From assembly GCF_000217715.1 (NCBI RefSeq), contig NC_015666.1, forward strand, positions 2,864,270 through 2,928,269: a stretch of DNA of 64,000 bases, read 5' to 3'. The position numbers and the translations under genes are program-made. Source of the stretch: Halopiger xanaduensis SH-6 (GTDB lineage Archaea; Halobacteriota; Halobacteria; Halobacteriales; Natrialbaceae). The notes beneath the pieces were generated by a model. That model did not search any database. It was not told where the DNA came from and saw only the letters and a list, made by a program, of their open reading frames with translations. Positions 1 through 64,000 of this stretch are shown here, piece after piece (position 1 is the stretch's first letter; each line of letters opens with the position of its first letter).

Positions 1-331
1 CGGGTTCGACGATATCGACCAGCACCGAGCCGCCGGCCGAAATGCCGTGGTCGTCGAGCCACGCCGGGAGTCGATCGGTGCCGCTGCTCGGATCGCGTGC
101 GCCGTCGGGCGTCTCGTAGACGCCGGGAATCGAGACCCCGTCTTCGGCCAGCGGCCGATCGAGCTTCGCGAACAGTTCGTCGCCGTCGAGGACGATCCGC
201 ACGACTTCGTCGGTCGGAAACGCGTCGCTGTCGTCGTCGGGAATCGCCACGTACGCGCCGGTCGCCGTTTCGGTACACGTCGCTCGCACCGTCTGCACCG
301 ACGGGTGATCGCTCGAGACTCTATCTGCCAT
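1..331 (-). CDS. Haloarchaeal DUF7112-like protein, 3' end off window
   Basis: The first 110 residues are present; the gene runs leftward off the window edge. The ATG is the complement of 329-331 and the protein begins MADRVSSDHPSVQTVRA, with a conserved-looking core around VVRIVLDGDELFAKL. It resembles a small haloarchaeal family of unknown function (DUF7112, from memory). It lies 29 bases downstream of rps6e on the same strand, so co-transcription with the ribosomal protein gene is likely. No catalytic motif or membrane segment is visible. Confidence 0.7.
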   Translation of the reverse strand, partial: MADRVSSDHPSVQTVRATCTETATGAYVAIPDDDSDAFPTDEVVRIVLDGDELFAKLDRPLAEDGVSIPGVYETPDGARDPSSGTDRLPAWLDDHGISAGGSVLVDIVEP

Positions 332-360
332 AGAAGTACGTACTGATCGAGGTCGATCCG

Positions 361-759
361 TTATTCGTCGTCCTCGCCTTCGCCCAGCAGCTCGTCGACG
401 TCCGCGCTGCCGCGGTCGACGATCGAGGCGTTGATTTGGGCGACTGCGTCGGAAACCTCGCTCCCGCGGACGGTGACTCGGCGGCGCTCGCCGTCGCGGG
501 ACGGCTTGTAGCCGGTCTGGCGACCTTCCATCAGGACTTCCGTCAGGTTCGCGCCCGGCACGTTCGGGTTGAGCGGTCGGCCCGCGTCGTCGGAGCCGCC
601 CGTGATCTCGAGCGTGTAGCCGTCGAGACCGACGGCACCGCCGTCGACTTCCTCGCCGATCGACTTGCCGATGAATCGGTTCGCGTCCTGGTCCTCTGCC
701 TCGAGCTGGTAGGACGACCCGGAGTCGGGGTCGCCGACGACGACAGTGAAACTTGCCAT
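361..759 (-). CDS. rps6e: 30S ribosomal protein S6e
   Basis: A 132-residue archaeal S6e, a small-subunit ribosomal protein that lacks the long C-terminal tail of eukaryotic S6. The sequence from [14 protein letters not shown] through [14 protein letters not shown] to the basic stretch [21 protein letters not shown] is typical of the family. The frame is open nine codons further upstream, but MASFTVV is the usual N-terminus, so the ATG at 759 was chosen. The tail is acidic, as expected in a halophile. A TATA-like AAAAGG on the minus strand lies about 50 bases upstream, inside the inverted repeat at 805-882, implying a short leader. Confidence 0.95.
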
Positions 760-804
760 GCCCGACGGAAGACGGTCGCCGCTCAAAAGAACATCGTTTC
801 ACAC

Positions 805-882
805 CGACCTTTTACGCTGCAGTCTGTCGCGCTGACGGCGGCGTTGCCGCCGCACAGCGCGATGTCCTTCAGTAAAAGGTCG
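805..882. repeat. Nested inverted repeat upstream of rps6e
   Basis: Outer arms are a perfect 11-base inverted repeat, CGACCTTTTAC (805-815) and GTAAAAGGTCG (872-882). Inside is a second hairpin at 828-861 with arms CGCGCTG/CAGCGCG and CGGCGGC/GCCGCCG, a three-base loop and a small bulge. Each outer arm contains an AAAAGG box reading outward, so the element may carry mirrored promoter elements or form a cruciform. The rest of 760-1139 holds no gene I can support; 890-1060 is very GC-rich spacer. Confidence 0.7.
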
Positions 883-1139
883 ATCAAAAGCACTCCTCCC
901 TCCGTTCGCTCGCTTGCGGCGCGCCGCGCGCTCGCTCACATCGGTCGTCGGCCCGCTCGCTCCGTACGTCGCTCGCGGTCGGGAACGGTGTGAGGGCCTG
1001 CCCTTCCCCGAGTCGCGCGCTCGCCGAGGACGGCGAACGCGCTCCCGGCCGTTCGATCTCGCACATCCCCGAATCGGTTCGGATCGAGCGGACCGCATCG
1101 GCTCGAAGACTCAAGTACGTCGCCTGTGTAGCTCCGAGC

Positions 1140-1418
1140 GTGTTCATCGATCCCGACCGCCTCGAGACGCGCCTGCGCGAGGAGTTCGACGGGACGGAGG
1201 GCGAATCCCGCGTCGTCGTCCGGCAGGCGGTCGACCTCGCCGATTCCGGGAAGTACGGAGACGATATCGGCACGCCGCTGACGACCGACGCCGTCCTCGA
1301 GGAACTCGCCGACGCGCCGGACGGAACGCCGTCAGAGCGGTGGAACTGGTGGATCGGCTCGCTCGAGGTCGCCTACGGCGGGTACGAGCGGTTCGGAATC
1401 CGACAGTATCGGAAGTGA
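1140..1418 (+). CDS. Conserved haloarchaeal hypothetical protein
   Basis: A 92-residue protein from a GTG start, beginning VFIDPDRLETRLREEFDG and ending with a tryptophan- and aromatic-rich segment (RWNWWIGSLEVAYGGYERF). The upstream in-frame sequence is arginine/serine-rich and looks non-coding, so the GTG at 1140 was preferred. The family looks conserved in haloarchaea but I cannot assign a function. It ends 53 bases before the TetR gene; the two may share no promoter, because a TATA-like box lies between them. Confidence 0.65.
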   Translation: MFIDPDRLETRLREEFDGTEGESRVVVRQAVDLADSGKYGDDIGTPLTTDAVLEELADAPDGTPSERWNWWIGSLEVAYGGYERFGIRQYRK

Positions 1419-1439
1419 CAGTCGCCGGGAACGAAACGA

Positions 1440-1470
1440 CTTTTACGCTCACCTGACCAAGTAGTCAGGT
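1440..1470 (+). promoter_or_regulatory. TATA-like box plus operator-like palindrome of the TetR gene
   Basis: CTTTTACG at 1440-1447 lies 25-32 bases before the GTG at 1472, as expected for a leaderless haloarchaeal transcript. Between it and the start codon is a perfect 7-base inverted repeat, ACCTGAC (1451-1457) and GTCAGGT (1464-1470), with a 6-base spacer. A repressor bound there would cover the transcription start, so autoregulation by the adjacent TetR protein is a reasonable inference. Confidence 0.7.
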
Positions 1471-1471
1471 A

Positions 1472-2197
1472 GTGACCGATCCCGACGTTCGCGAGGCGAT
1501 CATGGAAGCGACCTACGAGGCCCTGTGCGAGCACGGCTACACCGATCTGACCGCGCAGGATATCGCCGACAGGACGGACAAGAGCAAGTCCCTGCTGTTC
1601 TACCACTACGATTCCAAGGACGACCTCGTCGCCGACCTGCTCGCGTACCTCCGGGAGCAGTTCGACGAGGGGATCGAGACGACTCGAACGCTGGCGCCGA
1701 CGACGCGGCTGGCGATGTTCATCGACTGGTACCTCTACGGCTCGAGCGGCGAGGACGAACGCCGATCCTTTCACACGGCCCTGCTCGAGTTGCGGACGCA
1801 GGCCCCGCACAACGAGCGGTACCGCGAGCAGCTCCAGCGAAGCGACGAGCAACTCCGGACGACGCTCGAGGAGATCCTGCAGGACGGGATCGACGCCGGC
1901 GAGTTCGTCGACCACGATACCGCGGAGACGGCCGCGTTACTGCTCGCCGCGCTGGACGGCGCACGAACCCGGCAACTGGCGTTCAACCGCGACGAGTACC
2001 TGGGCCAGGTCCGGTCGGGCGTCATCACACAGGTCATCGACGATCTCCTCGCCGACGACGCGTCGTTCCCCGCCGAAACCCAGCAGGAACTGTTCGGATC
2101 GGGTCCCGAAGATGCCCAGGCAGACGGCGAACCGTCCGCGGATGCGAATGGGGATGCGGACGATGACTCCAAGACATCCGGCGGGGACGATTCCTAA
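1472..2197 (+). CDS. TetR/AcrR family transcriptional regulator
   Basis: A 241-residue regulator. The N-terminal 50 residues show the TetR helix-turn-helix: IMEATYEALCEHGYTDLTAQ followed by DIADRTDKSKSLLFYHYDSK, with the characteristic YHYDSKDDL recognition-helix end. The rest is the helical ligand-binding and dimerisation domain, then a disordered acidic tail of about 35 residues. The GTG start sits one base after a perfect palindrome, which argues for autorepression. No efflux pump or enzyme is adjacent, so the target is unknown; in haloarchaea such regulators often control drug exporters or lipid metabolism (family knowledge). Confidence 0.9.
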   Translation: MTDPDVREAIMEATYEALCEHGYTDLTAQDIADRTDKSKSLLFYHYDSKDDLVADLLAYLREQFDEGIETTRTLAPTTRLAMFIDWYLYGSSGEDERRSFHTALLELRTQAPHNERYREQLQRSDEQLRTTLEEILQDGIDAGEFVDHDTAETAALLLAALDGARTRQLAFNRDEYLGQVRSGVITQVIDDLLADDASFPAETQQELFGSGPEDAQADGEPSADANGDADDDSKTSGGDDS

Positions 2198-2264
2198 CCG
2201 GTTCTCGAGTCACCAATTCGGTTCACCGTAAGGGATTCGTAGCCGCCACCAGTTCGAAATTACA

Positions 2265-3317
2265 ATGAGCGAACATCTCTACCCACGCGAGCCGACGACG
2301 TTCGATCGATCGTTTTCGGGCCTTTCGTCGACGGTCCGAGCGATCGCTTCCGAGGCCGTTCTCCCTCGGGATCGATCGTTTCCCGCATCGCTCTGTACGA
2401 CCGCCGGCGAAGTCGCCGCGACGATCGACCGCGGAACCAACACCGCCACCGGGACCGACGCTGACGCCGATACTGCGCTCACGTTCGACGAGCACGAGGG
2501 CCGGGCCGACGAGATTCTCTCGTCGGTCGCCGAGGCCGTCGCGCTGCTCGAGGGATACGTACGGCTCCGCCACGACCTCCTGTACTCGGATCGCTACGCC
2601 GATCGCGAGCGGCGGGACGCGGCGGTGCTGGCGAGCGATCACCTCCACGCGGCCGCGTACGCGACGATCACGGACGCGCCGCTTCCAGATCGGCGCTCCC
2701 TCGAGCTCTACCGGCAACTGGCTGCCGGCTCGTCGGCGCTGGCAGCCGGGTTCGCGGCGTGGACGCCGACTGCGCTTGCGGGCGGCGACGAGACGGCCGA
2801 CGCCGAAGCCGCCGCTCGAGCGCAGCCGTCCGACGGCAATTTCGCACAGCCGCGTGCAGTGCTGACTGAGACGGCGGCGACGCTCGGCGCAACGGCCGTG
2901 GGTGCCGCTGACGACACGCGGGCGGCGATGGACGCGTACGCGCGGTCGCTCTCGACGGCACTGTGTCGGGTGACGGCGTCGGCCTCGAGCCCCGAGTCAG
3001 GGTCCGCGGACGCGTCGACAGCGGGCCGTGCTGGCGATGATCCCCGCGAAACGGCCGCCCGAGTGCTGTCCGGACGATCCGACGCCTCCTCGAGTTCGGA
3101 CGGGGCGTCCGTCACTACGCCGGGGATCGCTCGTCATCTCGAACGCGCTCGCGACGCACTCGCTCCGCTCGTGGATCGATCCGAGACGGCGGCCGCGGAC
3201 GGGACAGCAGGGGACGACGATGGGGCCGAGAACGAAACTGGACCCACAACACCCGGCCCCGCCCCGCTTACCCGTCTCGAGCGGGCAACACGTATTCCGT
3301 TCGAGGACGAACGGTGA
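2265..3317 (+). CDS. Polyprenyl-synthase-like hypothetical protein (DUF7114 type)
   Basis: A 350-residue, mostly helical acidic protein. Around residues 110-135 the sequence DRRDAAVLASDHLHAAAYAT resembles the D-x-LLA helix of polyprenyl synthases, but neither aspartate-rich DDxxD metal motif is visible, so catalysis as a prenyl transferase is doubtful. The C-terminal half has alanine/serine/aspartate-rich linkers between helical parts. Haloarchaeal relatives have been annotated as polyprenyl synthetase or DUF7114 (from memory). It ends 14 bases before the next membrane protein gene, suggesting an operon. Confidence 0.65.
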   Translation: MSEHLYPREPTTFDRSFSGLSSTVRAIASEAVLPRDRSFPASLCTTAGEVAATIDRGTNTATGTDADADTALTFDEHEGRADEILSSVAEAVALLEGYVRLRHDLLYSDRYADRERRDAAVLASDHLHAAAYATITDAPLPDRRSLELYRQLAAGSSALAAGFAAWTPTALAGGDETADAEAAARAQPSDGNFAQPRAVLTETAATLGATAVGAADDTRAAMDAYARSLSTALCRVTASASSPESGSADASTAGRAGDDPRETAARVLSGRSDASSSSDGASVTTPGIARHLERARDALAPLVDRSETAAADGTAGDDDGAENETGPTTPGPAPLTRLERATRIPFEDER

Positions 3318-3331
3318 GGTGAGCGAAGACG

Positions 3332-3670
3332 ATGACCGACCGTTCGCGACCGACCTGGCCCGCGTACCCGCTCTCGGCGTTCGTCGCCGGACTCGGTCAC
3401 TGTTACCTCGGTCGCTGGAAGCGCGGGCTCACCTGGTTCGGGCTGTACGGACTCGCGCTCGCGTTCCTGAGCGCGCGGACGCTCTCGGACGCGCTCGAGC
3501 CCGGGAATCCGTTCGTCGTGACGGCGCTGCAGTTCGAGACCGTCGACTACGTCGACGTCGCGATTCCGCTCGCCGTGTTGCTGGTCTGTCTGCTCGACAT
3601 CTATCTCATCGGGCTGGCACAGCGGGCCGAATCCCGGCCACAGACGAAACCGCGGTCGAACGGCTCCTGA
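3332..3670 (+). CDS. Small membrane protein, hypothetical
   Basis: A 112-residue membrane protein. The N-terminus PLSAFVAGLGHCYLGRWKRG resembles the opening of TM2-like or DUF5683-like small membrane proteins (a hydrophobic segment, then GHxYLGRWKRG). Further hydrophobic segments lie near residues 33-50 and 77-97, and the C-terminus is short and basic. No catalytic motif is visible. It follows the DUF7114-like gene by 14 bases and probably shares its transcript. Function unknown. Confidence 0.7.
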   Translation: MTDRSRPTWPAYPLSAFVAGLGHCYLGRWKRGLTWFGLYGLALAFLSARTLSDALEPGNPFVVTALQFETVDYVDVAIPLAVLLVCLLDIYLIGLAQRAESRPQTKPRSNGS

Positions 3671-3792
3671 TCGCGTATGCGCCCGTCGCCGTCGATTCGC
3701 CGGACCGTCCCTCGACTTCGCGGGCGAACAACGTATTTTCCAGTTCGGTAACACGACGGGCTGTTTTTGTAGCTGGGGGGCGAAGTGGACGT

Positions 3793-4218
3793 ATGGGCCG
3801 TCTCGGGAGCCTCATGCTGAAAGGGACCGGCGTTCTCGTGCTCGCGTTTATCGCGCTGAGCGTGATCGCCACGATCGTGGGGATCCTCTTCTCCGTCGTC
3901 GCGACGATCGTCTCGCTGCTCGTCACCGTCGCCGTGCTCGGACTGCTCGTTCTGGGAGCGGTCGGACTGTTCTCGATGCTTCGTGACGGGTCGTCTGACT
4001 CGAGCACCGGTACGTACGAGTACGAGTCCGCCGACCGCACGCACGATCCAAAATCCCAGCTTCAGGAGCGTTACGTCGCGGGCGAACTGAGCGAGGCCGA
4101 GTTCGAACGGGAACTCGACCGCGTGCTCGAGTCCGACGACGGGCGCGGAACCGGCGGTCGAACGCGGACCGAACCCGACCGCTCGCGGACGAGGGATTTC
4201 GATCGGACGAACCGGTAG
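3793..4218 (+). CDS. Membrane protein with C-terminal SHOCT domain
   Basis: A 141-residue protein. From the ATG at 3793 there are two closely spaced hydrophobic segments (about residues 8-32 and 35-60, rich in V, L, I, A), then a soluble part. LQERYVAGELSEAEFERELD near residues 93-112 is a SHOCT motif, a short helical domain usually found at the ends of membrane or secreted proteins and thought to mediate oligomerisation. The tail is R/D/T-rich and disordered. The frame is open upstream, but that part is arginine-rich and overlaps the preceding gene, so it was not included. Confidence 0.8.
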   Translation: MGRLGSLMLKGTGVLVLAFIALSVIATIVGILFSVVATIVSLLVTVAVLGLLVLGAVGLFSMLRDGSSDSSTGTYEYESADRTHDPKSQLQERYVAGELSEAEFERELDRVLESDDGRGTGGRTRTEPDRSRTRDFDRTNR

Positions 4219-4306
4219 CGGACCGCCGCGACTGACGGGGGGTCCTGCGAGCGTACCCGGCGCGGAACCGACGGCGGCAAAGGGCTCGAGGCGCTACGCA
4301 GTGCTA

Positions 4307-5545
4307 ATGGATGTCGAGTTTCTCGGCGGGGCCGGCGAAATCGGCCGGAGCGCGGTCCTGATCGACGAGACGCTGTTGCTCGATTACGGGATGGACTCCG
4401 GCAACCCGCCGTCGTTTCCCGTCGGCGACGCCGATCCCGAGGCCGTCGTCGTCAGTCACGGCCACCTCGACCACGTCGGTTCGATCCCCTCGCTGCTGTC
4501 GGGTGATTCGCGCCCGTCGATCCACTGGACGCCGCCGACGTACGACCTCACGATGGTGCTGGCCCGGGATACGCTCAAGTTGCACGGCGGCACCTACGAC
4601 TGTCCCTTCACGGAGGCGGAACTCGCCCGCGTAACGCAGGTTTCGGAGACCCACGGCTACCGCGAGCCCTTCGAGGTCGCGGGCTACGAGATTACGTTCT
4701 TCGATGCCGGCCACGTCCCCGGCAGCGCCCACGTTCTCGTTGACGACGGCGACACCCGATTGCTCTATACCGGCGACTTCCATACCGAAGGCCAGCGGCT
4801 GCTCTCGGGGACCACCGCCCGGCCCGACGCCGATGTCGTGATCACGGAGAGCACGTACGCCGACACGACCCGGCCGCCCCGCGAGGAAATCGAACGCGAG
4901 TTCGCCGAGAGCCTCCGGACGACGATCTGGGAGGGCGGCACCGTCGTCGTCCCCGCGTTCGCGATCGGTCGCACCCAGGAGGTGCTCTGTATCTGCGAGG
5001 AACACGACCTCGAGTGTTACGTCGACGGGATGGGCAAGCGGGTCACGGAGCTCTTTTTGCGCGAGCCGAACCGCGGGTTCCTGCGCGATCCGGACCTCCT
5101 GCGGCGCGCGAAGGGCAACGCGCGGTTCGTCGACGGCCGCGACGGCCAGCGCGAACGGATCGCCGAACAAAACACCGTCATCGTCACCACCAGCGGGATG
5201 CTCCACGGCGGCCCGGCGATGACCTACGTGCCCGCCGTCCGCTCGCACCCGACGAACAAGATCGCCATGACCGGCTACCAGGTCGAGGGCACCCCCGGAC
5301 GCGAACTGCTCGAGACCGGCAGCGCCGAGATCGACGGTCGGATGCTGCGCGTCAGCGCCCGAACGGAGCAGTACGACTTCTCGGCCCACGCCGACCGCGA
5401 GGGACTGCTCGAGTTCCTCGAGGCCTACCGCGGGTGCGAGGTGCTCGTCAATCACGGCGATCGCTGCGCGGCGTTCGCCGAGGAGTTGCGATCCGACGGA
5501 TTCGACGCCCGCGCGCCCGAACTCGGCCAGCGCCTCGCGGTGTGA
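4307..5545 (+). CDS. Beta-CASP metallo-beta-lactamase RNase (aCPSF2/RNase J-like)
   Basis: A 412-residue predicted zinc-dependent ribonuclease for RNA 3'-end processing or decay. Metallo-lactamase motifs: aspartate in LLLDYGMD (about 22-30), SHGHLDHVG (50-58), AGHVPGSAH (134-142) and YTGDF (154-158). Beta-CASP motifs follow: TESTYAD (180-186), a FDAGHVP-independent C-terminal YDFSAHADREG and VNHGD. There is no N-terminal KH domain, so it matches the shorter archaeal aCPSF2 class rather than aCPSF1. A GTG two codons upstream is possible, but MDVEFLGGAGEIGRS is the common N-terminus. It stands alone on the plus strand with no obvious operon partner. Confidence 0.88.
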   Translation: MDVEFLGGAGEIGRSAVLIDETLLLDYGMDSGNPPSFPVGDADPEAVVVSHGHLDHVGSIPSLLSGDSRPSIHWTPPTYDLTMVLARDTLKLHGGTYDCPFTEAELARVTQVSETHGYREPFEVAGYEITFFDAGHVPGSAHVLVDDGDTRLLYTGDFHTEGQRLLSGTTARPDADVVITESTYADTTRPPREEIEREFAESLRTTIWEGGTVVVPAFAIGRTQEVLCICEEHDLECYVDGMGKRVTELFLREPNRGFLRDPDLLRRAKGNARFVDGRDGQRERIAEQNTVIVTTSGMLHGGPAMTYVPAVRSHPTNKIAMTGYQVEGTPGRELLETGSAEIDGRMLRVSARTEQYDFSAHADREGLLEFLEAYRGCEVLVNHGDRCAAFAEELRSDGFDARAPELGQRLAV

Positions 5546-5605
5546 CCGTCGACGCGCCGAGACACCGAAACGATCAACTACCTAATACGAGAAGTCGGCA
5601 GCGTC

Positions 5606-6028
5606 ATGAATTCGTCCGCCCTCCCCCCGATCGTCGCCGGCGTCGTCGGCGCGATCGTCAGCGTCACCCGACGCCTCGCCGCGCTCCTCCTCGAACTGTC
5701 GTCGACTGGACCGTCGACCGAGGTCATCACCCGCACCACACTCGGCGGTCGCGCGCTGGTCTTCGCTCTCACGTACGGCGCGTTGTTCGGGCTCGCGTAC
5801 CGGGCCGGCACCCGAACGGATCCGCGCGCCGACGGGCGGCTGACGGTCGTAACCGGCGTCGTCGCAGCGATCGGGTACCTCGTCGGCTCCGCGATCGTGT
5901 TTCGGGTGCTCTCCACGCGTCGCCATCCCGCGCTCGCCGGGCTCCTCGAACTCGGCTCCGGCGTCGCCGTCGGCGTGCAGTTGGCGGTCGTCACGTTCGC
6001 GGGACTCGCGCTCGCCCGCCGCGCGTAA
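5606..6028 (+). CDS. Hypothetical membrane protein
   Basis: A 140-residue protein with about four hydrophobic segments: near residues 7-20, 48-66, 78-98 and 112-135. The loops are short and arginine-rich. No conserved motif is recognised. It starts 60 bases after the beta-CASP RNase gene and could be read through from it. Wobble-position GC and codon use match its neighbours, which supports a real gene, but the function is unknown. Confidence 0.6.
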   Translation: MNSSALPPIVAGVVGAIVSVTRRLAALLLELSSTGPSTEVITRTTLGGRALVFALTYGALFGLAYRAGTRTDPRADGRLTVVTGVVAAIGYLVGSAIVFRVLSTRRHPALAGLLELGSGVAVGVQLAVVTFAGLALARRA

Positions 6029-6162
6029 TGTGCGAGCGAGCGCGCGAGGCCGACTCGAGTCGTGAGCGCGAGGCCGCTCTCGATCGCCCGTCGTTCGGTC
6101 CGGAAACCGGCAGCCGTTGCCGTTCCTGTAACGCCTTTTGAGTCGTCCGTGGTGCGACGGCT

Positions 6163-6609
6163 ATGCCCGCCGATTCGGACGACGATCCCGACGACGCCGA
6201 CCTCGAGGAACTCGACCTGAGCGACGCCGAGGAGGCGGCCCTGCACGACCTGCAACTCGGCATCGAGCACGTCCACCGCGCCTACGGGACCCTCCTCGAG
6301 TTCCACCACCAACTTGGCCATGCGATGGACCGGATGAGCGACGCCGAGGACGCCCTGCGGGAGGCCGGCCACGAGGAGTGGGCCGACCGGCTCCGGGACG
6401 ACCACCTCCCCGCGGGCGCGATCAGCGACCAGTGGACCTACGAACTCGTCGAGGAGTTCTCGACCGAGTTCCTCGAGGAGGTCGACGAGTTTGAGGGTTC
6501 GGTCAGAGAGGAACTGGCCGACGGGATCGATCACGTGACGGAGCGGCGGCAGAAACGCGCGCTGCGGGAGCGGGCTCGCAGATCCGACTCCGGCGAGTCG
6601 CCGGACTAA
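6163..6609 (+). CDS. Conserved acidic hypothetical protein
   Basis: A 148-residue, highly acidic, helical protein. After an Asp/Glu-rich start it has two helical stretches, LQLGIEHVHRAYGTLLEFHH and MDRMSDAEDALREAGHEEWA, consistent with a small four-helix or coiled-coil fold, and ends in a basic/serine tail. It looks like a conserved haloarchaeal protein of unknown role. No metal-binding set or enzyme motif stands out, although His pairs occur near residues 33-50. It precedes the flavin oxidase gene by about 70 bases on the same strand. Confidence 0.65.
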   Translation: MPADSDDDPDDADLEELDLSDAEEAALHDLQLGIEHVHRAYGTLLEFHHQLGHAMDRMSDAEDALREAGHEEWADRLRDDHLPAGAISDQWTYELVEEFSTEFLEEVDEFEGSVREELADGIDHVTERRQKRALRERARRSDSGESPD

Positions 6610-6680
6610 TCGCGATATCCCGGCGTCACGTCGCGCGTCGAGTGAGAAGTATTTTCGCCGCGTTCCGCGTACGCTCGCAC

Positions 6681-7814
6681 ATGAGCGACCGGTACGACGC
6701 CATCGTCCTCGGGGTCGGCGGGACGGGCAGCGCGACCGTCGCCCACCTCGCCGAGCGCGGCGTCGACGTCCTCGGCCTCGAGCGCTACGACGTCCCCCGC
6801 GGCTACGGCTCGTCCCGCGGGATCGCGCGCAGCTTCCGACTCGCCGACGCCGAGGAGCCGGCCTCCGTCCCGCTCGTACGGCGCGCCGAGGAGCTGTGGG
6901 CGGATCTCGAGGCCGACCACGACCGCCAACTGCTCTATCGGACCGGCTCGATCGACGCCGGTCCGCCGGACGATCCGCTCGTCGACGGGGCTGCACGCGC
7001 TTTCGAGGAGCACGACCTCGAGTACGAACGCCTCTCGAGCGCGGCGCTCTCGGAGCGATACCCCGCCTACCAGCTCCCGGACGATTACGAGGCGATCTAC
7101 CAGCCCGACGGCGGCTACCTCGTCCCCGAGGAGTGTCTCGTCGCCCACGTCAATCGGGCCCACCAAGCAGGCGCGACGATCCGAGCCCGCGAACGCGTCG
7201 TCGACTGGCGGCCGCTCGAGGACGGCGGCGTCCGCGTCGAAACGGATCGCGACACCTACGAGGCCGACAGGTTGGTCGTCACCGCGGGCGCGTGGACCGC
7301 GCGGTTCGTCGAGCCGCTCGCTGACGTGCTCGTCCCCGAACGGGAGGTTCTCGCCCGGTTCCAGCCCGAAGAGCCGGCCCACTTCGAGCCGGACCGATTT
7401 CCGGTCTGGAGCCTGCAGGTTCCGGAGGGGCGGTTCTACGGCTTCCCCGTCCACGGCGTGCCCGGCTTCACGGTCGGCCGCTATCACCACCACCGCGAGG
7501 AGGCCGTCGATCCCGACGCCTTCGAGCGCGAACCGACGCAGGCGGACGAGCGACTCCTGCGGGACTTCGCCGAACGGTACTTCCCCGCGGTCGCCGGCCC
7601 GACGATGCGTCTGGAGACGTGTCTCTTTGCGAATACGCCCGACGAACGCTTCGTCCTCGACACCCATCCCGACCATCCGCAGGTCGTCGTGGGGGCCGGC
7701 TTCTCCGGTCACGGGTTCACGTTCGCGCCCGTCGTCGGCGAAATCCTGGCCGATCTCGCCGTCGACGGCGAGACCGACCGCGAGATCGAGCCGTTCTCGA
7801 TCGATCGCTTCTAG
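6681..7814 (+). CDS. FAD-dependent amine oxidase, SolA / monomeric sarcosine oxidase family
   Basis: A 377-residue flavoenzyme predicted to oxidise an N-methyl amino acid (N-methyltryptophan or sarcosine type), giving aldehyde and hydrogen peroxide. YDAIVLGVGGTGSATVAHLA carries the Rossmann GxGxxG (residues 11-16), ERYDVPRGYGSSRG fits the family FAD-binding region, and ETCLFANTPDE places a cysteine at residue 314 where monomeric sarcosine oxidases bind FAD covalently. The C-terminal GAGFSGHGFTFAP is also typical. Start at ATG 6681; the upstream in-frame codons are not conserved-looking. The substrate cannot be decided from sequence, and the gene has no pathway neighbours. Confidence 0.88.
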   Translation: MSDRYDAIVLGVGGTGSATVAHLAERGVDVLGLERYDVPRGYGSSRGIARSFRLADAEEPASVPLVRRAEELWADLEADHDRQLLYRTGSIDAGPPDDPLVDGAARAFEEHDLEYERLSSAALSERYPAYQLPDDYEAIYQPDGGYLVPEECLVAHVNRAHQAGATIRARERVVDWRPLEDGGVRVETDRDTYEADRLVVTAGAWTARFVEPLADVLVPEREVLARFQPEEPAHFEPDRFPVWSLQVPEGRFYGFPVHGVPGFTVGRYHHHREEAVDPDAFEREPTQADERLLRDFAERYFPAVAGPTMRLETCLFANTPDERFVLDTHPDHPQVVVGAGFSGHGFTFAPVVGEILADLAVDGETDREIEPFSIDRF

Positions 7815-7829
7815 TTGCCGTCGAGGGCG

Positions 7830-9317
7830 CTACGTTTCGCCGCCGTCCCCGCCGCTCGAGTCGCGGTCCGGCTGCTCGGCCGCTCGGTCCGTCGCCGATG
7901 CGGCCGACGCAGTTGCGGGTTCGCGCTCCCCCTCGCCGCCGGTTGTGGAACCAGGTGTCGATTCGGGTGCGGACTCGAGTTCGGCGTCCCCGTCGACGGT
8001 CGGACTGCCGTCTCGCTCGAGGCCGAGAACCGAGTAGAGCCGTGCAGCGATGCCGTCCCACAGTCCGGATTCACCCGCGGCGGTCGGATCCGGACTCGAG
8101 GCGTCGTTCTCCCCGTCTGTCTGCGTCCGGTCGAAGACGAACTCCGCGTCAGATTTCGTGCCATCATCGGCCGCCTTCGTCCCCGTCTCCCCCTCGAGCG
8201 TCGGCGGTTCGAACACGTACACGACCCCCTCGCGGCGGACGACGTACCGGCCCGTCCGCCGGTCGAAGACGATCGGTTCGTCGACGTCGATCCCGAACTC
8301 CGCCAGATCCGCGAGCGTGTCGACGCTCGCGCGCTCGCCCTCGAGTTCCGACTCGGGGAGCGCGATCGATGCGATGACCTCCTCGAACTGGGCGCGGTCG
8401 TCGCGGTACGCGAGCCACTCGCGTTCGGCGGCCGTCGGCTCGGGGACCCGGACGGCCGCGACGGCGGCGGCGATCGTTCCGGCGAGTCCGAGTGCGAGGA
8501 GCCCCAGGCCGGCGAGGGGCGGATCGGGGTCGTCGCCGGCGACGGTGACCGTCTCGTACGTTTCGTACTGTTCGTCGTACGTGTCCGCCGTCTCGATCCG
8601 GTACGTGGCGCCATCGTGCGTGACCGGGATCCGGAAGCGGTCGCTCGCCGTCCGGTGTTCGCCGTCGACGGTCCCCTCGATCTCCCGGCGAACCTCGAGC
8701 GCGATTTCGGTTTCGCCGGGACTCGTGCCGAGATCGGATTCGATCTCGGCGATCCGCGCGTCGATCGCGGAGACGTTGAGGGAGAACGGCGCGGCGACGG
8801 ATTCGCCGGGCGCGACGCCGTCCTCGCTCGCCGCGGCGAGGCGTTCCCGCTCGCTCCAGTAGACGAGGTCTTCCTCGGGATCGACCGCTCGGTAGCGGAC
8901 GTCGACGGCGATATCGACGCTGACGTTCTCGCCCGCGTCGGCGTCGTAGCCGCCGACGAACTCGCCGTCGACCGTCGGCGTGACGCTCGTGTAGTAGAGC
9001 GGTTCGTTCTCGAGGACCGTTCCGGCGTCGTAGACCGCGGTCGATTCGTGGACGGTCGCGCCGTGGGAGAACGACCCCGTCGCAGTCCAGCGGTGCTCGA
9101 GTCGCTGCTCGGTTTCCGTCCCGGAATCGGCGTAGGCGCCGTAGGTCAGCCATCCGCCGAGCGCGGCCACGAGCACGAAGCCGACCAGCAAGAGGACGCC
9201 GTACTCCGCGAACAGCGCGCGGAGCCGTAGTCGTCGTTCCGCTGTCGTTCCCGTCGCATTCGATTCTCGATCCCCCGTTGCTGCCGATCCGTCGGTCGCG
9301 TCAGTAGGCGTAGTCAT
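7830..9317 (-). CDS. DUF5305-type membrane protein of the SipW-like signal peptidase locus
   Basis: A 495-residue membrane protein. A cytosolic N-terminus (about 35 residues) leads to a transmembrane helix near 38-62, then an exported beta-rich domain of about 210 residues, a second helix near 275-297, and a cytosolic C-terminal region with REWLAYRDDRAQFEEVIASI and a compact ending GRYVVRREGVVYVFEPP before a disordered acidic tail. This is the DUF5305 layout as I know it. Its ATG follows the TGA of the signal peptidase gene by one base, so the two are translationally coupled and the proteins probably act together in processing or assembling exported substrates. Function otherwise unknown. Confidence 0.8.
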   Translation of the reverse strand: MTTPTDATDGSAATGDRESNATGTTAERRLRLRALFAEYGVLLLVGFVLVAALGGWLTYGAYADSGTETEQRLEHRWTATGSFSHGATVHESTAVYDAGTVLENEPLYYTSVTPTVDGEFVGGYDADAGENVSVDIAVDVRYRAVDPEEDLVYWSERERLAAASEDGVAPGESVAAPFSLNVSAIDARIAEIESDLGTSPGETEIALEVRREIEGTVDGEHRTASDRFRIPVTHDGATYRIETADTYDEQYETYETVTVAGDDPDPPLAGLGLLALGLAGTIAAAVAAVRVPEPTAAEREWLAYRDDRAQFEEVIASIALPESELEGERASVDTLADLAEFGIDVDEPIVFDRRTGRYVVRREGVVYVFEPPTLEGETGTKAADDGTKSDAEFVFDRTQTDGENDASSPDPTAAGESGLWDGIAARLYSVLGLERDGSPTVDGDAELESAPESTPGSTTGGEGEREPATASAASATDRAAEQPDRDSSGGDGGET

Positions 9318-9318
9318 G

Positions 9319-10497
9319 TCAGTACCACCTCCGAACGATCGATCGCAGTCGACCGCGTCCGCCCCGCCGACGGGCCCGGTCCCGCCTCGAGCGCGGATCG
9401 ACCGGCCCGAGCAGGAGCCGGCCCAGTCCGTAGAATCCGCCGCCCAGCAGCGAGACGATCGCGGCGTAGGGTACCCACGGGTGGACGGCGTACAGCGCGT
9501 CGATGACCGACGGCGGGAGGACGGCCAGGTACCGGTACTCCGTGACGTACGCCGGATAGTAGCCGGTCTCCGCCGGCGCCGTGATCGAAAGCGTCACGGT
9601 CGCCTCGTCGCGCGGACCCACCACCGAGGGGCCGTCGTCGACGGCGACGCTGTCGCTGCCGGGTTCGACGTACGAGACGACGGGAACGAACCCCCGATTC
9701 CCGATCGCGTAGGGAATCTCGTCGGTCGTTCCCCGCTCGATCACCATCGGCCGGTCGGAGTCGAACTCGGCGCTGATGACGTCGTAGGACTGGGTCCCGG
9801 CCGGGACGACCATCGCCGCGACGGCCGCGACGACGACCAGTAACGCTAACCCGCCCGCGATCAGTCGCGGATCGAGTTCCGAGTCCTCATCTTCGTCGCC
9901 GTCGCGCTCGAGCGACGATCGGATCGTCGTTTCGCGGCGCTCTCGAATCGTCTCGGCTACGTAGAGGACCAGCGATGCGGCCAGCAGCAGGTACGCCAGC
10001 CCGCTCGTGCCGACGAACGAGCGGATTCCGAACGTGACCGCGAGCCAGCGCTGGGTCCGCTCGAGGGTGTCGCTGAGCGTCGTGACGGCCGTCCCGAGGT
10101 TCGGAATCGTGACGACCTCGCCGTTTACCTGCAGGGCGGTCGCGACGATCTGGCCGTCCTGAACCGGCGGCTCGTCGCCGTCCTGGTCGGTGAAGGGGTT
10201 CGCGTCGCCCCGCGTGACGTACCCCCGGTCGGTTTCCTCGACGATCCGGTGGGTCGTCAGGCCCCCGCCGTGGAGTTCCTGCGCCTGGAAGACGACGACG
10301 TCGTCCGGTTCCGGCTCGCCCGTCAGGGCTGCGGGAACCGCGACGAACCCGTCGCCCGTCTCGATCGTCGGCTCCATGCTCCCGGTTTCGACGAACCCCA
10401 GAAGGATCGGCTGTCCGAGCAGTTGCCCGGCGACCAGCGCGACGACGGTGACGAGCACCAGCGCTTGCGCCCCCCGAACGACCCCCCGTCGAATCAT
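9319..10497 (-). CDS. SipW-like signal peptidase I (S26B) with extra exported domain
   Basis: A 392-residue archaeal/ER-type signal peptidase. Helix 1 spans about residues 10-35; catalytic Ser40 lies in ETGSMEPTIETGD; LTTHRIVEE gives His83 and TRGDANPF gives Asp98. His in place of the bacterial Lys defines the ER/SipW class. After a second helix (near 150-170), a third (about 207-227) is followed by a beta-rich exported domain of about 90 residues, a final helix and a very basic tail, which is much longer than the usual 200-residue enzyme. In-frame TTG (10515) and GTG (10506) starts exist; the AT-rich box at about 10526-10533 favours GTG or the ATG chosen here. It lies in the same locus as DUF1102-type substrates. 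Confidence 0.85.
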   Translation of the reverse strand: MIRRGVVRGAQALVLVTVVALVAGQLLGQPILLGFVETGSMEPTIETGDGFVAVPAALTGEPEPDDVVVFQAQELHGGGLTTHRIVEETDRGYVTRGDANPFTDQDGDEPPVQDGQIVATALQVNGEVVTIPNLGTAVTTLSDTLERTQRWLAVTFGIRSFVGTSGLAYLLLAASLVLYVAETIRERRETTIRSSLERDGDEDEDSELDPRLIAGGLALLVVVAAVAAMVVPAGTQSYDVISAEFDSDRPMVIERGTTDEIPYAIGNRGFVPVVSYVEPGSDSVAVDDGPSVVGPRDEATVTLSITAPAETGYYPAYVTEYRYLAVLPPSVIDALYAVHPWVPYAAIVSLLGGGFYGLGRLLLGPVDPRSRRDRARRRGGRGRLRSIVRRWY

Positions 10498-10627
10498 CGT
10501 GTGCACCTGAGCCAATTATGTCGTTTTATTTGTCTGTTAGGGTCGGTTACCTGTTTCGCCACTATCCGCGAGTCGGGTTCGAAACCGGTTTTCGCGTCGC
10601 TGTTTACCCACATGCGTTGAAATACTG

Positions 10628-11989
10628 TCAGCCCCGTGCCCGTTTACGGAGTGACGCGATGAGCGCCAGCATTCCGACGACCGCAACGAGTGCTGGGTTG
10701 CCGCTGCTGTCGGCGGATTGGGAGTCGGCGTCTGAACCGTCGGCGTCGGTCGCGGCACTGTCATCGGCCGATCCGTCGGAATCTGCGCTCGAGTCGGGAT
10801 CGTCCTCGGGAGATGCGTCGGGCGCATTCGGAACGCCGACGATACCGCTCGAGAGGGAATCAACCGTGACGGTCGCAGTGTATCGGTCGGTATCGGTCGG
10901 CTCGTCATCCTCCTCGGTTCCGTCGCTGTCCCCTGTTTCCGTCTCGTCGGCCGCCTCGAGCGCGCGACGTTCGGACGTGCCGTCTCTGGGGAGGTAGAAC
11001 CCGAGCGCGGAGCCGTTGTCACTGCTCGACGACGCGTGTTCCGCGAACCGGTCGCGATCGACGGTAAACCGGTACTCGACCGATTCGATCGCCGCGGCCG
11101 GCGGCGCGTCCTCGACGGCAACGGCACCGATCGTCGACGCGTCGGCCGGCCGCGGGTGCGGTTGTGCTCGCTCGTCTCCCTTCTCGCGGCTGCGGTCAGC
11201 ACGAACGTCGAAGGTCGCATCCTCGGCGTCGCCGAACTGGATCGTGACGCCCTCGAGGACGACGCTCTTGCCGACCCGGAGCGATCCGAGGTCGATCGGA
11301 ACCGTTTGCTCGCGGACGTCGCTGACGGTAACGGTTCGAGTCTTCGAATCGGGTTCGACGACTTCTACCGCCGGCGACGGGCTCGAGGTCGACGAGTCCG
11401 CGCCGCCGTTGGAATCGGTGCCAGAGGACGAGTCGCCACCGTCGTCGTTCTCGAGACCTCTCGTGTGGAACCGGAGCGACTCGATCACGGCCTCCCCGGC
11501 CTCGAGATCGCGAGCGTCGACGACGAACCCGACGTGGACCGACTCCGCGGGCTCGAGGACGGCGGCTTCGTTCGCGCCTTCGATCGAGTCGCCACCGTCG
11601 GTTCGGAAGGTGACGCTTTCCGCGTCGTGCTCGAGCCAGACCGTCGCGGACTCGTTGCCCTCGTTCCTGAGCGTGACCACGTCGTCGATACCGGTCACCG
11701 CCCCGGCGGAGACGCCGTCCTTCTCGAGGGCGTCGTTATCGACCGTGAGATCGATCACGAGCTCGCCGTCGCCGTCGAGGTACGCGTAGGCGCCGTTCGG
11801 TCCGTCGTGCGGTTCGGCGACGATGCCGGTTTCGTTTCCGAGGTCGTCGTGTCCGTGTAGCTGGTCGCGCATTTCCGGGTCGTCCTCGGCCGAAAGAAGC
11901 CCTGCGTCGGTGGCGACGACGCCCGTGCCCACCACTCCGATCGTGAGCAAAACGAGCACGATCCACCGACTCGCCGCGGCGCTGGTCAT
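10628..11989 (-). CDS. Exported, C-terminally anchored protein with DUF1102-like N-terminal domain
   Basis: A 453-residue surface protein. The signal/anchor SRWIVLVLLTIGVVGTGVV (7-25) precedes a beta domain of about 160 residues with VVTLRNEGNESATVWLEHD and LEPAESVHVGFVVD, the pattern of TasA/CalY-like and DUF1102 proteins (jelly-roll strands, 'NEG' turns). After a serine/glycine/aspartate linker comes a second beta domain (about 210-350) resembling PGF-pre-PGF domains, another acidic linker, and a C-terminal hydrophobic helix with basic end (LVAVVGMLALIASLRKRARG), a sorting-tail layout but without a clear PGF motif. It lies just upstream of the signal peptidase gene on the same strand and is a likely substrate. 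Confidence 0.75.
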   Translation of the reverse strand: MTSAAASRWIVLVLLTIGVVGTGVVATDAGLLSAEDDPEMRDQLHGHDDLGNETGIVAEPHDGPNGAYAYLDGDGELVIDLTVDNDALEKDGVSAGAVTGIDDVVTLRNEGNESATVWLEHDAESVTFRTDGGDSIEGANEAAVLEPAESVHVGFVVDARDLEAGEAVIESLRFHTRGLENDDGGDSSSGTDSNGGADSSTSSPSPAVEVVEPDSKTRTVTVSDVREQTVPIDLGSLRVGKSVVLEGVTIQFGDAEDATFDVRADRSREKGDERAQPHPRPADASTIGAVAVEDAPPAAAIESVEYRFTVDRDRFAEHASSSSDNGSALGFYLPRDGTSERRALEAADETETGDSDGTEEDDEPTDTDRYTATVTVDSLSSGIVGVPNAPDASPEDDPDSSADSDGSADDSAATDADGSDADSQSADSSGNPALVAVVGMLALIASLRKRARG

Positions 11990-12110
11990 CGAACTCGTCG
12001 CCCCCCGTTTGGTGGTACTCGCGTGCGCATCGTCGTCGATCAGTCCCGTTCTCGTGGTCGGTCCCCTCGCCCCGATCGTCGTTCGGTCCTGCCGGTCGAT
12101 CGCGAATCGA

Positions 12111-12512
12111 TCACTCGGCGCGTTCGCTGCTCTCGGCCTCGCTCACCCAGACGCGGACTTCGGAGACGAGCTGCCGATCCTCGTCGACGCCGTCGATGTC
12201 GTAGTCGACGTGCAGGTAGGTGACCTCCCGCTCCTCGACGACGTAGGTCGGCGGCTCGCGTTCTTCCTGATAGCTGACCGCCCGATTCTCGAGATTCCCC
12301 TCCGCGTGCGCCTCGGTAAACGAAAGTCGGTCGCCGACCGCCGGAATCGCCAGCGTGTCGGCCTCGTAGACCGTCTCGAGGAGTTCGTTCGTGCCCGCCT
12401 CGTAGACGTACAGCGAAATATGGTCGTACGTCGCCTCGAGCGTCGGTCCGCGATTTCGATCGGGCTCCTCGTCGTCGCTTCCGGAATCGTCGTCGGTCTG
12501 TGGTGTTGCCAT
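12111..12512 (-). CDS. Hypothetical haloarchaeal protein
   Basis: A 133-residue soluble acidic protein. After a disordered Asp/Glu start of about 22 residues it alternates short strands: LEATYDHISLYVYEAGTNEL, then AIPAVGDRLSF, then TYVVEEREVTYLHVDYDID and RQLVSEVRVWVSE. This suggests a small beta fold. No signal peptide or enzyme motif is visible. It sits between the exported-protein genes of the SipW-like island on the same strand, so a role in that locus is possible but unproven. Confidence 0.65.
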   Translation of the reverse strand: MATPQTDDDSGSDDEEPDRNRGPTLEATYDHISLYVYEAGTNELLETVYEADTLAIPAVGDRLSFTEAHAEGNLENRAVSYQEEREPPTYVVEEREVTYLHVDYDIDGVDEDRQLVSEVRVWVSEAESSERAE

Positions 12513-13277
12513 ACGTAAATTCGTCCTCGAGTAGCGTCGTTACTTGGAAAGCGTCGTCCGCAGTCGGTTACGCGGTCGGTTCGCGTGTTCTGCACCGACG
12601 GCGACTGCGCGCAGTCGTGCCGGTAACTGGTACTGGTATCGAAACAGGTGGCAGTGCGGTCTCTCCCCACCGTGAACTGCGAGCGCCGATCGGACGGCCC
12701 CGGTCGGAACTGTAACTGCGTGCGGTCGGCGTCGGCGCGGGCTCGCCACGTCCCACCCCCGTCGGACACGGCGATCTGCCGACCGCCGACGCCGATGCCG
12801 CCGTGGTGATCGGGTTCGGGGTTGCGATACGGGGTAGCTTCGATGTCGACTCTGCAGTCGGAATTGGAATCGGATTCGGGTTCGGGTGCGTGTCCGAATT
12901 CGGGTGCATCGGAGCGTCCCGCGGAACGCGGGTGCAGCCGTTCCGCAGGTCCCGCCTCGAGACATCCCCCTGGGGGCTCGAGGCCGTTGTGGTCGGGTCG
13001 GATCGCTCGACATCGTCGCTACCCGATTAGGCGGTACCGGGCTACGGTTATTGTAATACGGCTGTTGACTAGTTCTGGTTGCGGTCAATGACCCATGTTG
13101 GGTTCGTTCTGAGTATCATTGACCAGGATCTGACGGGGAAGAGCACGCCTGCTTGAAACCGATATTGATCTTGAGTGGAATCAGAACCATCCGGTCGACG
13201 CAAGGACTGAGATTGCCCCTCTAAATAGGCGATCGACACTGAAAAGAAGCGAATATACCGAGACCAATAACGGTCCC
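12513..13277. other. 765-base intergenic region with repeats and a possible decayed ORF
   Basis: No intact gene is supported. About 12855-12905 is a run of near-repeats of GGAATTGG/GGATTCGG/GGTTCGGG hexamers. At 13049-13060 is TATTGTAATACG, a near copy of TATTGTAATGCG at 14458-14469. Half-sites follow: GTTGACT at 13064-13070, the palindrome GGTCA-A-TGACC at 13083-13093, and ATTGACC at 13118-13124. From 13152 to about 13276 the plus strand is open, lower in GC and reads LETDIDLEWNQNHPVDART, possibly the remnant of a mobile-element gene (weak). Confidence 0.5.
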
Positions 13278-13844
13278 TCAGTTGGTGGGATCGTCGATCT
13301 CCGCGTAGACCGTCGCAGTCCCGTTGTACGAGTTGGTGGTGGAACCGTCGGGCTCTACGTCGACATCGCCCGTTTCGACGTAGACCCCGATAGATTCCGT
13401 CGTCCCGGAATCGATCTGGAGGGCACCCGCATCGCCGTCCAGCGGCGTGTCGCGGGCGCCGTCCTCGTACACGTAGACGTTTGCGAGTTCGTCGTTCCCG
13501 TTGACGAACGTACCGAGCCCACCGACGTAGAAGTGCACCGTGTCGGTGCCCTGATTGGTGACCTCGAAGACGCCGTCGAAGTGGTACTCCGAGTTGCCGC
13601 CAACGCCGTGGCCGCCGCCATCGTTGGTGATCCCGTTGATGTCGAAGATCTTCAGCCGACCGTTAGGATCAACTTCCGAGTGGGAACTGCTTGACTCGAG
13701 CGCCAGATAGGCATCGGCGTCGTCGGCCAGCTCGGCGGTAACGGTCCGCTCGGCCTCGACGCTGTCAAACGCGCCCGTACCGATTGCGGCCGCACTACCG
13801 GCGGCAAGGGAACCGACCCCGATGACGAATTTCCGGCGGTGCAT
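13278..13844 (-). CDS. Secreted SipW-substrate-like protein (DUF1102 / TasA-like), copy B
   Basis: A 188-residue exported protein. The leader HRRKFVIGVGSLAAGSAAA has a twin-arginine (RRKF) and ends in IGTGAFDSVEAERTV, the haloarchaeal counterpart of the SipW-type leader, where cleavage precedes or lies in GTGAF and the mature chain begins with DADAYLALE. The mature part is a beta-sandwich-like domain with FEVTNQGTDTVHFYVGGLG and a C-terminal strand TNSYNGTATVYAEID. It is rich in D, T, G and N with no membrane anchor. It starts two bases after the stop of copy A, so the two are co-translated. I infer a filament or matrix subunit processed by the signal peptidase at 9319-10497. Confidence 0.8.
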   Translation of the reverse strand: MHRRKFVIGVGSLAAGSAAAIGTGAFDSVEAERTVTAELADDADAYLALESSSSHSEVDPNGRLKIFDINGITNDGGGHGVGGNSEYHFDGVFEVTNQGTDTVHFYVGGLGTFVNGNDELANVYVYEDGARDTPLDGDAGALQIDSGTTESIGVYVETGDVDVEPDGSTTNSYNGTATVYAEIDDPTN

Positions 13845-13846
13845 CG

Positions 13847-14329
13847 TCAGTTGGAGTTGGCCTCGATGACGAGCGTCTCGCTGGCGTTTTCGTCAACGTC
13901 GTCGTTGAGATCGTCGACCGTCACGTCGAGGGTGACCGAATCACCGGGCTCAAGCTCGTCACTGTGGCTCAGTTCGAAGTCAACGGCACTCTGGACGTCG
14001 GTCTCGTTGATCGAAACGGTAACGTTCTCAGTACCCTGGTTCGTGATCGTCACGACGTCACTGACTTCGGTCACCGCGTTCTCGTTGAACCCTTCGCCGT
14101 CGTTGCTGTTCGTCGGGCCGCCGAGGTCGATCGTGAGCTCGCTATCGCTCGAGTCGTCCGTCACGTACTCGCCGTCGCCCGTGATCCCGAGATACGCGTC
14201 GGCGTCGCCAGCCGTCGAAACCTGCACGGTTCGGTCGGCCTCGACGCTATCGAACGCGCCCGTACCGACGGCTGCAGCGGTTGCCATTGACAGTGCTACC
14301 AGTGCGATGACGAATTTTCTCCGTTGCAT
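13847..14329 (-). CDS. Secreted SipW-substrate-like protein (DUF1102 / TasA-like), copy A
   Basis: A 160-residue paralogue of the following gene. The leader QRRKFVIALVALSMATAAA then VGTGAFDSVEADRTVQVST matches copy B closely; the mature domain has DADAYLGITGDGEY, VVTITNQGTENVTVSINETD and LEPGDSVTLDVTVDDL, the strand pattern of TasA/CalY-type beta-sandwich proteins. N-glycosylation sequons (NVT, NET, NAS) occur. It is the first gene of the pair; a tentative promoter is the AT-containing CATTACAATATCC on the minus strand near 14455-14466, which would give a leader of about 110 bases. TTGAC palindromes lie farther upstream. Confidence 0.8.
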   Translation of the reverse strand: MQRRKFVIALVALSMATAAAVGTGAFDSVEADRTVQVSTAGDADAYLGITGDGEYVTDDSSDSELTIDLGGPTNSNDGEGFNENAVTEVSDVVTITNQGTENVTVSINETDVQSAVDFELSHSDELEPGDSVTLDVTVDDLNDDVDENASETLVIEANSN

Positions 14330-14415
14330 GGTTGGATGTTCCGTTGTTGTCTGCGTTTGGTGGTCGTCTACCGCGAGCGGCTACACGTCGCGTTGTACGC
14401 CACCTCGTCGTTGAC

Positions 14416-14428
14416 CCCCGTCGCGGGG
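14416..14428. promoter_or_regulatory. Short GC hairpin upstream of the secreted pair
   Basis: CCCCG-TCG-CGGGG forms a compact stem between the proposed promoter and the start of copy A, and it directly follows a GTTGACC half-site at 14410-14416. It would lie in the 5' leader of the mRNA if the promoter near 14460 is correct. Role unknown. Confidence 0.35.
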
Positions 14429-14549
14429 ATCACATTGCACCGGTGTCCAGCAAGGGATATTGTAATGCGCTCGTGGAGTTGATTTCAGCATTCGATGGTG
14501 GGCAGTCAATCCGCTGCCGACCGAACTGATCCAGCAGTGGTCGATCCGT

Positions 14550-14751
14550 TGACTCGAGTCACCCACTCTCAGCCGACCGTAGACTGTGGTCCCGCTGTAG
14601 TTGACTCGCGGTCAACCGCCTCGAGCCGGCACTGGAGACGCCCGCCTATTCACAGTTGACCGTGGGTCAACTGGGTACTGACAACGTAGTTTGAACCGGT
14701 ATATCGTCGGTTGAACGGCTCACCGATCCGGTAGTTGTCCCGTTGACCAAC
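14550..14751. promoter_or_regulatory. Cluster of TTGAC/GTCAA palindromes (operator-like)
   Basis: Four related sites lie in the divergent region between the secreted pair and the winged-helix regulator gene: TGACTCGAGTCA (14550-14561, perfect palindrome), GTTGAC-n5-GTCAAC (14600-14616), CAGTTGACC-gtg-GGTCAACTG (14653-14673, perfect 9-base arms) and GTTGACCAAC (14742-14751). The shared half-site TTGAC(C/T) also occurs at 13064, 13118 and 14410. The clustering suggests one regulator controlling the island; the adjacent DUF7344-type protein is the obvious candidate. Everything else in 14330-14863 is non-coding. Confidence 0.65.
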
Positions 14752-14814
14752 TCGATAGAATTCCGAACGAACGGGAGTTCCGATAAGTTTCGGATTGATC
14801 AGACGCAATTATTT

Positions 14815-14837
14815 ATTGGTAGGCCAATACTTTTATT
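14815..14837 (+). promoter_or_regulatory. Promoter of the winged-helix regulator gene
   Basis: TTTTATT at 14831-14837 lies 27-33 bases before the ATG at 14864, the position of a TATA box for a leaderless transcript. Just upstream is an inverted repeat ATTGG-TAGG-CCAAT (14815-14828), possibly a further operator. The stretch 14755-14840 is clearly more AT-rich than its surroundings. Confidence 0.6.
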
Positions 14838-14863
14838 CCATGGTGTGATACGGCCTATCCGTA

Positions 14864-15577
14864 ATGGGGGCGACTCACGCGAAACCGTCCGGGGGAACTG
14901 ACTCATCGAAAGCGAACGTGGACACGAAATCGAACACGGAACTGGGGACGGATGCAGGTGACAGGGCAGGCAACCAATCGGATGCGACCGGCACCGAACC
15001 GATCCTCACCGAGGACGAACTCTTCGAGATCCTCTCGAACCGACGTCGGCGTCACATCCTGCACGAGCTCATGCGCGAGGGGGACACGCTCGACATCGGG
15101 ACCCTCTCCCAGCAGATCGCCGCCTGGGAGGACGGCCTCGAGCTCCACGAGGTGACCAGCAGCGACCGCAAGCGCGTCTACACCGCCTTGCACCAGTCGC
15201 ACCTGCCGAAGATGGACGAGGCGGGCGTCGTCGACTTCAACCAGGACCGGGGGACCGTCTCGCCGACGCCGGCGCTCGAGGACGTCGAGATCTACATGGA
15301 CATCGTGCGCGGGCGCGAGATTCCGTGGAGCGATTACTACCTGGGGCTGACGGGGCTGTCCGGCCTACTGCTCGCAGCCGTTTCTCTGAGTCTCGGCCCG
15401 TTCGCGGCGATCTCCCACGCCTCGTGGGGCGTCTTCGTCGTCGTCGCGTTCGGCATCTCGGCGCTCGCACACCGGTACTACGCGCGTCGGAACCGGCTGG
15501 GGATCGCCGAGGAGCCGCCGTCGTCGGATCTCGAGTTCGAATACCGGGATCCGACCGACGCCGGAACCGAGCGGTGA
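14864..15577 (+). CDS. Membrane-anchored winged-helix regulator (DUF7344 type)
   Basis: A 237-residue protein. After about 45 disordered residues comes a winged-helix domain: LTEDELFEILSNRRRRHILH, GDTLDIGTLSQQIAAWEDG, then RKRVYTALHQSHLPKMDEAG and VVDFNQDRGTVSPTPA, which is the haloarchaeal DUF7344 pattern (about residues 48-135). Two hydrophobic helices (about 158-178 and 184-203) follow, with an acidic tail, so the DNA-binding domain is tethered to the membrane. It is divergent from the secreted TasA-like pair across a region full of palindromes and is followed by another secreted protein gene. I infer it regulates this island, perhaps in response to envelope state. Confidence 0.82.
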   Translation: MGATHAKPSGGTDSSKANVDTKSNTELGTDAGDRAGNQSDATGTEPILTEDELFEILSNRRRRHILHELMREGDTLDIGTLSQQIAAWEDGLELHEVTSSDRKRVYTALHQSHLPKMDEAGVVDFNQDRGTVSPTPALEDVEIYMDIVRGREIPWSDYYLGLTGLSGLLLAAVSLSLGPFAAISHASWGVFVVVAFGISALAHRYYARRNRLGIAEEPPSSDLEFEYRDPTDAGTER

Positions 15578-15688
15578 GACGAGCGGATTCCGACGGGCGA
15601 AAACGGACGTGCCGACGGCTATGCCGATACAACGGGTGAGCGACAGTCAAATAGCGGATCGATACCGACGCCGGAAGCGGCGACAGTC

Positions 15689-16771
15689 ATGAAACGGACG
15701 CGACGCGCAGCGCTTGCGATGCTCGCCGGCTCGAGCGGCCTCCTCGCCGTGGACACGCTCGGATTCTCGAGCGGCGGCGCCGAGCGTCCCGTCGACGTCG
15801 AGGTCGTCAGCGACGCGGACGCGTACCTCGGACTGGTCGACCGCGACGACTCGACCGACGGCGTCGAAACGGGCGGCGTTCTGTTCGAGGAATCGTCGAA
15901 CGACGACCGCTATCCGCCCGCCTCGTTCGAGGTCGTCAATCAGTTGACCGAGCCGATCGCGCTCTCGCTTACGCTCGGGGACGATCGGCTGCGGTTCGTC
16001 GACCTGAACGCTGAGGGTCGCATCGAAGGCGATCACGGACGGCGGCTCCCCGACGCCGACCTCGAGCCCGGCGACGAAATCGCGCTCGCGATCGATCTGT
16101 CGCTCCCGTCGGAACGTTCGACGGCGATCGACCTCGACTCGATCACGACGACGCTCGAGATCGACGCTGCGGGGTCGGCGACCAGCGTCGAGGCCGAACG
16201 AACGCTCACCCTCGTCTCCGACGTGTGGGCCGTAATCGACTGCTGCGCCGCCCGCGGTTTACCCGAGGGGCTGGTCGTCGTCAGGAACCGTCGACTCGAG
16301 GACGACCCATCGCTGGTCGTAGAGTGGATCGACTGCGGGGACGGGACGGCTTCCGTCCTCCGCGAGATCACGTCGTTCCCGCCGCCGAAGCTGAAGCTGT
16401 CGCTTTTCGACGATCGTCGGTCTCGAACGGGCGGCGCTAGCGCTCGTCTTCAGGCGGCCGGGAACGACGCGGAGTCCGATCCGGAGCGCGAGACTGAACC
16501 GACCGTCGCTTCCGCGGACGACGTCGCCCTCGATGTCGATCGTGGCGGACCTTCCCGTTCGAAGTCCCGAACGCGTTCGACGGCGGATAGCGCCGGTTCC
16601 AGTACCGCCGACGGCAATCGATCGGCAACTAGATCCGACGCCGACGATTCGTCCGCCTTCGTCGTCGAGATCGATCCCGAACCGGACGCCGACGCCGAGG
16701 GGGCCGACTCGAGACGCGTCGAAACGGTCGACGTGTCGGCCGATTCGATTTCCGGAGAGAGCGGGGGGTGA
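15689..16771 (+). CDS. Secreted DUF1102-like protein with long disordered tail
   Basis: A 360-residue exported protein. The leader RTRRAALAMLAGSSGLLAV (twin arginine, then hydrophobic) is followed by PVDVEVVSDADAYLGLVD, the same opening of the mature chain as in the secreted pair at 13.3-14.3 kb. The domain continues through FEVVNQLTEPIALSLTLGDD and LEPGDEIALAIDLSLPSE to about residue 175, then a short segment with DCCAARG and a long S/D/R-rich tail that is probably disordered. No anchor helix is visible. It is downstream of the regulator gene by 111 bases and is probably part of the island. Confidence 0.72.
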   Translation: MKRTRRAALAMLAGSSGLLAVDTLGFSSGGAERPVDVEVVSDADAYLGLVDRDDSTDGVETGGVLFEESSNDDRYPPASFEVVNQLTEPIALSLTLGDDRLRFVDLNAEGRIEGDHGRRLPDADLEPGDEIALAIDLSLPSERSTAIDLDSITTTLEIDAAGSATSVEAERTLTLVSDVWAVIDCCAARGLPEGLVVVRNRRLEDDPSLVVEWIDCGDGTASVLREITSFPPPKLKLSLFDDRRSRTGGASARLQAAGNDAESDPERETEPTVASADDVALDVDRGGPSRSKSRTRSTADSAGSSTADGNRSATRSDADDSSAFVVEIDPEPDADAEGADSRRVETVDVSADSISGESGG

Positions 16772-16835
16772 GGTGAGGGATGGGATGACCGTCGTTCCGG
16801 CGTTCGAGCGACCGCTCTTCTCCACTCGATAGGTC

Positions 16836-17762
16836 CTACGACAGCGGCTCGACGACCTCGTCCGCGAACCGCTCGAGCGCGCGCTCGCTGTCCTCGTTCT
16901 CGAGGCCGACGATGACGTGGTCGACGCCGTACTCCTCGAGGCGCCGGAAGTAGTCGCGGAACCACTCGACGCCGGCCCGATAGCCGAGGTGTAACTGCTC
17001 GGGTTGCGCCGCGGGATCGTCGGCCAACTCGGCGCGAACGGCCATCGCGTAGGGCTTGTCGCCCGCGTCGGCGCGCCAGTCCTCGAGGTAGCCCTCGAGC
17101 GTCCGCTCGGGGAGGTGGTAGAAGAGCCAGCCGTCGCCGTGCTCGGCGATCCACTCCCGGGTCTGGCGGGCGTTTCCGGTCGGCAGCATCGGTATGGTCT
17201 CCGTCGTGGGCTTCGGAACGACCTCGAGTTGCCCGTCGAGCGAGCCCCACTCGCCCTCGAGATCGGGGAACTCCTCGCGCCAGAGTGTCCGGACGGCTTC
17301 GAATCGTTCACGAAACACCTCGCCGCGCGCCTCGCGGTCGACGTCGAAGGCCGGGTACTCGGGATCGCGGTCGCCCGAGGCGACCCCGAGGACGAGCCGC
17401 CCGTCCGAGAGCCGGTCGACCGTCGCGGCCGATTTCGCGACGTGGATCGGATGGCGGAGCGTCAGGACGACGCTCGAGGTACCCAGTGCTACCTCGTCGG
17501 TGTGGGCGGCGACGTGGGAGAGCCACGGCCACGTGTCGAACGTCTGTCCCGCGTCGCCGAACTGCGGCCAGTAGGTCGGCACGTCGCGCGCCCAGAGCCC
17601 GGCGAAGCCCAATTCCTCCGCGCGTTTCGCGAGGTGGACTTCCCCGTTGACGTCCGGCGTCGACCGGTTCGCGCCCGTGATCGGAAATCCGGCGCCGAAG
17701 GTTAGCCCGTCCGCCTCGAACAAGCGTCGATAGCCGGCGTTCGCGTGTCCTCGAGTCGGCAT
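16836..17762 (-). CDS. LLM-class flavin-dependent oxidoreductase
   Basis: A 308-residue TIM-barrel oxidoreductase of the bacterial luciferase-like family, using FMN or F420. Seen features: LTFGAGFPI at strand 1, LAKRAEELGFAGLWARDVPT, LGTSSVVLTLRHPIHVAKSA and the family loop DRLSDGRLVLGVASGDRDPE, then TGNARQTREWIAEHGDGWLF. The substrate cannot be inferred, and no monooxygenase partner or reductase is adjacent. A second, different LLM protein is encoded at 57.6 kb. It is convergent with the preceding secreted protein gene. Confidence 0.88.
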   Translation of the reverse strand: MPTRGHANAGYRRLFEADGLTFGAGFPITGANRSTPDVNGEVHLAKRAEELGFAGLWARDVPTYWPQFGDAGQTFDTWPWLSHVAAHTDEVALGTSSVVLTLRHPIHVAKSAATVDRLSDGRLVLGVASGDRDPEYPAFDVDREARGEVFRERFEAVRTLWREEFPDLEGEWGSLDGQLEVVPKPTTETIPMLPTGNARQTREWIAEHGDGWLFYHLPERTLEGYLEDWRADAGDKPYAMAVRAELADDPAAQPEQLHLGYRAGVEWFRDYFRRLEEYGVDHVIVGLENEDSERALERFADEVVEPLS

Positions 17763-17864
17763 TCGCTCGAGCTATCGGCTCCGGGCGGATGTCGATGTCG
17801 GTACCGGTTCGCGAGAAGCGGCTGCGCGTCGGTCCGGTCCCCGCCGCTCGACATCGGCGAGCGA

Positions 17865-18923
17865 TCAGATCTCGACGGTGAACGGCGCGAACTCCGCGGC
17901 GTTGCTCGCGAAGCCGCCGAGCAGCGCCGCCACGCCCTCGAGGTCGTCGGTGTCGATCAGTTCCACGGGCGTGTGCATGTACCGGTTGGGGACGCTGACG
18001 ACCTGCGACGGGATCCCGCCCGCGGCGGTGAAGAAGCCGTCGGCGTCCGTCCCCGTGCCGCGGCCGAGCGCTTCGACCTGCACGTCGATCCCGCGATCGT
18101 CGGCGACCGAACGGAGGGCGTCGAAGAGGACCGGGTGGTTCGAACTGCCGCGGCCGAGCGCCGGGCCCTCGCCGAGGCCCATTTGACTCGTCTTCCCGCT
18201 CGGCGCGGAGGGGTAGTCGACCGCGTGGCCGACGTCGACGACGACGGCGGCGTCCGGCTGGAGGTCGAAGCCGACCATCTGCGCGCCCTTGACGCCGACT
18301 TCCTCCTGAACGGTCGAAACGGCGTAGACGGTCGCCTCGGCTCCGGCTTCGACAGCCGCCCGAAAGCCCTCGGCGGCGGCCCACGTCCCGACGCGGTTGT
18401 CGATGCCGCGGGCGGCGAGGCGCGTCTCCGAGAGCCACGACACCGTCGAAGAGAACGTGATCGGGTCGCCGATCTCGAGGCGCTCGCTTGCCTCCTCCTC
18501 GCTTTCGGCGCCGATGTCGATCCAGAGGTCCGACACCTCGGGTTCGTCGTCGTCCTCGCGGAGGTGGATCGCCGTCTGGCCGACGACCCCGTCGACGGGT
18601 CCGTCCGCAGCGTGGATCGTCACGTGCTGGCCTCGAGAGATCGACGGGTCGCTGCCGCCGATGGGCCCCGGCCTGACGAAGCCGTTCTCGTCGATCGACC
18701 GGACGATAAAGCCGATCTCGTCGGCGTGGCCGGTCAGGGCGATCTCGGGGGCGTCGGCCTCGCCCTCGTGTACGGCGATGGCGTTGCCGTAGTCGTCCGT
18801 CCGTACCTCGTCCGCGAACTGGTCGACGTACTCGAGCCAGACGCGCTGGCCGCGCGTTTCGTACCCCGACGGGGAAGGCGTCTCGAGCAGGTCGACGAGA
18901 AAGTCGCGCGCTGTCGATTCCAT
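17865..18923 (-). CDS. M42 family metallopeptidase (TET-like aminopeptidase)
   Basis: A 352-residue cocatalytic di-metal aminopeptidase. Motifs: LTGHADEIGFIVR (first metal His/Asp), ARGIDNRVGTWAAAEGF (bridging Asp), TVQEEVGVKGAQ (catalytic Glu-Glu), VVVDVGHAVDYP (Asp) and NRYMHTPVELID (His). Homologues assemble into dodecameric tetrahedral particles that trim peptides released by the proteasome (family knowledge). The ATG at 18923 gives MESTARDFLVDLLETPSPSG, the usual N-terminus; the longer upstream frame is arginine-rich and not family-like. Confidence 0.93.
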   Translation of the reverse strand: MESTARDFLVDLLETPSPSGYETRGQRVWLEYVDQFADEVRTDDYGNAIAVHEGEADAPEIALTGHADEIGFIVRSIDENGFVRPGPIGGSDPSISRGQHVTIHAADGPVDGVVGQTAIHLREDDDEPEVSDLWIDIGAESEEEASERLEIGDPITFSSTVSWLSETRLAARGIDNRVGTWAAAEGFRAAVEAGAEATVYAVSTVQEEVGVKGAQMVGFDLQPDAAVVVDVGHAVDYPSAPSGKTSQMGLGEGPALGRGSSNHPVLFDALRSVADDRGIDVQVEALGRGTGTDADGFFTAAGGIPSQVVSVPNRYMHTPVELIDTDDLEGVAALLGGFASNAAEFAPFTVEI

Positions 18924-19134
18924 ACGGTACCTTGCGCAGGCGGATTGAATAGCTGTCCGATACGCCGTGCGTTTTGTGCCGGTCGTCAGCTGAGCGGCCG
19001 GGCCTTCTCCCCCTTCGCCGCGAACGGTCGATCGGCTACGCGGCGCGAAAAATCTACCAGCGACTCGAGTAGCAGACGGGATGAACGCAAAAAATAACTG
19101 CAAAGCAGCGGGTCAGCAGGTCAGCGCGGCCCGA

Positions 19135-21111
19135 TCAGTCGTCGGCGGGCGCGGCGCCGCTGCCGCTCTCCTCGGCCTGTTCCTTCGTCCAGGCGAGCTT
19201 GCCGCCGGCCGCGAGGATGTCGCGCTCGCGTTCGGAGGCGTCGAGAACCGCCGTGTACTCGTCCTCGCCGTTGACGCGGACGGTGAACTCCTCCTGGCCG
19301 GAGGTGACGCCCTCGTAGACGTCGTCGACGATCTCGATCTCGTCGCCCTGGTCGATGTTCTCGTAGGTGTCCTCGTCGATCGTCAGCGGCACGATGCCGA
19401 AGTTAAAGAGGTTCGCGCGGTGGATACGCGCGAAGCTCTGTGCGAGGACGCCCTCGATACCGAGGTACATCGGACACATCGCGGCGTGCTCTCGCGAGGA
19501 GCCCTGGCCGTAGTTCTCGCCGGCGACGAGGAAGCCGCCGTCGGCGTTCTTGGCGCGCTCGGCGAAGGTGTCGTCGACGCGGCTGAGGGTGAACTCCGAG
19601 AGCTTCTCGATGTTCGACCGGTACATCAGGATGTCCTGCGTCGCAGGAATGATGTGGTCGGTCGTGATGTTGTCCTCCATCTTCAGGAGGGCCTCGCCCT
19701 CGATGTCCGCGTCCAGCTGGTCCTTCAGCGGGACGTCGCCGATGTTCGGGCCCTTGACGAGTTCGTCGTCGACGGCCTCGTCCGGCGAGATGAGGTCCGT
19801 CTTCGAGCCGTCGTACTCGTCGGGAAGCTCGACGCCGGGCGCCTCGAGGTCGCCGAGTTCGTCGGCGAGGTCTCGGGGGTCGACGATTTCGCCCTTGATG
19901 GCCGCCGCGGTGGCGACCTCCGGCGAACAGAGGTAGACGTTGTCGTCTTCGATGCCGGAGCGGCCCTCGAAGTTACGGTTGAACGTCCGCAGCGAGACGG
20001 AGTCGCTGGCGGGCACGTGACCGATGCCGATACAGGCGCCGCAGGTGGCTTCGGAGAAGTTGACGCCGGCGGCCATCATCTCCGCGACCCAGCCCTGGCG
20101 GGCGAGCATCTCGGAGGCCTGCTTGGAGCCGGGGGCGACGATCATGTCGGTCTTCTTGTCGACCTCGCGGCCCTCGAGCATCTTCGCGCCGGGGAGGATG
20201 TCCTCGTAGCCGCCGTTGGTACAGGAGCCGACGATGACCTGGTCGACGTCCTGGCCGGCGACCTCGCTGACGGGGACGACGTTGTCGGGCATCGACGGCT
20301 GGGCGATCAGCGGTTCGAGGTCCGAGAGGTCGACGACGATCTCGTCGTCGTACTCGGCGTCCTCGTCGGGCTGAATCTCCTCGAAGTCGTCGGCGCGGTC
20401 GAGGCGCTCGAGGTAGTCTTTGGTCTGCTCGTCGGTCGGGAAGATCGACGAGGTCGCGCCGAGCTCGGTGCCCATGTTGGTGATGGTCATGCGCTCGGGC
20501 GCGGTGAGCGACTCGACACCGGGGCCGGTGTACTCGAGGATCTTGCCGACGCCGCCCTTGACGCTGAGTCGGCGCAGCAGCTCGAGGATGACGTCCTTCG
20601 CGGTGGCCCACTCGGGGAGTTCGCCCTCGAGGCGGACGTTGACGATCTCGGGCATCTCGATGTAGTACGGTGCGCCGCCCATGGCGACGGTGACGTCGAT
20701 CCCGCCGGCGCCGATCGCCAGCTGGCCGAGCCCGCCGGGGGTCGGCGTGTGGGAGTCCGAACCCAGCAGCGTCTTGCCGGGCGCCGCGAAGTTCTCGCGG
20801 TGGACGTTGTGGCAGATACCGTTACCGGGGCGAGAGAAGTACGCGCCGTATTTGCCGGCCGCAGATCGCAGGAAGCGGTGGTCGTCGGTGTTTTTGAAGT
20901 CGAACTGGTAGGTCTGGTGGTCGCAGTACTGAGCGGCGATTTCGGTCTGGACTTCGTCCAGTCCCATCGCTTCGAACTGGAGCCAGACCATCGTGCCGGT
21001 CGTGTCCTGGGTGAGCACCTGGTCGATCTCGATCCCGATTTCCTCGCCGGTCTCGAGTTCGCCGTCGACGAGGTGGTCGTCGAGAACCTTTTCGGTGAGA
21101 GTCTGTCCCAT
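19135..21111 (-). CDS. acn: Aconitate hydratase
   Basis: A 658-residue aconitase converting citrate to isocitrate in the TCA cycle. Substrate and cluster motifs are intact: LLGSDSHTPTPGGLGQLAIG, GSCTNGGYEDI (first cluster cysteine), FSEATCGACIGIGH (two more cysteines) and the swivel domain with GENYGQGSSREHAA. The length and the organisation, with domain 4 at the C-terminus, fit the archaeal/mitochondrial-like aconitase used by haloarchaea. It is monocistronic and divergent from dut. The tail is short and acidic with a CxxC-free end. Confidence 0.96.
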   Translation of the reverse strand: MGQTLTEKVLDDHLVDGELETGEEIGIEIDQVLTQDTTGTMVWLQFEAMGLDEVQTEIAAQYCDHQTYQFDFKNTDDHRFLRSAAGKYGAYFSRPGNGICHNVHRENFAAPGKTLLGSDSHTPTPGGLGQLAIGAGGIDVTVAMGGAPYYIEMPEIVNVRLEGELPEWATAKDVILELLRRLSVKGGVGKILEYTGPGVESLTAPERMTITNMGTELGATSSIFPTDEQTKDYLERLDRADDFEEIQPDEDAEYDDEIVVDLSDLEPLIAQPSMPDNVVPVSEVAGQDVDQVIVGSCTNGGYEDILPGAKMLEGREVDKKTDMIVAPGSKQASEMLARQGWVAEMMAAGVNFSEATCGACIGIGHVPASDSVSLRTFNRNFEGRSGIEDDNVYLCSPEVATAAAIKGEIVDPRDLADELGDLEAPGVELPDEYDGSKTDLISPDEAVDDELVKGPNIGDVPLKDQLDADIEGEALLKMEDNITTDHIIPATQDILMYRSNIEKLSEFTLSRVDDTFAERAKNADGGFLVAGENYGQGSSREHAAMCPMYLGIEGVLAQSFARIHRANLFNFGIVPLTIDEDTYENIDQGDEIEIVDDVYEGVTSGQEEFTVRVNGEDEYTAVLDASERERDILAAGGKLAWTKEQAEESGSGAAPADD

Positions 21112-21443
21112 AGCACCCGGAACTCGGCTTTCCGGCGTGATAAATCCAGCGTGTTTCCATGAGGAACGACCGTGTTAATCACGTCCGTCGCGGCAGTTTT
21201 CGAGTAAGTATTGCCGCACAACTGTACGTCCATCAACCTCGTCCTATTGTCCCGTCATTTGACCCGTTCCGGGACGGCCTTCGGGACGATCGAATCACTC
21301 CCGTGGATTTCGATATCGTCCGGAAGACGGTAATGCGCGCTGGTGCCATCCGATCCGGTTCCGGACAGCACCCTGCGTGTCGACCGCTCACGGGGTCGAC
21401 GCGAACGGACACGCTTTTCTAGACCCTCGCTGCTACTACCGAC
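21112..21443. other. Divergent acn-dut intergenic region
   Basis: About 330 bases without a supportable gene. It must hold both divergent promoters; AT-richer patches occur near 21175-21250. I see no strong palindrome, RNA gene or repeat here. Confidence 0.5.
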
Positions 21444-21926
21444 ATGTTCCGTTCCGGTGCGTTCGTCGCCGAGCACGTCTCGCCGACGACCGACGAGCAA
21501 GTCCAACCCAACGGCGTCGACCTCACGCTCGACATCGTCTTCGAGCAGTTAGAGCCGGGTCGCATCGGCCGCGACGGCAAGCAGATCGGCGACCGCGTCG
21601 CCCGCCCGCTCGAGGAACTCGAGCAGAAAGACCCCGACACGTACTACCTCCCGAAGGGGGCCTACGTCGCCCGCTACGGCGAGCGGATCGAGATTCCGGA
21701 GGGCCACATCGGCTTCGTCTACCCGCGTTCGTCGCTGATGCGAAATTCCTGCATGCTCAACACCGCCGTCTGGGACGCCGGCTATGAGGGCCGCGGCGAG
21801 GGACTGTTGCAGGTCCACCACGACGTCGAGATCGCGCGCGGTGCGCGAATCGCCCAACTCGTCCTCGCCGAAGCCGACCACGAGGACGTCTACGACGGCA
21901 GTTACCAGGGCGAGAACCTCGAGTAG
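21444..21926 (+). CDS. dut: dUTP diphosphatase (dCTP deaminase/dUTPase family)
   Basis: A 160-residue nucleotide hydrolase that removes dUTP and so keeps uracil out of DNA. It has the trimeric dUTPase/Dcd fold motifs: QPNGVDLTLD (substrate binding), EIPEGHIGFVYPRSSLMRNS (PRSS motif) and TAVWDAGYEGRGEGLLQVHH. The N-terminus MFRSGAFVAEHV is what I know from haloarchaeal dUTPases; haloarchaeal dCTP deaminase starts differently and carries GRSS. A bifunctional deaminase/diphosphatase role cannot be excluded. It is monocistronic. Confidence 0.85.
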   Translation: MFRSGAFVAEHVSPTTDEQVQPNGVDLTLDIVFEQLEPGRIGRDGKQIGDRVARPLEELEQKDPDTYYLPKGAYVARYGERIEIPEGHIGFVYPRSSLMRNSCMLNTAVWDAGYEGRGEGLLQVHHDVEIARGARIAQLVLAEADHEDVYDGSYQGENLE

Positions 21927-21939
21927 CTCGATTCGGACG

Positions 21940-22061
21940 CCGGTCGTCCATCGCACCGCAGGTCACTCGTCGACCATCGCACGTCACTCGTCATTCGTCG
22001 TCCATCGCCTGTCGCACGTCATTCGTCGCCCATCGTCCGTCACTCGTCGCCCGTCAGTTCC
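21940..22061. repeat. Degenerate tandem repeat, unit near GTCACTCGTCGCCCATCG
   Basis: The spacer between dut and the next gene is built from imperfect copies of a TCGTC / GTCAYTCGTC / CCATCG pattern: at least four phrases of roughly 18-33 bases containing GTCACTCGTC or GTCATTCGTC followed by CGNCCATCG. It is low-complexity DNA with no coding or promoter signal of its own. Slippage or local duplication is the likely origin. Confidence 0.65.
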
Positions 22062-22127
22062 CATCCGATACGTCCGGATTTCCCCGTCACGTACGGTTTT
22101 GCCGTTCGCGATCGTACCACGAATCGC

Positions 22128-22688
22128 ATGATGGCGACCACCCACGTCTTCGCCGCGCTCGCTCTCCTCGCGCCGGTCGCCTACGCAGTCCCCGGATTCG
22201 CGACGCCGCTGGCCGCCGGCGCCGTCCTCGGCGGTCTCGCACCCGATTTCGACCTGCCCCTCGAGCACCGGCGAACCTTCCACTTCCCGCTTCTCGGACT
22301 CGCGGTCGCCGTCCCGACCGCCGCGCTTGCGATCGTCGCCCCCTCGACCACGATCGTCGCCCTCGCGGCGTTCGCCGTCGCCGCGTGGCTCCACGCCGCC
22401 AGCGACGCGATCGGCGGCGGGCCGGAGATGGATCCGTGGAACGGGCGCACCGAGCGGGCGGTGTACGACCACGTCCGCGGGCGGTGGATCCGCCCGCGTC
22501 GCTGGGTCCGCTACGACGGCGCCCCCGAGGACGCCGCGCTCGCGATCGGCCTCGCGGTCCCCGCGCTCGCCGTCTACGACGGCTGGGTGACGGCCGTGCT
22601 ACTCATCGGGATCGTTGTTTCCCTCGCGTACGCGCTGGTTCGGCGCCGATTGGTCGACTGGACCGCCGACTGGAACTGGCTCGAGTGA
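22128..22688 (+). CDS. Membrane-bound metal-dependent hydrolase-like protein (YdjM/DUF457 type)
   Basis: A 186-residue membrane protein. TTHVFAALALLAPVAYAVPG starts with the conserved His of YdjM-like proteins, followed by GAVLGGLAPDFDLP (PDxD) and HRRTFHFPLLGL (His-rich), and AWLHAASDAIGGGPEMDPWN (HxxxD) in the middle. These histidines and aspartates are the proposed metal ligands of the family. Four or five transmembrane helices are evident. The second Met (22131) is an equally possible start. Physiological role unknown. Confidence 0.8.
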   Translation: MMATTHVFAALALLAPVAYAVPGFATPLAAGAVLGGLAPDFDLPLEHRRTFHFPLLGLAVAVPTAALAIVAPSTTIVALAAFAVAAWLHAASDAIGGGPEMDPWNGRTERAVYDHVRGRWIRPRRWVRYDGAPEDAALAIGLAVPALAVYDGWVTAVLLIGIVVSLAYALVRRRLVDWTADWNWLE

Positions 22689-22798
22689 ATCGCTCCTCGC
22701 GGGAACGACGAACCCGACACCCGAGCGCCTCGAGCGTCGCCGGAGCCGCCGTCGGCGCAAGTCGGAACGCTGATACCATCGCTGTTCGAGCCACCGAT

Positions 22799-23263
22799 AT
22801 GATCGATACGTTTCTCGCACGGACGGCACACCTGGTGTTCGCCGCGCTCTGGGCCGGCAGCGTCTTCTACGTCGCGTTCGTCGTGCTGCCGCTCGCCCGC
22901 GACGGCGAGTTCAACACGACGCGACCGCTCGAGGCGATTTCGGGCAAACTCACGACGATCTCGCGCGTGAGTTCGCTCGCTCTGCTGCTTTCCGGCGGCC
23001 ACCTCGCGGGCCGGGGGTACACGTTCGAGAGCCTCGTCGGGACGACGAACGGCCGGCTCGTGCTCGTGATGGTCGGCCTCTGGCTGGTCCTGACCGGACT
23101 CGTCGAGGTCGGCAGCAAGCGCCTCGAGTCGGGACTCAACGGGAAGAAACTGCGCGAACCCGCAGCAAACGTCCTGGGACTCTACCGCGTGGCAGCTGTC
23201 GTCGGAATCGCGCTCCTCGTGGTCGCAGGCGTGATCACGTCGGGCGTTGCTGCGTCTCTCTAA
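22799..23263 (+). CDS. CopD-like small membrane protein
   Basis: A 154-residue, four-helix membrane protein. The N-terminus DTFLARTAHLVFAALWAGSV and the paired conserved-looking His and Trp in helix 1, LALLLSGGHLAGRGYTFESL in helix 2, and a helix 3/4 pair flanking GLNGKKLREP resemble the CopD/copper-resistance-D domain. The ATG at 22799 follows an A-rich CCACCGAT context; the longer upstream frame is arginine-rich. It may transport or bind copper or only share the fold. Confidence 0.7.
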   Translation: MIDTFLARTAHLVFAALWAGSVFYVAFVVLPLARDGEFNTTRPLEAISGKLTTISRVSSLALLLSGGHLAGRGYTFESLVGTTNGRLVLVMVGLWLVLTGLVEVGSKRLESGLNGKKLREPAANVLGLYRVAAVVGIALLVVAGVITSGVAASL

Positions 23264-23423
23264 CTCTCCGGGAAGCAGTTCGACGGGTGCGGCTATCGTC
23301 GGCCAGTCGTCCGAGCGACCGTCCGACAGCGAACTGAACGCCCGGTGGATTCCGCACGATCTGTTCAACAGCTATCATACATTCTTGCGAAAGATACTTA
23401 GTCGGTTACTGTAACGTACTCCC

Positions 23424-23861
23424 ATGATGTTCAGGGGCAAAGAAATCGCACTGTCGCTGCTCGCGGTCGGGACGGCCGCGGTCGCCGGCTACGTGCTTCA
23501 ATCCGAGCGATCACAGACGGGCGCCGCACGGTCGAAGGCCGACCTCGGCGCGCGGATCGTCGGGCCGAGCGAGGTGCCCGACGACGCAACCATCGTCGAC
23601 GCGTCGTCCCGCCAGCTCGACGAGATTCCCGGCGCGCGACGCGCGCTCCAGCGCGCCGTTCGCAACGACGCCGCCGACGAGTGGGAGCACGTGACCCTCG
23701 AGCAGGACGGCGCCTGGTCCGTCGTCGACAGGATTCGCGGCTCGTTACCGTACTACGACGGAAATGGCCACGAGTACAACGGCGTCTACGTTCACTACGA
23801 CGATCGCATCCTCGTCCTCGACGCGATCGGCTGGGCCCGGCTGCAGGAGCCGCTTCAGTAG
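23424..23861 (+). CDS. Hypothetical protein with N-terminal membrane anchor
   Basis: A 145-residue protein. One hydrophobic segment (EIALSLLAVGTAAVAGYVL, about 6-24) is followed by a soluble domain with VPDDATIVDASSRQLDEIPG, RALQRAVRNDAADEWEHV and a C-terminal beta part YYDGNGHEYNGVYVHYDDRI. I recognise a conserved haloarchaeal look but no named family. The upstream AT-rich stretch (23365-23410) is probably its promoter. It stands alone. Confidence 0.65.
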   Translation: MMFRGKEIALSLLAVGTAAVAGYVLQSERSQTGAARSKADLGARIVGPSEVPDDATIVDASSRQLDEIPGARRALQRAVRNDAADEWEHVTLEQDGAWSVVDRIRGSLPYYDGNGHEYNGVYVHYDDRILVLDAIGWARLQEPLQ

Positions 23862-24068
23862 GCCGATAGCTCGGTACCCGCTCGCGTTCACGTTCAGTAC
23901 CGGTCTACTCGCACGCGTTCGGCGACGGTCGGCTCGAGAGCGTTCGTTTGCGCTCCGTTCGTAGTCGTCAATTCTTCTCCGTTCTTCTTGTAGGTCGTCC
24001 AGTTTCCGACCGCAGGTCGCGAACGCGGAATCACAACCACTACCACTCACCCCCGCGGAACTCCTCTC

Positions 24069-24968
24069 ATGCAACTGGGCGTAATCGGACTCGGACGCAT
24101 GGGACAGATCGTGGTCGACCGCACGCTCGAGGCGGGCCACGACGTCGTCGCCTTCGACCTCGACGCGGAGGCCGTCGCGACGGCGGCCGACGCGGGCGCC
24201 GACCCCGCGGAGTCGATGGAGGATCTGGTCGACCGCCTCGGCGACGGCAAGCGCATCTGGCTGATGGTCCCCGCCGGCGAGGCCGTCGACGCGACGCTCG
24301 AGGAACTCGAGCCCCACCTCGATGCCGACGATGTGGTCGTCGACGGCGGCAACTCCTACTTCGAGGATTCCGTGCGCCGCGCCGAGTCCTGTCCCGCGGC
24401 CTACCTCGATTGCGGCACCTCGGGCGGCCCCGCGGGCGCGGAACTGGGCTTCTCGCTGATGGTCGGCGGCCCCGAGTGGGCCTACGAGGAACTCGCGCCC
24501 GTCTTCGACGCCGTCGCGACGGGACCGGACGGCCACGAGCGCATGGGGCCCGCAGGCTCGGGCCACTACGTCAAGATGATCCACAACGGCGTCGAGTACG
24601 CGCTGATGCAGGCCTACGGCGAAGGGTTCGAACTGCTGCACGAGGGGCGGTACGACCTCGACCTCGAGTCGGTCGCCTCCGTCTGGAACAACGGCGCGGT
24701 CATCCGCTCGTGGCTGCTCGAACTCTGCGAGGAGGCGTTCCGCGAGGAGGGTAACGACCTCGGCACCGTCGCCGACCGCGTCGAGGGCGGCTCGACCGGC
24801 ACCTGGACCGTTCAGGAGGCCCTCGAGCAGGAGGTCCCGCTACCGCTGATCTACACGGCGCTGGCCGAGCGGTTCGGCTCGCGGGCCGACGACGGCCGAT
24901 TCTCGCGCCGACTGGCGAACCGGCTCCGATACGGCTTCGGTCGCCACGAGGTTCCGCGGCGCGAGTAA
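24069..24968 (+). CDS. gndA: 6-phosphogluconate dehydrogenase, short NAD-type
   Basis: A 299-residue oxidoreductase converting 6-phosphogluconate to ribulose 5-phosphate and CO2. MQLGVIGLGRMGQIVVDRTL carries the GxGxxG nucleotide fold, CGTSGGPAGAELGFS is the substrate loop, and GSGHYVKMIHNGVEYALMQA holds the catalytic Lys and Asn. The length of about 300 residues matches the decarboxylating 'short' class rather than the 470-residue dimeric enzyme. In haloarchaea it supplies pentose phosphate by the oxidative route (family knowledge). It is the gene immediately left of the origin region. Confidence 0.92.
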   Translation: MQLGVIGLGRMGQIVVDRTLEAGHDVVAFDLDAEAVATAADAGADPAESMEDLVDRLGDGKRIWLMVPAGEAVDATLEELEPHLDADDVVVDGGNSYFEDSVRRAESCPAAYLDCGTSGGPAGAELGFSLMVGGPEWAYEELAPVFDAVATGPDGHERMGPAGSGHYVKMIHNGVEYALMQAYGEGFELLHEGRYDLDLESVASVWNNGAVIRSWLLELCEEAFREEGNDLGTVADRVEGGSTGTWTVQEALEQEVPLPLIYTALAERFGSRADDGRFSRRLANRLRYGFGRHEVPRRE

Positions 24969-25057
24969 GGTACCTCGAGTGCGAGTTCGCTTTTCGATCC
25001 GTCGCCGGGATTCTCGCAGCCGATCGTCGCTCGAGCGCGACGCCCTCGGAGAGAGAC

Positions 25058-25078
25058 ACACCACCGTTGCAAGTGAAA
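25058..25078 (-). repeat. Origin recognition box 1 (left, minus orientation)
   Basis: Reads ACACCACCGTTGCAAGTGAA on the plus strand, i.e. the minus-strand form of the core TTCACTTGMAACGGTGGTGT. A G-rich run follows at 25090-25110. Confidence 0.9.
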
Positions 25079-25269
25079 CTGGAAAGCGCGGGGAGGGGGA
25101 CGGGGTGGTGAGCGGTAGTGTCGGCAGGTCGTCGATCACACGAAACCAACAAATTCGGTTTAGCAGACTACTTGGCGCCGTGTATCCGGGATACGGACGG
25201 ATCGCAATTATTGTCAGCGCTTTAGATGAAACCGTGGACTGTTCTCTCTAGCAGTACCTAGAATACTAG
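25079..25269. other. Candidate duplex-unwinding region of the origin
   Basis: Between inverted origin boxes 1 and 2. It begins with a G-rich tract (GGGGAGGGGGACGGGG, 25090-25105) and continues into the AT-richest stretch of the neighbourhood (25136-25270, e.g. AAACCAACAAATTCGG and ATCGCAATTATTGTCAG). A degenerate box-like string TTTAGATGAAACCGTGGACT occurs at 25221-25240. No ORF is present. Assignment as the unwinding element is by position and composition. Confidence 0.6.
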
Positions 25270-25290
25270 TTTCACTTGAAACAGTGGTGT
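25270..25290 (+). repeat. Origin recognition box 2
   Basis: TTCACTTGAAACAGTGGTGT (plus orientation), one mismatch from the local consensus, inverted with respect to box 1. Confidence 0.9.
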
Positions 25291-25297
25291 GTCTGAG

Positions 25298-25331
25298 TTC
25301 ACTTGCATCAGATGAAAAAGTGGTTTTAAAT
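25298..25331 (+). promoter_or_regulatory. Degenerate origin box overlapping the orc1/cdc6 promoter
   Basis: TTCACTTGCATCAGATG (from 25298) keeps only the left half of the box. It is followed by TTTTAAAT at 25324-25331, 24-31 bases before the orc1 ATG, a TATA box for a leaderless transcript. Binding of Orc1 here could autoregulate its own gene. Confidence 0.6.
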
Positions 25332-25354
25332 AGTACATCTCTCTTGGTAGGGGT

Positions 25355-26581
25355 ATGCCTCGGTTCGAGCGGAAGCAGAACATCTTCAGAAACAAGGACG
25401 CCCTGGGGGAGTCGTACCAGCCCGAACGGATCGAAGAACGGGACGAGGAGATCGAGGCCTACATGGACGCGCTCCAGCCGATCATCGACGGGTGGGAACC
25501 GAACAACATCTTTCTCTACGGCAACACTGGCGTCGGCAAGACCGCCGTCACCGAGTACCTCCTCGACGTCCTGCAGGAAGACGTCACCGAGTACGACGAC
25601 GTCGACCTCTCCGTGCTCAGCGTCAACTGCAAGACCCTGAACTCCTCCTACCAGGTCGCGATCGAACTCGTCAACACCCTCCGCCCCGACGGCGCCGAAA
25701 TCAGTACCACCGGCTATCCGCAGCAGACCGTCTTCAAGAAACTCTACAGCGAACTCGAGGCGCTCGGCGGCACGGTCGTCATCGTCCTCGACGAAATCGA
25801 CTCGATCGGCGACCGGGACGAACTGCTCTACGAACTCCCCCGCGCCCGCTCGAACGGCTACCTCGAGTCGACGAAGGTCGGCCTCATCGGGATCAGCAAC
25901 GACTTCAAGTTCCGCGAACAGCTCGATCCGCGGGTGCAGGACACCCTCTGCGAGCGCGAACTGCAGTTTCCACCATACGAGGCGGACGAACTGACCAACA
26001 TCCTCGAGTCCCGAGCCGAGGTCGCCATCGCGGAGGACGCCTGCGAGACCGGCGTCTTGAACCTCTGTGCCGCCCTCGCGGCCCGCGACAGCGGGAGCGC
26101 CCGACAGGCGCTGGACCTGCTGCGACTCGCCGGCGAAGTCGCGGAGAACAACGACGACCCGACGATCCGCGAGGACCACGTTGATCAGGCCCGCTCGAAA
26201 CTCGAGCAGGAGCGCGTCGAGGAGGGCATGCGGGAGCTGACGACCCACGGTCGACTCGCCCTGCTGGCGGTCGTCTCCAAGGCTGCCAAGGAGTCGACGC
26301 CCTGCCGGACGCGAGAGCTCTACCAGGAGTACGAGTCGCTCTGCGAGTCCTCTGGAACAGACTCGCTCGCCCAGCGATCCGTGCACAACCACCTCTCGGA
26401 CCTCCGGATGCTCGGCATCCTCTCCGCGAAGGAGAACCGCAGCGGCTCCCGGGGGAACTACTACAGCTACGAACTCGATGTCCCCTTCTCGAGCGCCGTC
26501 GACGCGATGGCGGACGTGCTCTACCTCGACGACGAAATCGAGACGATCCGCGACATCGCCCGGATGAACGGCGTGGCCTGA
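25355..26581 (+). CDS. orc1: Orc1/Cdc6 replication initiator
   Basis: A 408-residue AAA+ initiator. Walker A is FLYGNTGVGKTAVTEYLLD (about residues 52-70), Walker B is VIVLDEIDSIGD, sensor 1 is LIGISNDFKFREQLDPRVQD and sensor 2 lies in ARDSGSARQALDLLRLAG. The C-terminal winged helix (about 300-400) has TRELYQEYESLCESSG and SVHNHLSDLRMLGILSAKEN, with a GSRGNYYSYEL wing for DNA contact. The N-terminus MPRFERKQNIFRNKDALGES is standard. The gene is bracketed by origin boxes on both sides, so it is the cognate initiator of this origin. Confidence 0.96.
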   Translation: MPRFERKQNIFRNKDALGESYQPERIEERDEEIEAYMDALQPIIDGWEPNNIFLYGNTGVGKTAVTEYLLDVLQEDVTEYDDVDLSVLSVNCKTLNSSYQVAIELVNTLRPDGAEISTTGYPQQTVFKKLYSELEALGGTVVIVLDEIDSIGDRDELLYELPRARSNGYLESTKVGLIGISNDFKFREQLDPRVQDTLCERELQFPPYEADELTNILESRAEVAIAEDACETGVLNLCAALAARDSGSARQALDLLRLAGEVAENNDDPTIREDHVDQARSKLEQERVEEGMRELTTHGRLALLAVVSKAAKESTPCRTRELYQEYESLCESSGTDSLAQRSVHNHLSDLRMLGILSAKENRSGSRGNYYSYELDVPFSSAVDAMADVLYLDDEIETIRDIARMNGVA

Positions 26582-26597
26582 GCCGCCCCCGCTTCAC

Positions 26598-26618
26598 ACA
26601 CCACCTTTTCGAGTGAAC
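26598..26618 (-). repeat. Origin recognition box 4 (minus orientation)
   Basis: Plus strand ACACCACCTTTTCGAGTGAA; 17 bases after the orc1 stop codon. It forms an inverted pair with box 5, mirroring the left side of the gene. Confidence 0.85.
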
Positions 26619-26645
26619 GGAACGTACCGTCCCGCTATCTTCCAT

Positions 26646-26666
26646 TTTCACTTGCAACGGTGGTGT
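26646..26666 (+). repeat. Origin recognition box 5
   Basis: TTCACTTGCAACGGTGGTGT, an exact match to box 1 in the opposite orientation, preceded by a T-run. Confidence 0.92.
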
Positions 26667-26779
26667 CTCCGTGGCGGCATCGATGGGCCGAATTCTCCCT
26701 GTCTCGAGTTCGGGTGCCCCGTCTCGAGGCCGAGCGACTCGCAAACGGACCGCGTTACCGCTCGCGGATTCGACTCGAG

Positions 26780-26800
26780 TTTCACGTGCATCGGTGGTGT
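26780..26800 (+). repeat. Origin recognition box 6
   Basis: TTCACGTGCATCGGTGGTGT; first of four boxes in the same orientation with 26, 26 and 29 base spacing. Confidence 0.85.
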
Positions 26801-26805
26801 GGGTC

Positions 26806-26826
26806 GTTCACATGAAGGAGTGGTGG
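26806..26826 (+). repeat. Origin recognition box 7 (degenerate)
   Basis: TTCACATGAAGGAGTGGTGG, followed by more G. Spaced 26 bases from box 6, which supports it despite mismatches. Confidence 0.7.
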
Positions 26827-26831
26827 GGACC

Positions 26832-26852
26832 GTTCACGCGCACTTGTGGTGT
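26832..26852 (+). repeat. Origin recognition box 8 (degenerate)
   Basis: TTCACGCGCACTTGTGGTGT; spacing of 26 bases from box 7. Confidence 0.7.
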
Positions 26853-26860
26853 AGCTCACA

Positions 26861-26881
26861 ATTCACTTGAAACGGTGGTGT
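26861..26881 (+). repeat. Origin recognition box 9
   Basis: TTCACTTGAAACGGTGGTGT, a perfect consensus copy; last of the right-hand array. The next gene starts 130 bases further. Confidence 0.92.
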
Positions 26882-27011
26882 GTACTCGCGAGCGGCGGTA
26901 CAGGGCTGTTGCACAGCGATTCGACCCCTTCGTCCGTCGAACCAGTCTCGTCCCGCTAGTTACCACGTATTTTATACGAACTCCCGCACACGGGACGAGT
27001 ATCAGCGACGG

Positions 27012-28448
27012 ATGGGAGACGAGAAACTCACGATCGCCGTTCGATTCTTCGGCGGCGCGGGGAACTACACCGACGTCCTCGAGCGGTTCTGCAAACACGT
27101 CCTCGCGGACTCCCCGTCCGAAGCGGCGGCGATCGACTGGATCAGATCGAACACGCGGGCGACAAGCGACGACGGGATCCGACGTCGACTCGCGTTTCTC
27201 GAGCGCATCGGCCTGCTCGAGATCGAATCCGGCCGCATCCGTCTCACGCAGCGCGGCATGGAGTGGCTCTCGGAGACGGATCCCGCGGTGCTCTACGAAC
27301 TCCTCGCCGAGCACGTTCGCGGGTTCGACACGATACTCGAGGCGCTGCTCGACGGACCGAAGACGGACGCCGAGTTGGGCGACGCAATTGAATCCGAGCA
27401 CGCCGAGGTCGACTGGAACGACGCCGCCGGTCCCGCCCAACACCGCGGCTGGCTGCAGAGTCTCGGCTACGTCGAGCGATCTGACGGCGTAAACTCGCTC
27501 ACCGATCCCGGGCGAGAACTGGCCCGCCGCCGTACGTCCGACGCTCCCGATCTCGAGCGCGGCGAGTTCTACACCCAGTCCGAACTCGAGGCGGTGCTCG
27601 ATACCAGCTTCGGCGCGTACATCAAGGGGATCAACCCCCGAACGGACGAGAACGGCGACCTCGAGTTCGTCGTCGTCAAAGCTCGCGAGGACGGGCCGTA
27701 CGCCGACGACCTCGCGGACGAGCGGTTCACCTACATCGGCGAGGGGCTGCCGGAAAAGGGAGATCAGCGCCGCACGGCCGCAAACAACGCGCTCGTCGAG
27801 CAAGCTGAACGATCGACCGTTCCCGTCTACTTCTTCTATCATCCGGCGGACCGCGACGACCTCCGATACGAGGGCTTGGTCGACGTCGTCGACGCCGAGT
27901 ACGTCTCCCGAGACGGTCGCATGGTCTACGAGTTCACGATGGAACGGCTCGACCTCGAGCATCCGGCGGCGTTCCAGACGCTCGCGGCGTCCGTCACCGA
28001 CGAAGCGGACGACGATACCGAGGAACCGGCGTTGACCGACGCCGACGAGGACTATACGACCGTTCAACGACGCGTTCGCTCGAGCGCGTTCCGATCGGAA
28101 GTCAAATCCGCGTACGAGCACCGCTGCGCGATCTGCGGCGCCGCGCGCAAGGCGCCGGACGGCACGCGCGATATCGAGGCCGCACACATCTATCCGAAGC
28201 GCGAGAACGGTCGCGACACCATTCGGAACGGACTCGCCCTCTGTCGGCTCCACCACTGGGCGTTCGACGCCGGCTGGCTGGCGATTTCCGATGACTACCG
28301 CGTGTTGGTCGCGGATCGACCGAATCTCGAGGGGTACGAGGAGTTCGCCGCTCTCGAGAACGAGGCGCTGAAACTTCCCACCGACGAGAACAAACGCCCG
28401 CATGCGGCCTTCCTCGCTGCGCATCGAGAACGACACGGATTCGAGTAG
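27012..28448 (+). CDS. wHTH-SRA-like-HNH endonuclease, probable modified-DNA restriction enzyme
   Basis: A 478-residue protein. Residues about 10-170 hold two winged-helix-like units (SDDGIRRRLAFLERIGLLEI; KTDAELGDAIESEHAEVDWN). Residues 186-313 resemble the SRA-like domain of ScoMcrA-type enzymes, with FVVVKAREDGPYADD, FTYIGEGLPEKGDQRRTAAN and PVYFFYHP. Residues 370-425 form an HNH nuclease: HRCAICGAARK, DIEAAHIYPK and RNGLALCRLHHWAFDAG. SRA domains read modified cytosine in type IV restriction (family knowledge), so modified-DNA cleavage is the inferred role. Start: ATG 27012 with a TATA-like TATTTTATACG about 40 bases upstream. It is convergent with the PD-(D/E)XK gene. Confidence 0.82.
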   Translation: MGDEKLTIAVRFFGGAGNYTDVLERFCKHVLADSPSEAAAIDWIRSNTRATSDDGIRRRLAFLERIGLLEIESGRIRLTQRGMEWLSETDPAVLYELLAEHVRGFDTILEALLDGPKTDAELGDAIESEHAEVDWNDAAGPAQHRGWLQSLGYVERSDGVNSLTDPGRELARRRTSDAPDLERGEFYTQSELEAVLDTSFGAYIKGINPRTDENGDLEFVVVKAREDGPYADDLADERFTYIGEGLPEKGDQRRTAANNALVEQAERSTVPVYFFYHPADRDDLRYEGLVDVVDAEYVSRDGRMVYEFTMERLDLEHPAAFQTLAASVTDEADDDTEEPALTDADEDYTTVQRRVRSSAFRSEVKSAYEHRCAICGAARKAPDGTRDIEAAHIYPKRENGRDTIRNGLALCRLHHWAFDAGWLAISDDYRVLVADRPNLEGYEEFAALENEALKLPTDENKRPHAAFLAAHRERHGFE

Positions 28449-28484
28449 CCGCCCGTCTCTCGTCGGATGCTGGACCGAACCGGA

Positions 28485-29726
28485 CTACACCGGCTCCCGA
28501 AGCGCCCACACGTCCTCCGTCGGCTCGAGCCGACTCGGCTCCTTCCCGCGCTCGGTTAGAATCCCGGTGTGGTACAACATTGCCTTCAGTTGGAACACCG
28601 TCGGCGAGTGGTAGACCGATCCGTCCTCGAGCGGCGCCCGCCGCAACTCGCCGTCTCCGGTCAGCACGCGGCTCCGGACGTCGTCGTCGCCGCGGACGAA
28701 CAGTTCGACTGTGAAGGTCGGGTGCAATTCGTGGAGGTACTCGACGACGTCCACGAGCGACGGCTCCGGAATCCCGTCCTCGTGCATGTGCTGGAGTTCC
28801 GTCACCAGCAGCTCCGTGGCCGGATACTCGAACACGACGCGCCGAGCGAGCTGTCCCCACTGCGGCGCGAGGTCGACGAACCGCTTTCGGGAGCGGAACC
28901 ACTCCTCGAACTCCGCGAGGGCCGACTCGACGGAGCCGCAGCGAGCCTTCGCAAACCGGACGACCTCCTGCCCGAGGGAGGTCAGTTCCACGCGCGGCCC
29001 GTCCTCGATCAGCCCGAGGAACGCGGCGCCGCGTCTGGCGTCCGTCACCGCGCCGACGACCTCGTACTCCGACAGCAACGTCGCGGTATCGCCGTCGGCG
29101 TAGTGCGCCAGCGGATAGCCGAGGTAGTTCTTCGGATGATTTAATCCGAACGAGGCGTCGGCCACACCCTGCGTCCCGGCCTGGAAGCGAAGCGCCGTCG
29201 CCTCGGTCGACGTCCGGTTGCCGACCACCCGCGCGGTCTCGAGCACCTCGACCTCGCCGGTCGCGTCGACGCCCAGCACGCCGACGTTCAGTTCCCGCGC
29301 GAGGGTGCGATCGGTCTCCGAAACCGTGTCGATCGGCGCGGCGAAGTAGGCCGCGTTGGCCTCGTGGAGCCGGTCGTAGGCCTGCACGATCCCGAGTTCC
29401 GTGTCGACGCCGCTGCTGGTCTCGCCTTTCGCCTCGATGGCGATCAGCGGCGGCTCGTCGCCGACCCGCTCGACGGCGACCAGTTCGGACTCGAGGTCGC
29501 GCACGCCCACGAGGTCGGGGAAGCCGCCGCCGATCTCGACATGGTTGAACGGGGCGAGCCGGTCGCGGATCTCCGGTTCGATGGGCTGGCCGGGAAGCCA
29601 CTCGTTTTGCGAGAACTGCGTATCGGCGACGACGTAGGAGTGTGCCGCGCCGTCGTCCGGAAAGAGCCGCCGCTTGGTGTGGGCCAGCACCTGCGGTTCC
29701 GACAGCGACCGGGCCGCGCTGCTCAT
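28485..29726 (-). CDS. PD-(D/E)XK nuclease-like protein
   Basis: A 413-residue protein. Near the N-terminus, VEIGGGFPDLVGVRDLESEL carries PD (residues 70-71) and PPLIAIEAKGETSSG carries ExK (98-100), the active-site layout of the PD-(D/E)XK superfamily. After it, LGIVQAYDRLHEANAAYFAA resembles the helix following the core in archaeal nuclease-like families. The C-terminal 250 residues are helical, probably winged-helix-like, and end in VWALREPV. Start at ATG 29726; upstream residues are not convincing. It converges with the SRA-HNH gene with 36 bases between stops. A defence or DNA-repair role is inferred; no methylase is adjacent. Confidence 0.72.
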   Translation of the reverse strand: MSSAARSLSEPQVLAHTKRRLFPDDGAAHSYVVADTQFSQNEWLPGQPIEPEIRDRLAPFNHVEIGGGFPDLVGVRDLESELVAVERVGDEPPLIAIEAKGETSSGVDTELGIVQAYDRLHEANAAYFAAPIDTVSETDRTLARELNVGVLGVDATGEVEVLETARVVGNRTSTEATALRFQAGTQGVADASFGLNHPKNYLGYPLAHYADGDTATLLSEYEVVGAVTDARRGAAFLGLIEDGPRVELTSLGQEVVRFAKARCGSVESALAEFEEWFRSRKRFVDLAPQWGQLARRVVFEYPATELLVTELQHMHEDGIPEPSLVDVVEYLHELHPTFTVELFVRGDDDVRSRVLTGDGELRRAPLEDGSVYHSPTVFQLKAMLYHTGILTERGKEPSRLEPTEDVWALREPV

Positions 29727-29864
29727 GGCTCCCGATTCGTCACATCTCACAATAATGTTCCGGCGGCAGATTAGTCGGGAGTCGGCAGTCGGCCGAGATA
29801 ACCCTCTCCGTCGAGCATCGGCAAGCATCGGGGATTCTTGTTTCCACGCGTCGTCCCGGTCCGT

Positions 29865-30143
29865 ATGGGAACGCGCGTACACCTCGACGATTGGGACGCC
29901 GTCCGCGAGCAGCTGCGTCGGTTCGGCGAATCCGGCGACGTGACCGCCGACGGCGAGCGTATCCGGGTCGAATTCGGATCCGCACACGTCGACGTTTCCC
30001 GGACGGGACGCGTCAGCACCGGCATGCCGTTACACGACTTCGAACAGGACGAGCCGGTCGACCTCGTCGTCGACCACGAATCGGGCTCGCTCACGGTCGA
30101 GGGCGACGACGTGAGTTACACGTTCAGACGGCCCGGCGGCTGA
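29865..30143 (+). CDS. Small conserved haloarchaeal protein
   Basis: A 92-residue acidic soluble protein beginning MGTRVHLDDWDAVREQLRRF and continuing in short strands (RIRVEFGSAHVDVSRTGRV; SLTVEGDDVSYTF). The pattern of one helix followed by six strands suggests a small alpha/beta fold. No signal peptide or catalytic motif. Start at ATG 29865, following CCGT; the longer frame is less likely. Function unknown. Confidence 0.7.
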   Translation: MGTRVHLDDWDAVREQLRRFGESGDVTADGERIRVEFGSAHVDVSRTGRVSTGMPLHDFEQDEPVDLVVDHESGSLTVEGDDVSYTFRRPGG

Positions 30144-30161
30144 GGCCACCGGTCCACCTCC

Positions 30162-30350
30162 TTAATCGAACGCTCCGTACCCGTACTCGAGTTCGCTGCC
30201 GATCCCGGCGAAGACGCTCGCGGCGCCGAGTAGCGCGAGACCGACTCCCGCAATCCAGACGGTCGACCCGCGAGCGAAAAGCGCGGCGAGCCAGAGGCCG
30301 GCGACGAGCGCGAGCCCGCCGACGACGATCAACTGCACGAACCGCTCCAT
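30162..30350 (-). CDS. Small two-helix membrane protein
   Basis: A 62-residue protein, MERFVQLIVVGGLALVAGLW then a second hydrophobic segment WIAGVGLALLGAASVFAGIG, ending ELEYGYGAFD. Two transmembrane helices with a short loop. The ATG at 30350 was chosen because the upstream frame is arginine/proline-rich. Convergent with the preceding gene (18 bases). Function unknown. Confidence 0.65.
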   Translation of the reverse strand: MERFVQLIVVGGLALVAGLWLAALFARGSTVWIAGVGLALLGAASVFAGIGSELEYGYGAFD

Positions 30351-30468
30351 ACGACTGCCTTCTCGAGGGCGGCTCAAGTAAGTCGGCGGTCGGGTCGGGT
30401 GCCTGCCGCGTGGCTCCGTTTCGATAGTCGAAGTCAAGCGTTTGTGTCCGCGGCCCGTGTATCCTCCC

Positions 30469-30894
30469 ATGACCGAATCCGACGCCGAAGCAACGCTCGT
30501 CTACGACGACGACTGCGGCTTCTGTACGTGGTGGGCCGAATACTTCGACGACCGGACGAACGACGTCCGCATCGTCGGCTTCAGCGACCTCACGCCCGAA
30601 CTGCGCGAGCGACTGCCCGAACACTACGAGGCGTGTTCGCACCTGATGACCGACGAGGGCGTCTACTCCTGCGGCGCCTCGATCGAGGAGACGCTCGCTC
30701 GCGTCGAAGGCGGCGGCGTCCGCGACGTGGTCGACTTCCTCCGCAACTTCGAGGACTACGGCCGCCTCCGCGAGACCGGCTACCGCTGGGTCGCGGACAA
30801 CCGCGATCTGTGGGGCCGTCTCGTCTCGAAGACGCCGCCGGCGAGGCGAGAGTCGGAGTCCGAATCCGAGTCGGAATCGAACGACGAGCGCTGA
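30469..30894 (+). CDS. DUF393 / DCC-family thiol-disulfide-type protein
   Basis: A 141-residue protein. LVYDDDCGFCTWWAEYFDDR is the DxxCxxC start of the DCC (DUF393) family, a thioredoxin-like fold; VRIVGFSDLTPELRERLPEH and CSHLMTDEGVYSCGASIEET follow as in relatives. The C-terminus has a Glu-Ser repeat (ESESESESES) coming from a GAGTCN repeat in the DNA. The family is proposed to have thiol-disulfide activity, but the role in haloarchaea is unknown. Confidence 0.8.
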   Translation: MTESDAEATLVYDDDCGFCTWWAEYFDDRTNDVRIVGFSDLTPELRERLPEHYEACSHLMTDEGVYSCGASIEETLARVEGGGVRDVVDFLRNFEDYGRLRETGYRWVADNRDLWGRLVSKTPPARRESESESESESNDER

Positions 30895-30973
30895 ACCGAC
30901 GGCGCGATCGATCCACCTTCCGGTCGGATACACTCGAGCGTCCAAACCGAGAAAAATCGTCGAGCGGGTGGGG

Positions 30974-31921
30974 CTACTCGATCTCGATCGTCCACTCGTC
31001 GTCGGATTTGACCGACAGGTAGCCGACGCCCTCGAACTCGAACTCGGAGGGGTTCTCGATGCTGGCGTCGTGGAACACGAAGATGGGATCGTCCGTTATC
31101 GGGTAGATGTCGGCGATGATCCGTTCGCCGCTGTACTCGCCGGACGGCTGGTACGAGCCGTCGAACTCGAACGGCCCGTGGACTTCGTTTTCGGATCCGT
31201 CGACGGAGATCGGCGGTTCCTCGCCGCTCTCGTCGCGCGGCTGGCTGATCGTCACCTCCCAGTCGCCGTCGGCGACGACGCTGAGGACGTACGTCCCCTC
31301 GACGACGGGATGGGCTGTCTGCCCCTCGTACTCGCCGGACGAGTCGACGAACTCCGATTTGACGAACACGACGGTCTCCGGCTCGTCTTCCGACTCGTCG
31401 TCCGCGTTCTCTCCGTCGTCGTCAGTACCGGTTTCTGCCTCGTCGTCTGTCGCGTTTTCAGCCCCGTCGTCCGTCGCGTTTTGTTCGTCGTCGATACTGG
31501 ATCCGTCTTCGCCGTCTTGATCGTCTTCAGCGAGGCGTTCTTCGGGAATGAGCCGGACCTCGAACTCGTCCTCGCTATCGTCTTCGTTCGCGTTCTCGCC
31601 ATCACCGCTCTCGTCATCACCGCCCTCCTCATCATCGCGCTCGTACGTCGCGTCGATGACGGTGAGACCGCCATCGATGGAGACGTCCTCGATAGCGTCG
31701 TTTCCGCTGCCGGAGAACTCCTGATCCTCGGGTCCATCCGTGTCTTCGTCGTCCTCTCCGTCCTCGTCGTCACCGTCTCCGTCCGCGGACGCCTCGGTGT
31801 CGGTATCGGTCTCGTTGTCCGTTTCGTTCCCGTCGGCGTCGGCTGCTTCCTCGGTGCAGCCGGCCAGCGGAAGTGTGAGTCCGCCCAGTGCTGTCAGTTG
31901 TACGACGCGTCGTCGTTTCAT
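30974..31921 (-). CDS. Acidic lipoprotein, secreted
   Basis: A 315-residue predicted lipoprotein. MKRRRVVQLTALGGLTLPLAGC has a twin-arginine-like leader and a lipobox (LAGC, Cys at 22). The next 170 residues are very acidic and low complexity with several NET/NAT sequons, and the last 140 residues form a folded beta-like domain (FVKSEFVDSSGEYEGQTAHP; TYVLSVVADGDWEVTISQPR; EFEFEGVGYLSVKSDDEWTI). The C-terminal part contains two similar halves with V..DG(D)W/E-type strands, which suggests a duplicated small beta domain. Role unknown; probably cell-surface. Confidence 0.75.
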   Translation of the reverse strand: MKRRRVVQLTALGGLTLPLAGCTEEAADADGNETDNETDTDTEASADGDGDDEDGEDDEDTDGPEDQEFSGSGNDAIEDVSIDGGLTVIDATYERDDEEGGDDESGDGENANEDDSEDEFEVRLIPEERLAEDDQDGEDGSSIDDEQNATDDGAENATDDEAETGTDDDGENADDESEDEPETVVFVKSEFVDSSGEYEGQTAHPVVEGTYVLSVVADGDWEVTISQPRDESGEEPPISVDGSENEVHGPFEFDGSYQPSGEYSGERIIADIYPITDDPIFVFHDASIENPSEFEFEGVGYLSVKSDDEWTIEIE

Positions 31922-32226
31922 CCGACCGTCGATACGCCCAATCGCGACGTAAGAAATGGGCGCGTTGTCGACTGATAAGCCACCTGTACGATCATCCGAC
32001 GGGTTTCGCCCGACTGATACTCGATCGCTACGTCCCGTAGTGGTCCGCTTTGCGATCCCGCCCGACCGCACGCTACCGCCGCTCGACGCCGCTCGAGCCA
32101 TCACCATCCATAGCACTCGACTGCGGTGCGTCAACTCGCTCCTACACGTAGATTCGATGACGATTCCGCGTCTTGAGGCGGATCGAGGCGGGTCGAGCCG
32201 CCGCAAACTGCGAACTCCCCCGTCGA
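31922..32226. other. 305-base spacer before the lipase maturation factor gene
   Basis: Between the lipoprotein start (31921) and the stop of the lipase maturation factor-like gene (32227), both on the minus strand, I see no gene. The first 60 bases must contain the lipoprotein promoter (minus strand, near 31945-31955: CATTTCTTACG). The remainder is GC-rich without clear structure. Confidence 0.5.
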
Positions 32227-33711
32227 TCACCGAAGCGGCCGCCGGCGAAGCCGCACCTCGGACGACGAGACGGGGGAGACGTAGGTGCCGACGCGCTCGC
32301 GGCGCCACCACCGTCCCGTCTCGGCTCGCTCCGCGGGCGTCGTGTACCGGTAGCGGTAGCGAATCGCGCGGACGTGCTCGGGCGTCTCGCCCGCGTCCGC
32401 GAACGGGTCCTCGGCGAGCAGCCCACGCACGGCGTCGTCGCCCTCGAGCACCTTCTCGAGTAAGCGCAGAAACCACGGGTGGCGCCGCGGCGACGGACTC
32501 ATCGCGGCGAACCAGAGCTGCCAGTCGAGTCGCAGGTGGTACGGCGCGACCTGGGGCGGCCGCCGCTCGGGGTCGGTCGGCTTTCCCTTGAACCGGTACT
32601 CGTGCCACTCCGTGTTCTCGGTGATTTCTTCGTCGGTCGTTCCCTCGATCACGATCTCGTAGCGGTCGCGCGTGATCGAGCCGAACGCGCCGTAGGTGTT
32701 GACCAGGTGCAGCGGGTCGAACGCCGTGTTCATCGTCTGGCTTCGCGAGAGCATGTTCCGGGCCGGCCGCACGCTCAGCGCGAGGACGAAGACGGCCAGC
32801 AGGATCGACAGCGCCTGCAGGTACGTCGGCGTCGGGGCCGCTTCGGGCGCGGCGATCGGAAGCGGGAACGGGAACGCCGCCTCGAGCGCGCCGTCGCTGA
32901 AGGTCGCGATCGCGAGGACGATAGTCAGCGCGTTCAGCCACGCGAAGTTACCGGTGAGCATCAGCCAGCCCATGAAGCCGATCGTCGCGGCGCCGGCGAG
33001 CGAGGACCAGGGCTGGGGCGCGAAGTAGAGGAACGGGATCAGTAGCTCGACGGCGTGGTTGCCGAACGTCTCCACGCGGTGGAACCGATCCGGGAGGTGA
33101 TGGGCGAACCAGCTTGCCGGGTTCGGAATCGGCTGAGTCTCGTAGTGGTGGTCCATGCAGCTCAGGTCGCGCCAGCACTCGTCCCCGCGGAGCTTGATCA
33201 GTCCCGCGCCGAACATGTTGCGGAACAGCACCCACTGGACGAGGACGAGCACGACCACCGGCGGCGCCGCAGAGCCGGCGCCCAAAAAGATCGCCAGAAA
33301 GCCCGTCTCGAGCAGCATCGATTCCCAGCCGTAGCCGTAGAAGACCTGCCCGGCGTTGACGAAGGAGAGGTACAACGCCCACATCGCTGCCCACAGCACC
33401 ATCGAGACGGGCGTCGCGTAGGCGTCGGGGACGACGGACCAGTACGGCGCGGCGAAAAGCGTCAGCGCAGCGAGCGCGACGCCGGTCCAGGCCGCGACGC
33501 CGATGACGCGGTCGCTCGGATAGTAGTAAAAGAGGCTCGGCCGATCCCGGAACGAGACCCCCTCGACGTACCGCTCGAGGGGGAGCAGGCCGTCCTCGCC
33601 GGCCAGCGGCCGGAACTGGAAGGCCGCCACGAGGAAGGCCAGCAGGTACAGCAGGGCGAGTCCCCGCTGGAACAGGAAGCGCACGAGCCAGAACTCCTCG
33701 CCGTGGAGCAT
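32227..33711 (-). CDS. Lipase maturation factor (LMF1) family membrane protein
   Basis: A 494-residue polytopic membrane protein resembling lipase maturation factor 1, an ER protein in animals that helps lipoprotein lipase fold. Recognisable features: FRPLAGEDGLLPLERYVEGV near the start, the GWESMLLETGFLAIFLG segment, FRNMFGAGLIKLRGDECWRD (with LSCMDHHYETQPIPNP and WFAHHLPDRFHRVETFGNHA), and the soluble C-terminal domain with VNTYGAFGSITRDRYEIVIE and PPQVAPYHLRLDWQLWFAAM. These are the conserved blocks as I know them. No lipase gene is adjacent, and the archaeal role is unknown. Confidence 0.85.
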   Translation of the reverse strand: MLHGEEFWLVRFLFQRGLALLYLLAFLVAAFQFRPLAGEDGLLPLERYVEGVSFRDRPSLFYYYPSDRVIGVAAWTGVALAALTLFAAPYWSVVPDAYATPVSMVLWAAMWALYLSFVNAGQVFYGYGWESMLLETGFLAIFLGAGSAAPPVVVLVLVQWVLFRNMFGAGLIKLRGDECWRDLSCMDHHYETQPIPNPASWFAHHLPDRFHRVETFGNHAVELLIPFLYFAPQPWSSLAGAATIGFMGWLMLTGNFAWLNALTIVLAIATFSDGALEAAFPFPLPIAAPEAAPTPTYLQALSILLAVFVLALSVRPARNMLSRSQTMNTAFDPLHLVNTYGAFGSITRDRYEIVIEGTTDEEITENTEWHEYRFKGKPTDPERRPPQVAPYHLRLDWQLWFAAMSPSPRRHPWFLRLLEKVLEGDDAVRGLLAEDPFADAGETPEHVRAIRYRYRYTTPAERAETGRWWRRERVGTYVSPVSSSEVRLRRRPLR

Positions 33712-33833
33712 ACCCGAGTGTGGGTTTCCGAACGGAAAAGGCGTGACGGGAGCGCTCGAGGGCTCGAGACTCGAGCGGGCGGCTCGGTCGCCGGCCGCGT
33801 CGATCTGCGGCTCGGTCGCGGCGTCGCGTTACG

Positions 33834-34625
33834 CTACCGCTCGCCCTCGTACTCGGTGAACCACGAGCGGACGACGCCGCCCAGCGCGCCCGTCGTACTC
33901 CCCAGGTTCAGGATCTGGTAGCCCGCCTCGGCCTTCTCGTTGACGTCGTCCATCCCGAAGCCGAGGCCGCCGAGGGGAACGCCAGCCTCGAGCGCTCGTT
34001 CCTCGATTTCGCCGACGTGTTCCGCGACCTCCTCGTGGCTGGGCTCGCCGGGATGGCCCGTCGAAACTGCGAGATCGAGCGGGCCGGCGAAGACGAAGCC
34101 GAGTTCGGGGACCGCCAGAATGTCCTCGAGGTTCTCGACCGCCGTCGGGTTCTCGATCGTCACGCCGACGACGATTTCCTCGTCCTCGGTGGCGGCGTAG
34201 TCGTCGGTCGTCCCCCACCGGCTCGCGCGCGGGTTGGCGAACCCGCGCTTCCCCGGCTCGCCGTCGTAGGTGAACCGCGCGGCCTCGACGGCCTGCCGGA
34301 CGTCTTCAGCCGTTTCGATCCGCGAGACGAACACGTTCCGAGCGCCCGCGTCCAGCGCCTTCCGGATCATCCCCGGATCGGGTTCGGGCAGCCGCACGAG
34401 CAGTTCCGTCCCGGAGACGTCCGCGGCCCGGAGCAACTCCTCGAGCCGCTCGCCGTCGAAGGGACTGGGCCCGGCGTGTTCGAGGTCGATCCAGACGAAA
34501 TCGAGGCCGAGTTCGCCGTAGAACTCCACCAGCGTCGGGGAGTAGGTGTTCTCGAGGACGCCCAGCGCGACCTCGTCGTCTGCGAGGGTTTGTCGGAGCA
34601 CGTTCGTTCGCGGTGACATCGCCAT
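33834..34625 (-). CDS. HpcH/HpaI-type aldolase
   Basis: A 263-residue TIM-barrel aldolase of the 4-hydroxy-2-oxoheptanedioate/2-keto-3-deoxy-L-rhamnonate type. Motifs: LGLDFVWIDLEHAGPSPFDG near residue 40, LVRLPEPDPGMIRKALDAGA, RGFANPRASRWG, then IVVGVTIENPTAVENLEDIL (metal Glu) and FVFAGPLDLAVSTGHPG (metal Asp). The next conserved region, LGGLGFGMDDVNEKAEAGYQ, closes the barrel. It acts on 2-keto-3-deoxy acids, substrate unknown. The third codon ATG (MSPRT) is an equally possible start. Confidence 0.87.
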   Translation of the reverse strand: MAMSPRTNVLRQTLADDEVALGVLENTYSPTLVEFYGELGLDFVWIDLEHAGPSPFDGERLEELLRAADVSGTELLVRLPEPDPGMIRKALDAGARNVFVSRIETAEDVRQAVEAARFTYDGEPGKRGFANPRASRWGTTDDYAATEDEEIVVGVTIENPTAVENLEDILAVPELGFVFAGPLDLAVSTGHPGEPSHEEVAEHVGEIEERALEAGVPLGGLGFGMDDVNEKAEAGYQILNLGSTTGALGGVVRSWFTEYEGER

Positions 34626-34771
34626 GTTGGACGGTCAATTCCCCCGTCAATAAACCTTCCAGCGGCGTCGGCAGCGTCTCGGCGGCCGAACGACTTTGCA
34701 CCGCGACCGAGAACGACTCCCATGGACCTCGTCTCGATCGACGATCGAGGTCGAGTAGCGTCCGCTCGCGG

Positions 34772-36187
34772 TCAAAAGCGTCGCTCGAGCACCGTCCCGT
34801 CCTCGCCGACGGCGACGGCGCGATCGGCGCCGATCGAAACGCCCAGCAGCGCCGCGGCCGCGTCGGTTTCGATCCGTTCCCACGACGCCGATTCGGCGGT
34901 GCGCTCGTGGATCGTTCCGTCCGCGCCGCAGGCTACCGTTCGATCCCCGCGGCGTGCGATCCCCGGCAGCGCGACGTCCGCGACCCGCTCGGGCGTCCAC
35001 GTCCCCGACGACCCGTAGCGGTGGACGACGCCGTCGTCCGCGCTCACCAGGCAGTCGTTCGGGCCGCCCGTCGCGACGTCCTCGAGCGTCCCGTCGGCGC
35101 CTGCGGGACCGATCCGTTCGAACGACCGACCGCCGTCGTCGGTTCCGAAGACGCCGTCGTCGGTGTCGCAGCAGTAGCCGACCGCGTCGTCGGCGAGCGC
35201 GATCCCCGACAAACTGGAGCCGCTGCCGGGTTCGATCGGCTCGGCCCACTCGAGGGGGCCGCCACCGGTCCCGTTTTCGCCCGCATACTGGCCCCTGAGA
35301 ACTTCGCCGGAGCCGTTGATCAGCAACACGGTCTCGTCGCCGGCCGGTCCGCCGACGGCGAGTCCGAGCAGGTTGTCGGTCAGCTCTGCGGGTGCCGTGT
35401 GATCGGTGTGCCGGCCCGTCTCGGCGTCGATCCGGCCGACCGCGCCGCTGTCGCCGGCGATCCAGACCGCTTCGCCGTCGGCGGCGGCGTCTACGCCCCG
35501 CAGGTCGTTGCCCTGCGCGGCGGGGCCGGCCTCGAGGACCGTCGTCCACCCCTGTCCGCGGTCCGCGACGACGAGACCGCCGCTGCCGACCGCGTACGCG
35601 CCGTCGTCGGTGACGACCGCGTCGAACAGCGTTTCGGTCGCGGGGACGGCCACGGTTCGCCACTCGCCGTCGCGCTCGTCGGCTTCTTCGCCACCTTCGC
35701 TCCCGTCGTCGCCTCGAGCGGCCGTTTCGTCGGACGACGGGGGTCCGTCGGGTGCCGGCGGCGCTTCGCTCTCGGATTCGACGGACGCAGTCGCGGTCTC
35801 GCCGGCGCTCGAAACGCCGGTTTGTCGACTCTGGACATCGCTTTCATCGACGGAATCGGTCCCCTCGAGCGACGGCTCCTCTTGGTTCCGTTCGGATCGC
35901 CGTTCGTCGGGCGGTCGGTTGCCGATGTGTCGATCGTCGGCTTTCCGTTCGGCGCGCGTTCGTTCGTCTCGAGTCGCGCCGACCCCGCCCGAGAGGTAGA
36001 GCGCGACGGGTGGCACGACGTACGACGCGAGCGCGAGGACGACGAACCAGCGGTTGACGAACGTCAGCGTCCCGAACGCCGTGAGCCCGGCCGTCGCGAC
36101 GGCGTGTACCCACGTCTTCGTGTAGCGGCGAAAGAAGGGGACGAACCCGTCGTCGGCGACCGCCGAATTGCCCTTGTGCGCGGACAT
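34772..36187 (-). CDS. Membrane-anchored beta-propeller protein (YCF48/BNR-like)
   Basis: A 471-residue protein. The first 65 residues have two hydrophobic helices (about 25-42 and 45-65). A long disordered acidic linker of about 110 residues follows. The C-terminal 270 residues are repeats with AxGxxGxV-type signatures: LFDAVVTDDGAYAVGSGGLV, NDLRGVDAAADGEAVWIAGD, SGIALADDAVGYCCDTDDGV, EDVATGGPNDCLVSADDGVV and LGVSIGADRAVAVGEDGTVL, i.e. six or so propeller blades like YCF48/HCF136 or sialidase-like repeats. The site of action would be outside the membrane if the helices orient that way. Function unknown; HCF136-like assembly or protein-protein roles are possible. Confidence 0.7.
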   Translation of the reverse strand: MSAHKGNSAVADDGFVPFFRRYTKTWVHAVATAGLTAFGTLTFVNRWFVVLALASYVVPPVALYLSGGVGATRDERTRAERKADDRHIGNRPPDERRSERNQEEPSLEGTDSVDESDVQSRQTGVSSAGETATASVESESEAPPAPDGPPSSDETAARGDDGSEGGEEADERDGEWRTVAVPATETLFDAVVTDDGAYAVGSGGLVVADRGQGWTTVLEAGPAAQGNDLRGVDAAADGEAVWIAGDSGAVGRIDAETGRHTDHTAPAELTDNLLGLAVGGPAGDETVLLINGSGEVLRGQYAGENGTGGGPLEWAEPIEPGSGSSLSGIALADDAVGYCCDTDDGVFGTDDGGRSFERIGPAGADGTLEDVATGGPNDCLVSADDGVVHRYGSSGTWTPERVADVALPGIARRGDRTVACGADGTIHERTAESASWERIETDAAAALLGVSIGADRAVAVGEDGTVLERRF

Positions 36188-36323
36188 AGCGAGTGGAAGC
36201 GTCGCGGCGCTACTGCGTGCACGCATTCTTCGGATTCGCGGCCAAAAGCGTGCTGCAGGCGAGCGCGATCCACGTCCTCTCGAGGGAGTCCGTCCCTTAG
36301 GGCTCGCTACCCGGCCTCCAGCG

Positions 36324-36611
36324 CTACCGCGAGCGCCGCGTCGTCGCGACCGTGACGGTGAGAACGCCGTTGTTGTAGACGGCCTTGCCGTCGGTCGTAA
36401 ACGCGCGGTCGCTCCGGGGCGGCGTCTCCGTCCGATCGTAGACGCGGCCGTCGTGCTCGATGCGGATCCGGAGCCGACTCGAGCCGACCGCGACGGTCGC
36501 GTCGTCGATCGACGCCGGGAAGGCGTCGACGGCGATCGTCAACTCGCCGGTCGATCGGTCGTACGTCCGCTGGGTCGGAAACGTCGGTGCGGTCGTGGTA
36601 ACGGTGGACAC
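36324..36611 (-). CDS. Hsp20/alpha-crystallin-like small protein
   Basis: A 95-residue protein from a GTG, VSTVTTTAPTFPTQRTYDR, with a beta-rich core SIDDATVAVGSSRLRIRIEH and ending AVYNNGVLTVTVATTRR, where NNGVLTVTV matches the last conserved strand (G-x-L) of alpha-crystallin domains. It is shorter than true small heat-shock proteins and lacks the N-terminal arm. Start chosen because the upstream in-frame sequence is arginine-rich. Haloarchaea have several such DUF7127-like proteins (from memory). Function unknown. Confidence 0.6.
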   Translation of the reverse strand: MSTVTTTAPTFPTQRTYDRSTGELTIAVDAFPASIDDATVAVGSSRLRIRIEHDGRVYDRTETPPRSDRAFTTDGKAVYNNGVLTVTVATTRRSR

Positions 36612-36710
36612 GCGACCGGATTGCAAGGGGAGTCGGAAACGTCCCCGCCTGCACGACTGTACCCTTGATACTGGTGTCCGATTTTGCACTCGCTCGAGCG
36701 CGTCGAACCC

Positions 36711-38207
36711 TCAGAGGTAACCCAGATCGGCCAACCGGTCCTTCGTCCCGTCCCGAATTTCGACGTCGTCGGTCCCCGCCTCGTCCGTATCCGATTCCGT
36801 GAGCGGCTCGAACCGGCGCTCGAGGTGGTCGCGCATCCGCTCGACGACGTCGGGCTGGGCGTCCGAAACGTCGGTCCGCTCCCGCGGATCCGTCTCGAGG
36901 TGGTGCAGGCGCTCGAAGCCGTCGTCCCCGCGGACGTACTTGTACTCGCGGGTCCGCACGGCGCGCAGTCGGCGGTCGTACTCGCGGACCCGGTCCGGAA
37001 TCTCCCCGAAGCGGGCCTCGAGGCGCTCGATCGAGGGCTGCGGGGCGGCGTACTCCGCGAAGACGACCTCGCGACGCTCGGCGTCGGACTCGGGGTGGAG
37101 CGACCGGCCGGCACTCTGCTCGCGCAGTTTCGGATCGTCGATGCCGGCCGTCTCGAGCAGCGTGTCCGGCAGGTCGATCAACTGGACCAATTCGCGGCGC
37201 GTCCCGCCGTCGGTGAACGGGCCGCCGTGGAGCACCAGCGGGACGTTGATCAGCGTGTCGTAGAGGTTGTACTGGTGGCCGAAGAAGCCGTGCTCGCCGA
37301 CGTGTTCGCCGTGGTCGCCACAGACCACGAACAGCGTGTCCTCCCACTCGCCGGCTTCCTCGAGGGTCGACCGGAGCGCGGCGATCTGGTCGTCGACGTA
37401 GGCGAGCTCGGCCCGGTAGAACCCGCGCAGCATGGCGAACTCCCGGCCCGAAATATCGTAGTCCTCGCAGTCGTAGGCCCGGGGATCCTGTCTGATCGAG
37501 GCCGCTTCCTCGTAGCTGGCGCCGTCGGGGAGGAACTCGGCGGCGTACTCGCGGGGCGGGTCGTACTCGACGTGGGGTTCGATGAAGTTACAGAACAGAA
37601 AGAACGGATCGTCTCCCCGCTCTGCGAGCCAGTTGCGGATCCAGGTCGTCGAGCGATCGGAGCCGTCGTCGCCAGCGGGCTGGACGACTTCGCTGTAGAG
37701 GATGTTAGCGGCGTTGACGACCGGGTTGCCGTCGAACAGGCGCTCCCGCGTCGCGACGAGTTTCTCCCGGAGGTCCTCGCCGCGGACGACGGCGCCCATG
37801 TCGGCGTCGGACTGGACGTACTGCCAGCCCTTGCGGAGTTCGTCGAAGCCGCGGTCGAAGCCGAACTCCTCGGTGATCCAGGTGTTGTTCGAGACGCCGA
37901 CCGTCTGCACGCCGTTCTCGGCGAACGCTTCGGGGAGCGTCCGGAGGTCGTCCTCGAGAAAGAGGTGGTCGCCGTGGGTCCCGTGCTCGGACGGGTAGGT
38001 TCCGGTGAACATCGAGGCGTGGGAGGGCAGCGTCCACGGCGCGGCCGCGAAGGCGTTGTCGAAGGCCGTTCCCTCCGCCGCGAGTCGCGACAGGCTCGGA
38101 GTCGTCCGCTTGTCGATACTTTTCGCCCGGGCCGTATCGAGAACGACGAGAACGACGTTTCGTACGTTCGAATGTGACGTCGATTCACTTCCGTTAGAGT
38201 CGTCCAT
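36711..38207 (-). CDS. Sulfatase-fold (alkaline phosphatase superfamily) protein, Thr at nucleophile position
   Basis: A 498-residue member of the sulfatase family. VRNVVLVVLDTARAKSIDK gives the first metal ligand Asp, AAPWTLPSHASMFTG (residues about 55-69) aligns with the sulfatase CxPSR motif but has Thr59 in place of the formylglycine Cys and His in place of Arg, and VCGDHGEHVGEHGFFGHQYN gives the second metal site. A Thr nucleophile is found in phosphoethanolamine/phospho-transferases and phosphodiesterases of this superfamily, so sulfate ester hydrolysis is uncertain. It is divergent from a canonical sulfatase gene. Confidence 0.83.
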   Translation of the reverse strand: MDDSNGSESTSHSNVRNVVLVVLDTARAKSIDKRTTPSLSRLAAEGTAFDNAFAAAPWTLPSHASMFTGTYPSEHGTHGDHLFLEDDLRTLPEAFAENGVQTVGVSNNTWITEEFGFDRGFDELRKGWQYVQSDADMGAVVRGEDLREKLVATRERLFDGNPVVNAANILYSEVVQPAGDDGSDRSTTWIRNWLAERGDDPFFLFCNFIEPHVEYDPPREYAAEFLPDGASYEEAASIRQDPRAYDCEDYDISGREFAMLRGFYRAELAYVDDQIAALRSTLEEAGEWEDTLFVVCGDHGEHVGEHGFFGHQYNLYDTLINVPLVLHGGPFTDGGTRRELVQLIDLPDTLLETAGIDDPKLREQSAGRSLHPESDAERREVVFAEYAAPQPSIERLEARFGEIPDRVREYDRRLRAVRTREYKYVRGDDGFERLHHLETDPRERTDVSDAQPDVVERMRDHLERRFEPLTESDTDEAGTDDVEIRDGTKDRLADLGYL

Positions 38208-38302
38208 ACCTGATACACATTGGGCGCTCGCGGGGAAGGCCACCCGCCCCGAATATGCCGGGGAAAGGCGGTTACTGCGGATACGGTTAGATCCAATTCC
38301 AC

Positions 38303-39679
38303 ATGGCCCAGTCCCAGCCACGACCCAACATCGTCCTCGTTCACTGCCACGATCTCGGGACGTATCTGGGCTGTTACGGCGCGGCCGTCGACACGCCGCG
38401 GATCGACGCGTTCGCGGCCGACGGCGTCCGCTTCGACCGCCACTTCGTGACCGCGCCGCAGTGTTCGCCGAGCCGCTCGAGTCTGATGACAGGGCGCCAC
38501 CCTCACCAGAACGGAATGCTGGGGCTCGCACACGCCGGCTGGGAGATCGACGAGGACGAGCAACTGCTTCCCGAACTGCTCGGCGCGGCGGGGTACGAGA
38601 CGCACCTCTTCGGGCTCCAGCACATTACCGAGTACCCCGATCGGTTGGGTTACGACCGGATCCACTCGGAGAATTCCCTGACCGCCGACGGACCCCCGTC
38701 CGTCCACGAGTCGGCCCGCGCTCGAGAGGTTGCGGCCGACTTCGCCGACGCGCTCGCGGCCGGCGGCCTCGGCGAGCCGTTCTTCGCCTCCGTCGGCTTC
38801 TTCGAGGTCCACCGCATGGAGGAGACCGACGGGTTCGGCTTCGCGGACGACCGCTACGAGACGCCCAGCCCCGACGATGTCGACCCGCTCGAGTTCCTGC
38901 CGGACGATCCCGGAATCCGGTCCGATATCGCCGAAATCCAGGGGATGGTCGAAGCGCTCGACGACGGCGTCGGGACCGTCCTCGACGCGCTCGAGGACGC
39001 GGGGCTAACCGACGAGACGCTCGTCGTCTTCACGACCGAACACGGACTCGCGATGCCCAGGGCGAAGGGGACCTGTTTCGATCCCGGGATCGAGGCCGCG
39101 TTCGCGGTTCGCTACCCGGCCGGGTTCGACGGCGAGCGGGTCGAAGACGCCCTCGTGAGCAACGTCGACGTCTTCGCGACGCTGCTCGAGATTGCGGACG
39201 CACCGGCGCCCGAGAAGGAGATCGCCGGCGAGAGCTTCGCCTCGCTCCTGCGCGAGGACGGGACGTACGAGCCCCGCGATCGCATCTTCGCCGGCATGAC
39301 CTGGCACGACCGCTACAACCCGGTCCGAGCGATCCGAACCGACCGCTGGAAGTACATCCGGAACTTCTGGAACCTCCCGGACGTCTACCTGACCAACGAT
39401 ATCTACCGCAGCGACGCCGGACGCGAGGTCCGCGACGAGTTCTACGACGAGCAGCGATCCCACGAGGAACTGTACGACCTCGAGGACGATCCGCTGGAGC
39501 GTGAAAATCTGCTCGCGGAGGACGTCCCGGACGACTCAGAGATCGCGGACGTTCACGACCGACTCCGGACCGAGTTGGGCGACTGGATGGCGTCGACGGG
39601 CGATCCGCTGCTCGACGAGCCCGTGCTGCCCGAAGAGGTGGACGACGCGCACCCGTGGGCGGAAGACGGGCGACACTGA
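38303..39679 (+). CDS. Sulfatase with canonical CSPSR formylglycine motif
   Basis: A 458-residue arylsulfatase-family enzyme. PNIVLVHCHDLGTYLGCYG is the N-terminal metal motif, PQCSPSRSSLMTGRHPHQNG (Cys54) is the formylglycine site, VVFTTEHGLAMPRAKGTCFD is the second metal motif, and DRWKYIRNFWNLPDVYL and ELYDLEDDPLERENL are typical of sulfatase C-termini. Activity needs Cys conversion to formylglycine; no formylglycine-generating enzyme is encoded in this window. The 95-base divergent spacer contains both promoters. Substrate unknown; haloarchaeal sulfated glycans are candidates (inference). Confidence 0.9.
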   Translation: MAQSQPRPNIVLVHCHDLGTYLGCYGAAVDTPRIDAFAADGVRFDRHFVTAPQCSPSRSSLMTGRHPHQNGMLGLAHAGWEIDEDEQLLPELLGAAGYETHLFGLQHITEYPDRLGYDRIHSENSLTADGPPSVHESARAREVAADFADALAAGGLGEPFFASVGFFEVHRMEETDGFGFADDRYETPSPDDVDPLEFLPDDPGIRSDIAEIQGMVEALDDGVGTVLDALEDAGLTDETLVVFTTEHGLAMPRAKGTCFDPGIEAAFAVRYPAGFDGERVEDALVSNVDVFATLLEIADAPAPEKEIAGESFASLLREDGTYEPRDRIFAGMTWHDRYNPVRAIRTDRWKYIRNFWNLPDVYLTNDIYRSDAGREVRDEFYDEQRSHEELYDLEDDPLERENLLAEDVPDDSEIADVHDRLRTELGDWMASTGDPLLDEPVLPEEVDDAHPWAEDGRH

Positions 39680-39804
39680 GCGGGCGGGGTCTCACCCCGT
39701 CGTTCGGCAGCGGTTCGTCGACGGCTGGCCCTTCCGCTCGCCGGCGAAGACGACGAAGATGTTCGCGGGCACCTCTTTTCCGGGCGACCTCAAACTCACG
39801 CTCG

Positions 39805-40101
39805 ATGAGCGACTGGGAGGCCGAACTCGAGCGGTTGGTGGCCGAGGTGCGCGAACACGAGGGTATCGCTGACGCGTTCCTCGCGAAGAGTTTCACCGAC
39901 CGTCTCGTGATCGTCGACGTCGGCGACGGCGAGACGGTTCCGGCGGACGTAACGGACCGACTCGCCGATCACGACGTTCGCAGCGCCGACGACGTGTACG
40001 ACGACGGCGGTGCGTTCGTCGGCCACGTCGGGAACGGAACGCGGCACCACTTCGTCGACGTGCAGACTCGCGGGGAGCACCAGTCCTACGTCGTCGATTA
40101 G
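39805..40101 (+). CDS. Small conserved haloarchaeal protein
   Basis: A 98-residue acidic protein from MSDWEAELERLVAEVREHEG with VPADVTDRLADHDVRSADDV and HHFVDVQTRGEHQSYVVD in the C-terminal part. No domain recognised. Start at ATG 39805; the upstream frame is not conserved-looking. The gene is in its own transcript between the sulfatase and nucleoside hydrolase genes. Confidence 0.65.
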   Translation: MSDWEAELERLVAEVREHEGIADAFLAKSFTDRLVIVDVGDGETVPADVTDRLADHDVRSADDVYDDGGAFVGHVGNGTRHHFVDVQTRGEHQSYVVD

Positions 40102-40133
40102 GGGCGATTCGACCGAAATTTCGACCGACCGAT

Positions 40134-41114
40134 CTACCTCGAGTCCTCGGCTTCGGCGACGGTCAGGAACCGATCGAGCGATCCGGCGACTAGTTCTCGA
40201 AACCGCTCGTAGTCGGCCTCGAGCGCCACGTCCCCGTTCGGTTCGTCGCCCGTGACGCCATTCCTGTCGGCGACCAGCGCGCCCCTGGCGAGGTCTCCGT
40301 CCGTACCGACCTCGAGCGGGTAGGATTCGGTCTCCAGCACGTTGCCGTCCACCAGCCCTGCAACCGCGAGCGCGTCGTGGAGCGCCGCCGACTCGATGCC
40401 GTACCGCTCGAGTCGCGCCGCGTCGTAGTAGGTGAGCCACTCGCGGATCGAGTGCGCGAGGGCATCGTCCCGATCGCGGCCCTCGTCCTCGGAAAGCGAC
40501 TCGAGGCGCGCCGGCGGGACGGTAGCCTGCGTCGTCACGTCGAGCCCGACCAGCGTCGGCTCGCAGTCCCGGACGACCCGCCGGGCGGCGTGCGGGTCCG
40601 AGTGGAAGTTCGCCTCCGCCAGCGGCGTGGCGTTGCCCTGCGCGAACGCCGCTCCGCCCATGACGATCAGTTCGTCGAGCAGGTCGGGCAGCTCGGGCTC
40701 GAGTGCGTGGGCCAGCGCCACGTTCGTCAGGGGCCCGATCGCCGCCAGCGCGAGGTCGCCGTCGTGCGCCCGCGCCTGCTCGACGATGAACCGCGCAGCG
40801 TGGACGTCGGCGGGCTGGGTCGCCGGCGTCGGCTCCGGCAACTCGCCCCGAATGCCGCCCTCGCCGTGGATCTCCTCGGCCGTCTCGAGCAGGACGTTCA
40901 GCGGCCGGTCCGCGCCCGCTGCGATCGGGACGCCGGTCCGGTCGACCGACTCGAGGATCGCGCGGGCGTTTCTCGTCGTGTCGGCGACTGGCGCGTTCCC
41001 GTGGACGGTCGTCAGCCCGACGACCTCGAGGGCGGGATTCTCGAGGGCCAGCAGGAGCGCGACGGCGTCGTCGCAGCCGGGGTCCGTGTCGATCACCACC
41101 GGGCGCGTCGTCAT
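40134..41114 (-). CDS. Nucleoside hydrolase (IunH family)
   Basis: A 326-residue ribohydrolase cleaving inosine/uridine-type nucleosides to base and ribose. The N-terminal VVIDTDPGCDDAVALLLALE carries the Asp cluster that binds calcium and ribose (DTDxxxDDA), LAAIGPLTNVALA and ELIVMGGAAFAQGNATPLAE are family motifs, FHSDPHAARRVV fits the NxxxDPxAA loop, and ESAALHDALAVAGLVDG supplies the last metal Asp (HDxxA). Specificity cannot be judged. It is the last gene on the minus strand before the acetyltransferase remnant. Confidence 0.92.
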   Translation of the reverse strand: MTTRPVVIDTDPGCDDAVALLLALENPALEVVGLTTVHGNAPVADTTRNARAILESVDRTGVPIAAGADRPLNVLLETAEEIHGEGGIRGELPEPTPATQPADVHAARFIVEQARAHDGDLALAAIGPLTNVALAHALEPELPDLLDELIVMGGAAFAQGNATPLAEANFHSDPHAARRVVRDCEPTLVGLDVTTQATVPPARLESLSEDEGRDRDDALAHSIREWLTYYDAARLERYGIESAALHDALAVAGLVDGNVLETESYPLEVGTDGDLARGALVADRNGVTGDEPNGDVALEADYERFRELVAGSLDRFLTVAEAEDSR

Positions 41115-41187
41115 GTGGAAATCGTCGGAGAGCCGCGCCGATAAACTGTCGGGCGGGAGGTGACGGCACGTTCGAAATCTCGGCCTC

Positions 41188-41400
41188 TCAGTTCTCGTCT
41201 ATCTCCTTTACTACGGTCGCGGGATTCCCCTGAACGACGACCCCGTCCGGTACGTCCTCGGTCACGACCGCTCCCGACGCGACAACGCTGCCGTCGCCGA
41301 TCGTCACCGGCTTCGCGTACTCCGGCCCCTCGATTCGCTCGGCCGCCTCGAGCGGATGGGTCGTCCCGTCAACGGAGACGCAACGCACCTGGGGCCCACC
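41188..41400 (-). pseudogene. Maltose O-acetyltransferase-like remnant with internal deletion
   Basis: The minus strand encodes a broken left-handed beta-helix acetyltransferase: [20 protein letters not shown] then [21 protein letters not shown], ending [14 protein letters not shown]. In intact Maa/LacA-type enzymes about 15-25 residues, including the WIGGGA coil, lie between two TIGD turns; here the two turns are fused at the single TIGD encoded at 41293-41304, as if deleted by recombination between repeats. The N-terminal two thirds of the enzyme are also missing. The fragment is in frame to its own stop but cannot be active. Confidence 0.8.
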
Positions 41401-41437
41401 AAGCATTAACCCCGCCCGCGGTGTCGTCGCGACCGCC

Positions 41438-41794
41438 ATGGCAGACGACCTCGAGAATCCAGCGGAGGAACTGCCCGCGACCGCCGGCGACCTCGCCGAA
41501 GCGTACCCGGACGTCTGGGACGCCTACGCCGACCTCGGCGAGGCCGCCGCCGAAGCGGGACCGATCGACGACGAGACGAAGCGCCTCGTCAAACTCGGGA
41601 TGGCCGTCGCCGTCCAGTCCGAGGGCGCCGTTCACTCCCACGTCCGGCGCGCCCTCGAGGAGGATATCTCGCCCGAGACGCTCAAACAGGTCGCCGTGCT
41701 TTCGATTCCGACGGCGGGGTTCCCGCAGGCGATGGCTGCGCTCAGCTGGATCGCCGATATTACGGACGACGATCGCGAGACGACCCGAGAATAG
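41438..41794 (+). CDS. Carboxymuconolactone decarboxylase-like protein (AhpD fold)
   Basis: A 118-residue helical protein. [20 protein letters not shown] then [20 protein letters not shown] and [20 protein letters not shown] are the conserved helices of the CMD family; EGAVHSHV replaces the usual ExxxCxxCxxH motif, and both redox cysteines are absent, so it is the non-peroxidase variant common in haloarchaea. It may still bind a quinone-like or aromatic ligand. The start [20 protein letters not shown] is good; it precedes truA by about 80 bases and may be co-transcribed. Confidence 0.85.
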
Positions 41795-41872
41795 TCCCTT
41801 CCCCTCGTCCCACCGAGCACGCGAGTTCGACGCCCCTAACACGTCACCATCCGTGACTCGAGGTATCCACCG

Positions 41873-42718
41873 ATGGCCTCGATGCGCGCGTTCCGGCTCG
41901 CTTACGACGGCACCGACTACTACGGCTTCCAGCGCCAGCCCGACGTCCCGACCGTCGAGGACGCCGTCTTCGACGCGCTGCGCTCGCTCGAGGTCCTCGA
42001 CCAAGACGCCGACAAACCCGACGGCTACGCCGCCGCGGGCCGAACCGATCGGGGCGTCTCGGCGCTCGCCCAGACGATCGCTTTCGAGGCACCCGACTGG
42101 CTCGAGCCGCGGGCGCTGAACGCGGAACTCCCCGCAGACGTCCGCGCGTGGGCGAGTGCGGACGCGCCCGACGGCTTCCACGCAACGCACCACGCGAGCC
42201 GCCGCGAGTACACCTACCACCTCCACGCCCCGCCCTCGAGCGTCGACGACGAGCGCTTCGTCGCGGCCTGCGACGCCCTCTCCGGCCCGCACGACTTCCA
42301 CAACCTCACGCCGGACGAGCACAATACGGAGCGGGCGCCGACGCTCGAGGCGACTCGCGACGGCGACTACCTCGTCCTCACCGTGACGGCGGGCGGCTTC
42401 GCTCGCGAACTGGTTCGGCGACTCGTCTCGCTCGCCCGTCGTGTCGGCACCGGCGACGCGTCGCTCGAGGCCGTCGATCGAGCGCTGGCCCCGGAGCCGC
42501 TGCCCGGCCACGAGGGAATCCCGCCCGCGCCGCCGGAGCCGCTCGTGCTGACCGGCGTCGACTACTCGGATCCCGACCTCGAGTTCGAGATCGACGAGCA
42601 GGCAGCCGAGAGTGCCCACGACGTGTTCGAGACGCGGCGGATCGACCGCCAAACGACGGCGCGGGTCGCCGGCGATATCGCGGCCGGCGTTCGGAGCGTC
42701 GACCGTCCGGACGAGTAG
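41873..42718 (+). CDS. truA: tRNA pseudouridine(38-40) synthase TruA
   Basis: A 281-residue pseudouridine synthase modifying the anticodon arm. FRLAYDGTDYYGFQRQPDVP is the N-terminal motif; YAAAGRTDRGVSALAQTIAF holds the catalytic Asp in GRTDRGVSA; ASRREYTYHLHAP and FHNLTPDEHNTERAPTLEAT are family blocks; and FARELVRRLVSLARRVGTGD ends the core (GFLRxMVR type). The insertion after residue 220 is short and acidic as in other haloarchaea. The first ATG (MASMRAF) is preferred. Confidence 0.94.
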   Translation: MASMRAFRLAYDGTDYYGFQRQPDVPTVEDAVFDALRSLEVLDQDADKPDGYAAAGRTDRGVSALAQTIAFEAPDWLEPRALNAELPADVRAWASADAPDGFHATHHASRREYTYHLHAPPSSVDDERFVAACDALSGPHDFHNLTPDEHNTERAPTLEATRDGDYLVLTVTAGGFARELVRRLVSLARRVGTGDASLEAVDRALAPEPLPGHEGIPPAPPEPLVLTGVDYSDPDLEFEIDEQAAESAHDVFETRRIDRQTTARVAGDIAAGVRSVDRPDE

Positions 42719-42762
42719 TCGAGACGCGAGCGTTTTTCACGGCGGCGTTCGCACGACGGCGC

Positions 42763-43005
42763 ATGGAACTCTCGCCGGACGAATACGGCGCCTACTGGCG
42801 CGCGTCGATCCGCATCGCAGCGGGACTGCTCGTCATCGCGCTGGCCCGGACGATCACCGCGCCCCTGTTCGCCTACTCGAATCTCGGTGCGGTCGGACTC
42901 GGCGTCGTGCTGTTCGTGCTCCTCGTACTTGCGGGAACGTTCGTCGCCACGCTCGGCCTCGCTCGCGTCGTCCGGACCGCCGTCGACGCGGAGATGCGGG
43001 GCTGA
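42763..43005 (+). CDS. Small two-helix membrane protein
   Basis: An 80-residue protein MELSPDEYGAYWRASIRIAA with two hydrophobic helices (about 16-33 and 42-65) and an end TAVDAEMRG. It follows truA by 44 bases and may be on the same transcript. No known family. The high hydrophobicity, with acidic end, is consistent with a small haloarchaeal membrane protein. Confidence 0.65.
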   Translation: MELSPDEYGAYWRASIRIAAGLLVIALARTITAPLFAYSNLGAVGLGVVLFVLLVLAGTFVATLGLARVVRTAVDAEMRG

Positions 43006-43153
43006 GCCGCCGCGTGGCTGTTCTCGGTTACGTCGTGCTATCAAATACATGCTCAGCTACGCCCCGCTCTCGAGTGCCGCTGCTCTCGTCTGCCCCCGAC
43101 CGTTTCCGGCCGATGAGTGACACCGATGTAACACGCTAGTGTGTCCGTACCGT

Positions 43154-43165
43154 CACCCCGGGGTG
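43154..43165. promoter_or_regulatory. Strong palindrome CACCCCGGGGTG with extended stem
   Basis: A perfect 12-base palindrome at the centre of a longer stem (GTCCGT 43143-43148 pairs with ACGGAC 43168-43173, with a short bulge). It lies in the 346-base spacer 43006-43351 between the small membrane protein gene and the DUF4397 gene. It could be a terminator-like hairpin or operator. A second shorter inverted repeat ACAC-GCTA-GTGT occurs near 43131-43142. The rest of the spacer has no coding signal; the DUF4397 promoter is expected near 43315-43325 (GTTTTTCG). Confidence 0.45.
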
Positions 43166-43351
43166 GCACGGACCGCCCGTCGATTCCGACGGTTGGGTCC
43201 GGTACGCCACACGCCCCCATATTCGTGCGTAGGTTGGCGTTTCGGTCCGTTACGAGACCGCTACGCAGATCGGGGCTGAATAAACGAGCCGACAATCCGG
43301 GTAACTGACTGGCCCGTTTTTCGTCTCGAGACCCCCGGTTCCGACTGCCGT

Positions 43352-44854
43352 ATGACACTCTCACGACGCTCGACAATCAAGACGATCGGCGTAGTCGGCG
43401 CAGGATCGGCCCTCTCGAACTCGGTCCTCGCGGTCAACCAGCACGAGGACGACGAGCGAGACGAATCCGCACAGCCCGACGAGGACGAGGAGACGGGCGC
43501 GATCCGCGTCGCCCATTTCTCGCCCGACGCACCCGAGGTAGACGTCTACGTTAACGACCAGCAAATTCTCACGGAGGTCGCGTACGACGACGTCTCGCCG
43601 TATCTCGAGATCGTCCCGGGGACGTACACGCTAACGATAACGGCCGCGGGCGACGAAGAAGCCGTCGTCTACGAACAGCAGATCAACGTCGGCTCGGGCT
43701 ACTACACGGCCGCCGCGATCGGCGAACTCGAGGCCGAGGACGAGGCGGACGGCCTCGGCTCCGACGAGGGTGACGCCCTCGCGTCCGATAGCGACGACAA
43801 TAGCACCGCCCTCGAGGCTGAAGACGACGAGTACGGCAACGAGTCGGCCGCCAACGAAACGGACGGCGGCTCCAACGCCACGGACGGTGAGACCGTCCTC
43901 GAGGCTGAGGAGGAGTCCGACGCTAGCGAGGACCCGCTCGGCGAGGCGGGCACGTTCGACGTCCTCCTGCTCGTCGACCGACCCGAAGAAGAGGTCGACG
44001 ACGCGATCAAGGGCGAGGACGCCGGCCAGGTCCGACTGGTCCACGCCTCGCCGGACGCCCCGAACGTCGCCGTCGCCGTCGACTCCGGCCAGGTGCTCTT
44101 CGAGGACGTCGCGTACACCGAGCCGTCGGGGTACGTCGGCGTCTCCGCCGGCGACGTGACGCTCGATATCTACGACGCCGCCGACGTGGACGGCTCCGTC
44201 ATCGGTGGCATGGAAGCCGAAGGCGACGACGAGTCCAGCCTCAACGCCAGCGACGGTGAGTCCGGTCTCAACGCCAGCGACGACGAGGCCGGCGATGCGG
44301 ACGACGATGACGATTCTGACGTGATCGGCACCGAGGAACCCGAACCCGTCGCCTCCGTCGACGTCGAGGTCGACCGGGGGCAGGGCTACACGATCTACGC
44401 GATCGGCTACCTCGAGTCGGCCGACGACCTCGGCGGCGACGCATCCGACGAGGAAGCCGGTGTCGACGCCAACGAGACTGACAACGATATCGGCAATGAG
44501 ACCGCCGGTATCGGCAACGAAACGGACGACGGCAACGAGACCGATACCGATTCGGACCTCGGCAGCAGCGACGACACGGCCGACGAAGACGACCGCTCGT
44601 TCGATACGATCGTCCTCCCTGACGGGACGATGGACGCGACCGACGCCGACGATGTCGACGACGGCGACGACAACGACGCCGCCGAGGAAATAGACGAAGA
44701 GCCGATGGACGACGCCGAGGACGGTTCGGCCAACGAATCCGAATCAGCGCTCGACGACGATTCGGACGTCGGCAACGAGTCGGACGCCGACGACGAATCG
44801 ATCACCGACAACGAGTCGGCGGCCAACGAGAGCGACGCCGACAGCGACTACTGA
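43352..44854 (+). CDS. Secreted DUF4397 protein with sequon-rich acidic linkers
   Basis: A 500-residue exported protein. The leader SRRSTIKTIGVVGAGSALSN has a twin-arginine motif. Two DUF4397 repeats: IRVAHFSPDAPEVDVYVNDQ, followed by TYTLTITAAGDEEAVVYEQQ, and QVRLVHASPDAPNVAVAVDS. The linker (about 125-200) and the C-terminal third are D/E/N/S/T-rich with many NxT/S sites (NET, NES, NAT). The proteins are thought to be cell-surface or secreted (family knowledge). The surface proteins at 46.7 and 48.2 kb have similar linkers. No membrane anchor is visible at the C-terminus. Confidence 0.85.
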   Translation: MTLSRRSTIKTIGVVGAGSALSNSVLAVNQHEDDERDESAQPDEDEETGAIRVAHFSPDAPEVDVYVNDQQILTEVAYDDVSPYLEIVPGTYTLTITAAGDEEAVVYEQQINVGSGYYTAAAIGELEAEDEADGLGSDEGDALASDSDDNSTALEAEDDEYGNESAANETDGGSNATDGETVLEAEEESDASEDPLGEAGTFDVLLLVDRPEEEVDDAIKGEDAGQVRLVHASPDAPNVAVAVDSGQVLFEDVAYTEPSGYVGVSAGDVTLDIYDAADVDGSVIGGMEAEGDDESSLNASDGESGLNASDDEAGDADDDDDSDVIGTEEPEPVASVDVEVDRGQGYTIYAIGYLESADDLGGDASDEEAGVDANETDNDIGNETAGIGNETDDGNETDTDSDLGSSDDTADEDDRSFDTIVLPDGTMDATDADDVDDGDDNDAAEEIDEEPMDDAEDGSANESESALDDDSDVGNESDADDESITDNESAANESDADSDY

Positions 44855-45434
44855 ACGGTGCTGTCCGCCGCCCGGCGCTGACGCTGCGCCGCCACGCCGA
44901 CTGCGCTTTCTTCCGGTAGCGGGTCGCGTCACTCTACTGGGGCGTTCTGCGCTGTTTTCCGCGCATAAACCGCGACATACAGTCGTCGCGGTCGGTTGTA
45001 GGGCGTGTTTTCTGCTGGTTCACTCTCCCTACGAAAGAGGCCTCATCGCATCGGTGAGGGTTCGCTTTGGTATCGTACTCGAGCCCGCCCGGTGACGAGT
45101 GCAGCAGCGAGTCTGCACTGCTGCCCCTGCTCGGCCATCGTACTACCGGCGCCCCACTACTGCTACTGCCGCCGCCACCGATTGCGGACCTACGGCGGCC
45201 ACCGCTACGACGACGGACCCCACGACACGAATCGGTCGGCAACTCGACTCGAGACGCCCGACGCTCGCAACCGACGAGATAACTCGTCGCGCTCTCGATC
45301 GACGACGGGCAACTGTCCATCGCACTCGAGAAGCGCTGCTGCTGTAACCTGAGAACTGACGACCATCGGTACGCCACCGCCTCCGCATCGGTCGTTGCAC
45401 CGGAACCGGTCAGAATAGCGCCGAAAACCAGGAG
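44855..45434. other. 580-base region without a supportable gene
   Basis: Between the DUF4397 gene and the PadR gene. Short open frames in all directions are rich in R, S, T and H and lack conserved motifs. The region holds CCACTACTGCTACTGCCG-like triplet runs (45145-45175) and no clear promoter or RNA. It is probably the decayed flank of the surface protein region. Confidence 0.5.
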
Positions 45435-45710
45435 TTAGACGTCGACGTACTGGTCGACCCACTCCTGGCGCTGCTCGAGTACGCGCCGGCCCTTCGGGGT
45501 CAGCGCGTAGTAGTTCGTCCGTCGATCGAGTTGTCCTTTCTCGACGAGTTCCTTCTCGACAAGTGTATCGAGGTTCGGATACAGCCGGCCGTGGGTTACC
45601 GGCTGATCGATGTAGCGGTTGATGTCGTCGAGAATCTCTTGTCCTGACGGACGGTCTTTCCCTGCGATGACGTACAGCAAGTCACGCTGGAATCCAGTTA
45701 GTTGATCCAT
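45435..45710 (-). CDS. PadR-family winged-helix regulator
   Basis: A 91-residue regulator. LTGFQRDLLYVIAGKDRPSG, then QEILDDINRYIDQPVTHGRL, YPNLDTLVEKELVEKGQLDR and RTNYYALTPKGRRVLEQRQE are the PadR winged-helix pattern (recognition helix near HGRLYPNLDTL, wing RRTNYYALT). It is the short form without the dimerising C-terminal domain. It may control one of the adjacent surface protein genes or the region at 46-50 kb; nothing decides this. Its own promoter lies near 45730-45765 on the minus strand (AAAGCC). Confidence 0.9.
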   Translation of the reverse strand: MDQLTGFQRDLLYVIAGKDRPSGQEILDDINRYIDQPVTHGRLYPNLDTLVEKELVEKGQLDRRTNYYALTPKGRRVLEQRQEWVDQYVDV

Positions 45711-45892
45711 GGATCACCCTCTGAGTCCTAACGTTCACCGATCTGTGGCTTTGTTATAGAGCTGGTACGTCCCTGCCGCGACCGAGAACGCAGTACGTAG
45801 GGCGAATATGCTCCGCTAACCGGGACGGATTCCGGTCCATAAGTCCGTTCCGTGACGGGTCGTTTTTCATCCCGCCGTCCCTACGGCTCGGT

Positions 45893-46447
45893 ATGCCATC
45901 GGATCCGCTCGCCTGGGACACCCTCGATCGAGACGTCGTCTACTCCTGTCCGGGGTTCGACGTCGTTAACGAGTCCGTTCGCCTGCCCGACGGCGCCGAA
46001 ACCGACTTCGATTACGTCTCCGAGTCCGAAAGCGTCTCCGTGCTCCCGTTCACGCCCGACGGCGACGTCGTCTGCATCGAGGAGTGGCGTCAGGCCGTGG
46101 ACCGCGTCAACCGCAGCCTCCCCGTCGGCGGCACCGAACCCGAAGACGACGACCTCGAGGCGGCCGCCCGGCGCGAACTTCGCGAGGAAACCGGTCACGA
46201 AGCCGAGGAACTGGAGCCGCTGGTGACCGTCGAGCCGGCCAACGGCATCGCCGACTCGGTGGTCCACTTCTTCGTCGCCCGCGGTTGTCGGCCGACCGCG
46301 GACCAGCAGCTCGATCACAACGAGAGCATCAGGGTGACCCCGCTGGCGTTCGACGACCTGCTCGCAGCCGTCCGCGACGGCGAGATCCGCGACGGGCGCA
46401 CGGTGCTCGCGCTGTCGTACTACCAGCTGCTCGAGGCGTCAGCGTAG
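45893..46447 (+). CDS. NUDIX hydrolase (ADP-ribose pyrophosphatase-like)
   Basis: A 184-residue pyrophosphohydrolase. The Nudix box lies in GGTEPEDDDLEAAARRELRE followed by ETGHEAEELEPLV (REx2ExEExGU core intact; the first Glu of the canonical box is Asp). The preceding SVSVLPFTPDGDVVCIEEWR and QAVDRVNRSLPVGG match ADPRase-type members. It probably hydrolyses ADP-ribose or a related nucleoside diphosphate. It stands alone with a TATA-like stretch near 45865-45872 (TTTTTCAT). Confidence 0.88.
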   Translation: MPSDPLAWDTLDRDVVYSCPGFDVVNESVRLPDGAETDFDYVSESESVSVLPFTPDGDVVCIEEWRQAVDRVNRSLPVGGTEPEDDDLEAAARRELREETGHEAEELEPLVTVEPANGIADSVVHFFVARGCRPTADQQLDHNESIRVTPLAFDDLLAAVRDGEIRDGRTVLALSYYQLLEASA

Positions 46448-46708
46448 TCTCCGTCCGGGTTCTGCTCGGTGCCAGCCGCTCTTTTGGTCGAGAGATACGA
46501 TCGCAGCCGGCCATCGGCAGCAACGATCGCCGCTGCAGTTGGACGCAGTTGTCCATAACCGATTCCACCGCCGGCTACAGTGGAACTATCGACGATAGCC
46601 ACAACGCTACCAACACCGTCTCGCGGCGGACTGCAAAAAAGCGACCGAATACTCGCGACGACCGGATAGCGGCCGCCGACTCGCCGGTGCGCCTACTCGA
46701 GCGATCGA

Positions 46709-47890
46709 TTACTGTCCGGCCCCTTCATCGTCGCTCGCGGTGTCCACGCCGCCGACTTCTTCACTTTCGTTGACCGACTCGTTTCCGGTTTCGTTCTCGC
46801 CGGTCGCGTTCTCCTCCGTGGCGTTTCCGCTCGTCTCGTTGCTCGCCGTCACGTCCTCGAGATCGCCCGGGTCCTCGATGGTCATGTTCTGGGCCTCGAG
46901 GGTTTCGATGCCGACGTGTGACGAGGAGGCCTGCGAGACGGTTTCGGCGCTCGTGGAGCCGATCTCGGTGTCCATCTCGGTCTCGTTGGCCGTCTCGTTC
47001 TCGGCTTCCATGCCGGTCTCGTTGGCTGTCTCGTTGGCAGCCGGCTCACCTTCCTGCAGGCTCTGGATCGACATCTGGTCGATCACGACCTCGTCGACGT
47101 CGAACTGCTCGATCGTGAGTTCGTCGATCTCCTGTGCGGATTCGTTGCCGGCGGTCGCGTTCGACTCGTTGGCGCTCTCGTTCGTGTCACCGCCGCCGTC
47201 TCCGCCGCCGCCGAAGATGCCGCCGATGAAGTCGCCGATCTGGCCGAGGATGCCGCCACCCTCCTCAACCTCGAGGGTTTCGACGGACATCTCCTGGACG
47301 TCCATCGTCTCGATGGTGAGCTCCTGAACCGCGAGTTCGCTCGTGTCTTCCTCGATCAGATCCTGCCCGCTGCTTTCGTTCGTGTCGCCGGCGGTCATGC
47401 CGGTCTCGGTCTCGTTGTCAGCCGTTTCGTTGTCCTCGGTGGCGTTCTCGCCCGTCGCGTTTTCGCCGCCGTCGAACTCGAGCTCTTCGAACGAGACGTT
47501 CTCGAACGCGAGCTGTTCGATCTCGATGCCGGAGAGCGTCACGCTCTCTCCGGTCGCGTTCGTTTCGTTGGCGGTGGCGTTCGTTTCGTTTGCACCCGCA
47601 GTCTCGTTGTCGCTCGCGTTGAGTTCCTGCTGGAGTTGCTCCGCGTCGGCGTTGAGTTGCTCGACGTTTAACTCCTCGATCGTCGCGTTCTCGACCGTCA
47701 CGTTCTCCAGTTCGAGAACGTCGACCTGTACGTTTTCGAGCGTTGCGCTCACGTCATCCGTCTCGGCGTCGTCGTTCGCGGTCGCGGCTGTCCCTGTCGT
47801 CGCACCTGCGAGGGCGGATCCCCCCGAAAATGAAAGGGCAACCATCAGCGCCGCAAATACCACTCCGATTTTGTGCGATCGTGCAACCAT
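46709..47890 (-). CDS. Secreted pentapeptide-like surface protein, paralogue 1
   Basis: A 393-residue exported protein. Signal peptide VGVVFAALMVALSFS-like (MVARSHKIGVVFAALMVALS) with cleavage near ALA-GATT. Mature blocks follow a five-residue rhythm: LELENVTVENATIEELNVEQ, IEIEQLAFENVSFEELEF, LTIETMDVQEMSVETLEVEE, LTIEQFDVDEVVIDQMSIQS and VGIETLEAQNMTIEDPGDLE. These are joined by linkers with dense NxT/S sites (NETAN, NATGEN) and one Gly-rich hinge (GGIFGGGGDGGG). No C-terminal anchor. The five-residue period suggests a right-handed beta-helix like pentapeptide repeats, but without A(D/N)LxN. It shares block order and leader type with the gene at 48.2 kb. Function unknown. Confidence 0.75.
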   Translation of the reverse strand: MVARSHKIGVVFAALMVALSFSGGSALAGATTGTAATANDDAETDDVSATLENVQVDVLELENVTVENATIEELNVEQLNADAEQLQQELNASDNETAGANETNATANETNATGESVTLSGIEIEQLAFENVSFEELEFDGGENATGENATEDNETADNETETGMTAGDTNESSGQDLIEEDTSELAVQELTIETMDVQEMSVETLEVEEGGGILGQIGDFIGGIFGGGGDGGGDTNESANESNATAGNESAQEIDELTIEQFDVDEVVIDQMSIQSLQEGEPAANETANETGMEAENETANETEMDTEIGSTSAETVSQASSSHVGIETLEAQNMTIEDPGDLEDVTASNETSGNATEENATGENETGNESVNESEEVGGVDTASDDEGAGQ

Positions 47891-47915
47891 GCACTACGCT
47901 CCTACCGGCGTATCC

Positions 47916-47941
47916 CGGCTAAAACGAGGCGACTGTTACGG
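47916..47941 (-). promoter_or_regulatory. Promoter of paralogue 1, identical to that of paralogue 2
   Basis: A 26-base sequence starting CGGCTAAAACGAGGCGACTG occurs identically at 49570-49595. On the minus strand it contains TTTTAGC, 29-34 bases before the start codon, the position of a TATA box, with CGTTACAG upstream. Conservation between the two genes is far higher than in the surrounding leader, so this is likely the core promoter and initiator plus activator element. Confidence 0.75.
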
Positions 47942-48210
47942 CGTTATCTCGCAGAAACACGGAGTTAGAATCCGCCCGAAACGCCCTAATCGTCCGTTCC
48001 TCGTTTCCGTTTCGATGAGTGTCTCGAACGGCGAGTTTGAACGTTCGTTCGAGCGCCCTCAGCGTTCTGCCTGCGACCGCTACCGCCTTATAGAACCTAT
48101 CAGAAAACAATGTGTTACTGACGGCGACAGTGCGTCTCGAAAAAAGTGGCCAGATGACCGGTCGTCCGAACGACCGGTCGCGTGCGTTGCGCCGTGTGGG
48201 CGGGTGCCGA
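47942..48210. other. Intergenic region between the two paralogues
   Basis: The remainder of the 320-base gap holds no gene. It includes a AAAAAGTGGCC/GACCGGTCG-rich stretch (48135-48180) with the inverted repeat ACCGGTCG-TCCGAA-CGACCGGT at 48159-48180, placed just downstream of the paralogue 2 stop codon (48211) and so possibly part of its terminator. Confidence 0.45.
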
Positions 48211-49545
48211 TCAGTGCAGGATGGCTGCTGACTCGGTGTCGTTGTCGTCACCGAGCTCAGTGTCGTTAGTCATCTCGGTGTCGTTGTCGTCGACATCCAC
48301 CTCGACATCCGTGTCGGTATCGTTCGTCTCGGTGTCGTTCATCGCAGTGTCGCTGTCGGTCTGTTCGATGTTCTCGAGGTCGGCGGCGTCGCCGAGCGTC
48401 AGCGTGTCGGTGGTCGCGTTGCCGATCTCGATCGTGGACGCGGACGCCTGCGAGACGGTCTCAGTCTCGCCGTCGGACGCGGTCTCGTTGGTCATCGTAT
48501 CGGACTCGTTGTCCTCATCGTCGATGGTGACGTCAGTCTCGTTGTCGTCATCATCGATAGCGATGTCCGTCTCGTTGTCGTCCGTCTCATTGTCGAGACC
48601 GTCGTCAGTCGCGGTTCCTTCCTCGACCTGCTGGACCGTCATCGAGTCGACGGTGATTTCGTCGACGTCGAACTGCTCGACGGTCAGCTCCTCGAGCTCC
48701 TGCTCGCTGCTGGTCGCGTTGGTCGTGTCGGTTTCGTTGTCTTCCTCGTCGACGGTGACGTCAGTCTCGTTGTCGTCTTCGTCGATGGCGACGTCAGTTT
48801 CGTTGTCGTCCTCGTCGATAGCGATGTCCGTCTCGTTATCGTCGGTCTCGTTGTCCGCCATCTGGTCGGAGCCGTCCTCGACGGTGATCTCGTCGATCGA
48901 AAGCTGCTCGACGTCCATCGTCTCGATGGTGAGCTGCTGGACGGTGAGTTCGCTCGTGTCTTCCTCGATCAGACTCTGCTGACCGCTTTCGTTGTCGGTC
49001 GCGGCGGTTTCGTTGTCTTCCTCGTCGATGGTGACGTCAGTCCCGTTGTCATCCTCATCGACGGAGACTTCAGTTTCGTTGTCGTCTTCGTCGACGGCGA
49101 CGTCAGTCTCGTTGTCGTCGGCCGCGTCGGTCGCGTTATCGCCGTCTTGCTCGAGCTCCTCGATCGAGACGTTCTCGAGTTCGAGTTGCTCGAACTGGAT
49201 GTCCGAGATCGTCACTTCCTCGCCGGCGGAAGCGGTCTCGTTGTCAGTTTCGTTAGCGGCGTCGGTGTCCGTCGTCTCGTTCTCGCCACCCGCGTCGAGT
49301 TCGTCCTCGAGTTCGGACGTGTCGGCGTCGAACTCCTCGACGTTCAGCTCCTCGATCGTCGCGTTCTCGACCGTCACGTTATCGAGCTCGAGGGTTTCGA
49401 CCTGTACGTTTTCGAGCGTTGCGCTCACGTCTCCCGCCTCGGCGTCGTCGGCTGTTGTTGTCGCACCTGCGAGGGCGGGACCCCCCGAGATGGCGACCAG
49501 TAGTGCCATGAAAACCACACCGAGTTGCTGTGATCGTGAAACCAT
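48211..49545 (-). CDS. Secreted pentapeptide-like surface protein, paralogue 2, with 11-residue sequon arrays
   Basis: A 444-residue exported paralogue of the preceding protein. Signal MVSRSQQLGVVFMALLVAIS with cleavage near ALA-GATT. Blocks match in order: LELDNVTVENATIEELNVEE, ISDIQFEQLELENVSIEELE, LTVQQLTIETMDVEQLSIDE, LTVEQFDVDEITVDSMTVQQ and a final short block. Between them are three tandem arrays of an 11-residue unit, DEDDNETDVAI or variants, each unit carrying an N-glycosylation sequon; the unit looks like a Ca2+-type D-x-D-D-N motif. The arrays make up nearly a third of the protein. No C-terminal anchor. Function unknown; probably glycosylated surface or matrix protein. Confidence 0.77.
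   Translation of the reverse strand: MVSRSQQLGVVFMALLVAISGGPALAGATTTADDAEAGDVSATLENVQVETLELDNVTVENATIEELNVEEFDADTSELEDELDAGGENETTDTDAANETDNETASAGEEVTISDIQFEQLELENVSIEELEQDGDNATDAADDNETDVAVDEDDNETEVSVDEDDNGTDVTIDEEDNETAATDNESGQQSLIEEDTSELTVQQLTIETMDVEQLSIDEITVEDGSDQMADNETDDNETDIAIDEDDNETDVAIDEDDNETDVTVDEEDNETDTTNATSSEQELEELTVEQFDVDEITVDSMTVQQVEEGTATDDGLDNETDDNETDIAIDDDDNETDVTIDDEDNESDTMTNETASDGETETVSQASASTIEIGNATTDTLTLGDAADLENIEQTDSDTAMNDTETNDTDTDVEVDVDDNDTEMTNDTELGDDNDTESAAILH
48515..48595 (-). repeat. 33-base tandem array, right copy group
   Basis: Two to three units encoding [DDNETDIAI] and [DDDDNETDVTI]/[DDEDNESDT]; plus strand phrases GTCAGTCTCGTTGTCGTC and GTCCGTCTCGTTGTCGTC. Confidence 0.8.
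48735..48860 (-). repeat. 33-base tandem array, middle copy group
   Basis: Four units, the most regular array (DDNETDIAI, DEDDNETDVAI, DEDDNETDVTV, DEEDNETD). The high identity between units at the DNA level marks it as a likely site of repeat-number variation. Confidence 0.85.
49010..49125 (-). repeat. 33-base tandem array, left copy group
   Basis: Three to four units (DDNETDVAV, DEDDNETEVSV, DEDDNGTDVTI, DEEDNETA). One sequon is NGT instead of NET. Confidence 0.8.
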
Positions 49546-49569
49546 GCACCCGGTGCTACCGCCGGCGGA

Positions 49570-49595
49570 CGGCTAAAACGAGGCGACTGTTACGG
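49570..49595 (-). promoter_or_regulatory. Promoter of paralogue 2, identical to that of paralogue 1
   Basis: Same 26 bases as 47916-47941, at the same distance from the start codon (TATA-like TTTTAGC 29-33 bases upstream of the ATG at 49545). The rest of the 334-base spacer 49546-49879 holds no gene; the tgtA promoter must lie near 49840-49855. Confidence 0.75.
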
Positions 49596-49879
49596 GCTTG
49601 ACGCGAAGAAACACCCAGTTTGAATTCTGCAACGGTCGCTAATCGGGTTTTCACCGTATCGGGATCGATTACGGTCATCGATCCCGACATCCGTTCCGGT
49701 TGCCTAGCAAATCCGGATTGTGCCTGCGATTGCCGCTCGAGGGGTGAAACCGCCGGAAAACGGGATATTTACCGCTCGTTCAGCGGCCCGATTATCGCGA
49801 ACTGACAACAAACGGACGGCGAACGGACGGTCGGTCGAAACCTGCACTGACTTACGTCGGCCCCGCCAACGGACGGCCG

Positions 49880-51355
49880 ATGCGCGAGTGCTTCGAGATC
49901 CGGGACACCGACGCCGGCGGGCGGATCGGGGAACTCACCGTTCCCCGCGCCGACGTCACCGTCGAGACGCCGGCCCTGTTGCCGGTGATCAACCCTAACC
50001 TGGACACGATCAGTCCACGCCGCATGGCCGAGGAGTTCGGCGCCGAGATCCTCATCACGAACTCCTACATCATCCACGGGACCGACGACGTCCGCGAGCG
50101 GGCCCTCGAGGACGGCCTCCACGAGGTGCTCGATTTCCCCGGTGCGATCATGACCGACTCCGGCTCCTTCCAGCTCTCGGAGTACGGCGAGATCGACGTC
50201 ACGACCGAGGAGATTCTCGAGTTCCAGCACCGGATCGGCTCGGACATCGGGACGCCGGTCGACATTCCGACGCCGCCGGACGTCGACCGCGAGCGCGCCG
50301 AAGACGAACTCGCGACGACGAAAGAGCGCCTCGAGGTCGCCGAGACCGTCGACACCGGCGACATGCTCGTCACCGCGCCCGTCCAGGGATCGACGTATCC
50401 GGACCTCCGCGAGGAGGCGGGCCGCCACGCCGACGGGACCAGCCTCGACGTCTTCCCCGTCGGCGCGGTCGTCCCGCTGATGAACGACTACCGGTACGAC
50501 GACATGGTCGACGTCGTCGCCGCCGCCAAGCGCGGCCTGGGCGCCGACGCGCCGGTCCACCTCTTCGGCGCCGGCCACCCCATGATGTTCGCGCTCGGCG
50601 TCGCGATGGGCTGCGACCTGTTCGATTCCGCGGCCTACGCGCTGTACGCCCGCGACGACCGCTACCTCACCGTCCGGGGCACCCGGCAACTCGAGGACCT
50701 CGAGTACCTGCCCTGCTCCTGTCCCGTCTGCACCGAGCACTCGCCCGACGACCTCCGCGCGCTGCCCGACCGCGCCCGCGAGGAGGAACTGGCCGCGCAC
50801 AACCTCCACGTCACCTTCGAGGAGATTCGCCGCGTCAAACAGGCCATCCGCGCCGGCAACCTCCTCGAACTGGTCGAACAGCGCGCCCGCGCCCACCCGA
50901 CGATGCTGGACGGCTACCGGACGCTGCTCGACCACGCCGCGCAACTCGAGCGGTCCGATCCCGTCTCGAAGGGCGCGTTCTTCCACGTCTCCCACGAGAG
51001 CGCGCGCCGCCCCGAGGTGCTGCGCCACCACGAACGTCTCGAGCGGCTCTCGGTGCCGGACTCGCTGCTCCTGACGGAGGGCGACGCGCCGCGAGGCGAC
51101 CGGTACGACGACTCCTGGCGGGTCGAACCGCCCTTCGGGCCGTTCCCGCGGGCGCTCTCGAAGAGCTACCCGCTCACCGCCGAGGTGCCGGTCCGAACCG
51201 ATCGCGCGGCGCAGGCCGCCGCCGCCGACGGCGTCGCCAAACTCGCCGCGGCGAACCCCGACGCCGACCTCGCGCTCGCTCACCGCGGCTGGCCGGCCGA
51301 CGTCCTCGAGCGCGTCCCCGATTCGGTCGACCTGCTCGATCTCACGGGCGCGTAA
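49880..51355 (+). CDS. tgtA: tRNA-guanine(15) transglycosylase (archaeosine)
   Basis: A 491-residue archaeal TGT exchanging guanine-15 of the tRNA D-loop for preQ0, the first step to archaeosine. [20 protein letters not shown] and [20 protein letters not shown] (nucleophile Asp in TDSGSFQ) are the catalytic core. [20 protein letters not shown], then [20 protein letters not shown] and [13 protein letters not shown] hold the structural zinc cysteines (C-x-C-x2-C) with a following His. The C-terminal 150 residues carry the archaeal C1-type domain but no PUA is obvious. arcS, the next enzyme in the pathway, lies 1.6 kb downstream on the same strand. Confidence 0.95.
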
Positions 51356-51470
51356 CGTCGGCGGCGCAGCCGCTCACGCTCGAGTTGAAAAACGAAAGAG
51401 AAGCGATCGCGTCCGCAGAGCCGAACCGGCGTCGGCGGAACTGACGGCGGGTGGCGGGGTGGGTACGGCG

Positions 51471-51809
51471 TTAGACGCCGAACCGGAACTCATCCGACTC
51501 GAGGGCCGGCGCCGCCGGTTCGGCTGCGCTGATCTCGGTTTTCGTCCCGTCGACCGTGATCTCGAGGCCCTCGTCGAACGCGACGACGATATCGTGCCCG
51601 TCGTAGACGAACGAAACCCGGCCGCCCCGCGGACCGCCCGTTCGAGTCGGTTCGAACAGCGAATCGAGGGCGTCGGGATCGATCCACTCGTACAACGGTG
51701 GCAGCTCCGTCGGTTCGACGCCGCGTCGCGCCGCGACTGCCGTGATGACACTGATGCTCACGGACTCCTCGAACCCGCCGTCAGTCGACCCGATAGATGA
51801 GTGGTTCAC
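51471..51809 (-). CDS. HalOD1 output-domain protein
   Basis: A 112-residue protein that is almost entirely a HalOD1 domain: SVSISVITAVAARRGVEPTE, LPPLYEWIDPDALDSLFEPT and GRVSFVYDGHDIVVAFDEGL, ending with a strand EITVDGTKTEIS. HalOD1 is a haloarchaeal output domain of two-component-like proteins (family knowledge), here stand-alone. The start is GTG. An operator-like palindrome covers its transcription start, so it is probably repressed by an unidentified protein. Confidence 0.85.
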   Translation of the reverse strand: MNHSSIGSTDGGFEESVSISVITAVAARRGVEPTELPPLYEWIDPDALDSLFEPTRTGGPRGGRVSFVYDGHDIVVAFDEGLEITVDGTKTEISAAEPAAPALESDEFRFGV

Positions 51810-51813
51810 ATAC

Positions 51814-51839
51814 TACCCAACCGCTTGGGTACATAAAAG
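51814..51839 (-). promoter_or_regulatory. Palindrome and TATA box of the HalOD1 gene
   Basis: TACCCAA (51814-51820) and TTGGGTA (51825-51831) form a perfect 7-base inverted repeat with spacer CCGC. CTTTTATG on the minus strand (51832-51839) is the TATA box, 23-30 bases before the GTG. The palindrome sits between TATA box and start codon, the classic place for a repressor. The rest of 51840-51983 is AT-rich non-coding DNA. Confidence 0.7.
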
Positions 51840-51983
51840 GGTAGCGGGCGTTCTCACTTTAGAGCGTAATTATTCCCTTTCGCTTCGCTTTCCGAACCAA
51901 TACTGCAATACGGTTCGTAATACCATCCGAACCCGTTTGGCGTTTCGATCGTCTCGCCTCGAGCAACACTCTCGAGCGCTGTC

Positions 51984-52457
51984 CTACTCCTCGACCGTAT
52001 CCGCCCCGAAGTGATCGAACGGCTGGCGGTACTCGGCTTTGAGGAGTTCCTCCTCGCCGACGTCGATGCCGGCCCGCTGGAGCCGGCTGACGATCGCCGT
52101 GATCTCGTCGGTATCCGCCGCGACGAGGTCGATCCGCAGGTTCCGATCGCCGGTCATGAGTTCGCGGACCCCGACGACGCCGTCGATCTCGAGGGCGGTC
52201 GCGGCCGCCTCGCCGCGCTCGTGGATCGGTACCGTACACTGGACGACCATGTGCATCGATTTCTCGGTCCGCTCGTAGTCGATCAGCGGGACGTAGCCGG
52301 CGATCACGCCCGCCTCCTCGAGGCGCCGAATCCGGTTGCGGACGGTGTTGGCGGTTACGCCGACCTCGCCGGCGATGTCCGCCGCCGTCGTGTGTCGCGC
52401 GTCGTCCTGCAACCGGTGCAGGATGCCCCTGTCTATATCGTCGAGTTCGAACCCCAT
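51984..52457 (-). CDS. Lrp/AsnC-family transcriptional regulator
   Basis: A 157-residue Lrp-type regulator. MGFELDDIDRGILHRLQDDA, RHTTAADIAGEVGVTANTVR and NRIRRLEEAGVIAGYVPLID form the N-terminal HTH; SMHMVVQCTVPIHERGEAAA, TALEIDGVVGVRELMTGDRN and LRIDLVAADTDEITAIVSRL form the RAM ligand domain. The start is at 52457; upstream in-frame residues are Ser/Cys-rich and not family-like. It is separated from HalOD1 by 174 bases. Target unknown; haloarchaeal Lrp-like proteins often regulate amino-acid metabolism. Confidence 0.92.
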   Translation of the reverse strand: MGFELDDIDRGILHRLQDDARHTTAADIAGEVGVTANTVRNRIRRLEEAGVIAGYVPLIDYERTEKSMHMVVQCTVPIHERGEAAATALEIDGVVGVRELMTGDRNLRIDLVAADTDEITAIVSRLQRAGIDVGEEELLKAEYRQPFDHFGADTVEE

Positions 52458-52582
52458 AGGCCTCGTTTTGCGTCCAGCGAGAAGCGCTTTTGGTTCGCCG
52501 GCCGCCGACGCGAACGGACAGTCACCACAGCTCCGTAGGATCAGAACGTCCAAGGTGGAGGCGCTCCCTGACACGTACGAGA

Positions 52583-52942
52583 ATGATGCTCGGTGTCGTG
52601 GCCGCCGTCGTCGCGCTGGTCGTTTCGCTGGTCGTCGCGACGTGGCTGCTCCTTCGCATCGGCGGCCGGTGGGCCGACCGGCGCAAATCCGAGCGGCGCC
52701 ACCGCGAGGCCCAGGAGCGCGAGCCGCCGGTCGAGATCGGCGACGAACGGGCGGTCGCCGTCCAGGAGTTCACCGAGCACCACTCCGGGAAGCGCCACGC
52801 CGTCTGCAAGATCGAGGGGTTCGTCGTCTTCGTCGAGGACGTCCCCTCGAGCGTCGCGGCGGGCGACGTGATCGAGATCGAGATCCTCTCGTTCAACCGC
52901 GGGCACACGTCTGCGACGGCGCGGTTCCTGGATCGCGGGTAG
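52583..52942 (+). CDS. Membrane-anchored TRAM-domain protein
   Basis: A 119-residue protein. MMLGVVAAVVALVVSLVVAT (one transmembrane helix) is followed by a basic linker and a TRAM domain: AVAVQEFTEHHSGKRHAVCK and IEGFVVFVEDVPSSVAAGDV, then SFNRGHTSATARFLDRG. TRAM domains bind RNA, and small archaeal TRAM proteins act as RNA chaperones; a membrane-tethered form is less usual. Its place between tgtA and arcS, tRNA-modification genes, is suggestive. The second ATG (52586) is also possible. Confidence 0.82.
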   Translation: MMLGVVAAVVALVVSLVVATWLLLRIGGRWADRRKSERRHREAQEREPPVEIGDERAVAVQEFTEHHSGKRHAVCKIEGFVVFVEDVPSSVAAGDVIEIEILSFNRGHTSATARFLDRG

Positions 52943-53008
52943 TCACCTCGGGGCCGCCGGCAACCCGCGACCGACAGCCTCTTTCGCGTTCCCCCACCCA
53001 GTTCGGGT

Positions 53009-54760
53009 ATGACCGAGTATTTCGAAGTGCACGAGCGCGACGGGGCCGCGCGCGTGGGCGAGTTGCGACTCGCCGAGTCCCACACGACCCCCGCGCTCGT
53101 CGACGACCTGCTCGAGGACGCGGGCTCCCTGTGGAGCCGGGCCCGCGAGGTGCCCGAGGGCGACGAATCGAAACTCACCGTCCTGCCGCACCGCGCGTTC
53201 CCCGGCGGCACCGCCGACGAAGTGCAGGAATCCTTCGCCGTCGACTATCCGGACGTCGACTACCCCAGCGTCGCCGTCGTCTCGAGCGACCACGTCGAGG
53301 ACCACGGCACCGACGCGTACGCCGTCTCGGACGTCCAGTCCGCGATGGGCCACGGTGCGGCGCTGGTCGAGGCCGTCGTCAACGTCCGCGAGGAGATTCC
53401 GACCGACACCGCGCTGCTCTTCTCGGGCGTCACGACGCCGCGCAACGTCGCCCTGCTGGCCTACGCCGGCGTCGACCTCTTCGACGCGACGGCGGCCGTC
53501 GTCAAGGGGACGGAGGGCCGCTACCTCACCACCGACGAGGCCTACTTCCTCGAGGATCTCGACGAACTGCCCTGTTCCTGTCCGGCCTGTCAAAAACCGC
53601 GCGAGGAGTTCACCCGCGAGGACTGCGCCGAGCACAATCGCAACGCCCTCGAGTCGGAACTCGCGATCGTTCGCCGGCGGATCCGCGACGGTCGCCTGCG
53701 CGACTACGTCGAGGGCCAGGCCCGACACGACCAGTGGCTCACCGCCGGCATGCGCGAACTCGACCAGCAATGGGGCTACCTCGAGGAGCGCACGCCGATT
53801 CTCCGGGACGCCCAGATCAGCGCCGCCACCGAGGACACCTTGCGACGCGTCGAAATCCAGCGGTTCGCCGACCGAGTAACGACGCGGTACCGCAACCGGT
53901 TCGACAACCCGCTCGTGCTGGTCCCTTGCTCGGCGACCAAACCCTACAGCGAGTCCCAGAGCCACCGCCAGTTCCACGACGTCATCCAGTGGCGCGCCCA
54001 CCTGGTCTCGATGACGTCACCGATCGGCGTCGTCCCGCAGGAACTCGAGACGACCTACCCGGCCCAGCACTACGACACCGTCGTCACGGGTCGCTGGTCC
54101 GAAGACGAAAAACAGTTCGTCAGCGAGGTGCTGCGACGCTACCTCGAGCGCAACGAGTACCCCGAAATCATCGCGCACGTCCCCGACGAGGGCTACCGCG
54201 ACATCGTCGAGCGCGTCGAGGATGAACTCGAGCTCGATATCACCTACACCGTCGCGGAACACCCGACCGACGACGAGTCGCTCGCGAACCTCTCCGAGGC
54301 GCTCTCGGGCGAACTCAAGTACTCCAAGCGCGAGCGCGAGCACAACACCGTCCGCGCCATCGCGGACTACCTGCTGGGCGACGGCGCCGGCGACGACCTC
54401 TTCGAGAACATTCAGACGACGAGCCGCTACCCGAAGATTCAGGTCCGCGACAGCGAAGACACGCAACTCGCGACGATGGTGCCCCAGTACGGCACCCTCT
54501 CCTTTACGCTCGAGGGGGCGCGCCGCTGGCTCGAGAGCGACGCGCCGGTCAAGCGCGTCGAGATCGACGGCTTCGTCCCGCACGGCAGCGTGCTCGCGCC
54601 GGGCGTCGTCGACGCCGACGAGGACATCCGCGTCGGCGACGAGGTCGTCGTCGAGGGGCCGAAGGCCTTCGCCATCGGCCGCGCCGAGATGTTCGGCCGC
54701 GAGATGGCCGAGAGCACGCGGGGCGTCGCGGCCGAAGTTCGTCACGTCGAGGAGAAGTAG
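53009..54760 (+). CDS. arcS: Archaeosine synthase subunit alpha
   Basis: A 583-residue enzyme converting preQ0 in tRNA to archaeosine. The diagnostic motif PC-x3-KPY-x2-S-x2-H is present as PCSATKPYSESQSH (about residues 309-322). The N-terminal part is TGT-like (VLPHRAFPGGTADEVQESFA; LPCSCPACQKPREEF, a possible zinc site), and the C-terminus carries the PUA domain (VKRVEIDGFVPHGSVLAPGV; FAIGRAEMFGREMAESTRGV) that binds tRNA. The product acts with an RaSEA-type partner in many archaea; none is seen here. Together with tgtA it forms the archaeosine locus. Confidence 0.95.
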   Translation: MTEYFEVHERDGAARVGELRLAESHTTPALVDDLLEDAGSLWSRAREVPEGDESKLTVLPHRAFPGGTADEVQESFAVDYPDVDYPSVAVVSSDHVEDHGTDAYAVSDVQSAMGHGAALVEAVVNVREEIPTDTALLFSGVTTPRNVALLAYAGVDLFDATAAVVKGTEGRYLTTDEAYFLEDLDELPCSCPACQKPREEFTREDCAEHNRNALESELAIVRRRIRDGRLRDYVEGQARHDQWLTAGMRELDQQWGYLEERTPILRDAQISAATEDTLRRVEIQRFADRVTTRYRNRFDNPLVLVPCSATKPYSESQSHRQFHDVIQWRAHLVSMTSPIGVVPQELETTYPAQHYDTVVTGRWSEDEKQFVSEVLRRYLERNEYPEIIAHVPDEGYRDIVERVEDELELDITYTVAEHPTDDESLANLSEALSGELKYSKREREHNTVRAIADYLLGDGAGDDLFENIQTTSRYPKIQVRDSEDTQLATMVPQYGTLSFTLEGARRWLESDAPVKRVEIDGFVPHGSVLAPGVVDADEDIRVGDEVVVEGPKAFAIGRAEMFGREMAESTRGVAAEVRHVEEK

Positions 54761-54781
54761 CGTTTTCGAACACCGGTTCAG

Positions 54782-54985
54782 TCACTGGCCCGGACACTCC
54801 TTGAGCAGGTGCTCGTGGTAGCTCGCCGCGGGTACGTCCGCCCCGCAGACATCGCACTCGCGCCGTCCCTGTCCTTCTTGCCGGCTCGCGTCTGTGTCCC
54901 CGTCGGTCGAATCCTCGGTTCCAGTCACGCCCGTTCGTTCTCGCTCGAGCGCCCTCGTCGTTTCGTTGCCCGTCATCTCGAACAT
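54782..54985 (-). CDS. Small C2HC zinc-finger protein
   Basis: A 67-residue protein with a disordered acidic first half and a terminal finger CDVCGADVPAASYHEHLLKE ending C-P-G-Q: CxxC (44, 47), His57 or His59 and Cys64. Haloarchaea encode many such small zinc-finger proteins, some of which act as regulators (general knowledge). The initiator could also be the Met at residue 4 (54976). It is convergent with arcS and divergent from the iron-box region. Confidence 0.68.
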   Translation of the reverse strand: MFEMTGNETTRALERERTGVTGTEDSTDGDTDASRQEGQGRRECDVCGADVPAASYHEHLLKECPGQ

Positions 54986-55023
54986 CGGATCGACGAGACG
55001 CTTCGTCTTTGCCCGCCATCGGT

Positions 55024-55037
55024 TTAGGCTGGCCTAA
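55024..55037. promoter_or_regulatory. Iron-box-like site 1 (TTAGG-N4-CCTAA)
   Basis: TTAGG-CTGG-CCTAA. Divergent position between the zinc-finger gene and the DtxR-type gene; resembles DtxR/IdeR-family half-sites (TTAGG) but with a 4-base spacer. Confidence 0.7.
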
Positions 55038-55058
55038 GATCCGAAACTACTTTGGTCG

Positions 55059-55074
55059 TTTAGGGTTGCCTAAA
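55059..55074. promoter_or_regulatory. Iron-box-like site 2 (TTTAGG-N4-CCTAAA)
   Basis: TTTAGG-GTTG-CCTAAA, a 6-base perfect inverted repeat, 35 bases from site 1. A start codon just downstream (ATG at 55079 or 55085) would fit a leaderless gene, but the reading frame there looks poor until the ATG at 55246. Confidence 0.75.
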
Positions 55075-55245
55075 ACGTATGGAATGCGCTCCTGTGACGG
55101 ACAGCGGTCGCGGCGTCGGGCGCCGGTCCCACCACCGACGCCGCGCGGACCGACGAGCGCGTCGCGCTCGGACGCGTTCCCGTTCGCGAGGCCGATTCCC
55201 GCGGCAACACCCCCGAACCAGTACCGAGCACCGCCGCGAGGGCAC

Positions 55246-55656
55246 ATGACGAGCGAACCGCAGTACTTGCTCGTCGTCTATCGCGCGTCCCGAAACGCGG
55301 GCGAACCGGTGTCGCCGGGCCGCGTCGCCGACGAACTCGACCGCTCCCCCGCGGCCACGACCGAGATGCTCCAGCGACTCGAGACGCGCGGCCTCCTCGA
55401 GTACGAACCGTACGAGGGCGCAACGCTCACCGCCGAGGGCCGCGAGACGGCCGCGGAACTCTACGAGACGTACGTCGTCCTGTCGCAGTTCTTCCGCGAG
55501 GTGCTCGACCTCGAGGATCCCGAGGCGGAGGCGCTGGAACTCGCCGGCAGCGTCAGTCCTCTCGTCACCGAACGGGTCGCCGAGACGCTGCTCGAGAGGG
55601 ATGCTGCCGAGTCGATCGACGGCGAAACGGTTCAGTCGTCCCTCGAGCGGTCCTGA
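55246..55656 (+). CDS. DtxR/SirR-type metal-responsive regulator
   Basis: A 136-residue winged-helix protein. MTSEPQYLLVVYRASRNAGE, then SPGRVADELDRSPAATTEML, QRLETRGLLEYEPYEGATLT and AELYETYVVLSQFFREVLDL are the DtxR-like N-terminal HTH and following dimerisation helix (SPxxVAxxLxxSPxxxTxML). It is shorter than DtxR proper, with no SH3-like domain, so it matches the haloarchaeal small type. It is surrounded by three TTAGG-N4-CCTAA boxes and lies near dpsA, so iron or manganese sensing is likely. The first in-frame ATG upstream (55085) would add a poor R/P/S-rich extension, so 55246 is preferred. Confidence 0.82.
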   Translation: MTSEPQYLLVVYRASRNAGEPVSPGRVADELDRSPAATTEMLQRLETRGLLEYEPYEGATLTAEGRETAAELYETYVVLSQFFREVLDLEDPEAEALELAGSVSPLVTERVAETLLERDAAESIDGETVQSSLERS

Positions 55657-55724
55657 CACTAACCGTGTGCGTCCGATTCCACAGATCGTCTCGCGATCCG
55701 CGGTGACGATCCACACCCTTTTGT

Positions 55725-55740
55725 TTTAGGCCGACCTAAA
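55725..55740. promoter_or_regulatory. Iron-box-like site 3 (TTTAGG-N4-CCTAAA)
   Basis: TTTAGG-CCGA-CCTAAA. It sits between a TATA-like CCTTTTGT (55718-55725) and the proposed ATA start at 55749, the operator position seen for other repressor-controlled genes here. Confidence 0.75.
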
Positions 55741-55748
55741 CAGGCGCA

Positions 55749-55931
55749 ATAACGAACGCTACCCGGCCACACGACACGGACGACACTCGCGATCGGGACG
55801 GTCCAGCCGATGAACGGACCGTTCCCGACATCTCGGTCTGTGAGAGCCGTCCGGGGCAGACGATCTTCATCGAAACGGACAACACCGATGGCTGGATCGC
55901 GAGCGATACAACGGTCGGCATCTCGCGGTAG
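55749..55931 (+). CDS. Small haloarchaeal protein (DUF7331-like), apparent ATA start
   Basis: A 60-codon frame too short for usual ORF calling. The peptide runs TNATRPHDTDDTRDRDGPAD, then VPDISVCESRPGQTIFIETD and NTDGWIASDTTVGISR, stop. The last 30 residues (PGxTIFxExxNTDGWIxSDxTV) match the small haloarchaeal DUF7331-type pattern as I remember it, and wobble bases are GC-rich as in real genes. There is no ATG, GTG or TTG in frame; codon 1 at 55749 is ATA, followed by the usual Thr. TATA box and iron box positions both support a start exactly here. It is either a non-canonical start or a gene silenced by a start-codon mutation. Confidence 0.6.
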   Translation: MTNATRPHDTDDTRDRDGPADERTVPDISVCESRPGQTIFIETDNTDGWIASDTTVGISR

Positions 55932-56027
55932 CGGCGTTGTTCCTATTCGACAGCCGGCGGACTCTCCGGTTACTACTGTCCGACCCGGTCTAAAACGGCA
56001 GAAAAGCGGGTACCGACGCGAGAACCG

Positions 56028-56573
56028 TTAGTTGGTCGCCGATTCGAGCACGAGCGTGTCGTCCTCGAGGTAGTGCTCGATGTGGTGGGTGTGCTCCTCG
56101 ATGGTCTCGAGCTGTTCGCGGAGCATCTGGGCGGTCGCGTGGTCGCCCAGCCCTTCGGCGAGTTCGATGTGCTCGCGGTAGCTCTCGATGATGTCGCCTA
56201 TCATCTCGAGGTCGTTCGCGAGCGAGGTGCGGATGTCGTAGACGTCCTCGTCTTCGGGCTCGACGGTCGCCTTTTCGGCCAGCGTCGTCATGCTGGCGTG
56301 CGGAACGCCGCCCAGCGCCTGCAGGCGCTCGGCGACGTCGTCGGCGGCTTCCTCGACGTCTTCGTAGACTTCCTGGAGGAAGACGTGGACGTCGAGGAAC
56401 TCGGCGCCTTCGACGTTCCAGTGGTGCTTGTGGAGCTGGTGGTAGAGGACGTACGCGTCCGCGAGGTCACGGTTCAGCGCCTCGATAATCTGCTCGGCCT
56501 TCTCGGGCTCGAGTCGCAGCGCGTTCTCCTCGACGGTGCCGGCCTCCTGTTGGACGGTCTTCTGCGTGTTCAT
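56028..56573 (-). CDS. dpsA: DpsA ferritin-like protein
   Basis: A 181-residue Dps-family iron-storage protein that oxidises Fe(II) and protects DNA. NRDLADAYVLYHQLHKHHWN then VEGAEFLDVHVFLQEVYEDV and EEAADDVAERLQALGGVPHA carry the Dps ferroxidase signature (HHW…D…E). The N-terminus MNTQKTVQQEAGTVEENALR matches other haloarchaeal DpsA. The upstream AT-rich promoter has two copies of CTTATAA-YTTTT (56601-56612 and 56620-56631) and a CCTAAA half iron box at 56639-56644. It lies in the same region as the DtxR-type gene. Confidence 0.94.
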   Translation of the reverse strand: MNTQKTVQQEAGTVEENALRLEPEKAEQIIEALNRDLADAYVLYHQLHKHHWNVEGAEFLDVHVFLQEVYEDVEEAADDVAERLQALGGVPHASMTTLAEKATVEPEDEDVYDIRTSLANDLEMIGDIIESYREHIELAEGLGDHATAQMLREQLETIEEHTHHIEHYLEDDTLVLESATN

Positions 56574-56600
56574 GACGATTACAGCTTGGTTCCGTACCCC

Positions 56601-56645
56601 CTTATAACTTTTCAATATTCTTATAATTTTTCGCACGACCTAAAT
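56601..56645 (-). promoter_or_regulatory. dpsA promoter with duplicated TATA-like element
   Basis: CTTATAACTTTT (56601-56612) lies 28-39 bases before the ATG at 56573; a near copy CTTATAATTTTT is at 56620-56631, 19 bases further up. GACCTAAAT (56637-56645) is a half iron box (CCTAAA). The closer TATA copy is at the position for a leaderless transcript; the farther copy may serve as a second promoter or activator site. Confidence 0.6.
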
Positions 56646-56874
56646 CTGCTCCGCGAACGGCGGGTGCAGCCGAGTCGATGTTCTGCGCCGATCCGCCGAT
56701 TTGATATACCGCTATTTGGTTTATCTCTATTCGGGGTGCGGAAACTGATCGATGTGGGAAAACACAGATATCGCCCTCGAGACGGTCTCTCCCACCCGCT
56801 GACCGGTCCGAAACTGAGATCTACTGTCAAACCGTATACTCGTTTTATCTCCTCAGGTGGCGTCTCTACTATTG

Positions 56875-57480
56875 GTGAGTCAAGTGAACTCGATTACAAC
56901 TGACGGCGAATCGTACGGCTACTCCCTCGCACACGGCTGGCGCACGCTCGCGATAGCGGGTGCCGTCGTCGGCCTTCTCGGTCTCCTCGCGATGGCGTTT
57001 CCGCTCGCGACCGGCCTCTCGCTGACGATCGGCTTCGGCGCCCTCCTCGTGCTGAGCGGCGTCGTCCACGGCGCGCACGCCGTTACCGCCCGCGGATGGC
57101 GCGGCAGGACCTGGCAGGCCGCTCTCGCCGTCGTGGCGATCATCGCCGGCCTCGTCGCCTTCGTGAACCCGGCCATCGGTCTCGTGACCCTCACGCTCGT
57201 GCTGGTCGGCTACCTGCTGGCCGACGGCATCGCCGAGACGTGGATGGGACTGCGCATGGCCGGCCAGCCGGGTCGCACCTCGATCGTCGCCAGCGGCGTC
57301 GTCTCGCTGGTCCTCGCCGCCCTCCTCTGGGCCGGCTTCCCGGCCACCGCCTCGTGGGCGATCGGCCTCCTCGTCGGCGTCAGTCTGTTCATGACCGGCC
57401 TCTCGATGGGTATCGTCGCGATCTCGGCCCGCCGCGTCGACGAATCGACGCCGCCCGCAGCCGAACCGCGCGGCGCCTGA
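56875..57480 (+). CDS. HdeD-family membrane protein
   Basis: A 201-residue membrane protein from a GTG, with six hydrophobic helices in three pairs, RTLAIAGAVVGLLGLLAMAF, LVLSGVVHGAHAVTARGWRG, then AIIAGLVAFVNPAIGLVTLT and LVGYLLADGIAETWMGLRMA, and a final pair SLVLAALLWAGFPATASWAI. This is the HdeD/DUF308 pattern (W-R-x-x-x-x-G at start, 'GxxxPxxx' pairs). The GTG at 56875 was chosen because CGTTTTAT (56842-56849) lies 27-33 bases upstream; GTG 56857 is less likely. Role in acid/stress response is known only in enterobacteria. Confidence 0.8.
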   Translation: MSQVNSITTDGESYGYSLAHGWRTLAIAGAVVGLLGLLAMAFPLATGLSLTIGFGALLVLSGVVHGAHAVTARGWRGRTWQAALAVVAIIAGLVAFVNPAIGLVTLTLVLVGYLLADGIAETWMGLRMAGQPGRTSIVASGVVSLVLAALLWAGFPATASWAIGLLVGVSLFMTGLSMGIVAISARRVDESTPPAAEPRGA

Positions 57481-57574
57481 ACTTCTTTTATTCATACGTC
57501 TCGAGCAGCCTCGAGCAACGGCAACCGACGCCGCGACGAACGGATTATTCAGGTCGGAATCCCGAACGGACGGT

Positions 57575-58594
57575 ATGGACCTCTCTATCGTCGATCTCGC
57601 ACCCATTCCGCAGGACGGGAGCGCGACTGACGCCTACGCGAACACGGTCGATCTCGCCCGGAGCGCCGAGGAATTCGGCTACGAGCGCTTCTGGGTCGCC
57701 GAACACCACGGCATGGCCGACCACATCGCGAGCACGACGCCAGAGACGCTGATCGCCCACCTCGCGGCCGAAACCGACGAGATCCGGATCGGCTCCGGGA
57801 CGGTTCTGCTCAACCACTACCAGCCGTTCAAGGTCGCCGAGACGTTCGCGTCGCTCGACGCGATGGCGCCGGGCCGGGTCGACCTCGGCCTCGGTCGCGC
57901 CACCGGCATCCCCGCGGTCGACCAGGCGCTGGGGACCGATCGCCACAAGCAGAATCCGGACGAAGACCACGCCGAGAAGATCGAGGCGACGGTGAGCCAC
58001 CTCTACGACGGCTTCCCCGAAGACCACCCCTACGCCGACATCTCGCTCCCCCGCTCGGCCGACGACGTCCCCGAGGTGTGGGTCCTCGGCTCGAGCCCCT
58101 CGAGCGCCGAAATCGCTGGCAAACTGGGGCTTCGGTACTGTTTCGCCGCGTTCATCAGACCGAATCTCGCCGAGCGCGCCTTCGAGACGTACCGCGAGCA
58201 CTTCGAGTCCTCGGACGTCGGGGCTGGGCCGGACGACCCCGAGGGCATGCTCGCGATCAACGTCGCCTGCGCCGAGACCGACGAGGAGGCGGCTCGGCTG
58301 CGAGCGACCGCCGAAGCGGCCTACAAGCGGATGCGACGCGGCGAAGTCGGCTCGCCGCCGACCGTCGAAGCGGCGATCGACGAACTCGGCGGGGTGCCGG
58401 AGCCGACCCCGAACCCGCTCCCGGACGGCGAGTGGTCGCGCTCAATTTCGGGCAACCCCGAGACGCTTTCGGCGCTGCTCGAGCAGCTAACCGACCGGGT
58501 CGGCGTCGATAGCGTGGTCGTGCAGAATACGATCGCCGACCACGAGGACGTCGTTCGCTCGCACGAGTTGCTCGCGGAGGGCGTGGGTCTCTAA
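57575..58594 (+). CDS. LLM-class flavin-dependent oxidoreductase, MsnO8/YhbW type
   Basis: A 339-residue luciferase-like oxidoreductase. LSIVDLAPIPQDGSATDAYA, then FWVAEHHGMADHIASTTPET, IRIGSGTVLLNHYQPFKVAE and TFASLDAMAPGRVDLGLGRA are typical; the last matches the 'MsnO8' subgroup loop PGRVDLGLGRA. WVLGSSPSSAEIAGKLGLRY follows. It uses FMN or F420 with an unknown substrate. The protein is distinct from the LLM enzyme at 16.8 kb (different N-terminal pattern). It is monocistronic. Confidence 0.9.
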   Translation: MDLSIVDLAPIPQDGSATDAYANTVDLARSAEEFGYERFWVAEHHGMADHIASTTPETLIAHLAAETDEIRIGSGTVLLNHYQPFKVAETFASLDAMAPGRVDLGLGRATGIPAVDQALGTDRHKQNPDEDHAEKIEATVSHLYDGFPEDHPYADISLPRSADDVPEVWVLGSSPSSAEIAGKLGLRYCFAAFIRPNLAERAFETYREHFESSDVGAGPDDPEGMLAINVACAETDEEAARLRATAEAAYKRMRRGEVGSPPTVEAAIDELGGVPEPTPNPLPDGEWSRSISGNPETLSALLEQLTDRVGVDSVVVQNTIADHEDVVRSHELLAEGVGL

Positions 58595-58623
58595 AAGTCC
58601 GAGAACGACGGCTGAAACCCGCC

Positions 58624-60387
58624 TTACTCGCCGAGCACCGAATCGAAGAACTTCCGCTCCGCGGTCCGGAGGTGCTGGTTGAAGGTCGCCGGTGCGATCC
58701 CCAGCCGGTCCGCGATCTCCTCGCCCGTACTCTCGCGGGGCCAGTCGAAGTAACCCGCGAAGTAGGCCGTCTCGAGGGCCGCCCGCTGCTTTTCGGTCAG
58801 ATCCTCCTCGAGGACCGAGGCGGAACTCGCGCCGCTGGGTTCGCTGCGTTCGGTGGTGCGCTGGGCGAGGTAGGTGACGTCGGGCCGCTCGTCCTTGATG
58901 AGTTCGATCATCTGGCGCGTGTCGCGGCCGCGCGGGAGTTCGACGACGAAGCGGAACTCGCCGTCGGTGATCGTCGCCGACTCGACGCGGCCGCCGTGGG
59001 TCGCGATCGTCTCGAACAGCGAGATGGCGGTCGGCGCCACGAGTTCGAACTCGAACTCGTCGCGCCTGGCCGCGAGGATCCGCAGTTCGTCGATTCCCTC
59101 CGTTTCGACGACGCTCTCCTCGAACTCGTCCTGGGAGACGCCGGTCGCGGAACCGTAGACCAGCAGCGTCTCGTCGCCCTGGACGAGCTGTTCGATCTCG
59201 ATCGTACAGGACTCGGTCGCCGAGAGCGCGACGAGTTCCTCGGCCATCTCCTCGACCCGGAACTCGAGTTCGACGACGGCGTCGCTGACCAGGGCGTCGC
59301 GCCGCTCGATCGCCGTGATCGCGTGGGCGATGATGTCGCCGATCCGCGAGAGAATCTCCTGTTCCGGCGCCGTAAACGCCCGCGGCGATTCGGCGTAGAC
59401 GTTCAGGACGCCGTAGACGAGATCCTCGTGGACGACCGGGATCGCGGCGGACGAGCGGTACCCCCGCTCTCTCGCCGCTTCGCGCCACGGCTCGAACTCG
59501 GCGTCCGTCTGAATGTCGTCCGTGATCTTGACCTCGCCGGTGCGGATCGCCCTCCCCGCCGGCCCCTTGCCGGACGGATCGTCTTCGTTGACGCTGATCT
59601 CGACCGTTTCGAGGTACCCGTCTTCGACGCCGGCGGCCGCCTTCGGGACGATCTCGTCGCTGCCCGGGTTGACGCCGCCGATCCAGGCGAACCGGTAGGC
59701 GTCGGACTCGACGAGCCGATCGCAGACGCGCTGCTCGAGTTCGGCCCGCGTCTCGGTCGTGATCACCGCGTGGGTGATGTCGTGGCCGATCCGGTTGAGC
59801 CGGTTCAGCGCCTCGAGTTGCTCGCGCTGGCGCCGGCGTTCGGACTCCTGGCGGGCCCGTTCGATCGCGTGGTGGATCGTCCGGACGAGCAGTTCGCTCG
59901 TCACCTCGTCCTTGACGAGGAAGTCCTGCGCACCCCGCTGGATCGCCTCGACGCCGACCTGCTGGTCGCTAACGCCGGTCAGGACGACGATCGGCGTCGT
60001 CTCGCTCTCCTCGTGGACCGCCTCGAGCGTCTCGAGGCCGGCGCTGTCGGGCAGGTTCAGGTCGAGCAACACCACGTCGGTCGGCTCGGACTCGAGCGTC
60101 TCGAGGCCGTCCTCGAGGCGCGTCTCGCGGGTGATCTCGGGCGTTCGGCCCGCCGCCTCGTCGGGGCTGACCCGCTGGGCGAGCTCCTCGGTGTCCTTGA
60201 GCATCTCCTCGATCAGGCGCGCGTCGCCGGGGTTGTCCTCGATCAGGAGGATGCGAAGCGTTTCGTCGGCGTCGGCCGAGTTCGCGTCTCGTTCGGCAGT
60301 CGTCGCGTCGCCGGGGCCGTCGGTGTCGGTGTCGGTTTCGGCCTCGTCGTCCGCGTTCGCGGACGTGAACCCGTCGCTTTCGCTCAT
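58624..60387 (-). CDS. Response regulator with receiver, GAF and bacterio-opsin-activator HTH domains
   Basis: A 587-residue regulator. An acidic N-terminus leads to a receiver domain ([40 protein letters not shown] with phospho-Asp; [22 protein letters not shown] motif [11 protein letters not shown]). A coiled-coil linker ([20 protein letters not shown]) precedes a GAF domain ([40 protein letters not shown]), then a BAT-like domain and the HTH-10 DNA-binding end [20 protein letters not shown]. Its ATG overlaps the stop of the receiver gene by four bases, so it is translationally coupled in one operon. Confidence 0.92.
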
Positions 60388-60845
60388 GATTCGACCTCCG
60401 GGGGCAGCCGCACGACGGAGAACCAGAACTTCTCGAACGCGCGGACGGTCTCGATGAACTCGTCCGGATCGACCGGCTTCGTCAGGTAGGCGTTCGCGTG
60501 CAGTTCGTACGAGCGCGCGATGTCCTCGTTGGCCCGCGAACTCGTCAGGACGATCACCGGGATCGAGCGCAGTTCCGGGTCGTTCTTGAGCTCCTCGAGG
60601 ACCTCTTCACCGTCGGTTCGCGGCAGGTTGAGGTCCAACAGTATGAGATCCGGCCGCGGTGCGTCGACGAACTCGCCGCGCTGTTTGAGAAACTCGAGCG
60701 CTTCGGTTCCGTCGGAGACGACGTGGAGGTCGTTCTCGATCCGGCCCTGTTTGAACGCCTCCTCGGTCAGGCGGACGTCGCCGGGGTTGTCCTCGACGAG
60801 CAGTATCTGCGCCGGTTCCGGTTGATTGTGTCGAGATTCACTCAT
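60384..60845 (-). CDS. Single-domain response regulator
   Basis: A 153-residue stand-alone receiver. [40 protein letters not shown] (phospho-Asp), [20 protein letters not shown] and [20 protein letters not shown]. It is a CheY-like or relay regulator of the Rcp1 type ([21 protein letters not shown]). The gene overlaps the kinase gene by eight bases and the HTH-10 regulator by four, so all three are in one coupled operon. It probably takes phosphate from the kinase at 60.8 kb. Confidence 0.93.
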
Positions 60846-63800
60846 CGTCGTCCTCCCGCTCGGTTCGCGTCGGCAGGTGTACCGAGAACGTCGATCCCTC
60901 GCCGGGTTCCGAATCGACGCGAATCGTCCCGTCGTGGCGCTCGGCGATCCGCTGGCAGAGCGCGAGCCCGATGCCCGTGCCGTCGTACTCCTCGACGCTG
61001 TGCAACCGATCGAACACGCGGAAGATCCGGTCGACGTCGTCCGGATCGATCCCGATCCCCTGGTCGCAAACTGAAATAACCCACGTTGCTTCTCTCTTCT
61101 CCGCGAATACGGATATACGTGGTGTCTCCTCGCCCGAGTAGGTGATCGCGTTATCGATCAGGTTCTGGAACAGCTGTCGCAACTGTCCGGGATCCCCGCG
61201 GACCTCCGGGAGGTCGCCGACGTCGATTTCGGCGCCGGTTTCCTCGATCCGCATCTCGAGGTCCGTGCACACGTCCGCGACCACCTCGTCGACGTCGACC
61301 GGCTGGAACGACTGCCCCTGCGTGTCGACCCGCGAGTACTGCAACAGCCCGTCGATCATCTCCTGCATCCGGTCGGCCCCGTCGACCGCGAACTCGATAA
61401 ACTCGTGAGCGTCGTCGTCGAGATCGTCCTCGTACCGCCGCTCGAGCAGCGTAAGGTAGCTCGAGACCATCCGCAGGGGCTCCTGCAGATCGTGGCTCGC
61501 CGCGTAGGCGAACTGCTCGAGTCGCTCGTTCGACTCCTCGAGATCGTCGACGAGGGCCTCGAGCCGGCGCTCGTGTTCCCGCCGTTCGCTGATGTCCCGC
61601 CCGATCCCGGTCAGGACGGGTTCGCCCGAGGGGTCCTCGAGCGCGCTCGCGACGAACTCGTAGGGAACCGTCTCGCCGCCGGGATCGGGGTCGGGTTCGA
61701 CCTCGGCCTCGAGGCGCGCACTGCCCGTCTCGAAGACCTCGTCGATCGCCGCCGCGACCGTCTCCTCGGTCTCTCCCTCGAAGAACTCGAGCGCGTTGAT
61801 CCCCTCGAGTTCGTCGTCGGACAGCCCCGTCAGCGCGCGCAGGCTCTCGTTCCAGCGCTGGAAGTCGCCGTTCTCGTCGATGACGTAGAACACGTCGTCG
61901 ATCGCGTCCAGCACGTCGTCGGTGTAGCGCTTGAACTGCTCGAGGCGCCGCTCGCGCTCGCGCAGTTGGCGCTCGGTCTCGACCCGCTCGGTGATATCCT
62001 GCACCATCAGCATGCCGGCGAAGACCTCCCCGCGACTGTCCTCGACCGGCACCGCGTACGCGAGCCACTCCCTGCTGTGCAACTCGAACTCGAACGAGCG
62101 CTGTTCGCCGGCCAGCGCGGCCCGAAAGTTCGACTCGAACTGCTCGAGGGTCTCCCCTTCGTACCGTTCCGTGACCGTCTGCCCGACGAACTCCTCGACC
62201 GAGAGGTCGATCTCCTCGAGCGCCTGTCCCCCGCCGAGCGTGTACCGCAGGTCCTCGTCGAACAGCGCGACGAGCCCGTTCGGGAACTGCTCGACGAGCG
62301 TCCGGTACCTGCGTTCGGACTCCTCGAGGTCGCGCTGGTGGCGGCGGCGCTCGAGCTCGTAGCTGACCCACTGAGTCACGAGTTCGACGAAGGACTTCTC
62401 GGTCTGCGTAAACGGCCTCGAGCGGGGCTCGTCGTCGACGAAACAGAGCGTCCCGTAGCGGTCGCCGTCGACGGTGATCTGCCCGCCGAGGTAGCAGTCG
62501 AGTTCCCACGTCTCGTATGCCCGCTCGTCGACGTGCTCGGTCGGCTGGTCGGTAAAGGCGAGCAGCCCGTCCGACTCGATCGTCGTCCGGCAGTACGTCT
62601 CCACGAGCGACGACGTCGAGCCCGGCTGCAGCCGCGGATCGTCGCCGTCGGCGTGGGTCACTTCGAACCGCTCGTTTTCGGGATCGATAGCGGCGAGGAA
62701 GCCGGTCTCGAGCCCCAGTCGCTCCCGGCCCAGCGCGAGGAGTTCGTCGACCTTCTCGTCGAAGGAGCGGTCGCGATCGGCGGTGATCGCGTACAGCCGC
62801 TGGAGCGTCCGGTTGGTCGCCCGGCGCTCCCGCTCCATCTCCTTGCGTTCGGTCACGTCCCGGAAGTAGACCGACAGCCCCGTCGGCGAGGGGTAGACGT
62901 GGATCTCGAACCAGGTCTCGAGGGCGGGGACGTACTCCTCGATCGACGTCGGTTCCTGTCGGTCCATCGCCCCCCGCAGTTCCGTCTCGAATTCCGACCC
63001 GTCGGCCGTCGGGAACGCTGCCGAGAGGTCGCGCCCGACGATCCCCTCGCCGGCCGCGTCGATCAGCGTCTCCGCGCGGTCGTTGGCGTAGGTGATCGTC
63101 CAGTTCGAATCGAGCCCGATGAACGCGTCCGATATCCGGCTGAACGTCGCCTCGAGTTCGTTCTCGAGGCGTTTCTGCTCGGTGACGTCCTCGATGGTGA
63201 AGATGCCGCCGGTTACCTCGTCGGCGTCCTCGTCCGCTGCTGTGTCCGTCTCCGCGTTCGACTGCAGATCGGGAATGACGTCCGCGGTCTCGTCGGCTCG
63301 CAGCGGCGCGCCGTTGATCGAGAGCCACCGTTCCCGGGCGTCGGGGTGGCGGAGGCGCAACTCGACGTCGAACAGTGCCTCGCCCGAGGAAATGACCCGA
63401 TCGAAGGGCCGCTCCGCCGCCGACAGCAGCCGTCCGTCGGCGTCTCGGACCTCCCAGTCGGAATCGTCGCTCGAGAGCCCGGCGATCGCCTCGCGGTCGC
63501 ACTCCAGAATCTCCGCCGCGCGGTCGTTCGCGAAGCGCAGGTCGCCGTCGGTGTCGATGACGGTGATTCCGACGGGGCTGGTCTCGACGATCTGTTCCTT
63601 CAGCGCCCGCTCGTCGCGCAGTTCGGCCTCGATCCGGCGCTCGTCGGTAACGTCCTGGACGACGCACACCAGGCCGCCGTCGCCCACCCGTGCGAGGTAG
63701 TGGTCCTCGACGAACTCCGTCCCGTCGCGTCGCAGGCCGATCGTTTCGCCCGACCACGTCCCCGTTTCTGCCAGTTCGGCCTCGATCTCCGCGTTGGCGT

Positions 63801-64000
63801 CCTCGGCAGCGCCCTCGGGGTACAGTATCCCCCAGTGCTCGCCGATCATCTCCTCGGGCTCGTAGCCGTACATCTCGGCGTAGGCCTGATTGACGTACGT
63901 GAAGCGGTCGTCCTCGTCGAGCAGGCTGATCCCCTCGCTCGCGGTCTCGAGCGCCCGGTAGATGCGCCGGCTCTCGCGGCGGTGGCGGCGTTCGTCCGTG
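60838..64000 (-). CDS. Multi-PAS sensor histidine kinase, 5' end off window
   Basis: At least 1053 residues; the N-terminus lies beyond position 64000, because the frame stays open with a further PAS sequence ([20 protein letters not shown]) upstream of any in-window ATG. Domains in order: PAS1; PAS2 ([20 protein letters not shown]); PAS3 ([20 protein letters not shown]); GAF ([40 protein letters not shown]); PAS4 ([20 protein letters not shown]); PAS5 ([20 protein letters not shown]); HisKA with phospho-His in [20 protein letters not shown]; HATPase with [25 protein letters not shown] and [12 protein letters not shown]. The absence of a transmembrane segment here indicates a cytosolic sensor, perhaps of redox or light by PAS-bound cofactors. 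Confidence 0.93.

Follow-up and report, generated by a model that had tools for sequence, protein, structure and literature searches.

A probable gene cluster of the Tat-fimbriae kind, assigned to a second branch, in a haloarchaeal genome

The divergent gene cluster at 7.8-16.8 kb of the window (the whole 64 kb stretch of DNA analysed) belongs, with a probability that we estimate at about 0.88, to branch II of the haloarchaeal Tat-fimbriae (tafi), and we propose donor-strand filament assembly for it. Judged from sequence comparisons and structural models, it appears to encode the full set of parts for thin tafi-type surface filaments, the filaments themselves being our inference. This filament type is already known, and the structure of one member has been solved (PDB 9p0a). 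What is new here is branch II, apparently a lineage without characterisation so far, together with a conserved candidate promoter/operator.

The tafi kind is that of Galeva et al. (iScience 2025), a paper cited by PMC12687288. The naming used here rests on that citation, the NCBIfam names TafA, TafC, TafE and TafF and the title of PDB entry 9p0a. Literature searches on Taf names, TasA in haloarchaea and the Natrinema pilus found nothing further.

Gene content of the cluster

The cluster brings together Tat-signal TafA/TafE-like pilins, a TafC-like and a TafF-like protein, an S26 peptidase, DUF5305 and DUF7344 (Table 1), which matches the tafi gene set. This is not a chance assemblage, because the family profiles match only ORFs of the locus within the 64 kb window and the set recurs across dozens of genomes. 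On the other hand, no window protein reaches the curated NCBIfam cut-offs for TafA, TafC, TafE or TafF (best score 59 bits versus 155 for TafE). As these cut-offs are set for equivalogs, the window proteins are not strict TafA/C/E/F equivalogs, which still allows membership of the wider tafi kind. Clusters with an over-cut-off TafA carry the same gene kinds as the window; in L106, for instance, TafA, TafE and TafC score 251, 225 and 568 bits, respectively, and the S26 peptidase adjoins DUF7344 and DUF5305. PADLOC gave a single weak match (E=0.008), and an Rfam search over 7.0-17.5 kb gave none.

Table 1. Features of the cluster and its candidate regulatory elements (window positions)
Feature	Position	Strand	Evidence
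P0001, DUF5305 membrane protein	7830..9317	-	Pfam PF17231 E=3.8e-63
P0002, dedicated type I signal peptidase, Sec11/SipW (Ser-His-Asp) kind	9319-10497	-	TIGR02228 E=2.3e-13, NF046067 E=3.9e-9
P0003, TafF-like subunit	10628..11989	-	NF052523 TafF E=8.9e-12, below cut-off
P0004, small ORF	12111..12512	-	homologues in L041, L056, L132, L138, L141
Second ATTGTAAT copy	13050..13057	.	with GTTGAC...GTCAA after it; upstream of genes P0004-P0003-peptidase-DUF5305
P0005, Tat-signal TasA-like pilin	13278..13844	-	TafE E=3.6e-14, DUF1102 E=2e-4, both below cut-off
P0006, Tat-signal TasA-like pilin	13847..14329	-	TafE E=3.8e-16; AF2 and Foldseek to 9p0a, 7ueg
ATTGTAAT core, promoter-like element	14459..14466	.	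conserved; lies about 130 bp before the start codon of the pilin gene
GTTGAC/GTCAAC inverted-repeat cluster, candidate operators	14529..14760	.	hexamer count
P0007, DUF7344 winged-helix-type regulator	14864..15577	+	PF24035 E=3.6e-29
P0008, TafC-like secreted protein	15689..16771	+	NF052521 TafC E=1.4e-9, below cut-off

Pilins and related secreted proteins

P0005 and P0006 have RRKFVI...GTGAFDSVEAxRTV...DADAYL in common, with the twin arginine at positions 3-4. An earlier note on this DNA had ascribed a common start to three secreted proteins; this holds in full for the two pilins, whereas P0008 shares FSSxxAERxV and DADAYL but has TLGF in place of GTGAF. P0008 also has a Tat-type start and a long acidic tail, which is probably disordered, and hhalign relates it to the pilin profile at 98.1%.

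Across the 81 members of the pilin family, RR is kept in 80-81, A25 and R33 in all, and F26 in 80. TafE is matched by 81/81 and TafA by 79/81 (E≤0.001). At the same threshold the Pfam matches of the members are confined to DUF1102, with none to the camelysin/TasA sequence family. The genome also carries TatC genes. Their sequences place P0005 and P0006 in the tafi pilin family, each with a twin-arginine signal and a near-invariant GTGAF site.

The profile of this family finds the 'Pilin' of 9p0a ("Natrinema sp. J7-2 Tafi pilus") in the PDB with E=4.5e-32, and P0005 alone matches it with E=1.1e-10 (phmmer). An AlphaFold2 model of P0006 (pLDDT 82) predicts a beta-sandwich resembling the one in the solved tafi pilin, and a Foldseek search of the PDB with this model ranks 9p0a first (E=8e-6), the TasA-like Pyrobaculum calidifontis bundling pilus 7ueg second (E=2e-3) and the Sulfolobus acidocaldarius thread 7pnb fourth, with moderate TM-scores (0.54 and 0.49). 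Neither 7ueg nor 7pnb has a sequence-level match in the pilin profile search of the PDB. The fold comparison that the earlier note had proposed points to 9p0a and to the TasA-like 7ueg; TasA itself is absent among the 50 matches listed. Either pilin may be the major subunit, P0006 being the candidate.

It is conceivable, although quite improbable, that the secreted proteins have a pilin fold and yet form no filament of their own, but are associated with the S-layer or belong to the matrix, with the peptidase serving their maturation. Several clusters do carry just one or two small secreted proteins, some of them fused to other domains. However, a pilin of the same family has been solved as a pilus subunit (9p0a), with a close relative in a cluster arranged in the same way, and the probable donor-strand segment and the cleavage site are conserved.

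Accessory proteins, peptidase and DUF5305 protein

All the parts named in the earlier note were found at its positions. The anchored protein among them, P0003, indeed has a C-terminal hydrophobic anchor and is a TafF relative. Its pilin-type domain aligns to the pilin profile (hhalign, 99.6%) but lacks the RxVxV donor segment, and P0003 is a candidate base or anchor. P0004 is kept in a few branch-II clusters and matches no family in Pfam or NCBIfam. The kinship of the anchored protein with the secreted ones, this conserved small ORF and the Tat signals were all absent from the earlier note.

The SipW-class peptidase of the earlier note, P0002, matches both TIGR02228 and the SipW model NF046067, and an alignment of 11 sequences shows no change at Ser40, His83 or Asp98. 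P0002 passes the TIGR02228 cut-off in the genome search (52.4 bits) and, taken as a protein, falls slightly under it (50.3 bits); its PDB match is SEC11A (E=8e-4). The ORF begins with MIRRG, an in-frame TTG would lengthen it to 10515, and an extra C-terminal extracytoplasmic region lies between predicted TM segments. By its position, P0002 is probably TafD. In other loci, membrane proteins encoded between the TafF-like and peptidase genes looked rhomboid-like by eye, a reading left unconfirmed by Pfam, which gave no match.

P0001 starts 1 bp past the peptidase stop codon, a spacing consistent with the translational coupling claimed for this DUF5305 partner. Its layout consists of a predicted TM helix, a large beta-rich ectodomain (about 65-260), a second TM helix and a small cytoplasmic domain, and we consider it a probable assembly or anchoring factor. 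The AF2 model has pLDDT≥90 over 315 residues, and a fold search with it against the PDB gave no match at E≤0.001. Kir-channel and arrestin domains were rejected as fold relatives, since a query TM of about 0.15 is meaningless. A sequence search of the PDB with DUF5305 likewise gave no convincing match.

Regulator and candidate regulatory elements

P0007, encoded divergently from the pilins, bears hydrophobic segments in its C-terminal half, which together with its DUF7344 match agrees with the membrane-anchored regulator proposed before; by position it is probably TafB. The ATTGTAAT element also occurs in the pilin/DUF7344 intergenic region of related branch-II clusters. The 534 bp intergenic region holds 7 GTTGAC/GTCAAC hexamers, versus 34 in the whole window.

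Co-occurrence and two branches of tafi clusters

The peptidase, DUF5305, the DUF7344 regulator and Taf-like secreted proteins are found together in 50/60 full-length loci seeded with DUF5305 and in 54/60 seeded with the peptidase, so the co-occurrence that the earlier note had proposed to survey is seen in nearly every haloarchaeal region examined. For 100 of the 116 TafE-like matches, which come from 41 genomes, a DUF5305 gene is found no more than 12 kb away (about 1% expected).

In the peptidase tree, tafi clusters split into two branches (support 98/95). Every cluster that we could link to named tafi falls in branch I, and the window peptidase belongs to its sister, branch II. Both branches occur in at least 15 sampled genomes (G008 is one with both); in the window's genome branch II stands alone. 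We tentatively suggest, at slightly less than even odds, that branch II is a second tafi lineage, without characterisation so far, whose own filament would be made beside that of branch I in many species, with its own DUF7344-controlled promoter bearing GTTGAC/GTCAAC operators and a DUF5305 assembly factor of undescribed fold.

That the cluster is a mere remnant, either non-functional or reduced to a minor subunit, with the major pilin encoded elsewhere, is in our view less probable still than the S-layer or matrix explanation. The genome has no over-cut-off TafA, and a third pilin is interrupted in the same-genus relative G024. Against this, all ORFs of the window cluster are intact, branch II normally has tandem pilins, the genome has beyond the cluster no DUF5305 gene and a single TafE-like protein, which is multidomain and 893 aa long, and a search of the 12.4-13.2 kb gap for a third, decayed pilin found no remnant.

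Comparison with known systems

The window pilins are homologous to that of the Natrinema sp. J7-2 Tafi pilus. Locus L066 encodes a pilin 92% identical to the 9p0a pilin, in the same gene order as the window: regulator, pilin, TafF-like, peptidase, DUF5305. This pilin, too, stays under the TafE cut-off (77 bits versus 155). The L066 cluster, however, belongs to branch I and has one pilin, whereas the window, in branch II, has a tandem pair of pilins as well as P0004 and a promoter element of its own. Tafi clusters of the Haloarculaceae type have a gene arrangement unlike that of the window.

The filament parts of the window are distant relatives of the Bacillus TasA/TapA/SipW biofilm fibres, with which they share a Sec11/SipW-like peptidase and an A/F-type site. 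Bacillus TasA is Sec-exported, whereas the signals here are Tat-type, and the two systems have no detectable sequence family in common. An N-terminal donor strand is probable in the window pilins, as in TasA, where it comprises residues 28-38 (PMC9674648). A Sec-exported TasA/SipW system transplanted from or shared with Bacillus is very improbable, the least probable of the alternatives, despite the SipW-like match, the TasA-type cleavage site and the TasA-like fold group, as the twin arginine is essentially invariant in the 81 pilins, none of them matches a Pfam family other than DUF1102 (E≤0.001) and all relatives found are haloarchaeal. The haloarchaeal equivalent of the Bacillus fibres suggested in the earlier note is thus upheld in substance by fold match and gene co-occurrence, except that the kind already bears the name tafi and that its export looks Tat-dependent.

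Proposed assembly

P0005 and P0006 would fold and then be exported by Tat, after which P0002 would cut GTGAF between A and F, mature P0006 beginning at Phe26. The freed N-terminal strand FxSxxAxRxVxV may enter the next subunit, the filament growing, as in TasA, by donor-strand complementation. P0003, with the same domain, no donor segment and a C-terminal membrane anchor, could form the filament base, P0008 could be a TafC-type accessory or tip subunit, and DUF5305 may act as the membrane assembly factor. The divergently encoded P0007 would regulate through the GTTGAC/GTCAAC repeats, putative operators between its gene and the pilins.

Significance

Almost all genomes of the family examined carry what is probably a surface filament system of the donor-strand type, equipped with its own peptidase (DUF5305 in 92/101 genomes), often in several copies. 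Most copies are not covered by the curated tafi protein families, and annotation would label them hypothetical. The roles of DUF5305 and DUF7344 become directly testable, and a candidate regulatory site is supplied. The picture of archaeal and bacterial biofilm fibres that share a fold and use different export routes is strengthened.

Gene content and conservation of the locus

The locus is a real, complete-looking cluster of the tafi (haloarchaeal Tat-fimbriae) type. All the ORFs named in the earlier note are present, with the peptidase and DUF5305 genes separated by 1 bp, and the family profiles gave no matches in the 64 kb window outside the locus.

Genes of the tafi-type cluster, with window positions in the direction of transcription
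Protein	Position	Strand	Place in transcription order	Family match
P0006 pilin-like	14329-13847	minus	first
P0005 pilin-like	13844-13278	minus	second
P0004 small ORF	12512-12111	minus	third	none to any known family
P0003 anchored protein	11989-10628	minus	fourth
P0002 signal peptidase	10497-9319	minus	fifth
P0001 DUF5305 protein	9317-7830	minus	last	Pfam DUF5305, E=3.8e-63
P0007 DUF7344 regulator	14864-15577	plus, divergent		Pfam DUF7344, E=3.6e-29
P0008 secreted protein	15689-16771	plus, divergent		NCBIfam TafC, below cut-off

The expected clustering of the peptidase with the secreted proteins in other genomes was borne out. Of 60 regions of 20 kb around DUF5305 genes of same-family genomes, 59 contained an S26 peptidase, 58 a Taf-like secreted protein and 51 DUF7344; 50 had the whole set. 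When named genomes were scanned with the peptidase as the only seed, 80 loci emerged, of which the 60 of at least 18 kb contained DUF5305 (56/60), DUF7344 (58/60), a Taf-like secreted protein (60/60) and the whole set (54/60). Across 41 genomes, 100 of 116 TafE-like matches had a DUF5305 gene no more than 12 kb away, versus about 1% expected by chance. As the loci are related by descent, all these counts reflect conservation and not independent events. The commonest order, among others, is regulator / pilin(s) - TafF-like - peptidase - DUF5305.

Pilin-like proteins and their proposed processing

The AlphaFold2 model of P0006 is beta-sandwich-like (mean pLDDT 82, core mostly >90). The earlier note had proposed a fold comparison with TasA; for this predicted structure, the top Foldseek match in the PDB is 9p0a, 'Structure of Natrinema sp. 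J7-2 Tafi pilus' (E=8e-6), followed by the Pyrobaculum bundling pilus 7ueg (E=2e-3); the Sulfolobus thread 7pnb is in fourth place. TasA is absent among the 50 matches listed. The Pyrobaculum pili are reported to be related to TasA fibres (PMC9905601, PMC9674648).

The kinship of P0005 and P0008 with pilins rests on sequence profiles. A profile of 81 pilin-family members gave one strong PDB sequence match, the 9p0a 'Pilin' (E=4.5e-32), which P0005 on its own also matches (E=1.1e-10). TafE is matched by 81/81 members and TafA by 79/81 (E<=0.001), and profile comparison found the pilin domain in P0003 at 99.6% and in P0008 at 98.1%. Below cut-off, the NCBIfam 'fimbrial' families TafE, TafC and TafF were matched by P0005 and P0006, by P0008 and by P0003, respectively; the Pfam DUF1102 match of P0005 is just under cut-off. 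The start motif ascribed to three secreted proteins is complete in P0005 and P0006 (RRKFVI...GTGAFDSVEAxRTV...DADAYL), P0008 having its second half only. Among the pilin homologues, RR is conserved in 80-81/81, A25 and R33 in 81/81 and F26 in 80/81.

P0005 and P0006 would be exported by Tat, and TatC genes are present in the window's genome. P0002 would cut the pilin between A25 and F26, a site resembling that used in TasA (PMC10269814). The TasA donor strand comprises residues 28-38 (PMC9674648). In 9p0a, 188 residues are modelled of a 215-residue sequence, and a start at Phe28 would fit, provided that the C-terminus is complete. P0003 is proposed as the filament base, because it lacks the RxVxV segment in alignment to the pilin profile and has a hydrophobic C-terminal tail.

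Two related genes were encountered elsewhere. A same-genus relative (G024) carries, after two intact pilins, a third interrupted by TAG (C2:1255912-1256064). The window's own genome encodes a Tat-type protein of 893 aa (G000:C3:3520734-3523415; L124:8635-11316), in which an N-terminal pilin-family domain is fused to GIFT/DUF4350-like and staphylococcal-nuclease-like domains; its gene adjoins a second DUF7344 gene.

Peptidase and DUF5305 protein

P0002 matches the archaeal signal peptidase and SipW families in NCBIfam, and the Ser40, His83 and Asp98 recognized earlier do not vary among 11 aligned peptidases. Between predicted TM segments, P0002 (9319-10497) has an extra extracytoplasmic region towards its C-terminus; this is divergent but present in the 11 aligned relatives, and shorter in one. 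The confident model of P0001 has a beta ectodomain flanked by two TM helices, with no PDB fold match at E<=0.001; from its co-occurrence with the other cluster genes, our guess is that it acts as an assembly factor.

Relationship to the named tafi clusters

TafA is above the NCBIfam cut-off in 21/242 Halobacteria genomes, and the TafA-positive loci hold the same gene kinds as the window's cluster. In the one checked in full (L106), TafA, TafE and TafC are above cut-off, together with DUF7344, an S26 peptidase and DUF5305, and a TafF-like ORF, seen by eye, adjoins TafE. Judging from the order A, DUF7344, C, S26 in L106, TafB would be the DUF7344 protein and TafD the peptidase. The cluster of a relative of the solved Natrinema pilus (L066), whose pilin is 92% identical to that of 9p0a, has the same layout as the window's. 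The haloarchaeal equivalent of the Bacillus SipW/TasA filament system, suggested in the earlier note, is supported, its kind being already known as tafi.

Upstream elements

A conserved promoter-like element around ATTGTAAT lies in the P0006-P0007 intergenic region, and the gene group P0004-P0003-peptidase-DUF5305 has a second copy upstream of it, at 13050. In the collected loci, 25 distinct pilin/regulator intergenics have in common the consensus TATTGTAATAC with CGTGGA after it; the motif was derived by an enriched-word search of these same, related sequences, so that its enrichment is no independent test. GTTGAC/GTCAAC hexamers occur 7 times in the 534-bp P0006-P0007 intergenic (14330-14863) versus 34 times in the whole 64 kb window. 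The conserved element and the hexamers upstream of the pilins are a new observation. The element, together with the hexamers as inverted repeats, stands upstream of both gene groups and recurs in related clusters of the window's peptidase branch (branch II).

Two peptidase branches

A FastTree phylogeny of 111 peptidases suggested two groups. In a careful tree of 63 of these, one branch splits the groups with support of 98/95; its root was not inferred and, as the groups were predefined from the first tree, it serves to check robustness and is no independent test. The clusters positive for TafA fall in branch I, as does the relative of the solved pilus, and the window falls in branch II. Both occur in at least 15 sampled genomes (G005, G007, G008, G011, G013, G016, G021, G023, G026, G030, G033, G041, G048, G056 and G069), as judged from the genome handles of the loci in the tree.

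Some clusters have additional genes or domains. In branch I, a TafC-like protein carries a bactofilin domain (L078:14115-15506, E=1.5e-8), and Natrinema-type clusters encode a large protein between regulator and pilin (L078:9669-12767, DUF7289; L074:6418-8412), a candidate adhesin. In branch II, few clusters have the small ORF P0004 (12111-12512), and some encode a polytopic membrane protein of ~300 aa between the TafF-like and peptidase genes (L143:7754-8659, L073:11392-12288); by eye it resembles a rhomboid protein, but Pfam gave no match.

The window's genome has one DUF5305 gene and hence branch II only. Branch II is the part of the story that may be new, or it may already be described in the published work on tafi.
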